Part shown: positions 1 through 64,000 of the stretch, piece after piece
How the letters are laid out: each line of letters starts with the position of its first letter
Position numbering within the stretch: position 1 is the first letter of the stretch
From: Turritopsis dohrnii
Lineage: Eukaryota > Cnidaria > Hydrozoa > Anthoathecata > Oceaniidae
DNA: 64,000 nucleotides
Reading direction: 5' to 3'
Assembly (NCBI GenBank): GCA_027922465.2
Contig: BQMF02000004.1
Coordinates: forward strand, 1,426,001 to 1,490,000
The notes under the pieces: generated by a model
What the model was told of the DNA's origin: nothing
Seen by the model: the letters and a program-made list of their open reading frames with translations, nothing else
The model's database searches: none
Position numbers and translations under genes: made by a program

Positions 1-1830
1 GTACGAAAATTTGCTATTTCTATGATCTCATTATCGTAAAACGTCTCATACAACACCCACAGTGCATTGCAAATACCTCGTTTTCAGTAAAAAATGTCTC
101 AGTAATTAACATAAACAGCACTACTGTAAATTGAGATAATTTCATTTTCTAAAGCTCTGTTCCTACTGTACAATGAAAGCCCGTCTTTTTGGCTCAAACT
201 GCAAAAGGTTAAAACTCACGATACATTCCAAACATAAAGATATGAAAATAACGTTGACGAACTGTTTGTTTTCGTTTTATTACCAACTAGTATCCCGGGT
301 AAAAACTTTTTACCGAACTTAACTTCGAAAACATAATAATAGGTCAAATCCACCATTTCCGTGTACGTACCCCGTGACGAAAAAATAAATCATAGAATCG
401 CAACTCAAAAACATCCCAGGCGGCGTCGCTCGCCACCCATGTTCAGTATGCGTTCTGTCGCAGAATTTCATTTGTGTAAAAGTGTTTTACAGGCATTAAT
501 TTGTTATTACATTTAGAAGATTAAAAACAGAAACAAATAGCAACATGGCTCAGAATAATATACGCAGAAGAGAAGTAACTTTAATGTAAAAAAAATGGCA
601 ATATATAACACAGAACTGTTTACCACAAAACCAAACATTACAAAATGTTAATTCAAAACAAATTGATACCTTCCAACTTTTTCTTTTGTTCCAAAGTTAC
701 TTCTGGACTGTAATCATTAATGAATTTTGAAATTATATGTAGTCTGTTCTTCCCAAAACCATCAACGTCATGACTAAAACCATGAGTTTCATTTCTTTAT
801 GCTTTTCTTATTATTACCTAAAAAATTAATACTTGAATTGTAATACCGAAAACCTAATCATGCTATAACAATATTGAAATAAAAAATAAAACAAAAAGAA
901 AGAAAAAACAAAAAGAAAATTCAAGTACGCATTTATCCTAAAGATAACAATTAAAAACAAAATTTGGTCTATAAAGTCAACCGATACTGTGAGTCAATAT
1001 GGGTTCACTCAACACTGGAACTGAACAGAATGAAGACTTTTACCTGGCATACACAACCAAACATCAAATGAATAAAAATAATTGAAACAACAAAGTGCCC
1101 TACTTTGACCAAAACCATAATTGAATACCCAGAAGATATTAAAAGCAACAAATAAAAACATAATGCTAAACTTATATACCTAGCAAGTATGTATGTAGCA
1201 ATTAACATAACACAAAATAATGAATGCCGTAAACAAATATAAACTGAAGAAAAATATACCCCAGCAATGCTTCTTTTTTGTAGTACAATCGCAATGAAAT
1301 ACATAATCCATTCTTCTCTTAAATAACCTTCTCAACATACCATGTGTTTCATTTATACATTTATAAATTTCGTTTATAAATAGCTACACTTTTTCTTTTC
1401 TGACCTAAAAGAAAAAGATTTCAGTGAAGAACAGTTACAATACTTACTACTACTGCAACCATATTTAAGCAAACCAAAACAAAAGGCATAAATGGCTGGC
1501 AGAAAGGCACGCAGACAAAGCATCAAACATCGTCAATAGATACAATTTGACAGCATAACACGTTCCCTACTTCCACAGCCATGAGAAAGGAAAACAGTCA
1601 TAGATGTGGGACCATTTTTAATTGATCTGTAAATAAATAAATGAAATCAAATTTTCTTTGCTAACTATAAAAATAATAATAGCGCGAGTTACCAAAACAA
1701 AGTACTCTCGTCTTCGTTTTTCATCCAGTAGCATATAAACTAAACGAAAGAACTCATATAATAAGATATCTATTCAAAACTAAATTAAAACCATTCCTTA
1801 CTGTGTAAATAAACATCATTTTGTTCTGCA
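1..1830. other. AT-rich non-coding stretch
   Basis: No open frame here shows codon-like structure or a recognisable motif. The only noteworthy piece is a GC-rich palindromic repeat at about 417-456, listed separately. Confidence 0.5.
417..456. repeat. GC-rich palindromic repeat, copy 1
   Basis: The core GGCGGCGTCGCTCGCC followed by CCCATGTTCAG stands out from the AT-rich surroundings. The same core recurs near 20255-20290 and a shorter form near 20833-20850, so it is a dispersed repeat end rather than a gene. The family is not recognised. Confidence 0.55.
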
Positions 1831-1832
1831 TT

Positions 1833-2175
1833 TCTTCACTACACTTTCTTCTGTATAGCGATATTTGATAACTAAAACGTAAACAAACATTTAAATACAT
1901 TTAAATACAAATACATGTACCTAACTTGTTCTTTTATTAATCAAAAATAAAAGTTTTATAATAATACCTTTTGTTCGTTCGATCTTTCTGCAGCTAATTT
2001 TTAAAAACTTCACTGCACTTCTTCTGTATATCTAAATATGATTTTTCATTGTAAACAAACAACTAACTCACTTACACGTGCTACCCGATAATAAAACGTT
2101 TTATAATAATAACAATACCTTCGTGCATACAAACCTGTGTTTCTTCGTCAGTTCTTTCGTCGATTTGCTGCCTAA
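1833..2175. repeat. Diverged tandem duplication, about 170-bp unit
   Basis: Two consecutive blocks (about 1833-1998 and 2003-2173) share the order 'cttcttctgtat', 'gtaaacaaac', 'ttttataataat', then a segment that on the minus strand reads like a short exon between AG and GT. Duplication of a small exon with its intron flanks would produce this. No protein family is recognised. Confidence 0.4.
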
Positions 2176-2377
2176 AACAATCAAATTTAAATTAAAATAT
2201 TCGTATACAAAAAGAAACACGTCTTCTTCGCGAAGTTTCTTGCTCACGAAATGATCGTTGACAAATTTCGAACGAAGAAGATTGCATTGCTCGCACTCCT
2301 CCAAAGACGTTTTTCGGCTGATTTCCACTGCGCAAACCAAAAATAACAAAACGGAGGAGCATATACTAATCGCGGAA

Positions 2378-2393
2378 AACCCTAACCCTAACA
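2378..2393. repeat. Short interstitial telomere-like tract (CCCTAA)
   Basis: Two to three CCCTAA units. A longer tract on the opposite strand lies at 10986-11012. These match the common metazoan telomere repeat but are far too short to be a telomere. Confidence 0.5.
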
Positions 2394-3387
2394 GGGAAAA
2401 AATAAGAAGGTTTTGACCGTGCAAAAAAAACAAATATGTCACTCTCTAAAATAAAAGTGGTATGCACAAATGCGAATTAGTATAATAAGATTGCAAAAAA
2501 AAAAGATTTTCTGTATAACATTCCCACAATGCATCGAGCTTGAAATAATTGGACCAAAAAGAAATGAGACGAGAGTGGGTGACGTAATGGAAGCAAGCGA
2601 AAGAATAAGCAACATAATTGATGCATGATGCAGGTGATTTCAAGGACCATATTTCCTCTACAAAACGAAAATCCTTGAACATTTAATCACACAATATTAT
2701 ATGATATACGATATGATTTATCAGGAATGAGAATGGTCAGCAATATGAACATTAAGCATAAAAGGGAGCACCTGACTGTCTGACCTGATTTTCGAATAAA
2801 CGACATTCTTTTGATTAGAGAAAATTTGGCATTTCAGCAGATGATTCAAAAATGAGAGTTTTGTTTTTTGTTTTTTTCAGAATGCAAACAAGTGAAACGA
2901 CCAACAAAAACTGCAGACAAAGAGCCGGTTGTCGTCAAGAAGTAGCCAATGGGATTGGAGATCGAAAAAAAATCATAAAGCAACTTTATTCTTAGTCTGT
3001 TCTTTATTCATTTTACCTGTGACAAAAGTATTTGCTTTAAAAAATTTAATATTAAAGCTATTAATTGAAAACTGCAGATATCGAAAGTACTTTTTGAAAT
3101 CAATACTTGTGTAACAATTAGTTCATACTTTTTAACTTCTCTATGGCATTTTACTTTGTACGTAATACGATTAAAATGTATTTCTAGGTTACGCTAAAAT
3201 CCCCAAAACGTCTTACCTATTACTTACAGATGTAAACGGTATCATTGGTAGCACTTGATTGAAAGGAGATCCTGATTTCGATCAGATGTGTTAGGAACAA
3301 AAGTGTAAAAAAGAAAACAATTCCCCTGAGATAAATCAAAAGTAATCATTGGTATCGTTCGTTTCTTTAAACAGAAATTCAATTTTA

Positions 3388-4766
3388 GGCCATGAGCTAG
3401 GTCGATTTTAGGGCTCAAGCGGGGCAATAAGGTTTGATAGGGTTTTCAGCATCCTCAACGCATATATTTTAAGGAATAATATGTCCTGCTGTGTGAATCG
3501 GTAGCTTTGGGTTTTTGGATGTGGTCAAATCAAACATTTCAAATTTGTAAGGGTTTCCAAGAAAAATGCAAAATAGGTCCTTTCTTAAAAATGCTCATAT
3601 CTTTTGATCTACTCGTTAAAACTGTCTCAAATTGTGACAGTAAGTAGAGATTATATGAAAATTGAGAAAAATAAAAAAAATTGGAATTTTTTTTATCAAG
3701 GGGTTATGTACATGAAAAAGTAACAAAAAGAATAATAAAAAACGCGTTTTCCCCAGTTTTTAACAATGCTATTAACGACAATCATTATTTTCTTCTGAAT
3801 TTACCATCAAGTTACTTTATCTAACTACATATACAATAAAAACAATTTTTAATCCTCTAAAATCTTTTATTTCTCAAAAATTTGCATTTCAGGGTGTAAA
3901 AATCGCTAAAATTTGAGTATTTTGACCACCAAAGCTCTTTATGAGTCTCGAATTTGCTTTTCTAAAATAGTTTTTCATCTTCGGAGATTGTGAAAACATT
4001 TTCAATTCATTTAACTACGATTGCACTAGTATTTGATCATTTTCGGGGTTGAAATTAGCTAAAAAGGCAGAAACAAATTTTATTTTGCCCATTTTTGGTT
4101 GTCCTTTAGCATGGTATTGCTTTGCAACAAACCTTACATAATTTTCGACGATAGTTATAGAATCAACATATCCAAAACTGACTTCACACTCTTATGATTA
4201 TGATTACACTCTTATGATTATGATTTTGAGGGGGTAAAGTTAATAGAAAAAAGACGTTGATAAATGTTTTTCCGGCAGATTACATAAAAATTATTGTCTT
4301 GTGATATAGTTAGTCGTCATCATCTTCATCGTCGTCTTCGCCACTTCAGATATTTCTGGCAAGTGAATCTTCTTCTTCGATAGTAAAGTTCTCACAGTTT
4401 TGGTTAAAACAAATTACAGAAGAAATGATGATTGTCGTTAATAACACTGTTAAAAACTGGGAAAAACGCATTTTTTATTATTCTTTTGCTTACTTTTTCA
4501 TTTACTGTCACAATTTGAGACAGTTTTAACGAGTAGATCAAAAGATATGAGCATTTTTAAGAAAGGACCTATTTTGCATTTTTCTTGGAAACCCTTACAA
4601 ATTTGAAATTTTTGATTTGACCACATCCAAAAACCCAAAGCTACCGATTCACACAGCAAGACATATTATTCCTTAAAATATATGGGTTGAGGATGCTGAA
4701 AACCCTATCAAACCTTATTCCCCCGCTTGAGGCTTAGTTGTCAAATTTTGGGACCTAGCTCATGGG
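3388..4766. mobile_element. Long fold-back element (inverted arms of 356-415 bp)
   Basis: The left arm (about 3388-3802) is the diverged reverse complement of the right arm (about 4411-4766). Shared blocks include GACAGTTTTAACGAGTAGAT and GAGCATTTTTAAGAAAGGAC as read on the right arm. The left arm has about 70 bp more than the right. The loop of about 600 bp holds no recognisable gene. This is the layout of a fold-back or MITE-like DNA element. No target duplication was identified. Confidence 0.75.
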
Positions 4767-4943
4767 CGCATTTCTCAAGACATGTAAACAAATCTACATT
4801 TCTTTTGGACATTACTAATATTGTAGTCAAGTGTGGGTGATCTTTTTTGGCATAGCCAAAACAGTAGATGGTGATTTCAATATATTAATCACACCCTATT
4901 AGGACACTAATTATGAATATATCAATTATGCCTAGTAATTCTC

Positions 4944-4949
4944 TATAAA
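4944..4949 (+). promoter_or_regulatory. TATA box
   Basis: TATAAA lies about 31 bp upstream of the first ATG (4980) of the small secreted-protein gene. The transcription start would then fall very close to that ATG, which slightly favours the internal methionine at codon 14 as the true start. Confidence 0.45.
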
Positions 4950-4979
4950 TACTGAAATTTCCGTTTGAGAGATTAGTGC

Positions 4980-5459
4980 ATGGTATCAAGCGTTGAAGTT
5001 GGAGCTGAAAAGAAAATAATGCAGGTACTATTACATATGCTGTGACAAAAATATTTTCATATTCTGAAAAAGGTTCATGTATTTCATAGCTAACTTACTA
5101 TCTCTTAGGTTGCGACGTTAATTTCATTTGTCGGGGTGCTGACTTTGGTGAATTGTGCGCCAAGGCATCAGATAATATCTCAGAACATCAAAGTGATTGA
5201 ATCACCAAAAAAGAAAACCATCAACGATGCTGAATCATCAATCAACGTGAATACTACATTGGCAAGTTACTTTTACTGGAAATTTTTGTCGATGAAGAAA
5301 GGCAACGAAATTGATATGCATCATGCTCAAAACAATGTGTCACGCTTGCATGAAGATCCAGTATGTCCAGACCATTGTAAAGTATGTGCCGAGGACCCCT
5401 TGAGTCCCTGTTGGCTTTGTAATTTATTTCCATGTTTTCATCATTTTGGATGCTGCTAA
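4980..5459 (+). CDS. Small secreted cysteine-rich protein, two exons
   Basis: Exon 1 is 4980-5024 and exon 2 is 5109-5459. The intron (5025-5108) begins GTACT, ends CTTAG and is in phase 0. The joined frame has 131 codons. Starting at the methionine of codon 14 gives 118 residues beginning with a typical signal peptide (MQVATLISFVGVLTLVNC, then AP). The middle is polar and charged. The last 31 residues hold nine cysteines, as C-x3-C-x2-C, then C-x2-C-x4-C and a terminal Gly-Cys-Cys. The protein is probably exported and disulphide-linked. I do not recognise the family and assign no activity. A TATA box supports real transcription; no AATAAA was seen close by. Confidence 0.65.
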
Positions 5460-8030
5460 AAAAAGCATGTACATTCTATGTTATTTCATCAACATGCAAA
5501 ATTTCGAATATTTACTGGTCTTGAATTACGTTATAATTATTTAATGTAAATACGTTTTCCTGTGCGCTTCCATTTGAACACATGGCAGAAAATAGTTACT
5601 ATACTCTAGTTACAAATTATCGTCACATGACCAATATTAGTATAATAGAGTACAAAAAAACTTTAGTCATTAAGGTATTGCCTCTCTTTCAAGCTTTCGA
5701 ACAAAAATGACATAGTGTCGTTTATACAAGAAAAAATACAGTTAAGCATTTAAAAGAAAGACAATTTTGAACGGTTTTCATTATTGTGATCATATTTTGT
5801 TAACTATGTGTAAGCTGATAGTTTATTTGTAACTCTCTTGTAATTTCTTCTTCTTATTTTTTATAAGATAGCTCTATCATTGGAAAAACATTCCATTTCT
5901 ATCTTATTATTAGTCAGCGGCTTTAGCACGCTGACTATTAAAATCGACGTTTTTTTTTTTGTTTTTTTTTCCAAAATTTCGATGCTCACGGGCTAGATAA
6001 AATAGCATATAGCTGTCGTAAGACACAAGAGATTTTCTATTGTGTAAGACTAGACTTGGAACTACGTAATTTTTTCTCTGTGTAAGAGTAGCGCACAAAA
6101 TGGCAGGGAAGTTTCGGTGTTTCACGTGTATTTATAACGTGAGTTGTTTAAAGAAGGAGGGTATAATTTTGAATTAGAATCAAGTTTGATACTGTTTTGG
6201 GTTGCCTAAGATGAAATATTATAGGTAGTTGAAGGATTTCTACCCTGGTGTTAATGCACAGCAGTTTCTCTTCCAGGAAACCTGATATGATTGTTTACTT
6301 TTTTGTTTAATTCCAGACTTTTTATTCTTTCCATTTATATTTCGAAGTAGCTAAACATACTTAATTAAGTCTTTCCAGAGAATTTTCTGAAGTTATGTAT
6401 TTCCAATTTTTTTAAACAGTTAAGTGATAAATTTATATAATAAAAAAGCTTTATGATTTAGGAAATTGTTGATTACGGTTATATTATATCTATTTAAGTG
6501 AGTAAAACCTTTTGCTTTAAACTTACTTGATAATCAACTTACCTTATGACCCTGTATATAGAAAGATTTATTTCAATTTCGCAACTTAAAGATCAATGAA
6601 CTGTTTTAAATTGGAAGTGAGGATTGTAGTGAGGTGATGTCTCAGCAGTGGGAATCTTTCATTTAATATGAGTAATATGATTTAAGAAATGAAGATAATT
6701 CAAACTATTTGCCATGTTCGATAGCGATAAAATACATAATTTTATTAATTAAAAATTTTTCGGCTTACGCCATCAGTACAAAACAAATTTGGCATAAGCC
6801 GAAAAGCTTTTAATTAATGAAGATGTTTTAATAATAGCTTTAGTGCTTCCACTAAATCTAATATAAACGTTTTCAGTTTGTACAGTGTATTAGCACTTAA
6901 TAAATTTTATAAGTATTTATAAGTATGTATATACAATATATATATATAACAGCATTTATAACAGCAAACAAGAATTACAAAAATGATTGGCTACCTCATT
7001 GAGACTTTCTCATAGAAAACGGTTTATTCACCTTACAAGCTTTTTATAGCAATTCCTTATCTTGATTTCAAGTAAACCTATTTTTGCTCCTGTCAAAGCT
7101 CTCATAAAACTCTTTTGTAGCATCAAACTATTAAATCTGACTTATACGATTACTCTCATAAAACATAAATCGTCAAAAACCATTACCACAACATTAATTT
7201 TACTGCTGGTGAGAGCCCACCTTTTACGAATCAAGATCTTTTCCTTGAAGAAAAATGCCATAAAGTTTATTTGAATAATACAGGTATTCTTCAAGAAGAA
7301 ATGCATAATTTCTCAAAATACACTGACACCTTTTGACTATTTAATTGTTTATACAGATTTTTTGAAGGGCTTTTAAGTAATATCAGAAGTGGGTGCATTT
7401 CTTATCTTTTATATGTATAACAGCTAGAATTCATGTGACAGAAAAGAATCTGTTTATTCCTGACGAGAACGACTTAACGCAAGTGGCTACAGAGGAGTCA
7501 GTATTGATATTTTGTAATTGTTTATTATTGCTTAAAGATCAAAAAATACATGCAAATTATTTGTCTCAAAAATTCTGAAAGAGTCTGTCAACATAAAAAC
7601 AAATTACTATTGATAGCGACCCAGTTACAATCCTAATTTTAAATATAAATGAGACAATAACATAATGAATTATGGTATGTACTAATGGTAATTTTTAATG
7701 AAACCTTAATTTTTGTTCTGACTTCAAATTGTGCAATATTATAATATATATATATATATATATTATAAAATATTGGGTTTCTTATGTTGAGGCACTTTTT
7801 TTTTTCTTTTTTTTTGCTCTGGTAGCTACTATGAAACTGTTTAACTGTATTCAGGTACAGATTTACAGGTGTTTGAACTAACTGGATTCACACAAGTAAT
7901 TACTATTCCATAAAATTGTAGCAGAACCTCCTGACTTTAGCCATTGTGTCTGCTAAATGATTGATTAAATTGTTTAGTTCTATTTGTATACTTTGCATAT
8001 TTGCCGCTGACTTGCGGCCTTTTAAGGCTG
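5460..8030. other. AT-rich intergenic stretch
   Basis: No convincing coding signal. It contains a small hairpin with AGTCAGCG/CGCTGACT arms at 5911-5935, a larger hairpin at 6743-6819 and a (TA)n tract around 7741-7765. Confidence 0.5.
6743..6819. repeat. Hairpin-forming inverted repeat
   Basis: The left arm runs through TTAATTAAAAATTTTTCGGC and TTACGCCAT. The right arm is its near-perfect reverse complement, ending GCCGAAAAGCTTTTAATTAA. The loop is about 15 bp. It may be a minimal MITE; function unknown. Confidence 0.6.
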
Positions 8031-8663
8031 CTTTATTAGATTTCGCTAAGCGAAAGATATTGGGTTTCCGCGGCGTTCCATCTATCTATCTATGTATCTG
8101 ATCTATGTATGGCGAAGGTTTTTTAGTATCGCACTTACTAACTTGAAATTCTTTTATTTCTATTTTTTTTATCCTTGCTCTTATGATATGTTTTATGTGA
8201 TATGTTTTCGTATATTTCGTTAGCTATAAAGTGTATTTTCCACATAGTCACAAAAAAGGATCTTTCCCTAAACAATAAAGGAAGGGTTTCAATTACTTTT
8301 TGAAGTACCAAAATTCGAAGTACCACTGTGAAATTTAAATTAAGTAAACTTTAGTGACGCTTTTTAGAGGCGTAGCCAGAGGTCAGTCAAAATTTGTGAA
8401 GGAGAGTTTAGTCATTTAAAGTAGAAAAGGAAAGCGCGTAAGTAACCTAATCGATACTTAAGACTGAAAAGAAATATCATAATGTTGGACTCCTCCACTT
8501 TTTGCGACTGACCTTGAATACGCCTATGCTTTTGATGTTGATATCCTTCAAAGATCAACTGCAGTGAAGAAGAAGCTTTACAAGCAGTTTTAATTTTTAA
8601 CTCTATCTTCAAACCGTCTATTAAAAACAAACTATTTGTTTGTTATTTGATTTGTTTATTTTG
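8031..8663. repeat. Dispersed repeat D, copy 1 (interrupted by a MITE)
   Basis: From 'ctttattagatttcgctaag' to 'tttgtttattttg' this matches 41542-41982 closely. Relative to that copy it carries a 163-bp insertion at 8365-8527, and its right end abuts another element at 8664. The identity of repeat D is unknown. Confidence 0.75.
8365..8527. mobile_element. Short MITE (AGGCGTA family), copy 1
   Basis: It sits inside repeat D copy 1 and is absent from copy 2, which shows the empty site. The ends are inverted: TAGAGGCGTAGCC...GGTCAGTC at the left, GACTGACC...ATACGCCTAT at the right. GCTTTT at 8359-8364 and 8528-8533 looks like a 6-bp target duplication. Related copies lie at 17506-17674 and 63909-64000. 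Confidence 0.75.
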
Positions 8664-9453
8664 TACGATGGCCCTGAAAGCTCATTGCACGCACAAAAAA
8701 TTGTGCTACGCGTAGAATGTTTTGGCCTACGCATAGATTTTTTTGTGCCACACATAGCTTTTTTGTGTTACGCATAAATCTTTTCTCTACACAGTTATTT
8801 TTTACATTGTTGCACAAATACTTTTTCATGTTTGTGTTTTTTTGTTTGTTAGCGCAAAAAAATCAACAACGTATATCTGGTCCTTAATTTATGCTATATA
8901 GTGTGTAATGTTACATGGTGCAAAAAGCAAAAAAGCGCGCTAAAAACATGGCAAAGAATTGATGAGGAACGACGTACAGCGTTAAATTACTTGCCCGTTC
9001 TTCAATCTACATCATCTCCAATGACACTAGAGTCGTTAGTATTTTTGTATTTTGGCTAAAGTTATACAAACGTAGAAATCATCTCCTTTCTAGCTGTCCA
9101 ACACAACCATGTCATCAGCTTGTCAATGTTAAAAAGGCTTTTAGCTAGGCTTGGTCTTAGGAGGAGATTTCAAAAAGATGAAGAAAATAGAGAAGAGATA
9201 ACTAACATAATCAGAAAAGAAGATTTTGAAGGTAGTGGTAGTTCACTTGGTAAGCATGTGATCCACCATCATTATGCACATGGATGAAAATGCAACAATA
9301 ATTGTCAACAATATACAGACCAGAATGGAAATGAGGTCGAAATAAATGCACAAAAATCTATGCGTAACACAAAAAGTTTTATGCGTAGCACAAAAAAGTA
9401 TTAAGCGTAGCACATTTTTTTGTGCTCACGAATGAACCTTCAAGGCCATCGTA
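8664..9453. mobile_element. 790-bp inverted-repeat element with tandem terminal motifs
   Basis: The left end reads TACGATGGCC and the right end GGCCATCGTA. Both sides carry several copies of a motif like 'tacgcatag...ttttttgtg' in opposite orientation. If the outer TA is the target, the element is CGATGGCC...GGCCATCG flanked by TA. It encloses an integrase-like relic (about 9000-9287) and may be an internally deleted copy. Confidence 0.65.
9000..9287 (+). pseudogene. Integrase (rve-type, IS3EU-like) N-terminal relic
   Basis: The frame containing 9030 reads through about 85 codons with one internal TAA. It contains LSMLKRLLARLGLRRR followed by an EEI-x-IIRKE-x-FEGSGSSLG segment. The pattern is typical of the helix-turn-helix and linker region ahead of the rve integrase core in a widespread eukaryotic transposase family. 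The catalytic DDE part is missing and the frame ends at TGA near 9286. The family name is inferred from remembered consensus only. Confidence 0.5.
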
Positions 9454-10216
9454 AATTCAATGTTTTTCTAAAAGTTTTAATAAAACCTTTGAATGAACGC
9501 AAGTAAAAGGGAAAAAAAGCGAGATATCAATATGTCACGGACGTTTTGCTTTTATTGATAACAATGTGAATGTTAATTAAATGCTTGGAACAGTAGAGCA
9601 GTAGTGCAGAGTTGAAAGTTCACCATTAAAAGCCAAGCTGAAGATTTATTTTTATTTTACAATACATCCTGATATAATGAATGTACCCCAACTGCTGAAA
9701 ACACATAGATGCACAACCAGGAAACCCTTTTTACATGTAGTGGAGAACAACCAGTTGTTAATTCAAGGAGTACATAACAAGAATTGCAAATGAAAACGTG
9801 ATGATGTTGAATTGCAAAAAGAAGTTAATGTAAAATATTTTAATACACACACACTGAGACATAATAATTTGAAAGAATCTGGTTGAATGTGCCTCCTGGG
9901 ATAGTCGTGTAATCCAACAACATTCATTCAATTCCATGATTACGTATACTGTTTTGATAATGCATATGATATTTTATTTCGTAGAAATTATAATATAATG
10001 TCAATTTTCCTTACAAGCAACGAACGTTAATCAAAACACATTCCAAGATAGCAGTCTGTTATTTAAATCAAGCCAAAACAGATATGCAGTGGATGAATAT
10101 TTTCACTACAAAAATATTTTCATTTGGGATTTACATTTTTAATACATTATATAGTATGACATACTATGATAGTATATGACCATATTTGTTTTAATCAGAG
10201 ACGTTTATTTTGAATA
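9454..10216. other. AT-rich stretch without recognisable genes
   Basis: Nothing beyond low-complexity AT-rich sequence was recognised. Confidence 0.5.
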
Positions 10217-10745
10217 CCGTAAATGATCGAATAAGCGCCCGGGGCGCTTATTTAAAAATTCAATCTTTAGAGGGGGCGCTTATTCGAAAGGGGCGCTTAT
10301 TCGAGTAGGGGCGCTTATTTAAAATACTGTGTTTTTGTTAAACTTTAATTTTTTTGTATCATAAATAGTAAGAAAATATATAAAGGTTTCGAGTAATATT
10401 TGCAAGATACAACGCTTTGACGCAAAATAAAGAGATGATAGTCATCATCTCTTTATTTAACAATGAACTTTTGAAGAAAAAAGAAAAATATGAATATTTT
10501 GAAATAAAATTTTAGCATGAAAAGGAAATAAAAAAGAAAGCTATATTCTTTTAAATACTTGTTGTTTTCTATTGTACAAAAACTCAAATAAGCGCCCCCT
10601 TTTGCTCTTATTTATGTACTCGAATAATCGCCCAGGGGCGCTTATTTGAGTAGGGGCGCTTATTTCAAAATTCACCTGAAAGGAGGGGGCGCTTATTCGA
10701 AAGGGGCGCCTATTTGGAAGGGGGCGCTTATTCGATCATTTACGG
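10217..10745. mobile_element. TA-flanked MITE with GGGGCGCTTATT subrepeats
   Basis: The ends are perfect inverted repeats, CCGTAAATGATCGAATAAGC and its complement, directly flanked by TA on both sides. GGGGCGCTTATT-type motifs are repeated inside each end and form GC-rich islands. There is no coding capacity. TA flanks and a CCG terminus suggest a pogo/Tc1-mariner-dependent MITE. It resembles the elements at 12118-12615 and 43508-43956. Confidence 0.8.
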
Positions 10746-10985
10746 TATTTGAATTTAATTTCATAAATGGTGATTTTTTTCTTCCCTAATTTGAAATGCT
10801 ACACATCATATTTTTTAAGTAAAGATTGTTTTTGATTGCTTTTGATAGTTATTTGCTTAAATGCCTACCCCAAAGGTTTGACAATCTTAACCTTCATACA
10901 AATCTGATTTTACAATTTTGTAAGATAAAAAAATCAATCAACTGATTTTTTTGTACCATTTGGAAGAATTTTAAAAATGATGAAG

Positions 10986-11695
10986 GGTTGGGGTTAGGGT
11001 TAGGGTTAGGGTCAGTTTTTGAATTTTCAAAAAATCATTTTTCGATCCCGAGATATTCTCATTAAAAATTTTTGCTGAAAACTTGATCTCCATGGCAACG
11101 TGACATCACAATGTTCACAACGAAATTACTGACATACAAATATGTAAATAACTGAAGAAATATTAGTGATACACAGCTAGAATTTTGTATGGGTAGTGGC
11201 AAGTACCTATAGATATCAAATTACTAAACATAACTGTTGCCATAATTACCCTGGATTTGTTTCCAGGTCTCTTCTGTTTTTTGCTGACGAACCTATAAAT
11301 GGAGATCTGCTCAGGTAAGAGAAACAAAATTTTAGAAAATGGAACAGTTTTTCTGGACCTAAGTTAAAGCGAAATACGCCATAGTAACAATGTTGAATGC
11401 TAATATGTAGCTTTGTCAGCAAAAAGTAATAGAAACCTGGAACCGAGCTGGAGTAGCAATGGCAATAAATTTCTTTGCTATTTTCACAACTGCAGTTATT
11501 TACCACTCTACATACGATGTTCTAACAATATATCATTAAGAATTCTGAGTTATTCACATATTTATATGTCAGCAATATCGTCTTGAACATTGTGATGTCA
11601 CGTTGCCATGGAGATCATGTTTCGGACAAAACTTTTAAACGGCAATATCTCAGGAACGAAAAATAATTTCTGAAAATTCAAAAACTGACTTTCAG
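10986..11695. mobile_element. Fold-back element abutting a TTAGGG-like tract
   Basis: The left arm 11010-11122 and right arm about 11581-11693 are diverged reverse complements, sharing CTCCATGGCAACGTGACATC. At the left edge (10986-11012) there is GGGGTTAGGGTTAGGGTTAG, an interstitial telomere-like tract running straight into the arm. The interior has no recognisable gene. Confidence 0.65.
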
Positions 11696-12117
11696 CATTT
11701 TTAAAGCTGTTTCAAATGTTGTACATAAATGAACTTGTGATTTTTTAGCGCCCATTTAATTATTTAATGATACATTTTTCTTGTTATCAATGTACGCACA
11801 ATAATTTATAAAATGTTTGCAACTTTGGGGACATATAGTCGCATTTTGGCGAATCTTGTTATTATTCATTAAAAGCAAGTAGGGTGTATTTGTTTATGTG
11901 TTGACCTTGTGTTGTTTATGTTCTTTTTCTAAAGTGCAATTTTTAATAGGCTTTTTAACATTTCCTTATGACTTTTCTACTGGCCTTGCGTTGGCGGTAT
12001 TCTTAATTTCAAGAAATTCTCAGAAAGTTCAGTTTCGTTTTTGTAGCGTTCGATGTTTCAATCACTTTTTGTGGTTTGCGAAACGGTTTTTTTTAAATGT
12101 GCTTTCCGCTAAGCTTA

Positions 12118-12615
12118 CCGTAAAAACTCTACTTTAGTGCAGCAAAAAAGCCATGCCGCACTAATAATAAGAGGGGAGGACTTGAAGTGAAATTCAGCTG
12201 GTAATTCCAAACCGCCTTGCTTCAAGTCAGCGGAGTACCTTCTTTGGTGAATACCGTGCCTTCGTTTTTCAAAAGTAAAAAGTTAATATTGAAAGGAATT
12301 TAGGTACATGCGCAACTGTATCATGATCTTTTTGAATACCCATCGCGTACTTATCTTCGTTTAGTTTTACAGATTTTAAAAGCAAAAAGACAATATTGTT
12401 GAAGCTGAGAACGAAAATTTCTTAACTTCACTTTTTCGAAACCCGATCCGTTCTATAATTAGAGGTAATTTTGACCGTTCCCACATTAGATTAGAGGTGA
12501 GTCGAAAATTACCTAAATTTCACCCGCACTAATAAATAGAGGGGAAAAATTATTCATTTTCCGAAAAAAAGACCATTCGCACTAATTAGAGGGCACACTA
12601 AATTAGATTTTACCA
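12118..12615. mobile_element. TA-flanked MITE with CACTAATTAGAGGG motifs
   Basis: The imperfect inverted ends (CCGTAAAAACTC...TTTAGTG at left; CACTAAATTAGATTTTACCA at right) are flanked by TA at 12116-12117 and 12616-12617. 'GCACTAAT(A)AATAGAGGGG' motifs recur inside. No coding sequence. Probably another pogo/Tc1-like non-autonomous element. Confidence 0.55.
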
Positions 12616-12639
12616 TAAACACCATAAGTTCATCGTTAT

Positions 12640-13540
12640 GAATGCTGGTCGTGATCTTTGCTTCATATAAGGTGTTTTCTGCTAAGGAGTTTCCTTGGTG
12701 TGGGCATAGTTATTTCTGGACACAGTTACATGGCCGGTTCGCTCATGGGTCTTGAGTTTACTGTTGTTGTGATTATCGACGATGTTTTTTAGTTACTTGT
12801 ACAGCTGTGGTTGACTTTTACTGTGTTTCATTTGAACAATTTATTGTATATTGTATTTGTGGGTTGTTGGGAAGCGTTTGTCAATCAAGTTTAAAAAATG
12901 TTGGGCAATCATGACGAAAACTTCTGGCAGTATGGTGGATTGAACCATGTCATTTTTGTTATCGTTTTTTGGTTAGTTAATGTGTTGGGACGTCAGTGTA
13001 ACAAGGATCATTGAGTGCTTTTTTGTAAATCGGTTTTTCGTTGTTAAAGATTTGCTGGTTGTGAGGGTGTTCAGTAGTTTAATACTGTTCTTGGTATTTG
13101 CTGGATAATGTTAGGTGGATGGTTAGATTTGTTTATATACTGGATATTGGCGTCAGGCATGCGGTATGGTTTTTAGGATCCATCGTTTAGTTTCAACGTT
13201 TCGTCAAGGTAGTCCACAATGTTTTCATTGGATTCGGTTACTATTTTGAGACCATGAACATTGAAGATGTTTGGAGTTTCTTTTTTAATCTTCCATGGAT
13301 CTGTTTATCCATTGCAACATCATCACAACGTTTCCGGTTTTTCATCCATACTTGATGTTGCTGAATAGCAGTCATACATAACTTGCATAACACGGAGAGA
13401 TGCCAACACATTGTATTTGAAGTACATGTATGGAAAGATAACCCTTTTTGTATTATTATTTTCAACTGATGATTGAGTGAGCATGGAGGTCCTAGTTTTG
13501 AAAATATCAAGTCTCATTACTGTTGTATATTACCTATGTA
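12640..13540 (-). pseudogene. Penelope-like element reverse transcriptase relic
   Basis: Read on the minus strand across several frames, a degraded Penelope-type reverse transcriptase is visible. 'IVDYLDETLKLNDGS' (compare the family pattern VDFLD-x-T-x-NL) is followed by 'YINKSNHPPNIIQQIPR', a 'TWFNPPY' motif, then a stretch rich in N-x-V-K-V-N-H-S-C. Multiple stops and frameshifts make it non-functional. The left edge abuts the MITE at 12118-12615. The assignment rests on the order of four family motifs. Confidence 0.6.
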
Positions 13541-13689
13541 TATGCGGAGATATGTAAGATATCTCTGGCATACGTAACGATCTTAGTCAAACAAAGTTCC
13601 ATTAACTAGCGTGTAAGAGACAGAGATAAAACCTTGTTTGACCCAGTTAGTAATGTGATATGTACAATAAACAGAAGATATGGCGCATT

Positions 13690-14440
13690 TTGTCACGACA
13701 AGGCGTGATGAAAATTGTGCCAGGGCGGTTTTGGAATTGCGAGAGTTTTTATGTTATTGTTTATACAGTTGCCCCCCGCTAACTCGACATCGACGGGGGC
13801 CCGGAAAACATGTCTAGTTAGGTGTCATATATTTCTCCACCGCTCCTACCATCCCTATTAATTTGCTTTTATTAGGTACGGACAGCGCCTAGAAGAATTA
13901 AAGAAGAAATAAACTAAATTTGGAATATATTTTTATCATATAGCAAGTTTCCAAAAATTAAAGTTCATTGATCGCTTGATAGTGCTGTCTAAGAATATTT
14001 ATATATCCTGCTTTGCCAACGAAGTGAAGTACTTTCCACCTGCATGCCTTCCCCATCTCCTAAATTCACAGGAGTTTGATTGACGGTGACAGAACATGAG
14101 CTCAGAACGATAATTAAGGAAATACCAACAATTAAAATTTTGAAAATGCGAGTTTTTTGTCAAGGGACCGAATATTTATGTCGAGATAAGCGAGTGTCGA
14201 GATAGCGGGGGAAATCTCCATTCAAAAACATCGAACTGGCGGGAGCGAAGGAATTATGTTGAGCTAGGCGGGTGCCGAGATAGCGAGAGGTCGAGTAAAC
14301 GGAGGGAAACTGTATAAAAACTTTAATCACTAAGCACGCGTTAAATGTTGTTCCGTCCCGGTTAGACGAAAATTATGGAACAAATGCCTCGGCGAAAATA
14401 AAAGATATTTCAGTATCCCCCCAAATCCATAAAATCAAGA
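13690..14440. repeat. Partial copy of the GGGGCTGATCATATG family, split by a MITE
   Basis: 13700-13765 ('gtgatgaaaattgtgccagg...') and 14313-14400 ('acgcgttaaatgttgttccg...') together match 26180-26380. The mariner-type MITE at 13766-14312 is inserted at the TA of 'gtttatataaaa'; the 26-kb copy shows the empty site. Confidence 0.6.
13766..14312. mobile_element. Tc1/mariner-type MITE
   Basis: The ends are CAGTTGCCCCCCGCTAACTC and the near complement ending GGAGGGAAACTG, flanked by TA. CAGT termini, TA target and 'cgagatagcgggg' subterminal motifs are typical of Tc1/mariner-dependent MITEs. Length is 547 bp with no transposase. Confidence 0.8.
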
Positions 14441-14453
14441 TATTTTAAAACTT

Positions 14454-16306
14454 AACAAGATGCCCTTACGGGCAGAAAGATTTCTGCAAAATCAGCTGAA
14501 GTATGAAAGATGGAAGACTAACAATAACATTCTTGAAACTTGAATGATTTTGAATGATTGAACAATACAATACAATACAATACAATACAGTACAACATTG
14601 ACTGCTGCTCAGTGTAGACTGCATACAGCAGGTGGGAATTGTAACACACAAAGTAAAATGAGTTTTGTTATTGAAATTTTAAAGTTAAATGTGTTCAAAC
14701 CTGGCCAACAATGTGCTACCAGTGAAAATTATGTTGACTCCTTGAATGTTGAATGAGAGTGAAAAATGTAAAAAGTACTCTTATATATAATTACATATAT
14801 AAACAATACACAAATTACATATAAAAGAAAAGTGTGACATAACGATCAACCGCACATGACCTAATTTAATCTAACAAAATAGAAGAAAGTTTATAAAAAT
14901 TCTTTAAGAAATTCAAAAAAAGGTTGAATGATCTTTACAGCATAACATCATGTTAAAACTTGATATGATATGTACTTCAATCTTCTTAATTACATACACA
15001 AACAGAATTCCCAATGCTGCAAATACGTAATCAAAAATCTTGATCGTTAAAAGTACATGCTCTATAAATTTATACCAAAAATTTTGTAGTGTTACTAATT
15101 GTATAAAGTATTTTGAATTTATACACAGAACATTTCAATTTGTGTGATTAGGAAGATCATTCGTAATTAGGGGCATTGGCAGTATAATATAGCTAGAAAA
15201 TCATCAATCAAGAGTAGTGCAGAGTAGACAACCACTTAACATTGGAGCTAAGGAAGAAACAGAGCTGAGCTGTACGAATCCAGAGCTTAAAAAGTATACA
15301 GCACAAGAAGGAAACAAACAAAAATCTTTTGTATCTAGAAAGGCTTAAACATTGAGACATTTTTCCCTAATACAAACACATAGCTTTTTGACTTTGTACA
15401 ACTTTTTAGTTAGAAAAGAATAATCACACTACAGAAGAATTATTATATTATTATAAGTGTACGTACTCCTCAGAGCTTCATGAAAGCTTAATTGACACTA
15501 CAAAAACTTTGTTGACACTTTAAACTTTAAACTTTAAACTGTATATTCCACCATTAAATTTATTTACATCCGAAAGAAAATATTTAATTTATTTTGGAGG
15601 CACAGAAAAATGTAAAGTGTATCACAAACAAAAAAGTAAACAAAAATTATATACATATAACTGAAAGTTGAAATTTTTGAAGTGTTTCGAATTATATATT
15701 TATTAAAATTAGGAAGACTGTTCATAATTAGAGACATTGGTAACCTAAAAACTACTGATCACCAACAAAAAACAATACTGCATTTCAAAGCATTATACAA
15801 ACCAAATAACCTTAAAATAGCTAAAGTGATGCTGAGTAGACAGACATTTGGAGCTGAGGTGGAACTTAAGCTGAGCTGTACGTATCCAGAGCTTAAAAAG
15901 CATTACAGCCCACACATGAAACAAACAATGAACTTTTTTCAGATAAAATCCCAGACATTTCAAAAACAAAAAAAGCATTTATACCTTTTTCATTCTCTGT
16001 TTACAAAACGATACGAAAAGTCACCATTGAATCAATACAAGATAATAATAAATTACTGCTAGAGATTTTATTCTTCATTTTCAGTTTTGGAAACGTGCAT
16101 CTTCTTTAATTATACTGACTAAAGATCCTTTGGGATCCTTTTGGTTGGTTCTTTGTTGTGAATTTCTTCGACTGAAATGCGTGACTTTGGTTTCGTGTAA
16201 ACATTCGCACGAGATTTCAAAAAACCGCTAGGTTTGGACAGTAAGAAGAAGAAGAAGAAGAACAGAGCCGGTTTTAAGGTATTTCTTGCTTTCGCAGAAA
16301 TCCAAT
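14454..16306 (-). mobile_element. Helentron-like non-autonomous element, family A copy 1
   Basis: On the minus strand it begins ATTGGATTTCTGCGAAAGCA, then has a CTT microsatellite close to the 5' end. It ends with GCAGAAATCTTTCTGC, a GCCCGTAAGGGC hairpin and CATCTTGTT. The 5' terminal GGATTTCTGC is repeated inverted but set back from the 3' end, the asymmetric terminal repeat layout of Helentrons. An internal duplication is visible (about 15170-15300 versus 15710-15900). No protein gene was recognised. Sister copies: 19232-20039 and 27947-29220. Confidence 0.6.
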
Positions 16307-16996
16307 TACAGTACCAGCGAAAGCGAATACCGTATTAAAACACCTTGACTACTTTTCCTCTTTTGGCCGAAATGGCAATTAGACTAAATGGCTGCACTAA
16401 TGACTCAATGTAAATTCTAACGAAGTGACACCTTTTCCATCAAACTTGATAATGTAAGCGTGATCTTACGAAAAGCTTCGTATTTTAATAACATAAAATT
16501 CTAACATGTGTTTTTAATGTAATAACTTAATGAATATTAATCAAATAGGCTACAAAAAAGTGGGACCTACACTAACTTAAGCTAACTGGAAATACTTTGA
16601 TCCTTGAAACGCGTTGCTTTTTTTTTAAAAAAATGGAAAATGAAATATCTGTTTTTAATCTGAAACTGTAGTTTTCTGCTGATTCGTTTTCTACTGAGAG
16701 TCTTCTCATGAGAATGAAAATGAAGATTTTCTGAATAATCACTTATCATGGTGTAAATGAAATACCAAAAGAAAATTTCTGCTAATATTTAAGAAATATA
16801 CTCGGTAATATACTAAGTAAGAAGCAGAGGGTTATAATAATAGTGTTCTTTGGATATCACTTGCTTCTTTGTACCATCGCGAAAATGCAACACTACCCAA
16901 AAACGGGAGCATATTTATTTACAACAGGTATGTAAAAAATAAATATACAAATCGTGAAAATGCTATGAAATTACTCGTCTGATGCATTGTTGTTTA
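16307..16996. other. Intergenic or intronic AT-rich sequence
   Basis: No recognisable gene. A candidate splice donor (ACAG/GTATGT near 16926) could belong to an exon preceding the P2X7-like exon, but no frame here confirms this. Confidence 0.4.
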
Positions 16997-17193
16997 GAAC
17001 TTACAGGTACGCTTCATGTCGTCAATATAGTTGGTTTACATATACACGAATCAGACACGGTGGAAGATTATACAAGCTTGCGTTATTAAACAGATTAGAG
17101 GAGGCATTCCCAGAAGAAGATGGAAATTATGTAGGATCTAAAGACGAAAGTGACACTGAAGGAACGAGTAGAAATAGCTTGGAAATTCAATGA
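16997..17193 (+). CDS. P2X7 intracellular-domain-like terminal exon (partial gene)
   Basis: After a splice acceptor (TTGTTTAG, ending 16996) the frame encodes 'TYRYASCRQYSWF...' and ends with '...LEEAFPEEDGNYVGSK' plus an acidic tail, stopping at 17191-17193. The order YR-x-A-x-RQ, a tryptophan, RL/NRL, AFP and E-DG-Y-G is the conserved end of the P2X purinoceptor 7 intracellular domain, which in cnidarians and fish occurs in many stand-alone proteins. The cysteine-rich first half of the domain was not found upstream, so this is either a terminal exon or a detached fragment. Confidence 0.5.
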
Positions 17194-17505
17194 GGACTAA
17201 GAATTCAATGAAATTAAAATGACAAAATCATAAATTAATTTTACTGTGCTTTGTGGAAGTGTCAATGGTCTCTGCACGAGATGATCCTCCCACCGGTGCA
17301 ACAGCAGCGTCAAACGTTCCCTTCATCCTATCCATGACACCTACTTTGTTGCGTTTGATACTATGTTTTTTGAATTTTTCCATTACTTCATTACTTTCCA
17401 TTACTGTTGCTTTTTCGCAACAAAGCACTTAATCAGCTTGCAGTAAGCTATTCGAAATAGTAATTCATGAATAAATTAAACCTGTTCATGATCAATGTCA
17501 TGATC
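17194..17505. other. Downstream AT-rich sequence
   Basis: It probably includes the 3' untranslated region of the preceding exon (ATTAAA-like signal near 17213). No other feature seen. Confidence 0.35.
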
Positions 17506-17674
17506 ATAGGCGTATTCAAGGTCAGTCACAAAAAGTGGAGGAGTCCAACATTACGATATTTCTTTTCAGTCATAAGTGGCGATCAGGTTACTTGCACGCT
17601 TTCCTTTTCTACTTGAAATGACTAAAACAAATTTTGACTTCCACAAATTTTGACTGACCTCTGGCTACGCCTCT
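17506..17674. mobile_element. Short MITE (AGGCGTA family), copy 2
   Basis: A complete copy, inverted relative to 8365-8527. ATAGGCGTATTCAAGGTCAG is at the left and TGACCTCTGGCTACGCCTCT at the right. The 169-bp size and the internal GTGGAGGAGTCC motif match the other copies. Confidence 0.75.
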
Positions 17675-19231
17675 GATGATGGTGTTCCAGTGCAGCTAAC
17701 TGGGTTCCCACTATCATTTTTGCCACATTGAGAAAATTGATTAAGGTAAATACCGTATTTCATTGTGAAAAACTTTCAACATTGTGGTATAAATCAATTT
17801 AGAAAATGTAGAATATTGAGTCCCAGCTATAACGAAATGTTAATATTGAAATTGTTGTTTTTGTAATGTTTCGCAAACATACACGCTTTGGAACAGATGT
17901 TCGTTTTAGCGCGTTTTTCCACTATGAACGAAATGACATTTTAGTTGGCAGCAAGAAAATCTATCAAAGCAAACGGTCGTCGTAATTGTCGTAATCTTGA
18001 TGTCCCAGCTTTCCTTTACGAAATTATCGCATCTGCGCATCTGGGTTATCGTGGAAACCAAAACAAAAAGTTTGCTGGAGATGATAACCTAATTTCAATC
18101 ACAGATATGTTTCAATATTAAAATTTCTGTTTTTGTAATGAAATGTTTCGCTTACATTACCAAGATACAAAGAAAATGAAAGCACCAAAAGTCTATGAAT
18201 TTATATACGAATAACCTGCACAGTTTTTATGTGATAACCATTTGTCATTTTGAAGATATAAGTGGATAATATTTTCGTACTTTTTTTCGCACTTAACTTG
18301 ACTGTATCATGCTTCTCAAAATATATCAGTTATTAAACTTAAATACGGATATGTTCTGCTGATGATACCTTTATGAAATATTCAATGAGAGATCACATTA
18401 ACCAGTATTAAAATACTTTCTTTTTTATATTATCACATAAGAGAAACATCAGTAAGTATAACCTATAACGTGGCTTTAAAATGCAAGTGTATTTAAGTTG
18501 TGGAAAGAAAGTAACTTGTGGTTATGGAAAAAGGAGTCACAATCAATTTCCTGCTTTTTAATAAAAAGCATTGACAATAAAGAGAAAATTCCAGGACAGA
18601 AACATGAAAAGTATTAAAATACTTTACTGAGTGAGGCTAGCCACGTAAAACAATACCAAATAAATAAATAAAATAAAAACCAGATGATCCATTTTCTGAC
18701 ACTTCCTTGGATATATCACATTAGTTCTTCATACACATTATAAATGCATGTACCAATAAAATGATGTTTTGCATGGAAATATTATTTGAGTCGTTAAAAA
18801 GAAAACGGTTCTGGATAGAAGATCTGTTTGTTGTTTCCCGACAGTCAACGTATTGTTATTTTCCGCTATACTGGTTTCGACTTTTATATTTTGATCACGT
18901 GATCAAAATATTTACAATTTTAACCGTACAATGCCTCTTTAAAAAGAAAGCTCTTAAAAACAACGAAGGCTTTTTTCCAAACAGTTTGTGATGTCACGTC
19001 GTGTCGATCTTGCCAAGTCCACTTTGCTCAATTTGAAAATGATGAACTGTCATTGCCGCCAAGGAGAGAAGTTTTTACGTTCGTTTAAAAATTTTTTGCG
19101 CAATTATTTCAGAAATGCAGTAAAATCGAATAAATTGTTTTATTAAATTTGAAAGTAATGTATTGTATTTCAGAATAAAATAAGTAACTGTATGTTATGC
19201 TACATTCCCTAGTTTATTCAGAACAAACACG
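17675..19231. other. AT-rich stretch
   Basis: No gene recognised. It contains a perfect 26-bp palindrome at 18886-18911. Confidence 0.45.
18886..18911. repeat. Perfect 26-bp palindrome with CACGTG centre
   Basis: ATATTTTGATCAC and its exact complement meet without a spacer at a CACGTG E-box. It may be chance, a transcription-factor dimer site or a tiny cruciform. Confidence 0.5.
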
Positions 19232-20039
19232 AAACAAGATGCTTTGACAGGCATTAGGATTTCTGCAAAACGACTGAAGCATGAAAATTGAAAGACTTAT
19301 GACATTCTTGAAATTTGAAGGTTGAATGACTTCTACAATACAACATTACATTTTTGATCACACACTCCCTAGGAATTCATGAAAGCATAAATGATACTAT
19401 CATATGAAACATTCTTAATTCTGATGTTACGAAATATATTAGATACAAACAAAAGAAATAAGCGTAAGGCGTGAATCGTAACCATGGATACGCATTTTAT
19501 AAAACAGTTTTTTAAAAAAGAAACTATGTAAGAGCGAAAAGAAAAAAAAAACTTTTTCGAAAAAAATATGAGAAACAAAGTAAAAGCGAAAAATTCATCA
19601 GAAATACTATGTTTAAAGCTAACTTTGATAAAAAAGTAGACAAAATACTCGCATAGCTAGCTACCAAGCATATAAACATATAGCTTTTGAAAAGTTTAAG
19701 TATGAACGACTTCGATGAATTTTGTCAACTGCAAGAGAGCGTAGAAGCACAAGACATTACCAACAACAAAGTTTTAAAGTCGTAAATTTATTACAAGCGA
19801 TGCTTCGAATTGGATGCAACTGAAGTTCTCCATTGTGTTTTTAGTGGGAGTAATGTTTATTTTTCGAAAATAAGTAGCAAATTACTAAAATACTCATATA
19901 AAGAATGTTTTGATAGTTTTCACGTAAAGGCAAACACGAAATTTCAAAAAGCGCTCGGTTTGGACAGTAAGAAAAAAGCGACGAAGAACAAAAACCACAG
20001 CCGGTTTTAACGTATTTCTTGCTTTTGCAGAAATCCAAT
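19232..20039 (-). mobile_element. Helentron-like non-autonomous element, family A copy 2
   Basis: It has the same terminal structure as 14454-16306 but is 808 bp long. On the minus strand the 5' end is ATTGGATTTCTGCAAAAGCA. The 3' part holds GCAGAAATCC, then a degraded 'GCCTGTCAAAGC' hairpin and ATCTTGTTT. The internal 'ggtttggacagtaag' block is also shared. Confidence 0.6.
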
Positions 20040-20254
20040 GAACAACGGTTCCTGAAAATACAGCTGTTACCTTGTGACGTCAAACAATCGAGCTTTCAAA
20101 CTCTTATTACTCTGTTATTTAGTAATGAAAGTAAACTAAAAATTTTTACAATGTCTTTTTTCTATAAACATAATTAATTTTTGAAGGCCCCTTTAACGCT
20201 TAACTATTCGCTAAACTATTCCTGAAATAGACATAGCAAATTATTCTAACTAGC

Positions 20255-20290
20255 CGCCAAGGCGGCGTCGCTCGCCGCCCATGTCTACCA
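20255..20290. repeat. GC-rich palindromic repeat, copy 2
   Basis: GCCGCCAAGGCGGCGTCGCT followed by CGCCGCCCATGT, sharing its core with 417-456. A third, shorter piece (CGCGCCGCCCATGTTCAG) lies at about 20833-20850. Confidence 0.5.
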
Positions 20291-20439
20291 GCTCTGTATC
20301 ACTGTATCAATAAATGTCAAATTTCCTTATAAACGGCTCATACAACTTGGAAAAGATTCGAAGTCACAACCTCTGGTGTGCAGTCAGGGTTACATCAGTG
20401 TTACATTAACTATTTTTCAGGTTTTTCATTATGTGTTAC

Positions 20440-21600
20440 TTATTTATTTTTTAAAACCAATCGTTGATCAGTACAACAATACACTCAAAACTTAGGAAGA
20501 AAAAACTTCAACTTTTTATTAGCTTTTGTTTTAAAAAGGTTACGCGCTCTAACATGGGTGCTATCAAACAGGGCGAAAATGGTTTCTCTTCTTAAAAAGT
20601 TCACACGGAAGGAGAGAAAAAAGGCACCTGCTAAATGAATAAACTGAATAAAAGAAACGTTCGGTCAGAAGCGCTTAACAAATAAAAGAAATTAAATTAT
20701 TAAAAGAATAGCAAAAACATTTTGTTTCATGACACACCATTAAATAATATCGCACACAACTCAATCTACCATTTTGCGTGACTTACGCACAAACAAACAA
20801 ACGGAGAATCGGCTATTAATATATAGACTATCGCGCCGCCCATGTTCAGCCTGCGTTGTATCACCACCTGCTCCAAATTACTGCACTGCACTTAAAACTT
20901 CCTTTGCTGCTGGCTTTATCGCTAAATAAAGCTTGTTTGCACGTGAAGAGAAATACGTTCCTGGTGTTTCAAATCTTGCATGTTCTTAACTCAGCCGTTT
21001 ATTGTCACGGTCGCATTTAAAATGTCAGCAGACTTTTTTGCTTTGCACAATGCACTCCGAACGTGAACTTCACGTGGTTTTTCTTTACGATTTTAAACCA
21101 ATCAAATATCAGTTTAACAATTCACTCAAAACGTTTACCTATCGGTTATTAAACATTTTGATTGTTTGAAAAAAAGTTCACCCGTCTCAGGCAGTCAGGC
21201 AAGCATTAGGATACACTGGCAAACCGAACATGCTGCCACGTTCTGCCACTGCTGCTTTTTGTCCAAAATGTTTAATCAGTTAGTTTCTTTGTATTTACTT
21301 GATGTATTGTTTTCAAAGCCAAGTTAACGTGGAATATAAAACTAACAATAATAATAAAAACAAAACGTTATCTATATTGGTTCACCAGCAAAAAAAAGTC
21401 ACGTTCGTTTGGGGTTGCAATGTATTTGTTTCGAACTCACGTCGCACACAAAAAAAGAAATATTTTCGCTCACAACTCAATCTACCATTTTGCGTGACTT
21501 ACAAACAAACAAACAAACAAACAAACGAACAAACAAACAAACAGACAGACAGACGGAGAATCGGCTATTAATATATAGAGAATTTAGCTTATCTTTAAAT
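20440..21600. repeat. Diverged tandem duplication (about 650-bp offset) with microsatellite
   Basis: 20455-20500 resembles 21095-21140. 20755-20830 resembles 21470-21575, sharing CTCAATCTACCATTTTGCGT and GAGAATCGGCTATTAATATA. The second copy carries an expanded (ACAA)n/(AGAC)n tract at about 21502-21553 where the first has only three units, so the tract grew after the duplication. Confidence 0.6.
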
Positions 21601-21932
21601 ACACTGATAAACTTATCAATTAAATAATTCGTTAAATTGTTGGTTATTAGTTTAAGGTCCATTCATTCATTAAACATGGAAGAAGCGGTTGAAGAAATTT
21701 TAGTTTGTTCAATATTTGCTTCTTCATGTATGGCATGTAGCAAATCATTGAATTCCGGAAAACGAAACAGAAAATAAAGAAAGATTATTCTATGGAGCAT
21801 AAATACTCTTCAAGAATTGAGCAAAACATTTTGGGGGTGGATGGGGCTCAATAAATCTCTATTATCGAAAGAGGAAAATACTACCTCTAGATTGCCTATA
21901 AAAGCATTCAAAATCTATAATTTTTCAACATA

Positions 21933-21953
21933 GGGGGGGGGGGGGGGGGGGGG
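21933..21953 (+). repeat. Poly-G run of 21
   Basis: An uninterrupted run of 21 G in AT-rich DNA. It could form a G-quadruplex and its length is prone to sequencing error. Confidence 0.85.
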
Positions 21954-22493
21954 AGGAGGCTAATTCTACGTCTATATTCATGGAGACAATATCTGCGAAT
22001 GACCACGCGTGCATAAACGATGAAAGGAAACATCCCAATTACGTATTTTCTTGAATAACTAAACATTCTGGTGTTTATTCAAAAATGAAACGGGTTTCAA
22101 TAGACCTTTCCCGTATCTCAGTTTAAAGGCTCAGTTGTGGTCGAGTTTCATATCTAACCTCGTTTTTATGCGATTCATCGACTGATTTCATTACTTTATA
22201 ACTTTAACAATAGTCTCTATTATTCTCAGTTCTCACTCCAATAATTAGAAGCAGTTTAAATATTAAAAGCGAGGTTAGACACGACAACTCGGTCTATTAT
22301 CTACTTCCTTGTCTCAAAACCATTTTCTCTAAACTTATAGAGAATCGTAACACGTTCCTAGAGAGATGCAGCTATAAAAACGAGTTGAAAAAACAAAAGT
22401 TATTTGTTACTTCTTTCAAACATTGTCTACCGCAACTTTCTTTATTAATTATTTGGTTAACTTCATCCCAAACAAAACAATTTAGTTTTGATT
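21954..22493. other. AT-rich stretch with weak inverted repeat
   Basis: 'gtcgagtttcatatctaacctcg' near 22140 and 'gcgaggttagacacgacaactcg' near 22269 are loosely complementary, possibly an old MITE. No gene seen. Confidence 0.35.
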
Positions 22494-22676
22494 CTAGTTT
22501 TGTTTCCGTCATTCTATTTTATTTGCTTGTAAGTATATAAAAATGCATTCATATCAAAATATTTTCGTCGACCTCATGGGAACCTTTCAGCGAAATATTC
22601 AGAGAAAATATTTTGGTGTGAATGTATTTTTTATAAAACTTATAAGCAAATAAAATAGAATGTTGAAAACGAAATT
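22494..22676. mobile_element. Palindromic MITE
   Basis: The left arm (ATTCTATTTTATTTGCTTGT and onwards, to about 22572) and right arm (about 22607-22676, ending ATAAGCAAATAAAATAGAAT) pair over about 70 bp around a 35-bp loop that includes 'gtcgacctcatggg'. No coding sequence. Confidence 0.65.
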
Positions 22677-23223
22677 ACATCAGGATTCCCACTTTCGTAT
22701 TTAGATACGCGTATCAGCATGTGTCACTTTCGGTATATTGATTTGCAATTACTTCTTTGTTGGTTTCAATGCACGTATTTCATTGGAAAAGTTGAATTCA
22801 TTTTAACTTTTCACGTATCGTGCTGAAACGTAGATCATTCCATCTGGCAAATTAGATGTTAAATTTGCCGTAATTCGTAATTGCGTTATTCAATTAAGAA
22901 GGTTGCTAGTAATTTTGAAGCATTAAAAGAATTCGAAGGACACCAATCTCAATGGCGTTTAAGATGACGGAAAGTTTGTAAAAAGACGAAGACATGGTTA
23001 AATCTTGTTTGCTCCATCCATTGGTTTTGTGGATTCTCTTATCAGGCATCAACGGTAAGTAAGCTCTGAAATTTCCTTGTTCTGCTTCTGCACCTCTTAT
23101 CACAGGAATGGATGGCTTTTTCAGTTTCAATGTACATCCATTAACTTTTTACTTATTCCAATTTTGAAATTGTTCCATGATAACAAAAACTTATGTGGTG
23201 TTTAAAACACAATAAGTAATATT
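22677..23223. other. AT-rich stretch
   Basis: No recognisable feature. Confidence 0.45.
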
Positions 23224-24260
23224 ATTGACTTTAGGACACCTGTGGTGGAGTAAAGTCTTTAAAATACCCATGGTTTCTCCTCCTCCTCCTCCCACTACTA
23301 CTCCAAGTTATGAACGTTTTTGTGCAGCGTTTACATGACATCGTTGCCGAATTCGCAAATTTGGTCAAATCCAGAATAATTCCAGTAGGCCAATTTTCAT
23401 GAAATTTTGTACAGAGCAAGGTGCTGATTTCGAATTTGACAATGATTTTGCCAGGTTTGACTAAAATTGGGCAATTTAGGCCAAATTTGGACCAAATTTA
23501 GAAAATTCTTCAATTTTCATGAAATTTTACACGGGTCACAATCGAAAAGTGCTGATTTCGAATTTGACAATGATGTTGTGTTACCAGGTTTAACTAAAAT
23601 TGGGGAAGTTAGGCAAAATTTGGACCAAATTTCGAAAATTCTTCAATTTTCATGAGATTTTGTACGGGTCACATTTAACAGGTGCTAATTTCGAATTTGA
23701 CCATGATTTTGCCAGGATCAACTAAAATTGGGCAATTTTAGGCCAATTTGGACCAAATTGCGAAAATTTTTCAATTTTCATAAAATTTTGCAAGGGTCAC
23801 AATTGAAAGGTGCTGATTTCGAATTTGAGAATGATTTTGCCAGGTTTGACTAAAATTGGGCAAATTTGGACCAAATTTCGAAAGTTCTTTAATTTTCATA
23901 AAAATTTGCACGGATCACAATTGATTTCGAATTTGATAATGATTTTGGTCAGATTTGACTAAAATTGGACAATTTAGGCGAAATTTCAAAAGTTCTTCAA
24001 TTTTCATGAACTTTTGTACAGAGCACAATTGAATGGTGCTGATTTCAAATTTGACAGTCATTTTGTCTGATTTGACCAAAAATAGACAATTTGTACCAAA
24101 ATTTGTACAAAGCACAAATGGAAGATGTTGATTTTGAATTTGCCAGTCATTTTGTTAAATTTGACCGTAATTTGGCAATTCGTCAAGTTTGTATTTTTGG
24201 AACCAGATGAGTATCGTTGTGTTACGTCCTGAAGTCTTCAAGCCAAGCGGCTTCTTGTTT
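23224..24260 (+). mobile_element. Helentron-like non-autonomous element, family B copy 1
   Basis: The 5' end is TTGACTTTAGGACACC, followed by a CTCCTC/CTACTA microsatellite. The centre is a tandem array (23423-24180). The 3' end is GTCCTGAAGTCTTCAAG, then a hairpin with AAGCC/GGCTT arms, then CTTGTTT. The 5' GACTTTAGGAC reappears inverted just inside the 3' hairpin. A 5' copy of about 120 bp and the 3' end are shared with 42674-47489, which still carries Helentron coding remnants. The structure resembles Helentron-associated (HINE/DINE-type) elements. Confidence 0.65.
23423..24180. repeat. Minisatellite array, about seven units of 89-132 bp
   Basis: Units starting with GCTGATTTCGAATTTGACAA or variants begin at about 23423, 23551, 23684, 23812, 23922, 24037 and 24127. 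Each contains 'ctaaaattgggcaattt' and 'cttcaattttcat'. Units shorten and diverge toward the 3' side. The array lies wholly inside the Helentron-like element. Confidence 0.8.
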
Positions 24261-24309
24261 CTGTAACATCGTAAATACCATTAATAATATCACCTGTTTG
24301 CGCTGCGCT

Positions 24310-25290
24310 GAGTTTAACAACTCTGACATTTCCAGAAATGACTCCTTCTAGGGAGTCATGATTTAATGACTTCCTTCGGTGCCTCAAAGCGACACCTATA
24401 ATATAATGACACTTTTTATGGAGTCGCTTAAGGCAGTCATCATATTTTGACTCTCTGAATGGGATTTTTATTGGATGGATATTACATGAAACACAGCACA
24501 GGAAACTAACAATAACAAAAAGGATAACAATTTATGGAAAAGTATATATTTTTTAATAATAATGAATACATAGACGCCATAAAACAGTTCGTGGAACTTA
24601 AAAATTGCAGAATATATTACTTGTAAAATGTCCTTTTCTCGCTCTAAATAAGCAAATAAATTAGATGAACACTTTCTTCGTCTGTCAATTGTTTCACTTA
24701 GAACAAATTCATACCACCAAACTTTTGCTTTGTCTAATTTAAATTTAAGAGGCCTGCACTTATGAAAGCTTTTATACTGATGAGAAAAAGTATGCTAAAT
24801 CACTAATGACAGGTGTGTTGATTTAAACAAGACAAAACGAAAATTCGTCTGTATGAACGAATTCTTAAAAGAACTTTTTCTTTGCTTCGTTAACATTGTC
24901 ATTCTAATAAATTTCATTGAAGAATCAGAAAATTCTGACGCATGGAAACTTAAAATAATCCACACCAATTCATAATTCTCGCAAATTCTCACTAATTTCG
25001 GTTCGAATTAATTGGGATTATACCGTTAAAAACTTACATATATATAACAATACTGCGTCTAAAAACTTTTCTAGGCCAATCGACATAAAAAATTCACCAT
25101 CAGCATCAAATATTGATCAACACAAGAAATTGAAATAACGTTTTAAGGATTACATGACTCCTTAAAGTTGTCAAAATGACTCCCACAAAAGGAGTCATCA
25201 TAAGTCATCATAAGATCATAAGATTTTGCAAAGGGTATGTTCTAGGAGTCAATTGATTCCTTGAAATTTATCAGTTAAGTTATTGTAGAT
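24310..25290. repeat. Possible inverted-repeat element with GACTCC motifs
   Basis: Motifs such as 'aaatgactccttctagggagtcat' (left) and 'aaaatgactcccacaaaaggagtcatc' (right) recur, and the outer sequences are loosely complementary. The boundaries and any target duplication are uncertain. No gene recognised. Confidence 0.35.
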
Positions 25291-26161
25291 TGGATAAAGG
25301 GTACAAAGCTGCGCATGTGCTAAGTATCTGTAGTTGATTGCGCGGTGGCGTTTACATAGGTACTGTGACGTAAGAGAAACAAAATATTCATAGGTTTAAT
25401 TTCTGAAATCCATTTCACGCTATGCTAATTTACAGTTGTCTCGAACAATGTGTTATGGCTAAGCTAGCAAGTATAGCCTCGTTTGAAAGATTTTAATGAT
25501 CTCACTGCATAATGGAAACGATAAGTGCTACTTGGTAATAAGAGATGTAATTAGTGAAGCAACAGAATGTATAGAAACGAGGCGAAACTTGATAACGAGG
25601 CGATAGCGTGAAAAATAGTGTTTTGATGTCGTATACTGAAAAAGAAAGTGTGACAATAGTAGTATTGGTTTCCGTAGAAATAGAAATATGAAAACTATCA
25701 CTATCATTATCACTGTCATTTGCGACAAACATCCCTAGCGAGTTTTTGCTACAATTGGTTTCCATTGTTCCCTTTTATTTTCTTATCCAAGCTCATTAAG
25801 TAAACTTAATTATTGAATTAAAAAAATACGCGGCGGTTTATTTGTAACATCTTTCGTTCTTAAACTACTGTTAGATATTTGAATACGCAGAACTCGTTTA
25901 TAACGTCATGTAAATAGAAATAATATCAGAATGTCATAAAAAATTCTATGAAATATAACTTTATGATAAACTAATTAGCTTCGAATATTTCGTGCAGTCT
26001 AGTCTTCATTGTTTTCAATTTATTTCGATTTTCTCTTCTAGTATTTTCATTTTTCTTAAAATTGGCATCTTAAAAAAGCTTAAACAATGACAAAAAATAA
26101 TTGTAATAAATGGAGTTATATTTCTTGGTTCCTTTAAGTTCCGCTCAGAACTGCTACTAAT
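25291..26161. other. AT-rich stretch
   Basis: No recognisable gene. Open frames near 25502-25765 look random. Confidence 0.45.
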
Positions 26162-26663
26162 GGGGCTGATCATATGGAGCTTGGCAGGGCGGGATGAAAA
26201 TTGTCCCGGGACAGTTTTTACATTGCGATCATATGAGATTTTTGTCCCGCCTTGCCGGGATGAAAATCATCCCGGGATAGTTTTTATGTTATTGTTTATA
26301 TAAAAAAAATGTATTAATGCGCACGCGTGAAATATTATCCCGTCCCGGCTAAACGAGATAATTGTGATCATATGGTGAAAATCACCCCGGGATAGTTTTA
26401 ATGTTATTGTTTATATAAAAATTGTAACGCGTGAAATATTATCTCGTCCCAACAAGACGGGATAACTGTGATCATATGGAAAAAACCCACCTCGCTTAAG
26501 CGGGATCCCGGCAGAAATAAACGAGATCCCGTTTAAATAAACGAGATTTCGTTTTCCATATGATCAGAAAAAAATTTTTAGTGAGAATTACACAAAAGCT
26601 AGGATCTCGTCAAAATGTCTCGTCTCGCCCCGCCGGGATGAAAAGCTCCATATGATCAGCCCC
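26162..26663. mobile_element. Inverted-repeat element with CCCGGGA/GATCATATG motifs
   Basis: The ends GGGGCTGATCATATGGAGCT and its complement are perfect over at least 20 bp. Inside are repeated 'gggatgaaaat', 'cccgggatagttttta' and 'gatcatatg' blocks. It is non-coding. A split partial copy is at 13690-14440. Confidence 0.75.
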
Positions 26664-26984
26664 TAAGGGATTTTATTTATATGACATAGTGTGGATAGTA
26701 CTTTTCATATCTACTTTACATCAAAGTCATATCAAATAGTGGCTCTAAACGTATATATGGAAGTTGACTGGTTAGTTAAAGAAAAGCTAGTTTTGAAACG
26801 CTAGTTTTGAAAAAGCTAGTTTTGAAACGGGGGTTGACGTCATTTGTGAACAATCCCTTATGATTACCAGAAATGTTTCCCTTCATAGGATTTAATACAA
26901 TACCAGAACCTAGGGTTTGATGAGCTATTTTTCCGTTTCATGCTTCCGTTAAATAAAGGCGTGTGCGATCGAAATTTTAACAAA

Positions 26985-27036
26985 ATGCCTGTATTCACTA
27001 GAAGTATAATGATTTCAAATAAAGACAAGCAGATAC
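26985..27036 (+). pseudogene. LINE ORF1 5' fragment, upstream of the transposon insertion
   Basis: The frame starting ATG at 26985 (MPVFTRSIMISNKDKQI) reads into the 10-bp target site of the helicase/DUF6589 transposon. It resumes after that element as QEENSQ followed by stops. This places the LINE start left of the insertion. The ORF1 assignment comes from the downstream coiled-coil and RRM-like part. Confidence 0.45.
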
Positions 27037-27110
27037 CAACCTCGTCCCCAGGGCTTCTTGCCTTTTTGATATACGGATGGCGGCGAAGAAAGCCCTGGTG
27101 CAGGCCGGTC
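27037..27110 (+). repeat. Left terminal inverted repeat of the helicase/DUF6589 transposon
   Basis: It pairs with 34546-34619 with only a few mismatches. It contains a nested hairpin, since AGGGCTTCTTGCC and GAAAGCCCTGG are partly complementary. Confidence 0.9.
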
Positions 27111-27293
27111 AAAACCCACCGAAATACTGGTGGTTTTAATTTATGCAGTACTGACGTCATTTGTCTTTTCTTCCCATGGTTTTAAGATCGTCTTCATACG
27201 GGCAAACGAGGTAGAGAACTACTTAAATTTTTTTCATTAAAACGTCGAGTGAAACAGAATTCGTACGATCATAGATAAAATTAGCAAACGAAA

Positions 27294-30200
27294 ATGGAGC
27301 AAGTGATTAATTTATTTAAGCAAATTGAGTACGCTTTAGATAAAAGCAATATACAAGGGGGATTTTTTAAAACCAAAACAAGTTCAATGCTGGAATCAAC
27401 TTTTAAAAGGCAACGATGTCTTAGCAGTTCTACCAACTGGTTTTGGTAAATCGTTGGTTTATCAACTGCTGCCTTTTCTAATTCCTAAGAAGAGGAAGAG
27501 AAATATTGTCATTGTTGTAAGTCCGTTGAATTCAATCATACAAGATCAAATGAGAGTTTTAACTGATAGAAAAGTCAAAGTTGGTGTCCTGCAATTTGAA
27601 AAAGTGAAAGAGGTGTCATCATTGTTTCAGCATCAAAAAGGAAAGCAGCAACAACAGTGTAATAATATTTCTGATACTGAAACTGATGATATGGAATTAG
27701 AATTAGCCAGTGAAGTTTTAGAAGGAGAAATCGACATTCTGTTTTCACATCCAGAGTCGTTATTGTGTGATGATGGAAGAAAACTATTAAGATCCAATAT
27801 ATATGGAGATAATGTTGTGGCATGTTGCATTTATGAAACACATTGTGTTGAAATGTGGTATGTATATTACATAATAATAGTTTTTGATAAAATATATTTT
27901 GACATCAAGCCTCTGCAGGTTAAAAAGTTAAATATATATATAATATAAAACAAGATGCCCTACCGGGCAGAAGGATTTCTGCAAGCTTTGCTGCTGAAAA
28001 TGCCACAAAAATGCAACACTAGCACACTAGTCCTGCAAAACTAAGACAGTCACATCATTCAGCTCGAGAAGCATCAGCATTAAATAAACAAAAATATTGA
28101 TGCGACTGACAATGTTTTCGTCAAGAAAGTCAGCCTACCATAACATAAAAAAGGGGCTTTTCTTTATGCTATCGCGGAGATCATTTATGAAGATCTGTTT
28201 TTTTGTACGAATAAGCTGAATGATTGTTACTGGATATTTGCCACCCACGTACTCCAAAAAAGTGCATCGACACAATACGAAACTTTAATTTAACCACATT
28301 AAATATAACGAATCCTATAAAAAGATTGTGTATACTGGCGGTAACCAACATATCGTTTGGGCAGCACAAACTAATATATAAAGTTTCTATATTGATCTCT
28401 CCTCAGAATGAAAAATATAAATATCACAATAATAATTACTTAGAAATTAAAGCTCATATCTAATCTAAAAGTTAAAAAAATACAACATACGTAGGGAGAA
28501 AAGAGATAAGCTGATATAGCCAGAATACATCCAAAAATTGCTACTAAATATAGTATAAATAGCTGTATAAAGTGCATATGTTGGTGATGTTGGGGAGGAG
28601 CTGAAAGGAAGCTAAGCTGAGCTTTAAAAATCCAAAAGCTTCTAAAAATTGACTTCAAACATGCATACACATACAAAATACACGAAGGTCTTTCATATTT
28701 AAAAAGGCTTGGAGCAAAAATAAAACAAGAAATACCTTTTCTTCCACCACCATGTATTGGCACTGTTTTCATATTTTAAACTTCAAGAAAACTTCTTTCA
28801 AAAAACAGAATAACCACACTGTAATTTAATTTTGTGAACATGATAAGTTCCCAACAGTAATGCAATTCTTTATATAAAATTATAAGCTGTATTAACTTCT
28901 TTTAAAGCCATATTTCCATCAAAGAAACTTTTAGCAAACCACGTTCTTTCGCTGCCATTTTTAAAACGTTTTGTGGACGATCACATTGGCATGGCGAAAA
29001 TCAGCCAATAAACTATCGCTATTGAAGTTAGGGTGGCTGTATTAGCACCCTTTCGTAGAAATCGGGCATTATGTACCAATCACGATTGAGACGGCTTTTT
29101 TATGAACCAATCAAATTGGAGAAACAAATATGACTAGGTTTGGACAGTAAGATGAAAAAAAAAAACAAAAAAAAAAACAAAGACGATCGTAAAGGCTTTC
29201 TTGCTTACGCAGAAATCCAATAAGACTTTAACACAATGCAGCTAAATTAGCTGGGTATTTTTTTAAAAAAACTCAATATGTAATAGTTTTTGAGTGCTTA
29301 AATAATATAAATAATAAATGTATTATGAACACAATAATAAGTATATATATAGCTTCTGTATATAACTTTTATGTGGACAAAACTAAAAACAAAAGAGCTT
29401 GAAAATCGAATTTATATATATAAATCTGCTTTTATAACACACAATACAGACCAATATTACCCAGATTTTCTGAATAAAAATCTGTAAGAATGCATGCATT
29501 GAACTTTGAGAATCAACAATTAGTATAGGAAAACTTCATATAAAATAGAAAGTGTATTGTGGAACCAAAACATACATTTTGAACTTAACACAAAAACATA
29601 ATATGTAAATGACTAACTATTTACTATAGAAGTTATAGACTTTATTCTGTTTTTTTTATATAGGGGTAAAGAATTCAGGACAGACTTTGAGAATTTATCT
29701 GTTTTAAGAGCCTTCTTTCTTTCAGCTGTTATGTTGGCATTAACAGCAACTTCACCACCAGATCAAATTAAAAAGTTAAAAAAGACACTGAAAATGGAGG
29801 AATGTGAAATCATCAAAGCTTCTCCAAATAGGAGAAATGTCTTTCTTTCTGTACATACAAGGTTATCTAGTAGCAAGGGGATTCAAAGTTATGAAGACAT
29901 TTTGAAACCAATTGCAATGCAGTTGGACAATAAAAGGGAAAAATATCCATTAACTTTTATTTATACCAGCAGGATTAAGTATTGTGGTTATGCTTACAAA
30001 TTTTTTGAATCCATCATTAGTAACCCATTTGTCGGAAAGGAATTGTGTCCTAGAGCAAGGCTTTTCAGTCAGTTTCACGCATCATCTACTTCCCAGATGA
30101 AGGCTGAAATTCTGCAAGAAATCAAGAATGAAAACTCCAGAATTCGTGTTGTTATTGCTACTACTGCATTAGGAATGGGTGTAGATGATCCTAGTGTTTC

Positions 30201-30738
30201 TCAAATAATACATATGAATCCACCCAATAATCTTGAATCGTATGCACAAGAAATTGGAAGGGCAGGGAGATCTGAGCAACAATCCAAAGCTATTTTATTT
30301 TATAATAACAATGATTTGAGCGACAAAAATGTGGATGAATCAATGAAGATGTTTTGTAAATCATCTACCTGTTTGCGAAAGCAACTGCTTGAATACTTTG
30401 GTTTTTGTGGTGATTCTCAGGACATGTGTTGTTCAGTTTGTAATGAAGATGTTTGTGTATACAAATCAATTGAAACAGATGGTAAAAAACCTTCTCGACT
30501 CGTGATGCAGGAAAATCGAAAGATTATTTGTGAAAAGTTGGTTGATTTGCAGTACAATATGGAAGAACACAACAAATTACAATCTGAATATATGGTTCAT
30601 GTGTTCAGGTTATCCAATGAAATTATTGAAGATGTTGTTTTTAACATTGAACATGTTCTATCATTCAATATTTGGGATGATTTATATGTGCAATTAATAT
30701 ATGATATCATAGAGAAATATGCTCCATATATGCAATAA
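27294..30738 (+). pseudogene. RecQ-like superfamily 2 helicase of the transposon (damaged)
   Basis: Exon 1 is 27294-27857 and exon 2 is 29664-30738, split by a GT-AG intron of 1.8 kb inside a tryptophan codon. Helicase motifs appear in order: Q-like KPKQVQCW, motif I LPTGFGKSLVYQ, Ia VSPLNSIIQDQM, III LALTATS, V/VI ATTALGMGVDDP and EIGRAGRSEQQ. A RecQ zinc-binding region follows (C-x3-CLRKQLLEYFG, CCSVC). It would unwind DNA during transposition (inference). Two defects are seen. A G5 run at about 27356-27361 puts the ATG one base out of frame with motif I, and the expected DEAH box reads YETH, losing the catalytic Asp. AATAAA overlaps the stop codon. Confidence 0.8.
27947..29220 (-). mobile_element. 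Helentron-like non-autonomous element, family A copy 3
   Basis: It lies entirely inside the helicase intron. On the minus strand the 5' end is ATTGGATTTCTGCGTAAGCA. The 3' end has GCAGAAATCC, a GCCCGGTAGGGC hairpin and ATCTTGTTT. The 'ggtttggacagtaag' block and a purine-rich microsatellite near the 5' end are shared with the other A copies. It inserted after the helicase/DUF6589 transposon and enlarged the intron. Confidence 0.65.
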
Positions 30739-30739
30739 A
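30734..30739 (+). terminator. Polyadenylation signal of the helicase gene
   Basis: AATAAA overlaps the TAA stop (30736-30738). The compact 3' end fits the tail-to-tail gene packing of the element. Confidence 0.5.
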
Positions 30740-31014
30740 GTTTTATATATATATATATATACATACATAAAAAACACAATGGAATAAATAAGAATTCAGA
30801 ATTTTGTAGTTATTTGCAGTTATGATTTCAATGAAGTTGTTAATTCTGTAATGTTCTTTTATTCCACTGTCTTTATTGTCTAAGGTAAAGCATAATAATC
30901 ACAAGGTGCAAAAAATCCTGGCTGGTTTGTCTTTGATTGTTTATATTAGAATGTTATTATATAATTGGATGATTCATAAATGACTTGAACAAATGACAGA
31001 TCAATTCTACCTGA

Positions 31015-31020
31015 TTTATT
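31015..31020 (-). terminator. Polyadenylation signal of the DUF6589 gene
   Basis: TTTATT on the plus strand reads AATAAA on the minus strand, 14 bp past the TGA stop. Confidence 0.5.
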
Positions 31021-31033
31021 ATGCTTTACTTTT

Positions 31034-33984
31034 TCATGCAGCTAATTCATTTTTGTGTTTATTTAACCACTTATGAAATTCTACAATATTCAAATACAAG
31101 GAGGGGGATCTTTTAATATCAGGAAAACTTCTATGTGCTTGACCAACTGTGTGTGTAAATGGGTCAAGTTGAAGCAAGTCTTTGATCATCTCCTTCTCGT
31201 CAATTAAAGAATTTGCAGTAGTGTGACCAACTGATGCTTTGTGGATGTTGCTTGTGATGTCAAAATTTTCAACAATTTCTTTGATTCCACTTGTGGCTTT
31301 ACATATCATAGAGATACTCCTCAAGGTTTTGTTTGCTCCCTTTCTCTGTACAATACCCTTGGAAATCTTGTTTGAAATCTCTTGAGCAAGATCATCCTCA
31401 ATATTGTTCCCAGCTCCACCTCGCCAATTAACGAAATTACCCCATTTGAATTCTTCTGCAAGCTGTTGGGTTAGTAAACTTTTTATTTGTGCTATACTGA
31501 TGAACATTTCAATAGCATATTTGCTATAGGCTCCAAGGGATTTGAAAATATTCAACAAAAGTTTCTGATTGATCAGATTTCTTTCGCCATCTGCTTCCCT
31601 AGCTGTATCTTTCATCTGTAAAATTAAAATGGTGAGGTAAATAAAACAAAGTCCATAGTTTTTCACAAAGTCATCTGCTGGGTCAGGAAAATTTTGTATC
31701 AAATATATATGAAGAAATTTTTCTACAACGTCATCCAGGTATTGCATTTTAACTTCAGTTGAACTATGTAACAAGTTTTTTGGGAAAGGATGATTAGTTG
31801 GTTTTTCATTTTCATTTTTCATACCAAAAAACTGCATGGCTGCTACAGTTATGTAGGCCTTGCCGGAACTGACTACAAGTTCCTCACACCCTTGATATGA
31901 GTCTAAAACCTTTGTTGGTGTAACATTCTTACGGTTGTACTTTTCTCTGAAATATTTGAGTGTACCCATCTGGTTTACCGATTCAGATGAATACAGTAAG
32001 TGATAGCAGTACTGTAGGAATGATGCCTTTGTGTGCCACATTACAGGCTTAAATGGAGAGCAGTGTTCAAGTCTATCACTAGGTGTATGGGATCCTCTCA
32101 GTAGATCCTTAGCACCTGCAAACCGGACTCTTGTCAACTGGTCACCACCAAATACAATCTTCATGTCTTTCATTTCATCATCTTCTGTAAACACCGTATG
32201 ACCAAACTGCTGTCCTGGAGCAGCTGGTCCATGTTGAATGGGAGGATTTTGAAGATGTGGGAGATTCTGTAATAACCCAGCCTCATGGTAAATTTCTGCA
32301 ATCCATTTTTCATAGGTTCGAAGGATTTTCACACAGTCATTGTAGTTGTTTTCATTAGCATTTATTATGGGCATAGATATGATACACGACTTATTTGACA
32401 TTTCTTGAGAATATTGATGTTGTATGTGTGTTGGTAAACATGATTTTAAAAAGCTGAATTTGAGGAGTGACTCTACCAAAATTCGACCTACCAGCACTTT
32501 CGATGTTGCAAGATAATGTTTCCATTCAGATACATTTAATGAAAATTTGCTTTTGTCCAATAGCCTTATATCACACTTGGGGTGGTCATTTGGTAAATGC
32601 TGGAATTTTAACCGGTTTTCCAACAAGTTTGAGGCAATTAGATGTAAATCTTCGTTTTGCTTTTCTTTTCTCATGTGTCCCTTGAGTATTCTCAAATCCC
32701 AATTGTCACCAGTACCACGGAATGATTTACCCTCTTTTATTTTGTAGACAGCTTTATCAAGGAAATGACCACCAATAAGCTGTAGGAGATTTTCTCTAGA
32801 TCTGTATGATAAACAAATTCCAAACTTGTTGAATCGGTTTTGTAACTAAAAGAAAATTACATAATGTAAGACTTCTGTTTGTATTTTATATATGAAGTAT
32901 TTTTTAAATTCACTTTAAAATATCTCATGGCAGAACCTTCTGTGATAAACTGAGATTCAGAAGCCTCAATTTTGAAAAAATTATTACTTACAAAAACTTA
33001 TTGCTAAAGGTAGTGCTGTGAGAAATATCAACATTGAGATCATAGTATTACCTCCTTACTGCAACCACCGTCAATAACCAAAACTGTATTAATCCTCTGT
33101 AAAAGGCTTAACTCATGCCATCGAGCATTCATTAAAATTGCATAAATCAGTGCATACTTCTGTTTCAATTCAGCTTGGGTTTCTTCAATATCAACTGCCC
33201 TTCCAGACACAGTATTAAAAATATCAATTATAAAGGGATGGTTTTCCTTCAGTTCTGAATAAACTTTGTCTACACTGTACTCAGATAGTCCTGTGAAAGT
33301 GTTATCCAATAATACTGACTTATTTTCCTTTCTTTTACAGAGTTTTTCACATGATGATGCAATTTCATTGCATAATAGCCTTTTTAGTGCAAGATTGACT
33401 CCCACATATGTAGACAGTGATGTTGCTATGGCTAGTGGTTGTTTTGTTTTTAATGAGTTCTCAATTTTTTCAGTATTTTCCAATGGTTTTGTTACAATTT
33501 CGTCATAATCTTCAGTATATACAGAGTTATGTTTTATTATGTAATTTTCATCTTGTTTAGGTTGTTGTACTATGTTCCTTACTTTTATTTGTTGTTGTGT
33601 TGTAAATTGTAACTGTTTACGTAAACCTATGCTGGAGCTTTCTCCATTAATAGCATGTGATTGGATACTACTTGGTGGTAATCTTTTTATAGATAAGCTT
33701 TGTCTGAGTGTCACCTGTGTTTGTTGACAGGATTGCATGAATGTCAACATGTTTTCCACACGGCTCAAACACTTTCTGCAAATTGTATGGGGGAGACAGT
33801 CATCCTCCTCTATAGTGATTCCACATGTACGTGCAATTTTCAGAGACAATCTTTTCTGCTTTCCAGAAACTGAAAATATCTTTAGTAAGTAATTGTTGTT
33901 CTTTTGCTCTCCACAAAGTCGACATTTGGATTGATTTCCTCCTTCTTTCCGCAAATACACTTTCTTTGGTGTTAATTGAGCCAT
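31034..33984 (-). CDS. ZAD-like zinc finger + DUF6589 protein (candidate transposase)
   Basis: Exon 1 is 33984-33052 and exon 2 is 32845-31034, joined in phase 0 across a GT-AG intron. The protein is 914 residues without internal stops. Residues 20-75 form a C2-C2 zinc finger like the ZAD domain (CRLC at 21-24, CRKC at 69-72, spacing as in zf-AD). The middle is low in motifs. From about residue 312 the sequence follows the DUF6589 pattern: FGICLSYRS, LIGGHFLD, GDNWDLRI, HLPNDHPK, then GGDQLTRVR at about 544 and HTKASFLQYCY. DUF6589 is common in cnidarian and fungal mobile elements. The Asp of GDQLT may be catalytic in an RNase-H-like fold (inference). Its place between perfect terminal repeats makes it the most likely transposase. 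Confidence 0.85.
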
Positions 33985-34545
33985 TTACTCATGGACACTA
34001 AATATTCACACCAGTATTATATATTTTTTTCATTTACAACGCAGGTAGGGAAAAAGAAAAATGTTTTCCCTGAAAAATTTTATGAACTTACTTCCACAAT
34101 TTTGAGAAGCTATTAAGTTACAGTTACACCTGCTTGGTAGGAATACTTTTGAATGGTAGAGCATGAGAGGAAAATATTTAGCTGATATATCTGTACGTAC
34201 TGCACTGGCTGTCATCAATTTTCTAGCCTCGTTACTATCTTTTTTCTCACAAATAAATGATAAATAACCTTTAAAAAAAAGAAAAAGAAAAAAAAAAGAA
34301 AAAAAAACTGATAGAGAAATCAATAAAACAAATTGATAAGTACGAAAATTGAGTCATAGCCAATTATAATGTTATTTAATATTTATTCATCAGGTCTTGT
34401 CTTCTGCATTGGTGAAATATTTTCAATCTTATTCCATTTCTGGCTTTGAAACTTTCGGCATTTATTTTTTTAAAATCTCACTCGACGCCGCGGGTAATAT
34501 TTTCTTAATTATTTAATTCTCGACAACCAATCACAAGTGAGAAAC

Positions 34546-34619
34546 GACCGGCCTGCACCAGGGCTTTCTTCGCCGCCATCCGTATATCAAAAAGGCCAGA
34601 AGCCCTGGGAACGAGGTTG
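34546..34619 (-). repeat. Right terminal inverted repeat of the helicase/DUF6589 transposon
   Basis: This is the reverse complement of 27037-27110, ending GGGAACGAGGTTG directly before the second AAGCAGATAC. Confidence 0.9.
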
Positions 34620-34629
34620 AAGCAGATAC

Positions 34630-36223
34630 AAGAAGAGAACAGTCAATAGGAAGAATAAGAAACAGAGGATATTTCGACTGGTAAAGTAGCTTTAAACTTT
34701 CTTTATTGTGAAATCAAGAACCTTAGATCGCATATGACTAATATACTAACAGACAAGATTGATTCTAAAAATACAGATATGATGAGCAATCTTCGAGAAA
34801 AAAAATAATCTTTTGAGAAGTGAATTACAGTCAGTTAAGAACGAATTAGAAAAGAAATCTCCAGAGATCGTAAGCCTTCAAAAGGAAATCGAAGACCTTC
34901 AGTATGACGAAGTCGGTGAACATGACCATGATGATTTAGAAAGAGACGTTGCTGAACTACAACAATGTGTGAGAAGAAACGATGTAGAGATTTGTGGCGT
35001 TCCTGATGAACCAATCTTGAAGAAACAGTTATCAAAATTGCAAGTGCTGTTGATGTTAAAATTTGCATGCAAGATATTGATTCTTGTCATAGATTCTACC
35101 AAAGCCAAAAAGAAGCCTGCATATCATGATTATTAAATTCGTCAACGCTACGTTTTGTGAAAAATTACTTAGAAAAAACAAACTGTTTTCAAAAAAACAA
35201 TTTAACAAAAAGTTGCTCTCGATATTAAGATCTATATCAACAATAATCTCTGTGATTATTTTAAACTATTGTGCATTGAAACAAAGGAACTACACTCTGA
35301 AGAAGTAATTAATGAATACTGGATATTTAACGGTACCCTAAAGATTCGTATTGCAAAAAACTCTTCACCTATCAAGATTACCCATCTTAACGATTTTGTT
35401 GACTTATTTCCACAACACGAAAGTGTTTGGAAGATCATTAAATTTTTCTCACTTTAATATTGAATTTCGTGATTGTCAAAGCACAGTTACATGCTACGTG
35501 TAATGGTATCGAATCTAAACATTTGCATGACCTTTTAATAAAAATAAGTGAGAGAACTTTCTTCTTTATCAACTTTACTTGAGCGTTTCTTTGATATCTT
35601 GGGGATTACTGAAACTAGGTTATATAAACATTCACCTGGTAATATCAACCTTCCCGACTATTATTTATTCACACAGCCACGGAAACAGGTATGGGTGGGA
35701 CAGGCCTTTACATTGCGAATAAATTGCCATGTCTTCCTCGTGATGACTTTTCTACACTTCTTTACTTAATTGGCTGCCTAGAATTGGTTTTTTTGAAACT
35801 TAAATTTAAGAATAAAAAGAACATTATTGTAAGCTGTACTTATTGACATCCTTCAATAGTTATTGATGTTTTTAATGAAAGTTTTTGAAGAGAATAAAAT
35901 TTGCGTTCTACTAGGAGTATTTAACATTAATCTTCTGTATAGTGATTGTATGTCTTCACATTCTAAGTTTTAATATTGTCTTCGTTCATATCAAATTTTA
36001 CCATATAATTTTCTACCAACTCGTATTATTCAAGGCGTCTGGCCCATATAGCAAGCCTATCAGAAAACTCAAACTTGTGCATATAAACATTTCTATCAAA
36101 CTTTCTTTTTTGGTTTATCTTACTTTTGAATCTCTTGAATCTCTTAAAATATCGTAAAATATCTTAAGTCATTCCTGATGATAAAAAGTGTTCTACTACT
36201 GAAATTGCGTACTACCGACCAAT
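34630..36223 (+). pseudogene. LINE relic, part 1: ORF1 and endonuclease remnants
   Basis: It continues the LINE cut at 27036. About 34810-35200 encodes a coiled coil (ELEKKSPEIVSLQKEIEDLQ) followed by VRRNDVEICGVPDE and, after frameshifts, DIDSCHRFY and IIKFVNATFCEKLL. This is the typical order of an L1-type ORF1 RNA-binding protein. From about 35500 an endonuclease remnant shows FFDILGITETRLYKHSPGN, a GGTGLYIA segment and a degraded G-x-FNINLL. Many stops and shifts are present. A Harbinger element interrupts it at 36224. Confidence 0.65.
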
Positions 36224-36389
36224 AGGGAGTTTACGCACAGACGACGCAGCGGCTACGACGACGTTGTTTCTCGAAATTTTTAGCCGTGTCGTCTTAGATT
36301 ATGACTTCAAGTTTTTGTTGTTACGCGCGCCAAAACAAACTACGCGCTAAATATGGCACATTAAAACGTAAACAAACAGAAATAGCAAA

Positions 36390-37475
36390 ATGCCAGGCTT
36401 AAAAGAAGTCAGAGAACAATTGCTTATAGCATATGACAGCTGCATAATTTCTGAAGAAGAGTTTTTGTTGCTCTATGATGTAAACAGATCTACTAATCCT
36501 GAATACAATCACTGGGATTATAGTTCGTTTGATCTTGAAGAGGTACCTGAAGCGGAGTGCTACACAGAATTTCGCTTCAGAAAAAATGATATCCTCAGAT
36601 TGAAAGATGTTTTGCAAGTTCCTGATGAAATTATTTGCTACAACTATAATGATATCAAGGCAGATGGAATGGAATCGCTATGTCTACTTCTGCGTCAATT
36701 GTGTTATCCAACTAGGTTTGCAGACCTGATTCCCAGATTTGGTCGGCCAGTACCCCAGCTCTGCATGATATTCAATCATATACTTGATTTTTTGAATGAC
36801 ACCTGGGGACATCTACTTGAGACAATGAATCAACCTTGGTTAAGACCTGACAAGTTGAGAGCTTTTGCTAATTCTATACATGCACAAGGCGCCCCATTAA
36901 ATTATGTGTGGGGGTTCATTGATGGTACTTTGAAAGCTTGCTGCAGACCAAATCAGAATCAAAGAACCATTTACAATGGTCATAAACGATACCATGGTCT
37001 GAAATATCAGTCAGTATCAACACCTAATGGAATGATAGCTCATTTATTTGGGCCAATTGAAGGCAAACGGCATGACAGCGCTATGCTTGCACTCTCCGGT
37101 CTGTTGAATCAGCTAAATCAACATTCTTTTGATCAATATGGAAACATTCTTTGCATTTATGGGGACATGGCCTACCCCTTAAGACAGCAGCTACAGGCAC
37201 CCTTTGGAGGAGCAAATTTAACTGCACAAGAGAAGGCATACAAGAAAAGTATGAGCCAAGTTCGAGTATCTGTTGAGTGGGTCTTTGGAGACGTTGTGAA
37301 TCAGTTCAAGTTTAATGATTATAAAAAAAACTTAAAAGTTGGACTAAGTCCTATTGGCAAATTTTACAGAATACGTGCATTGCTCACTAATGCTACACAA
37401 GTTTATACAGTAATGTTACCGAGAATTATTTCGATCTACAGCCACCTACTCTTGAAGAATATTTTTTGTAAATAA
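36390..37475 (+). CDS. Harbinger-type DDE transposase (HARBI1-like), frameshifted C-terminus
   Basis: 361 codons from an ATG at 36390. The N-terminal half resembles the HARBI1 helix-turn-helix region (LCLLLRQLCYPTRFADL, FGRP). The DDE_Tnp_4 core follows: first Asp in WGFIDGT, second in IYGDMAYP, and the Glu in SVEWVFGD. All three catalytic residues are present. A one-base deletion near 37390/37391 shifts the last 27 or so codons. In the other frame the family's closing motif FDLQPPTLEEYF is intact and ends at 37471, so the visible frame's tail is not native. It acts with the Myb-like protein encoded downstream on the opposite strand. An AATAAA lies at 37641. Confidence 0.85.
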   Translation: MPGLKEVREQLLIAYDSCIISEEEFLLLYDVNRSTNPEYNHWDYSSFDLEEVPEAECYTEFRFRKNDILRLKDVLQVPDEIICYNYNDIKADGMESLCLLLRQLCYPTRFADLIPRFGRPVPQLCMIFNHILDFLNDTWGHLLETMNQPWLRPDKLRAFANSIHAQGAPLNYVWGFIDGTLKACCRPNQNQRTIYNGHKRYHGLKYQSVSTPNGMIAHLFGPIEGKRHDSAMLALSGLLNQLNQHSFDQYGNILCIYGDMAYPLRQQLQAPFGGANLTAQEKAYKKSMSQVRVSVEWVFGDVVNQFKFNDYKKNLKVGLSPIGKFYRIRALLTNATQVYTVMLPRIISIYSHLLLKNIFCK

Positions 37476-37818
37476 CTATCTTTGTTTTGTTGATGAGAAG
37501 AATGCCTATTCTGAGTGCATATTGTTTCCAATACTTTTTAACAGAACTTATGTGTACAATATTTATGTGCCATGAAAAAATAGCATCTATAATTATCAGC
37601 CTTTTATTTCCCATTAGGAAGCATAAAATTAAATGTTTCAAATAAAAGTTCATCTTTCGGGAACAAAATAGCATTTGGAAGATAATACATCAAAGAATGT
37701 GTTAACAAAACATATATATCGAAGAAGGCATTTAAACGTAAAAGTCACAGTTTATCTGCAATTTTAGCCATAAGCATCATTAAGGCTTAGTTTTGCTGCT
37801 GAAGTAACAACTGCTCGT

Positions 37819-38424
37819 TCATTTATTAGCATTTTGCTCTTTTTCTTTCAACAATTTCAGTTCTTCCTTTTTGAGTTCTAACTCAGCTCTCCTAAGTTCC
37901 ATTTCAGTGTAATTTTTTTCTCTTAAATAATTGACAGTATCCGATCCGTTGTTACGCCTTCTTTTTGGAGTTTCATCTGAATTTAAACTTGAATCAAGCT
38001 TTCGCTTCTTGGTTTCGCTCCATCGTTCCATAGACTTTCTACAAATTTCTTGAGCAGAACGCAATTCCTCATCAGCCTGCTTGTTTTTCGAATCAGTAGC
38101 TTCCTGGGCCAAGAGTTCACTGTCCTTTTTTAACGATGAAACTTCCTTAAGCAAAACATCAAGCTCTGTTTGTTCAGGTGGTGCGATACCTGAGGCTTTC
38201 TCCTGTGCTGCTTTCTTCCTGGCATATTCCTTTGATAATTTGTTTAAGTGATCACGTAAGGATCTTTGGTCTACTTTGAAGGTGGGTTTCTCAATAAAAT
38301 TCAGAGTTGCTGCTATCAAATCTCAGCTACTTCCTCTTTCACGTGAACCAGGTTTGTTTTTAAACGGATTCGAAACTAATAGCTCCCTTAAGAAAAGGGT
38401 ATCGTGCTCTTCTGACCAACTCAT
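37819..38424 (-). pseudogene. Harbinger Myb/SANT-like DNA-binding partner, one nonsense codon
   Basis: The frame starts at ATG 38424-38422 (MSWSEEHDTLFLRELLVS). It reads PFKNKPGSRERGSS, stops at TGA (38325-38323), then continues DLIAATLNFIEKPTFKVDQR and a long charged coiled coil to 37819. In the family the residue at the TGA is the conserved Trp of the second helix, so TGG to TGA is the likely lesion. Apart from this the frame is open for 201 codons. A possible upstream exon begins with ATG near 38582 and ends AAAAAAG/GTAAGC. The usual role is to recruit the DDE transposase to DNA. Confidence 0.7.
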
Positions 38425-38956
38425 CTTGTTAGCACTAAAAAAATAAAAAAGTAAAAAATTTCTTAATTCCCAAGTTTTCGGATAATTATTGATTATGCAC
38501 CAGCTTACACAAAAAATTCACAAAATATCAACAGCTTACCTTTTTTGACATCTGTTCTTGAAGACTCGTTATTCTCAGCCATTTCTAAGAAAAGATAAAC
38601 AAAAAAATTCCGCCATCATGTTTCAAATCAGTCATCAAAAAGAAAACTAAACAAATTTCTTAGAAAAAGCCTCACTTCTCAGAAAATTACTTGTTTACAA
38701 TTCCTAGAATTCTCAAAGATCTATCAAAAATTAATTTTAAGCAAATCTATCACTTTTCTTTAACAAAAAAAGCTTACCTTTGATTGCACTCTTCTTCGTT
38801 CTGTTGACAACGTGAAAAGGCTGAATTATGCGGTGTCGCCGAAGCACGAGAACGCAAATTTTCAGGAGATTCCCACTTTGAACATGCGCAGTAAGCAAAA
38901 ATTCACGTCGTATGTCATCAACATCGGCCGCGTCGTCTGTGCGTAAACTCCCTAAT

Positions 38957-40075
38957 ATCTCTAATATCAAACATTGAAAAATCCTTAAAAAGCTCATGTA
39001 TTTTTGCTTTTACAGCTTTCTCAGCCAAAAGAATTCTATTTACAGCATGGAATTTGGTTTTCGGAAAGCACACTCAACTATTCACACTTTTCTTAACATC
39101 TTTGAAAGAATTCGCGAATGTCTTGATAATTAGCTTGCAGAAAGCCTTTGACACCGTATACCTTTCAATTTTATTTTCCAAACTTCACCACTACGAAATT
39201 CGAGGTGTTGCAAAATTTTCAACCTACTGCAAAATTTATCAAACATGGGGTTACTCAAGACTCTGTTTTGGGTCCTCTTTCATTCGTTTTGTACATAAAT
39301 GACCTCAATTCTGAAATCAAGCACTGTGAATCATCTTGCTGATGATACCTACCTCTCAAATTTTAGTTCCTCATTGAAGTGTCTCTGTAATAGAGTTAAT
39401 TGGGACCTTGGCTTAAAGCCAATAACATTTCTCTAAATGCTCACAATACTGAATTTATTTTCTTTAGATCATAACGCAAAGCAATAAACAGTAATCTCTA
39501 CCTTAAGATATCTTTCCGAAGTCTAGTATTAAGTATCTTGGTGTTCATTTAGATGAATTTCTAAAAGCTTGCCAGAGCTAATGGAATACTGCCAAGTTGC
39601 GTCATTATGTTCCTCACAAAACACTGATTCTAATTTATTACTCACATTTTCAGTTTCACATGCTATGGTTGTTAATTATGGGGCTTGTGCGACTCTACAT
39701 TCTTACCTCAAAATTCTCACTCTACAATGCGGCTGATGTCTTTTAGTACACAACATCAATATATTTTGGTAATTTTGAAATCCTTAAAGCCTTTGATTTA
39801 GTTAAACTCCTGAACATTCTATTCATTCATCAATACTTTAATTCCATTCTAAAAATATAACAAACAAACTGTACGATTACACATTCATTCCGTTGCACGA
39901 AGACTTTACTAGCATTCTCATTTTCCAAAGCAAATTTATCTCACGCAAACAAAACGGAGCACAAGATTGAACTAATAGGCTAAAAAACGTTACATTAAAA
40001 ATCTAACGAAAATGGCGCCATATATTTGTATCAAAACTGAACTTACTAAGAGTACAGTTTTCATATAAATTCATG
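38957..40075 (+). pseudogene. LINE relic, part 2: reverse transcriptase remnant
   Basis: It resumes directly after the Harbinger element. FGFRKAHSTIHTF, LQKAFDTV, then LFSKLHHYEIRGVA, QDSVLGPLSFVLYINDL and LADDT (the YADD position) appear in order, in shifting frames. This is the reverse transcriptase of a CR1/L2/jockey-like LINE. Stop codons throughout show it is dead. The 3' edge is approximate. Confidence 0.7.
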
Positions 40076-41541
40076 GTGCTATTCTAAGTTATAATTTTCT
40101 GCCCTCTATGTTGATTTTCGTCCTGCACCTCACCTTCTTCCTCTTTGACATCCTCTGTCACCGTTTTACACACACCTGCCACGCTATATTCAAATCCAGG
40201 TTGACCTGTTGTGCTAAAGAGGCTATCAAAATTAAAATATGTTATATCATGGTGAATTAGTATGAGGTCTCCCATCATATATTTTACTAATTTTTTAAAT
40301 CTATAAATAAAGGAGACTAAAAAGGAGAATATGCAACGTGAAGATAACAGTAGATTTTTATCCAGTATAAATATGCGGGAACTAGTCAAGACATGCCAAA
40401 AGAAAACTGTCCACATAAAGTAATTCTTCCTATTCTACTTGTACATTTTCACTAGACAATCTACCACACTCGACAAAACAAAATCCTGTCTTATGTTGCA
40501 GTCACCATTAACAAAATGAAAGACCAAAGGCTTCTTAATACAATCATTACAGGTTTCATCAGCAAGTAAAGGAAAGAATTAATTTCTCTTTATTTCTTCT
40601 AAAATCTGGTCCGATATCAAACTCCCACGATACTGATATAGATCAGTTTTGGAAATGCAAGTAGTATTCTTTTTCTAGTTGTCTCTTAATTCCAAATCAC
40701 ATATACAATAATTGATGCAAGCTTATTTTCATTGGATTCTACCCTTTATTTCATTCAATTATCAGTCATTGCATGCACATGAACAAAATTACCAGAAGAC
40801 CTTGTCAAGAGACCAAACATTTCTTTGACTTATGATGATTTCCCACAAAGAAAGAGTAGTTAGACATTTCACAACAAAGAAAATAAACATTTCAACTGAA
40901 ATGACCATCCACCTGTTTTGATACCTCAAGCTCAAAAAATCGTCAATAAATGATTTTATATATTGGGGAGAAGCTGTAGAGAATTCTCAAAGTGGGTTGT
41001 GACATCATTACACAATAATGCTAATTCTGTATGCTGTAAAGTATCTTCATGACTTTCCCAATAAAAAACAATTAAGCTGCTTCCCTTTGTTTTGCTTAAT
41101 GGCCAATAAACATTAACGCATTACTGTAACACTTTTCAACTTTTAATTGAGCTGTTGAAGAAAGAAAAGATAACCCCCGTTTTTTGTTGAAAGTTGCAGA
41201 TTTGATGTTTCACATAAAATCGCTACTGAGAGGTACTTCGGGTCCCATATCTTCCAAACAACCCATCGGTTTGCCCTCAAACTTTATAACTTTCTTTGAC
41301 TAAGGCAGGGCTACCACTGGTGCAAAAATGAAAGTTATAGCTTAAGTAGAAAATAAGCTTTATTTTTTAAATCGCAACTTTAACCGCTAAAAATCGCGAA
41401 TTTTTCAACCAAAAATATATTCAAATACAATGCTTTTGATTATCTAAAACATGCTAAAAAAGTTTTGGAATCGGAAGTGGCTATCAAAAGTTATGAGCTA
41501 ATTTGTTTCCACTGCCAATTATATTGAGACAGACTTTAATA
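40076..41541. other. AT-rich stretch
   Basis: No recognisable gene. Open frames such as the one at 40084-40416 on minus look random. Confidence 0.45.
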
Positions 41542-41982
41542 CTTTATTAGATTTCGCTAAGCGAAAGATATTGGTTTCGGCAGCGTTCTATCTATCTAAT
41601 CTATGTACGGCGAAGGTTTTTTAATATCGCACTTACTAACTTAAAATTCTTTTATCTCTATTCCTTTTTATCCTTGCTCTCATGACCATGATATGTTTCG
41701 TATATTTCGTGAGCTATAAAGTGTATTTACCACATAGTCACAAAAAAAGGATCTTTCCCTAAAAGGAAAAACAAAAAGAAGGGTTTCAATTACTTTTTTG
41801 ATTCGAAGTACCACTGTGAAATTTAAATTAAGTAAACTTTAGTGACGCGTTTGATGTTGATATCCTTCGAAGATCAACTGCAGTGAAGAAGAAGCTTTAC
41901 AAGCAGTTTTAATTTTTAACTCTAACTTCAAACCGTCAATTGCAAACAAACTATTTGTTTGTTATTTGATTTGTTTATTTTG
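41542..41982. repeat. Dispersed repeat D, copy 2
   Basis: It matches 8031-8663 from 'ctttattagatttcgctaag' to 'tttgtttattttg' and lacks the MITE present in that copy, so it records the empty site (GTGACGCGTTTGATG). Confidence 0.75.
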
Positions 41983-42306
41983 TTTGAGTATTTTGGATAG
42001 ATTTTCGTTTTTTAAAATATTTTCGAACGAATCTTTTTTTCTTATCTCTTTTGGCTCACATTTTTCTTATAAAATTATTTTTTTTAAAAAAATCATGGTT
42101 ACAGCTCATACATACCGTGGCTGATTCGTACAACATGGTTTTCTTTTTAAACAAATAAAAATGATGAAAACTAAAATAGATATTTTTTATATATATGTTT
42201 AAAAAAAAAAAAAAAAAAAAGTTTGTAAATACATTTAACATACACACCACATACAAATTTCTAGGAGAAGAACCATGTAGCAAAATGGAGCTAGAAATAA
42301 ATCGGT

Positions 42307-42475
42307 TATTATTATTATTATTATTATTAAATATGCGGCCGCACGTTTAAAATATGCGGCCGCACGTTTAAAACATGCGGCCGCACGTTTAAATATGCGG
42401 CCGCATGTTTTAAATATGCGGCCGCACGTTTTAATATGCGGCCGCACGTTTATAATATGCGGCCGCACCTTATTC
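42307..42475. repeat. (ATT)n tract and NotI-site minisatellite
   Basis: An ATT microsatellite (about 42307-42329) leads into seven copies of a unit of about 21 bp with core ATGCGGCCGCACGTTTAA (about 42331-42470). Each contains the 8-bp palindrome GCGGCCGC. Seven NotI sites in 140 bp is striking in AT-rich DNA. Confidence 0.9.
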
Positions 42476-42984
42476 GGCAGGGACTTTCTTTTGTGGCCGC
42501 TTATCAGGAGGTGACCGATGTATGGAGGTGACCGTTAATAGAGGTTCCACTGTATTATAAATTCCGCTCTGCAACCCAATGCACCCTCAAGTATGTATTT
42601 AGAATGGGCGTTATTTATAGGTCGCTATTCTTAGAAAAATATAAGCGAAATCTTTCGACCATCCGGTCGTCTTGTTGACTTTAGGACACCCGTGGTGGAG
42701 TAAAGTCTTTAAAATACCCGTGGTTTCTCCTCCTACTACTACTACTCCAAGTTACGAACGATTTCGTGCATTGTTTACGTGAATTCGTTAATTACGCTCC
42801 TATTCAGTTCAGTTGTCTGTTGTGAGTACCATAGGTCACGTGTATATGTTGGTTTGCAACTTGTAATTGGCTATGTTATCACGTGGTCATAATTTGGCTT
42901 GGCTTGAGCTGTTCTATGAAGCAAACAGCTAAATCAAATAAATCAAAATAGCTCATGTCTCTGGATCATGCTTAGTATTTTTTG

Positions 42985-43170
42985 TGCTGTTAATCGGTAC
43001 CTTCTTGCTTTACCTCTTGTTTTGTGCCTTGTATCAGAGGCACCGTTTAATTTCTGCTTTGTTCACGAAGCACCACTTGTTCTGTGCCTTGTGTCAGAGG
43101 CACTGTTTGTTCTGTGCTTTCCCCAAGCACCATTTGCACTGTGCTTTGTTGTTCAAGCACTTTAAATTTA
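42985..43170. repeat. Tandem units with small hairpins near the Helentron 5' end
   Basis: Four or so units of 40-50 bp resemble TTTGTGCCTTGTATCAGAGG plus CACC or GTGCCTTGTGTCAGAGGCAC. The half-palindromic GTGCCT/AGGCAC pairs can fold. Later units drift (GTGCTTTGTTGTTCAAGCAC). Confidence 0.65.
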
Positions 43171-43425
43171 TTGCTTTTTTGTGAAACACCTGATTATTGT
43201 TTTTACACAATACTTTACAAAACTTATTTTGTTTCCTGTTATATGATCAGTTATTTTTGCGACCAAAACTGACTGACTGGTTTGTATTAACCCCCCACAA
43301 GCAATAACATTATATATTTGCTTTCCTTTATTTTCTGGCCTCCAGTGTGTAGATGAAATAATCCATATATATTATACATAGTATATAAAGCATAGTGTTG
43401 TTGCTATATATTTGCTGAATTTATA

Positions 43426-45567
43426 ATGCCATCTTTGTGTAAGGGAAATATAAGAATTGAGACTTCAGTCCAAGGAAGGTTTCACCAAGGAGATGTAATG
43501 TTTGGTACCGTCAACCGGGGCGACTTTGACAATGGGGGTGACTTTGACAGTCTACTTTACTGACAAATTTTGTTTTTGTTTTTATCTCTATTTACTTTGT
43601 TTTCTTTGTTTATTTTACCCTTGCTGCGTATCTGTTAAGTTAACTAGCGAAAAAATGTTAAAAGCATTCTAAAATAAAATACTTAAAATTCATTGATGTG
43701 TCAAAGTCGCCCCGTAAGGATTTTCTCACCTAAAACAGTACTGTCAAAGTCGCCCCATTCAGTGGGGCGACTTTGACACTAACATTTTGTAGATTTAGAC
43801 TGATATGGCACCCCATTCAAATAAACACTACAATAATCCTAGAATCTCGGTGCCGTAAATGTTATGAAGCGCCCATTATCATTTCGCTGTCTTATCATGA
43901 AGCGAAGAAATCAAAACAAGTAAGGTAAAAACTGTCAAAGTCGCCCCGGTTGACGGTAGCACAGCTGGCAGGCAGTGTTCTTGTTGTGCATTGATTTCAA
44001 TCTGTGTCTCAGCAATAAAGCATATTGGCCGATGGAATGCTGATGATTTAGATTTCATTGTTATACAAGGGGATGACCTCTATAAATCTTTACATAGTGA
44101 AGATACTTAATGGCATCAGAACTTCCACAACAAATAGCCCTACTTGGAAGTCGTATCTTGTTAAGATTTTTAAATAACAGAAGTGGCTTGTTAAGTAATG
44201 GAGATCTGTATGGTTTTTTAACTTCAGAAGATCAAGTCGGAAGTGCTCTCATTTTTTTTTATCAAAGGATATTGCATTTCTGTGATATGGACTAAAAATT
44301 GTTACTTTTTGTTTGATTCGCACAGTAAAGATATATTTGGTCAGGCAATTGCTGATGGTTTGTCAACATTACTGAAATTTAAATCAAAAATTGACCTTGA
44401 AAAGTATTTGATTTCTACATATGTTGATGAAACTGATGTTTATGTCCCTTTTGAAATACAAAGCATCTGTGTAGACTTTCTTGAAGATGTTATTTTAGAA
44501 AATCTTCAAAATGAATATTATAAGGCAAAAGATCGGAAAAGAAAGAAAAATATTATTGAACAAACTAAATGTAGGGAAAGAAATGCATCAGATTCTTCCA
44601 AAGCAAAATGTAGGAAAAGAAATGCATCAGATTCTGCCAAAGCTAAATGTAGAGAGAGAAATGCATCAGATTCTTCCAAAGCAAAATGTAGGGAAAGAAA
44701 TGCATCAGATTCTGCCAAAGCTAAATGTAGAGAGAGAAATGCATCAGATTCTGCCAAAGCTAAATGCAGAAAAAGGAAAGCCACTGAAGTTTCAAAAATT
44801 AAAAATAGAAATTCTAAGCGTGTTGCATATGCATTGAGCATAGGATCACAAAAACATGCTGATAAAAAGCAAAAAGCTTTGAGGAATCATCAGGAAAATG
44901 TAGGTTGTGTTTCGAAATTTAAAGCTAAAATATGCCAGGGACCATACTATGTCTGTGTTGTTTGCAACCGATCCCTTTATTGTAGAACAGTGAAGGTGTT
45001 TAAAAGGGAATGCTACAAATATGAATTTTTCCCACTGTTTACTGACATTACAAGTTGTAATGGGAAAAATTATATTTGTGTGACTTGTGATCACCATTTG
45101 TTTAAAGGAGCTGTGCCATGTCAAACAGTCACCATAAGTTTGAGAGTCAGGCAATATATTTCAGTTCCAAATTACATGTTGAAGATTCTTTTGTTACAAA
45201 TGGGTTTTTTTTCATGCAAGTGAAGAAGACCAGTTTTTCTCCAATTTGTTTCAATGTTTTACTTGTGTATCGCCAGAAAGACAGGCACATACCACTATTC
45301 TTGAGAACATTACAATATTTAGTTGAATCTAAACATGTTAATGTTGTTGTTGGTGATTTTAATTTAGATGTTAATTCACAACTGTCTTCTGTCCTAGGTA
45401 GATTTGTACAACAGGTATCTGAACCTACAGACATTAGTGGCTCATTGATTGATCATGCCTACATTCATAAAGATTTACTTCAAAAGTTTTCTATGGAGTT
45501 AAGTGTAAAGTGTTTGTTTTTTACAGATCATGATGCAATCAGAGTATCTTTCAAGGACTTCAATTAG
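43426..45567 (+). pseudogene. Helentron protein relic: protease-like/zinc-finger N-terminus fused to endonuclease C-terminus
   Basis: From ATG 43426 the frame gives GRFHQGDVMFG, is cut by the MITE, then resumes as GRQCSCCA, DDLDFIVIQGDDLYKSL and, after a frameshift near 44110 and another at the T-run near 44255, YFLFDSHSKDIFGQ. The QC and DSH motifs, in that order, suggest a cysteine-protease-like domain (inference). Then come five to six KC(R)ERNASDSAKA repeats and two Cys pairs (YVCVVCNRSLYC, ICVTCDHHLF), as in Helitron N-termini. The frame jumps directly to an endonuclease/exonuclease/phosphatase tail with VVVGDFNLDV, LIDHAYIH and FFTDHDAIRV, ending at 45567. Rep and helicase are deleted. 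Confidence 0.65.
43508..43956. mobile_element. TA-flanked MITE inserted in Helentron coding sequence
   Basis: The perfect inverted ends CCGTCAACCGGGGCGACTTT and its complement are flanked by TA (43506-43507, 43957-43958). GGGGCGACTTTGACA motifs repeat internally in both orientations. Removing the 449 bp and one TA leaves a continuous codon series (MFG then STAGRQC), which confirms insertion into an exon. Confidence 0.85.
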
Positions 45568-47460
45568 TTCTAATGAAATTGTTTTTTGGGTTGTATATAG
45601 TTAGAATTTATTTATTTCAATTTTTAACCCAGTCACTTGTGGGCCTGGAAAGAATAAAAAAAAATCGTTCTAATGAAAGGTTTACTTCTTTTAATTTCTG
45701 TGATCTCTTTAGGTAGTAATATGTAAACTTTTAAAGAAAATATATCTTCTCTTGATTCTATGGGAAAGCCTTGGTTATTTGTACAGCACAATTGTAAAGC
45801 TGTACCTGGGGAACTGGTGGGGATCAATTTTTGGAGTCATGTCAATATTGGGTGTTACAAATTGGATGAAAAACATAGACTCTGTAGTCAGAAAATGCTG
45901 GTTCAGAAATTTTGAATCCACACTTGCTTCTGGTTGTTTAATCTTGATTCAAGGTTCGAATGATGTATCAAAAGAAGGTAAATGCTTTTTCTATCATATA
46001 TGCTCAGGAATACCATTATTATCTTGAACTTAAATTCAATTCAACATGTTCAATAATTTCAAACTCACAAAGGGAATCTGTTCCTGATATAAACTCCTAA
46101 AATCTGGTGAAGAAAGTGTTTTTATAGTTATATTACTTTATTTTGTAACGGTAAATTACAAAATAAAAAGGTGAGCCATCTCTAATGAAATGAAGTGCAC
46201 CTAATTTTTATATGTAGAAGTTGCCATTACATAATAAGCTGTAGAGTATGTATGAAAAAGTAATCAAACACCAGTAACACAAACACATTTAGAATGGTTT
46301 ACACTACCAGTTTGTGATGGTCTGATATTGACAAATAAACAAATTTCAACTCTGTTTGGTGTTCAATTTTCACTAAAGAAGTACTACATGCTTGTATAAT
46401 AAGGACATTACTCAGCCTTAAGGAATTCTATTTACATGTGTTTTTGCTTGTATTTTACTTAGACACTGTCTAGCTGTTTTTCAATCAACACGCATATGCT
46501 CGGAACTTGGCGTCCTTTGAAGATACCTTAATAGTTGTAAATGCATTCGGACTGTTTCATCATCAAAATTTACTTGACTGATAAGAGTGATGATAGCAAA
46601 TGTTAAGACTGGAAAAGGTAAGAGTAATTTTTTTTTTTTAGAATTCACTATGTGAAGAAAAGGAATGAAGTGAATCGCTTTTTATTTGTCTCAGTCATAT
46701 TCACGAATTCGTTCGATCTGTGATTATTATTGTGAAAGAGACAGGTTTTCCTTGCCTTGTTAGTTTTGTGATTAATTTGGTTGTTTAGGTCATGTCTACA
46801 TTCTATCTGGGCTACCAATGTTTGAATTGTCACGATCGAAAGATTTTACATGAACTCACTCCAGCATATGTACAAGATATTAAGAATTTGGTTTTAATTT
46901 GCTTGTATTTTTTTTCGCATTTCAGAAGTTACAATTTGCCGGTGCACCAATGCAGTTATACGTACAAAACAAAGATTGTTCATTCGAAGTAACGATTTTC
47001 TTAACATCGCATTACGTTAATTCATCGGAATTAGAAAGTGACACCACTGATGTACTCAATTAGTCGCTTAACCTCGATTAAACGTTGCAAGATAGCACGT
47101 TAAATTCACACCGCTGCGAAGCTTCAAACACGATGTATAAATCTAATATACGCTTTCTACAAACTATTGTTATCTGTGATAATTCCATGAAGAAAATCAA
47201 AGTTGCTTTGTTTACCCGGGTTGAAATAAATAATAGACTGAAAGGACTCATTCCATAACTTATAAATTAATTTACTTTGTTATTGTGGAGGAAGATGACA
47301 TTTTTCCGTATAGATTGTATACATCATAGAAATATATATTTTGCGAAAATAAATTTATTTTCCAAGACGACCTGTAAATTTGTTGATGATGTTGTTTGGT
47401 TGTCTTTTTCAACGTGCGCTGTGTAACATTGACTTAGTTATGCAGTCATGACACGTCCTG
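45568..47460. other. Non-coding 3' part of the deleted Helentron
   Basis: No motif was recognised in the frames here. A T-rich and A-rich mixture leads up to the 3' hairpin. Confidence 0.4.
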
Positions 47461-47489
47461 AAGTCTTCAAGCCATACGGCTTCTTGTTT

Positions 47490-48326
47490 ATAAATTAAAA
47501 TGCAAGGGAAAACATAAACTTACGTTAAAGCAATGACTTTACATCCAACATAATGTCTTCTACCAGTGGCTCTGCATTTCTCAGCGGTAAAGTTCTTTAT
47601 CAAAGCTTTATCTACCAGACTCGTGTGCTTGTTGGGGCCCGAAAACCTTTCGGAAAACAGTTTCTTCTGTATGAATAAATTTAAACAATTTATTACCGTA
47701 TTATCGTTGAGATTAAACGCTTCAAACATTCTTTATCTATACATCATGTCCAATTCAGGCAAATTGAGAAAGGGGTACATAGAATGCACGTGTATGAGTT
47801 TTGTTGAACCTTATTTGCTCATTCTACCGACAAACGAAAGATTTAAAGGCTAATGATTTGTCTTGATTTATATTATCGTTTTGCGTACTTTTGGCACGAC
47901 CGCTGTACTTTCAAAACAAACGGAAAAACGAAAGATATGTCTCCAACTACCGTAAATCGAGATTTGAGCAGTATACCAGAGCTGCAATACGGCTTAAAAC
48001 TGTTAGTTATAACTCGCATCATCATTGATCAAAAGGAGCCGATTTTGGAGCGTTAAAGAAGAATTATAAAGTAGTAGGGTTTTGCAGTTGTAGCTTACCT
48101 AAAATTTGCAAGTTAAGTGGGGTGCCAACAAATAATACGCTAATGTATATAAAAAAAAAAATTGAAAGATTTTCATGTAGAGTTTCACGGTATCGCGTGA
48201 TTATGACGGAGTAAAGAATAGACAAACAGAAAAAAGAAGCACGGCAGTAGATCATTTATTAACCATTCTCTTGACAATCATTTACTACGGCTAGAGCCGT
48301 ATGAGCCGTACCCTGCGTCCGCCCTG
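47490..48326. repeat. Partial copy of the CAGGGGCGGACGCAG family
   Basis: About 47790-48326 matches 56030-56576, sharing GTTAGTTATAACTCG, CTTACCTAAAATTTGC, GCCAACAAATAAT and the terminal CCTGCGTCCGCCC. On the minus strand 47729-47530 could be an exon (GRRHYVGCK) just before GTAAGT, and an exon-like piece in the 56-kb copy also ends at GCK/GTAAGT. The left end was not located; the Helentron may have inserted into it. Confidence 0.55.
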
Positions 48327-48432
48327 AGCATGACTTTCAAATCTCTGAAACGTATAATTTTTCAACACTTCCTGAACAGTTATGAGAGATTCTGAGATAC
48401 CAAAAAATTGTAAGCTTCTACGCCCGCATCAT

Positions 48433-48835
48433 CTATGTAAGTTGATCCCAGCCATTTTGAGTGATGAAAATTACCATAGACAGCAATGTTTCCCGTTGGA
48501 TTGTCTTATAAAGATTTTTCAATGCTATCAAAAGTTTATCCCATAATACTAAACGTTGATCGACAGAGGAAATAAATAAAGGTAGTAGAATGCAGGAGAT
48601 CATGTCAAAAACACAAATAAGAATGAGCAGAAAATCAGGGACACGAGAAATAGGAAGTCTATAACAAACACCAAGATCACGCATGTGTACATCAGAGTTC
48701 AAACGAATAAGAGGAAGGCAACCCTCAGTATGAAAGTAAGACGAGGATAGAAAAGGATCAAGGTTAGTTTCGCATAGACCACAAAACACAGGTGAGTGAG
48801 AAGCAAGAAAAGATTCAACAAAAGGAAAAACTAGT
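48433..48835 (-). pseudogene. LINE endonuclease fragment
   Basis: On the minus strand the frame reads SHSPVFCGLCETNLDPFLS, then GCLPLIRLNSDVHMRDLGV. This is the CETNLD...GYLPLIRKDS segment of the apurinic-like endonuclease of jockey/CR1-type LINEs. The frame continues as open sequence of lower similarity to 48433. It is unrelated in position to the LINE of 27-40 kb. Confidence 0.6.
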
Positions 48836-49487
48836 TCTCAAACCACAACGTTCGAGTAGCATGGCGAGAGAGTTTGTGGTGATTTGGATTTAGGAACAAT
48901 CCTATCTTTAATGAATTTCAGAGCCATATTGCATGTAAAAATAAAAAGAGAAACTTGTTGCCATGACAACACTTCATGCACTACATGACACTCGAACTCT
49001 ACAACTGATAATAGAATGCGCCATGTTTGATATTTACAACCATACAACATATACCAACAAAGGAACCTACTGAATCCGACACCCTCCATCAATGATGCAA
49101 AATCAAAGAAAGTTTCGTGAATGTTTTTTTCACTTTTTATACCAAAAGAAAGAAAATATTTAAACTTTTCGGTAAATATAGTCGAGTTTACATTAAACTA
49201 CGCAGTTAAATCAATAATCATTAATAAACGATTCTTTGAACAGGAAGAATCGACTCGAGTAAAATGAAAAGTCACGAAAAACTAAAATGTTATGATGAAT
49301 CTGCATTTATATTTGGAAAACACGTATTTTTTACAAATTTGAAACATAAAAGTTTCATTTCTAAAAATCTTTTATGAAGATATATATATATATAAAAAAT
49401 TTATCAAGGCGTTGCAAATACGAAATTAATAAAGAATAAATAAAAAACTTAAGGGTAGTTTACACATTGAAAAAATATTTGTGCCTA
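48836..49487. other. AT-rich stretch
   Basis: No recognisable feature except a short (TA)n near 49381-49395. Confidence 0.45.
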
Positions 49488-49540
49488 CCTTAACCGTATT
49501 TAAATTCGCGCTGTACTATTTTTCGCGCACCTTAAAATGC

Positions 49541-50452
49541 ATCATCCACTTCATTCGGCACGGATACAACCAACAAGCCTTACGAAAAACGCAAAAAGAA
49601 ATTGGTGACATCGAACGGGATACTCTTCTTGTTGATGAGACGAAAAAGGAAAGATGAACAGATCGTTTTCGTCCCCGATTGGCATCCAAATCTTAGTACA
49701 CTACCCTCTGTTCTGAGAAAAAGTCGACATGTAATTGAAAACAACCCAGATCTACGACAGATATTCAAAACTCCCCCGATTGTTGCATTTAGGCGTGGAC
49801 AGACCATCAAATCGAAGATCACAAGGAACGATGTCTCTGTCCGATCCAAAAGAGCAATCACACCAACGAAACCATGCAACAAATGCAAGTTGTGTGGTAA
49901 TATCAAAGAAGCAACCCAGATCAAGCATGGCGACGAGACAACGGTTCTTCACGACGGAGGCGGAAACTGCAAATCACGAAATGTTGTGTACGCCGCCATC
50001 TGTAAAAGACATAACACCATCTATGTCGGTCATACTGGCGAAAGGTTGAGCGATAGATTTTCAAAACACCGGTATGACATCGAAAAAAGACCGGGAAATT
50101 CAGAACTTGCCGAAAATTTTCATACAGACCACGATCTCACAACAGATATGCAAGTTCTGATTTTGCAGAAGGATATTCAAACCCAAGCCAAACGAGAACG
50201 GCTTGAGGATCGGTGGATTTGTCGTTTACAAACTCTTCAACCGGCTGGGATGAACTTAGAACTCCACCAGTACGGAAAAGAAATGTACAGGCATTTCACA
50301 AAAACATTAACAATTACAAACTAAAACAAGAAAATTTGTAGTTCTTTGTATTTTACTTCTCGTTCATTTTGCATATTTTGTGCTATTGTTAATCATTTAT
50401 TTTTATGACGTCAATTTTTTATGCAATGTAATGTCTTCTGTTTAACTGTAAA
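49541..50452 (+). mobile_element. 5'-truncated Penelope-like element
   Basis: CACCTTAAAATGC occurs at 49528-49540 and 50453-50465, a perfect 13-bp target duplication. Joining its outer flanks restores the pogo terminal repeat. Only the C-terminal part of the coding region was inserted, as is common for target-primed retroelements. Confidence 0.8.
49602..50324 (+). CDS. Penelope-like C-terminal region with GIY-YIG endonuclease
   Basis: 240 codons. The N-terminal piece matches the linker after the reverse transcriptase (IVFVPDWHPNLSTL, PPIVAFRRGQTIKSKI). A zinc-binding CNKCKLC is followed by NVVYAAICKRHNTIYVGHTG, the GIY-YIG core (variant VYA...IYVG). The catalytic-region arginine is in RLSDRFSKHR and the glutamate in RERLEDRW. 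It ends with LQPAGMNLE. Upstream codons in another frame (IRHGYNQQALRKTQKEI) belong to the same protein, so a frameshift lies near 49645. The fragment lacks reverse transcriptase and cannot move itself. Confidence 0.8.
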   Translation: MVTSNGILFLLMRRKRKDEQIVFVPDWHPNLSTLPSVLRKSRHVIENNPDLRQIFKTPPIVAFRRGQTIKSKITRNDVSVRSKRAITPTKPCNKCKLCGNIKEATQIKHGDETTVLHDGGGNCKSRNVVYAAICKRHNTIYVGHTGERLSDRFSKHRYDIEKRPGNSELAENFHTDHDLTTDMQVLILQKDIQTQAKRERLEDRWICRLQTLQPAGMNLELHQYGKEMYRHFTKTLTITN

Positions 50453-50734
50453 CACCTTAAAATGCGCGAATTTAGGTACTGCGCGAAAATTAATCCGCGC
50501 GAAAAGGTCTCAGACGATTTATACCGAAAAATTCGTTTTCTTCTTATTTCCTCTTATAAGTGTTATTTGTCACTTATTTTGAAGCGCAATTTTTTTTGAA
50601 TGAAAATAACAGAGATAGCAAAGGAAAATAGGTTCATGAAAAAGATAAAACACTTTATGATATTAGTGTATAAACCATAAGAAACTTCAACAAAAATGAA
50701 ATGATATTGAAATACAAGTACTTCGGCTGGTTAG

Positions 50735-50740
50735 TTTATT
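50735..50740 (-). terminator. Polyadenylation signal of the HIRAN-like gene
   Basis: TTTATT on plus reads AATAAA on minus, just past the stop. Confidence 0.45.
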
Positions 50741-50743
50741 TTC

Positions 50744-51442
50744 TCATAAAACATTAAAAATCGTCATCATTTTTATTATCAATAACGGAGATTTTGTCAG
50801 GTCCATATAAAATTCATACAGAAATGTTTTCATCGTTTGAAACACTTCGTCACTGCTTGATCCTTGAGCTATACGAAGCCTAATTTGGATTTCCAAGCCC
50901 CCTTGCGGCATAGGCGATCTTCTATAATTTGATGATTTTACAACAGCTGACAATCCCCCTCCATAATCACTAAAGAATTTACAAAACCGTGAGATTTCTC
51001 GTGGAAGATGTCCCGAGATTTTCACTTTGGTCAATGTCGACTTGCTTGTTGCTTCTAGTGCCATTGCATATGGGTCGTATACATTTTTATCTTCAAATCG
51101 TACTTCTAGTTTTTCACCTACTTTTGGATTCCAATTCTTTCTGTACACATGATATCCTCTGGAGGCGCAATCCATTTCGAAAACGTTTTTTGATTCATCG
51201 TCAGTTGTTTGTGTTAGGATTTCATCATCTGGACTTAACTCTTCTTTGTCGGAATGTTCGAATTCTAAGATATCACAGGGTTTACAAAGGGCGACAAATT
51301 CTCCTGCTTTCCACCCAGGATATGATTGAGAAGCAAATACTGAACAATTAAGTGATTTGTTGCAAGCAAAATCTTTACACCTAAGATATTTATATTTTGT
51401 AAAATCGCCACATATCTTACACTCTGCCTCTACTTCATTCAT
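50744..51442 (-). CDS. HIRAN-like zinc-finger protein inside the pogo element
   Basis: 232 residues from an ATG at 51442, intact. Residues 6-60 are cysteine-rich (CKICGDFTKYKYLRCKDFAC, then SLNC and ALCKPC), probably zinc-binding. Residues about 90-190 resemble the HIRAN fold: SRGYHVYRKNWNPKVGEKLE, EDKNVYDPYAMAL, then ISGHLPREISRF and GGLEIQIRLR. HIRAN domains bind DNA ends and accompany SNF2 and repair enzymes. Its ATG is 485 bp from the pogo transposase ATG in divergent orientation. It lies between the pogo ends and does not appear to be part of either nested element. I infer an accessory role in transposition or repair; the domain call is from pattern memory. Confidence 0.65.
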   Translation of the reverse strand: MNEVEAECKICGDFTKYKYLRCKDFACNKSLNCSVFASQSYPGWKAGEFVALCKPCDILEFEHSDKEELSPDDEILTQTTDDESKNVFEMDCASRGYHVYRKNWNPKVGEKLEVRFEDKNVYDPYAMALEATSKSTLTKVKISGHLPREISRFCKFFSDYGGGLSAVVKSSNYRRSPMPQGGLEIQIRLRIAQGSSSDEVFQTMKTFLYEFYMDLTKSPLLIIKMMTIFNVL

Positions 51443-51927
51443 CGTGACTTCAAAATAACCGATTTATTTCTGGACTAAACTATGCATTTATCTGCAGGTA
51501 ACAACGTAAATCTGATGTTAAACATATTTGATAGGTTTTTTACATAACACGATAAAAAAATATCCTATTGAGTATCTAATTATGTTTCTAATGACGTAAG
51601 TATTCTTTCCTTTTCATTTCTTTACTTTTCATTTCTTTTATTCTTTGGTACCTTTTTTCAACTATTTTCAAAAGTGGCGTCATGGTACTTGTATAAAAAT
51701 ATATTTCTATGGTACTTGAAATTATACATGTGATAGCACTCTTCTACGCTGAGGCTTGTTGCTATTTTGACCTTGCTTGTAAAGATAAAAATAAACTAAT
51801 GTGTAGAAGGGTATATTATAACTACGAGTTTATGAATTTGAACGTAAATTTAAAAATCACTCTTCGTTCAGGTCAAAGCTTTAAACAAGGCTTTGATTAC
51901 ACACTGTGTAGTAATAAAAGCTAGATC

Positions 51928-53453
51928 ATGTCGTTGTTTAAGTATTTTGAGAAAGTGCCAAAAACTGATCTTGGGATAGCTGCAGCAGAAAGTACTTTAA
52001 CAGCTAGAGAGGTATGTTTATATGATAAAAGTTTAAATTTTTTAGTTTTCATTTGCTTGTTGAAATGAAATAAATCATTGCTCTAATTTTTTTTGTTTTA
52101 GGCTGAATGTGTTGAAGTAGCTATCGCTTCGTCGAGTAAAGAAAACCACAGCAAACCATCTGGTGCTAAACGACAGAAATACGGTGATTACGATGAGTTC
52201 AAACGTCTTGAAGTTGCTAAGTGGGCTGTTATCAATGGTGTAAGACCAGCATCAAGGAAGTATAACATTCCAGAATCAACAATTAGAGGTATGATAAAAT
52301 CCCTTGACGTCAAAAAGCAAGACTGTTCCCAAGATGACCTTAATTCACTTCCTAAAAAAAGACGTGGAGCTAAACCCCTTTTACCAGAAGAAATCGACGA
52401 GAAAGTTATGAAAATGATCAAGAGCATGAGAGCATCTGGCACTGGAGTTACGTGGGACATGACAATATCCATCGCTAAACGTTTAGTTATTGCAAATGAT
52501 AGAACTTTGCTAAAAGAAAACGGAGGGAGCCTTGAACTTAATGAAACTTGGGCACAATCGATTCATCGCCGATTAGGGAGTGTTAAAAGAAAAAGTACGA
52601 CAACAAAGCAACCTGTTTCGCCTGGTTTAATTAAAGAAATCGGTTTTACTTTTTTTAAGGCTGTAAACGATGCTGTGTCGGCGTATAATATTCCAGCTGA
52701 ACTTATAATTAACATCGATCAAACTCTGCAGCCCTTCTTTTTGGTATCAAACTATACTCTTGCAGAGAAAGGAGTAAAAACTGTTGCAGTTACTAATAGT
52801 GGTGATTATCGCCAAATAACTGGAACTTTCGCTGTTACAATGAAAGGTGACTTTTTGCCAATGCAGCTCATATACCAAGGAAAAAGATGTCACCAAAAGT
52901 TGAGTTTCCACAGGGCTTTAATATAACGCAATCCCCCAACCACTGGTCGAATGAAGAAAAATAAAAAGAGCAAATTAATGAAGTTTTAATTCCATATGTT
53001 ATCAACGCTAGGAAGAATCTGAATCTTCGAAATAACCAGGAATGGTTGTTGATAGCAGATGTTTTCAAGGATCATCGGACTGATGATGTCAAAAAATTAG
53101 TGAATGATAGCCATGGAAAAATGGTCGCGGTACCTAATAACATGACAAATATCTTTCAGCCTCTTGACCTCAGTGTCAACAGAAGTTGTAAGGCTCATTT
53201 ACGCAAAATTACCCATGATTGGTTTACAAGTAAAGTCATGGAACAACTCCAGAAAGGTGTTGCACCTGAGAACGTAAAAATAGAATTGAAGTTAAGTATT
53301 TTGAAGCCGTTACATGCCAAATGGGTTATTTCTTTTTATGACTTCATGTTAAATGATGACAAAAATATTGTTAAAAATGGTTGGAAAAGGTCCAGTTTAA
53401 TCGATTTTCTTGAGAAACCAAGTGAAGAAAAACAAGAGGATCCATTTCTTTAA
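51928..53453 (+). pseudogene. Pogo/CENP-B-like DDD transposase, broken
   Basis: Exon 1 is 51928-52011. A GT-AG intron leads to exon 2 from 52102 in phase 0. The N-terminus has a helix-turn-helix (EFKRLEVAKWAV...SRKYNIPESTIRGMI) and a CENP-B-like second helix region (GTGVTWDMTISIAKRL). The DDE_1 core keeps all three acidic residues: NIDQT, LLIADVF and FQPLDLSVN. Two lesions are visible. A frameshift falls near 52890 (in sequence after QLIYQGKRC) and a TAA follows at 52962-52964. The rest runs open to 53453. So the copy cannot make full transposase, while its passenger gene on the other strand is intact. Confidence 0.8.
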
Positions 53454-53498
53454 AATGTACCCAATAATGTTTGAAAGAGTATTTTGTTCCAAGACTTG

Positions 53499-56400
53499 CA
53501 GGGGCGGACGCAGAAATACTTTGTAGGTACAGCTCAACTTTTCGGATTCCAATAAGTACTCCGATTCCCGATTTTTATTCGGGACAACCCGATTTCCGGA
53601 AAAGTGCCGTCCGAAAATGTGCGGTCATTTTAACAGACGAGTTCTGTCGCAGTTAGTCACGGTGAACACCCCAGACACCAACATTACCTTTCACTAAGCA
53701 TTGAAACCACAGAGCCATAAGGATAGAAGCCAAAATTTAAAACTTTATTCGATATTAGCACAACAAAAGTAAATACAACATAATATAAAATGTCAACGTC
53801 TTTTATGTACAAAGTCATAAAACTAGTATTCTATATCCAATAAAACATGTTCCTTCTGTTGTACGAAAAATCTCCTAGCATGCTCACTTTCAAGAAAGTT
53901 CCAGTTCCAGACTTCATTAAATTAATTTGCTGTTTGTTGCTGCAGCAGTAGGTGCTGATACTGTTAATGTTTCTAAAAAGACAGACAATGAACAATTCAA
54001 AATTAAGATATGTTACATTATAGTAAACTAGTATGATATATAGTAACCATTAACCATTCAATTAACTGATTTTTCAATATCTAAATAAAATACAGATCAT
54101 GAAATCTTACTTAAATTCCATGGTTAAATTAACAGGGTACACCATGTGAAGGTAAGATATTGGATTTTGGATCCCAAAAGGAGAAATGCAAATGCAAGTA
54201 AATGCAAATCAATCATATCATTTTTGGATATAAAACAAAATCATATGACAAAGTCTAGTCAATATTCAAAGTAGCAATCAGAAGTATTTCCATCTATTGT
54301 TTTACATTATACAGTCCATACATACTAAAGCAAAACTGTAAACACAACAAAATACTTCCTATTTCAAGCTATAATGGAGATGACTATAAACAAGACAGCT
54401 GAAGCCATGCGACATGTTCAGTGTATATTTCTCATGACGTTTATCAAAACTTATTAACTTTCCTACCAAAAAGCACACAATACAAACAGTTTATAACATT
54501 TATGCAGTTTCTCTTTTTTCTTATCACTTGATCTTCTGGGTATTTGTTGCCAATTTTCATTTCTTTTTATCTTACTGTTTTATGTCTTTTTATTGTAAAT
54601 ACAAACAATTATTGAGCTGTATGAGTAAGATTTCAATCTGAATATTTTTTAACCTGAAGATGCAGCGTAAGCTATAAAAACAGAATATAAGCACTATCTG
54701 TACTTGGAGAATAACACGACAAAGAATAAGCATCTAGCCTTTTCAACAGAAATGATCGTCCATATGTTTTAGGAAAAACACAGAATTTCTATAAAGAAGC
54801 AGACTTTTACAAAGAAAACCAAGAACCAATGGAACATAGCGAGTATGGGGAAAATGCTAGAGGTCTCCTTAAAACAAAACATGGATTGTGAGATTGGAGG
54901 GTAACTCCTTCAGGTTACAAAGCTACATAAACTGATCAAGCATTGATTTAATTTTGCACTGATTTAAATGATGAATATTGTGAATGGATAGGAAGACTAA
55001 TGATTGATGAAAGTCCCAACAAACATAAGAAATATATAACACAAAATTGTTTTCCTTACAATTTCAGTTTGCTTCCACGTTAACTAAAAAAAACCTATCA
55101 GTTACATCTGAAACATCAGAGGATACACAGAATGCAACAAGGAAATGTTTCCTTTAAATGTTTATCCTTGATATTTAACAAATGCTTTTAACAACAGAGA
55201 GGGTGATCACTGTAAAATGCAAAGTTGAGCTGTGAAGTATTAATGATGTAAGACCCCCTAACAAACTCACTGACGAATTATTTCCAAATAAAGCTAGCAA
55301 AACATATAGCTATACAAACAGTCATCACACCAAAATATCTCAAGAAATGTAATAATTTTTAAAAATCAAAGTTAACGTAATGTAAGTAGCAAACTCTGTA
55401 ATTTTTTTTATCACGACCAGTGTACCATGTTTAAAATACATAACAAGTTTTTAAAGTAATCAAGACAACATCAATAACTCGGATTAAAATTCTAAAGTTC
55501 AGAGTTTAGCAAGGCAAAAGATAATAAAAAATCATGAAATTATGTTTTTTTCCACAAATTTACAAATATATCTATAGTAGAGATATGTGTGAACAAATTA
55601 TATTGAATCTAAACTCACATTCATCTTTGTTTATTTGTTCTAGCTACATTTTAAACAAATTAATAATTAAAACAAAACAAACAAAACTGAAGATTTGTAA
55701 AATACAAAGTTTTAATGAAAGGGTAAAACAAAAACTTACTTTGCATCCATCACGATGTTTTCTTTCATCTTCTGTAAGGTATTTCTCAGCTCTAAAGTCC
55801 CTTCTCGTTTGGAGAAATAAAAACGTCTTTGGAGAACAATAATGATTCTCTGACGTGGTAAAATCAAGAAAGAGGTTCCACGCACGTGTATGGTATAATA
55901 TCAAATGATATACTTGGTATATCAAAAGGTGTGAAGTAAGTGATATACTTACCAAGTATATCATTTGATATTCTTAGTATATCAAAAGTATGTGACAATC
56001 GGCTTCCATAGCTTTGAGCTGTATTTGAGCTGTATTTGACCACTCTACCGACGACCGAAAGACCTAAAGGCTTACACTTTGGGCTAAAACCTATTATCGT
56101 TCTACGTACTTTAGGCACGAGAGCTGTACTGTTCAAACAGACGGAAGAACGAAAGAATTACTGCTAAGCTACGATTAGGGCTATGGGTGTCGAACTACCG
56201 TAGAATCGGGACTTGAGCTGTATCTTTGAGCTGTATCGATACAGCTCAAAACTGTTAGTTATAACTCGTATCATCATAGATCAAAAGGGGCCGAGTTTTG
56301 AGCTGTAAGGCAGAACAATCAAGCTGTGGGGTTTGCAGTTATGGCTTACCTAAAATTTGCGAGTCAAATGGGGCGCCAACAAATAATGCGCTAATCCATA

Positions 56401-56576
56401 AATAAATGTATTAGACAGATTTTTGAGTGACGGCATCGCGTCGCGTGATATGATGACGTGACAAATCGACGAAGAGAGAATAAAGGAAAACAGCCGTAAA
56501 TCGTTTAGAAATCATTCTCTTGACGAAATTTTACTACAGCTTGAGCTGTATGAGCTGTACCCTGCGTCCGCCCCTG
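53499..56576. mobile_element. 3.1-kb inverted-repeat element with 5-bp target duplication
   Basis: The ends CAGGGGCGGACGCAG and CTGCGTCCGCCCCTG are flanked by ACTTG at 53494-53498 and 56577-56581. A GTACAGCTCA motif is shared by both subterminal regions, and 'gagctgta' recurs from 56010 to 56300. A CAGGGG start fits hAT-like elements; a 5-bp duplication fits the hAT5 group or another superfamily. On the minus strand 55840-55740 looks like an exon (RRDFRAEKYLTEDERKHRDG) ending at GTAAGT, and AATAAA (minus) lies near 53742. No transposase core was recognised, so it is probably degraded or non-autonomous. Confidence 0.65.
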
Positions 56577-56989
56577 ACTTGTACTATGAACACATCTGTT
56601 TTGTTGAATCATAAAGATTAAAGGATATTCGAGACTAGATAATGTACATTGTTTACTTGTTTTGCTTAACAAATGTTTTATTTCGTTTAATCATTGTATT
56701 TTTTAATTTCTTTGGTTTGTGTATCAAAATTCAGGGTGCGCAAATTTAAGTCCGCGCGAATATATCAAAATTTGGTGCGCGAATTTAAAACGCGCGAATT
56801 TAAGTCCGCGCGAAAAATACTCCAGCGGTTAAGGTATTCAAGATATTAATTGATAGAGGAAAATAATTGAAATTAATTAATTGATCGTTAAGAAATCAAC
56901 GAGTTTTTTCAAACTTATTTTTTGATTTTCTCCTCTTCCACTTTTCCATTTCCTAAATATAAATCACAAGAAAAACCACAAAATAAGGA

Positions 56990-57290
56990 TTCCATCGATG
57001 TAAAATTTATTAAAATTAATTGGATAATTTCTTCAAAACTGCGATGATAAATTTTGAACCCACCGTTTTGTAACACACTCTACATTATGCCCGTGCAAAA
57101 AGAAATTGTTTTAAATATACATAGTGTTTCAAAAGAAATTGGAACAAAACCGCAGTTTTTAAAGTTAATATATGAGACAAAAAAATCAGGATTCCATTGA
57201 TACAAAAATTTATAAGAATAAATTGGATATTTATTTTAAAAACTGTGGTGATATTTTTTGTCGCCACTTTTTGGAACACACTATGTGTTG
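56990..57290. repeat. Tandem duplication, about 195-bp offset
   Basis: 'aggattccatcgatgtaaaatt...aacacactctacatta' and 'aggattccattgatacaaaaat...aacacactatgtgttg' are diverged copies of the same 100 bp. No gene. Confidence 0.5.
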
Positions 57291-57299
57291 GTTTCTTAA

Positions 57300-57787
57300 G
57301 ATTTTATTCCCTCAAGATCTTTATACCATTAGATTGATTTTGTTCCAAGTTTTCCAAATATGTATAAATTAACATAAATATTTTAAAAATTAAAGATAAC
57401 TTCCCCTTGATATGGTTATTACTTTTGTAACAGAAAGATGAGTCAATTGTCAAATCTTACAAAGCATAAGACGGGGATGGTGTGACCAAAAATGCAGGTA
57501 CTATAACCTGGACACATAATTTAATACACCATTAGGCTTCAAGATTCAAATTTATTGTTGATTTCCATCTCGACATTGCATTTTTAACCTTTCTCGACGT
57601 GATCAGAGGCTTGACTGGAAAAACAGACGCATTTAGCATTTTCAGAAAGATATCCGTTGAAAGCTTTCTTTGCGGAACGAACATATTTGTTCATTTTAGT
57701 AGTTCATAAAACTACAAATAATAGGTATATATATATTCATATAAAAATAATAGGTCTTCCTTAATGTAAGTTCTGATACTTTATTAG
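57300..57787 (+). other. Upstream sequence or intron of the beta-helix receptor gene
   Basis: No signal-peptide exon could be identified here. The sequence ends with the acceptor CTTTATTAG at 57787. An AAAATGCAG/GTACTA donor-like site occurs at about 57494, but the frame before it has stops. Confidence 0.4.
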
Positions 57788-60700
57788 GTTATGATTTCCG
57801 GGTACATTATGTATCAAGTAATGGCATTGATTCCAAAAACTGCGGAAAAAGCACGGATCCTTGTCATTCATTGGGATATACTTACAGTCAAAAAGTGGAA
57901 AAGGATGGTGTCATAATTATCAACAACGAGAATTGTGATAGATATGTGATTAACGAAAGTGTTTTTTTATCTGATGGTCATGTCACCTTTAAAGGAATGG
58001 AAAGTAATGGTTGCTTGCCAAAAATTATTACAAGCAAGAGGGTCCCAATGTTTGGAGTCCAAGAGAATGCAACATATATCAACATCTCTATGCAAAGTCT
58101 TTATTTCATAGATATAAGTCTAATTGCAGTTACTGGGAGAGAGCTTGAAGGAATTCAATTCGAAATGAACGATTGCCACATCAAGGGAATCATAAACGAA
58201 GATTTCCTAAATATCAATTTTACTGACCAGTCGAAACCATTAAACAACACACTCATTTCCATTCACAACATCACAGTTACATCTGCTGCAATAACGGTAT
58301 CAGGTCATGATCTACATTCCAACGTTACCGTGAACATTACTGATTCAATATTTTTTAATAAGTCAATGATCAAAATCATGAATGCTAAAACATTTATTTT
58401 GCACAGATGTCAATATAGTGCACAAATGAGCATGCATGGATACTTAATTGATGCTATGAAGGTAAATTGTGTTGACATAAGCGAGGTGCTTATCCAAAAT
58501 ATTACTAATGAAGGTTTTGTTACAGTGGTAGATTCTCATTGTATAATTCAAAAATTAACAGCAAAGAATATTTTCTCACATTCGTCTTTGTTTGATTCAC
58601 TTCGTGGAACATTCAAATTGTTGGATGTGATCGTTGGAAATGCAAGCGGCTATGGTATCCTCAGATCTTCGAAGCAGTCCTCAACAGCTATTACTAGGAC
58701 TGTAATTGAAGAAGTGGTTACTGCTTCTGACATGTTCGAACTGATGAGCGTGAAAGATGTCAACATGACGGAAATCAACATTCAAAATGGATCAAGTGAT
58801 TGCCACATTGTTAACATTAACGGAGGAGAGTCAGCAATTTTATCAAAATTGAACATCACAGGGACAAACGTAAAGATTGATTATCTACATTATGATAAAG
58901 TTAAACATATCAACATGACGGAAATCAAATTTGAAAACGGAAATGTAAGTCGGACTGGTATTTCTACTTATAATGTAGAATCAGCGTTAGTATCAAAGTT
59001 GAACATAGAAGGGACAAGTGTAACGGTGAATAATCTAGTTTTTGGAAACGTTACACTCACCAACATGACAGAAATCAAATTTGAAAACGAAAATGTAGGT
59101 CGGAATGGTATTTTGACTTATAACGGAGAAGCAGCGTTACTATCAAAGTTGAACGTTTCAGGGACAAAAGTAATGGTGGATTATCTATGTTATGAGAAAG
59201 TTAAACATATCACAATGACGGAAATCAAATTTGAAAACGGAAATGTAGGTCGGACTGGTATTAGTATGCTTAATGGAGAATCAGCGTTACTATCAAAGTT
59301 GAACATAGAAGGGACAAGTGTAACGGTGAATAATCTATTTTTTGTAAACGTTACACTCACCAACATGACAGAAATCAAATTTGAAAACGGAAATATAGGT
59401 TGGCATGCTATTTTTACTTATAACGGAGGAGCAGGGTCACTATCAAAGTTGAACGTAGCAGGGACAAAAGTAAAGGTCGATTATCTATGTTATGATAAAG
59501 TTAAACATATCAACATGACGGAAATCAAATTTGAAAACGGATACGTAGGTCGGACTTGTATTTCTACTTATAATGGCGAATCAGCGTTAGTATCAAAGTT
59601 GAACATAGAAGGGACAAGTGTAACGGTGAATAATCTATTTTTTGGAAACGTTACACTCACCAACATGACAGAAATCAAATTTGAAAACGGAAATGTAGGT
59701 CGGAATGGTGTTTTGACTTATAACGGAGAAGCAGCGTTACTATCAAAGTTAAACGTTTCAGGGACAAAAGTAAAAGTGGATTATCTATGTTATGAGAAAG
59801 TTAAACATATCACAATGACGGAAATCAAATTTGAAAACGGAAATGTAGGTCGGACTGGTATTTCTACTTATAATGGAGAATCAGCGTTAGTATCAAAGTT
59901 GAACATAGAAGGGACAAGTGTAACGATGAATAATCTAGTTTTTGGAAACGTTACACTCACCAACATGACAGAAATCAAATTTGAAAACGGAAATGTAGGT
60001 CGGAATGGTGTTTTGACTTATAACGGAGAAGCAGCGTTACTATCAAAGTTAAACGTTTCAGGGACAAAAGTAAAAGTGGATTATCTATGTTATGAGAAAG
60101 TTAAACATATCACAATGACGGAAATCAAATTTGAAAACGGAAATGTCGGTCGGACTGGTATTTCTACTTATAATGGAGAATCAGCGTTAGTATCAAAGTT
60201 GAACTTAGAAGGGACAAGTGTAACGATGAATAATCTAGTTTTTGGAAACGTTACACTCACCAACATGACAGAAATCAAATTTGAAAACGGAAATGTAGGT
60301 TGGCATGGTATTTCTACTTATAATGGAGAAGCAGCGTTAGTATCAAAGTTGAACGTTGCAGGAACAAATGTTTCCGGATCTTACTTACGTTTTGAAAACA
60401 TTACACATATCCACATGACAGAAATCAAATTTGAAAACGGAAATGTAGGTTGGCATGCTATTTTTACTTATAACGGAGGAGCAGGGTCACTATCAAAGTT
60501 GAACGTAGCAGGGACAAAAGTAAAGGTCGATTATCTATGTTATGATAAAGTTAAACATATCAACATGACGGAAATCAAATTTGAAAACGGAAATGTAGGT
60601 CGGACTGGTATTAGTATGCTTAATGGAGAATCAGCGTTAATATCAAAGTTTAACATTTCAGGGACAAATGTTTCGTTTACTTGCATAAGTTTTAATGAGT

Positions 60701-63700
60701 TTACACATATCCACATGACAAAAATCAACTTTAGTAACGGATATTTAGGTCGGGTTGGTATTTATGCCTTTAGTGGAGAAACAATCTTTCTATCAAATTT
60801 GAGTATAAAAACTTTTGTAGTAAGATTTAGCTGTTTGCAATTTGACTACTATTCTAACGTCGATATTTCGTATATTACAATCAAAAATGGACGTAGCAGT
60901 AGTTGCGTGAAATTATTTTATTCCAAATTAGCATCACTTTCAGATTTCTTAATACAGAATATGTCATCAGATAATGACATTTTAAGTGTGTATGGTGTTA
61001 ATCATTTGAACATGTCTAATTTAAATTTTGGAAATTCGAAAACATCAAAAGCTATTGTTATTTCATCTGCTGGCGTAAATGTAGAAAACATTTTCACAAC
61101 AGGGTTTTACAAGAAAAAAGACGATTCAGTTTATTCTGTGTGGAAAAGAACAAAAGAAAAAGTATTTTCAAAGGTGTTAACTATGCAAGATATTCAGAAA
61201 AGAAATGAAACAATGTTTATGAAAAATCAGGAAAGTCGGTTTCTTTACCAAACCTATTTCAGATATCAGATCCATCTGACTGATCAAAAACAAAAATCGA
61301 CGTTTACCACTCCAATGATACATTTGGTAAACATATATTTCAGAAATGTGACATTAAACACTGCAGTTGATGTTAAAAAGAGTAATTTATGGATGGAGAA
61401 CTATTCTTCTATTCTTTCACAAATTGAAAGAGGATTTGATTTTGAGGAAGGAGAAATTACAATTATTGATGCTAATATATCCTGTGACGAAGGCGTCCTA
61501 GCTGTAAACTCTAACATCACTATAGAAACTTCATCTTTAAACGTATCGAAAAGCGCCTTCTCCTACAGAAATTTAAAGAACACAGTTAGCTTCTTCAGAA
61601 TGACAGATGTCAAAATAATTTCTCTTAGCAATAAGATGCCGACAATTATGATAAAAGGAAAAGAAAACTTCAACATCAGCATACTTCGAGTGGACCTCCG
61701 TATGACAGATGTAAAAATGGAATTTCCCGTCATTGAAATTATTACAAAAGCTGGCGTTTTTCCAAGTATTGTCAATTTCAGCAATTCCACTTTGTCGTGT
61801 CCAAGAAACAGCCTTCCCAATTACAATATCAAGGTAACTGACGTTTTTCAATTTGAATATTATTGCAAGCCATGTGCGAAAGGATTCTATGCTGTTACTG
61901 ATCTTGAAGCGAGATATTTTTTTAATACAAACAGCGAGAATGTAAAAATTCATGAATATCCGAGCACAGCCTTTGGGCCGGAAGCGTTCTCTTACATTAC
62001 TACCGAAAGTATGACAAATTGGACCATGTCTGGAAGTCCAAACACATTAACATGTAAAATGTGTCCAAGTGGTGGGACTTGTCTTGACGAAATCGTGAGC
62101 AACGATAATTATTGGGGCTTCCTTAACCAATCGACTGGAAAGGTAAAATTTCACCATTGCCCCAATGGTTATTGTTGCTCTAAAATTACGAATTCATGCC
62201 ATTCTTACAATGCTTGCAACTCGCATCGCTTTGGAACATTATGCAGCAAATGCCAAGATGGTTACTTTTTTGACTATTTTTCATCAAACTGTGTTCCCGC
62301 AACCACCTGCAAAGACCCTTTCGTTTTCTGGTTAATATATTTTATGTCTTGTTTATTATATATCCTTGTAGTTGCGTACTTAGATGAACTGAAAGCACTA
62401 TCAACTTTCTTAAAGAAAATCATTCATGCGTTAACTTGCCACAAACTCTTTAAAGATGAAGCACAAGAAGAAGAAATTAATGTTGAACATATTGAACTAA
62501 AAAGATACAGCTCAACTAACCCCATTGATGATAAAAGCAAAGGAGATTTCCTACCAAATGAATTAGAATTGTCCCGGGAACCTAAAGAAGACAAATGTCG
62601 TTGGTCGGGAATCTTGAACATATTTGTCGCTTTCTACCAAATAAATCATTTAATGACCATTGACTTGGGTCTTACGTACTCTAAATCAAAAATAAACACA
62701 TTTTTAGCAGACTCATTCAATTTAAAGATGATGAAAGTTTCTTACGGTCTCTGCCCATCACACTCATTTAATGATCTACAAAAACATATTATAAAAAATC
62801 TCATATTTTCCCTTATAATGGTTTGTCCTGTTCTTATATTATCTATAACATTACACTTCATGTGTATCTACAGGGATTCATCAAGGTTATTGGAAGCAGA
62901 CGTGCGAGAAGAAGCGAACATCGGTCAAGAATGTGACATATACACATCAACAAATCCACCAGGTGACATTTCGCTGCTAACTCGTGGATATGCTTGTTTC
63001 TTACGTTTACTTACCATGCAATATAAAAACTTAGCAACGTTTTCCTTCGTAATGATTCATTGTATCGTAGTTGGCAATGAGAATGTGCTGTATGTATACA
63101 GTGAAATGAAATGTTGGGGTTTGACGCAATATCTAGCCTCCTCGTTTCTTGCATTGTGGATTGTTCCTTTTCCGCTTTCTCTCTTTTTGTCATTACAACT
63201 TTTAAAATCAGATCACATGTCCTCTGAAAAATTCATCGTCTTCATGGTGGTCCCGGTAATGGTGCCATTCTATTGCATATGGAAATTGTGCAGCAACGTC
63301 CATAATCTCAGCAGAGTCAACAATAAATTGAAATCAACCATCAGCTTGATTTTCGAACAGCCGTACAGAAGTGGCATCACATACTGGCACTCATGGTTGC
63401 TTTATCAACGGTTGATAATGGCTAGTGCAGTAGTGTTTTACATTGATCCAATTTCTCGATTGTCTTTCATTTTTCCGCTCTTGGTTTTCTTTTTATTGAT
63501 TCAACTTCAAATCAAACCATACAAAGACGACTTGGTGAACAAACTAGAATCTGTTTCCATTTCAATGTTAATCATTTCTGCCGGTGTTAACTTGCTACGC
63601 TCTTTTTTATATGTTTATAGAGTCGATGATGATGAAGCAATAACATCCGTGCTGAAGACCTACGAGTCAATTGATGTAATATTAACCCCAGTCATGTTTT

Positions 63701-63792
63701 TGATATTATATTTCATTTATCAATTTGTTTTTAAGATGTGGAAGAAATTTCGAGAGGTTTTAATTAAAAGAAGGAGAAGGAAGTATATTTGA
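57788..63792 (+). CDS. Giant cell-surface protein: beta-helix repeats, Cys-rich segment, multi-pass membrane C-terminus
   Basis: One exon of about 2,000 codons, open from the acceptor at 57787 to TGA 63790-63792. The first codon is split, so at least one upstream exon (signal peptide) is missing. It opens with YVSSNGIDSKNCGKSTDPC-like sequence, the usual N-terminal mark of secreted pectin-lyase-fold proteins. A beta-helix-like region with many N-x-T/S sites follows. Fourteen exact 150-bp repeats (NMTEIKFENGNVGR...) span 58762-60861. A cysteine-rich segment at about 61795-62320 holds CKPC, CKMCPSGGTC, and HRFGTLCSKCQDGYFF. From 62322 there are about eight hydrophobic segments (FVFWLIYFMSCLLYILVVAY first), ending in a basic tail. 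Probably a plasma-membrane receptor or adhesion protein; ligand unknown. Confidence 0.8.
58762..60861 (+). repeat. In-frame array of fourteen 150-bp (50-residue) repeats
   Basis: The AAC/ACAATGAC motif for (N/T)MTEI recurs at exactly 150-bp steps from 58762 to 60712 without one length change. Units alternate in a 300-bp higher-order pattern. Blocks 59641-59940 and 59941-60240 differ at only two positions by eye, and 59401-59541 equals 60451-60591, showing recent duplication or gene conversion. Confidence 0.95.
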
Positions 63793-63908
63793 TTTATTTT
63801 TTACGTTTACGCCAGCTTAGTATATTATGTGATACTTATGTCGCAAAATTCAACCCTATATGCCGCGACACAATGTATTACAATATCAGTAATAACGACA
63901 ATAAATGC
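63793..63908. other. 3' flank of the receptor gene
   Basis: Presumed 3' untranslated sequence. No canonical AATAAA was seen before the MITE. Confidence 0.35.
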
Positions 63909-64000
63909 AGAGGCGCATTTAGGGTCAGTCAAAAAAGTGGAGGAGTCCATCACTATGATATTATTTAGAAAGTCTTAAGTGGTGATTAGGTTACTTGCAC
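63909..64000. mobile_element. Short MITE (AGGCGTA family), copy 3, cut by the window end
   Basis: AGAGGCGCATTTAGGGTCAG, then AAAAAGTGGAGGAGTCC and 'ttaagtggtgattaggttacttgcac' match the first half of 17506-17674. Confidence 0.65.

Follow-up and report, generated by a model that had tools for sequence, protein, structure and literature searches.

Within a 64,000-nucleotide stretch of the Turritopsis dohrnii genome (the window, on contig C4), a gene for a RecQ-like helicase and a gene for a zinc-finger protein with a DUF6589 domain lie together between inverted ends. This locus raises the question of which of the two proteins would move such an element, and to which group of DNA transposons it belongs. 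The element is 7,583 bp long (27037-34619 of the window) and is organized as follows.

27027-27036: left target-site duplication, AAGCAGATAC, an exact copy of 34620-34629
27037-27110, plus strand: left terminal inverted repeat (TIR), 74 bp, starting CAACCTCGTCCCCAGGGCTTCT, 97% complementary to 34546-34619
27294-27857, plus strand: helicase coding part 1 (DEAD domain), with limits deduced from a GT donor and homologue P0121
27858-29663, plus strand: putative helicase intron, 1.8 kb, deduced from GT..AG and frame
29664-30738, plus strand: helicase coding part 2 (Helicase_C and a sub-threshold RecQ zinc-binding match; Pfam)
31034-32845, minus strand: transposase exon 2, DUF6589 (PF20231; Pfam E 5.4e-35)
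31379-31381, 32141-32143 and 32705-32707, minus strand: candidate catalytic residues E488, D234 and D46, from conservation
32846-33051, minus strand: putative transposase intron, ~206 bp, deduced from its GT..AG borders, its phase (0) and homologue P0028, which runs on here without a gap
33052-33984, minus strand: transposase exon 1, N-terminal zf-AD zinc-finger domain (Pfam E 2.2e-12, ORF 33040-33984)
34546-34619, minus strand: right TIR, 74 bp, inverted repeat of 27037-27110
34620-34629: right target-site duplication, AAGCAGATAC, an exact copy of 27027-27036

Structure and surroundings of the element

A preliminary description of this DNA had reported 73-bp inverted ends, a perfect 10-bp duplication and two convergent genes. 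The inverted ends are present, but each arm measures 74 nt, one base more, with 2 mismatches only (at positions 10 and 23). The duplication, AAGCAGATAC, is exact on both sides, and Pfam places the two genes as described, DEAD and Helicase_C on the plus strand and zf-AD and DUF6589 on the minus strand.

Joining the flanks of the element (26980-27036 and 34630-35136, plus strand) gives a frame of some 55 aa that spans the insertion point, and a coiled-coil-like frame occupies 34786-35136 in the right flank. The element may have been inserted into another repeat. Further right, 1.7 kb from the element, a 367-aa open frame (36372-37475, plus strand) matches DDE_Tnp_4 (E 7.5e-25) and presumably encodes a PIF/Harbinger-like transposase. 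A sub-threshold HTH_psq match followed by DDE_1 (E 1.4e-8) at 52102-53453 (plus strand) is what we take to be, probably, a pogo-like transposon, and a GIY-YIG match at 49536-50324 (plus strand; 23.0 bits for a cut-off of 22.6) possibly comes from a mobile element. The 2,012-aa open frame at 57754-63792 (plus strand) has no Pfam match above the cut-off, its best being a sub-threshold one to Glyco_hydro_49.

The DUF6589 protein as probable transposase

Both transposase exons are open in the window copy. The predicted structure of DUF6589 (model m3066607ef4f5) takes an RNase-H-like fold along most of the exon's length, like that of the P element, hAT (Hermes), IS256-type (ISCth4) and Transib/RAG1 transposases, and the first 18 rows of a second-look fold comparison are all transposases or RAG1. 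Foldseek alone found no significant match for this model, and PDB sequence searches with the transposase exon, the L030 frame and alignment A2 returned nothing meaningful. The transposases of similar fold belong to other superfamilies and are only 7-11% identical in sequence. Conservation singles out D46 (40/40 alignment rows with a residue at the site), D234 (44/45) and E488 (46/46) as a candidate catalytic triad, numbered along the 602-aa stretch 31034-32842, in which E482 (31397-31399) is an alternative to E488. Because the model resembles RNase-H-fold transposases, and given these conserved residues, DUF6589 very likely represents a DDE-type transposase, as the preliminary description had guessed. 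Protein relatives that carry a species name are all from cnidarians (Hydractinia, Clytia, Dendronephthya and Desmophyllum), those of Hydractinia and Clytia being nearest, in line with a hydrozoan host.

The helicase gene

On the plus strand, the DEAD domain is matched in the ORF at 27340-27948 (Pfam E 1.2e-12) and Helicase_C in the ORF at 29617-30738 (E 4.2e-14). The best PDB sequence matches of homologue P0121 are RecQ, WRN, BLM and RECQ1. The intron between the two coding parts is about 0.2-0.7 kb in other copies, as estimated from the gaps between matches. The first ATG (27294) opens a frame other than that of the DEAD domain, the change of frame lying around 27355-27370. Where copies L012, L018 and L023 have a DEAH box, the window copy reads YETH. 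On account of this break and of the altered box, the helicase of the window copy looks inactive; its gene is broken, and the copy is unlikely to supply its own helicase. It could therefore move at most with help from another copy.

Related copies in the same genome

A search of the 436-Mb assembly (891 contigs) gave 67 DUF6589 matches, which are matches and not elements, several of them lying side by side. Ends were examined at 21 of the 67, with L029 and L030 (discussed below) treated apart: the window copy and 20 fetched copies, namely the 17 best matches besides the window followed by those on C25, C91 and C584; the match at C10:986697, which has two stops, was passed over though it ranks above these three. 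Using the pattern CAACCTCG..CCCAGGG..TCT with at most 4 substitutions, both ends were found in 15/21 copies. The remaining six (L009, L011, L014, L015, L026 and L028) did not yield a pair of ends in the ~10 kb fetched and were left out of the count of duplications; L009 among them has no helicase match and L015 matches the second half only. The preliminary description had proposed examining its 10-bp duplication in other copies and tabulating copies with both genes. Exact duplications flank 14 of the 15 two-ended copies, but their length is 9 bp (n = 9) or 10 bp (n = 5) rather than constant; L021 is the two-ended copy with no target-site duplication. Both genes are present in 15/15 two-ended copies of this one genome, both parts of the helicase being matched (in some in more than one frame) and convergent with zf-AD and DUF6589. 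Since comparable ends, this pair of genes and exact duplications come back in 14 of the 15 two-ended copies, the window copy among them, the window element is not a chance arrangement.

Mutator-like elements usually make duplications of some 9 bp, so that an element of this kind that had captured a helicase might be envisaged. The Pfam scan of the two transposase exons matched DUF6589 and zf-AD and no MULE-type family at E 0.1, so this candidate was set aside for want of a MULE transposase domain, and the presence of the helicase in all 15 two-ended copies is too steady for chance capture. We give this reading almost no credence.

The DUF6589 sequences of the other complete copies are ~65-68% identical to that of the window copy over the main match, and these copies consequently represent sibling families. 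Searching the genome for the TIR gave 1,324 candidates. Scoring covered 40 of these, and all 40 matched, including the two ends of the window element. Pairs of ends 97-100% identical to those of the window copy occur at C25:1223945-1232874 (8.9 kb apart) and C75:34492-46247 (11.8 kb apart), with low-score DUF6589 matches inside the latter. Judging by their ends, both pairs are likely further copies of the window family.

Recent movement, deletion derivatives and selection

The element belongs to a recently mobile group. Recent spread is seen in one sibling family, whose copies L018, L019 and L020, inserted at three sites, share 5,968 bp at 99.98-100% identity and have duplications of 9, 10 and 9 bp respectively; no pair including the window copy reached the cut-off of this near-identity comparison. 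An empty-site test, also proposed in the preliminary description, was made for 14 insertion sites against the window and the fetched stretches. Related sequence uninterrupted by the insertion was found for two (2/14): relatives of the L020 site lie in L010 (75%) and in the window (87% and 74%), and a relative of the L010 site lies in L020 (81%), but within that compared sequence none was found for the window's own insertion.

The window family itself has left shortened copies, which share the ends of the window element:

contigs C361, C263, C239, C76, C54 and C262: deletion derivatives L031-L036, six copies of 2.9 kb each

They are 91.7-98.0% alike over their best aligned pieces. From either end region of the window copy they retain stretches at 77-95% identity, among them remnants of the first exon of each gene. 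Neither the DUF6589 exon nor the Helicase_C exon was matched in them, and none of their open frames exceeds 122 aa. Their duplications are exact in 5/6 cases (9 or 10 bp), that of L036 having one mismatch in 9. These six copies are thus deletion derivatives of the window family.

Of 12 pairs of copies chosen for dN/dS estimates, three were saturated. Over the other nine, transposase values lie between 0.09 and 1.00 and helicase values between 0.32 and 1.32. Purifying selection on the transposase, and weaker selection of this kind on the helicase, is visible in four pairs (L017/L020, L017/L016, L017/L024 and L020/L025), with 0.10-0.15 and 0.32-0.65 respectively; the other five unsaturated pairs gave 0.09-1.00 and 0.78-1.32.

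A possible mechanism

In the mechanism we propose, the zf-AD/DUF6589 protein would bind the 74-bp ends, presumably through zf-AD, and its RNase-H-fold D-D-E site would cut and join DNA, so that the element is excised or copied. A stagger of 9 or 10 bp between the cuts in the two target strands would give rise to the duplications. The RecQ-like helicase, which the preliminary description supposed to assist excision or replication, would most likely act during transposition by unwinding either the ends or the gap that is to be repaired.

Relationship to known transposons

The AcademH lineage of the Academ superfamily was reportedly named by Kojima in 2020, in Mob DNA 11:15. Our background on Academ rests on excerpts of PMC10799480, PMC10045372, PMC12210899, PMC8290104 and PMC9587614. 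As described there, AcademH is known from animals and fungi (as cited) and makes duplications of 9 or 10 bp, versus 3 or 4 bp in AcademX, a difference that seems tied to the encoded helicase and nuclease (PMC10045372), and Academ is listed among the superfamilies with a DDD/E transposase (PMC9587614). Among molluscs, Academ is abundant in bivalves according to an excerpt of PMC10294476.

The preliminary description knew of no named superfamily for this set of traits, a reading under which the element would belong to a new one. DUF6589 is indeed listed by Pfam as a family of unknown function, a literature search on that name found no paper, and the likeness to AcademH rests on description, not on an Academ reference sequence. 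The combination of a helicase with 9- or 10-bp duplications in animals nevertheless matches AcademH as excerpted from PMC10045372, so a named lineage does exist, and the second DUF6589 lineage of the genome resembles AcademX; a new superfamily therefore seems to us decidedly improbable.

This second lineage comprises L029 and L030, both of which (2/2) pass the Pfam cut-off for DUF6589 over part of the profile, as do homologues P0241, P0242 and P0247 (3/6 scanned); hhalign between the two DUF6589 lineages gives a probability of 27%. Neither in L029 and L030 nor in the six homologues does Pfam detect a nuclease, and Foldseek alone gave no significant match for the second-lineage model. In homologue P0244, the nuclease region of the same protein is predicted to have an EXO1/FEN1/XPG fold, in agreement with the nuclease of AcademX, which we take to be of XPG type. 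The inverted ends measure 748 bp in L029 and 462 bp in L030, and their arms, 99.7% and 98.7% alike, suggest recent activity. Both show apparent 3-bp duplications, TTA and ATA (2/2); for each, ten shifts of the boundary were compared and the best was taken. From its sequences and models, the lineage thus resembles AcademX. Since both DUF6589 lineages of the genome fit the Academ description, we file the window element as AcademH, a type assignment made with high confidence by comparison with the published description rather than with reference sequences. The full proposal, that it is a copy of an AcademH-type transposon with a zf-AD/DUF6589 transposase and a RecQ-like helicase as partner, we regard as very probable. 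The lineage itself is not new, and the element is new in its details only.

The main gain is a probable function for a Pfam family of unknown function: going by the modelled structure, DUF6589 is most likely the Academ transposase. More tentatively, and with doubts outweighing our confidence, we suggest that this transposase, with a fold like those of P, hAT and RAG, occurs in one genome as two lineages that differ in their partner enzyme. In one, the partner would be a separately encoded RecQ helicase, with duplications of 9 or 10 bp; in the other, it would be a FEN1/XPG-type nuclease joined to the transposase, with duplications of 3 bp. If so, the partner would set the spacing at which the target strands end up cut or processed. 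The near-identical recent copies, which match both genes, offer material on the role of RecQ helicases in DNA transposition. That the length of the duplication is related to the partner had been proposed before, in the excerpt of PMC10045372.

Kolobok lineages with a helicase, such as KolobokH, invite comparison too. The target duplication of Kolobok is TTAA; duplications of 9 or 10 bp and of varied sequence were found instead, and membership in such a lineage was rejected as very improbable. KolobokH and Kolobok-1_CCri likewise pair a transposase with a RecQ helicase, which in Kolobok-1_CCri lies on the other strand, as it does here, but their transposase is that of Kolobok and KolobokH is reported from fungi only (PMC9587614, in excerpt).

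The window element thus stands closest to AcademH, with which it shares, by description and not by sequence, an encoded helicase, duplications of 9 or 10 bp and a transposase of DDD/E type (in the excerpts cited above), the zf-AD domain and the name DUF6589 coming from our Pfam scan. The AcademX-like L029 and L030 differ from it in their long inverted ends, their apparent 3-bp duplications and, going by the predicted fold of homologue P0244, a nuclease region within the transposase protein where the window element encodes a helicase of its own.
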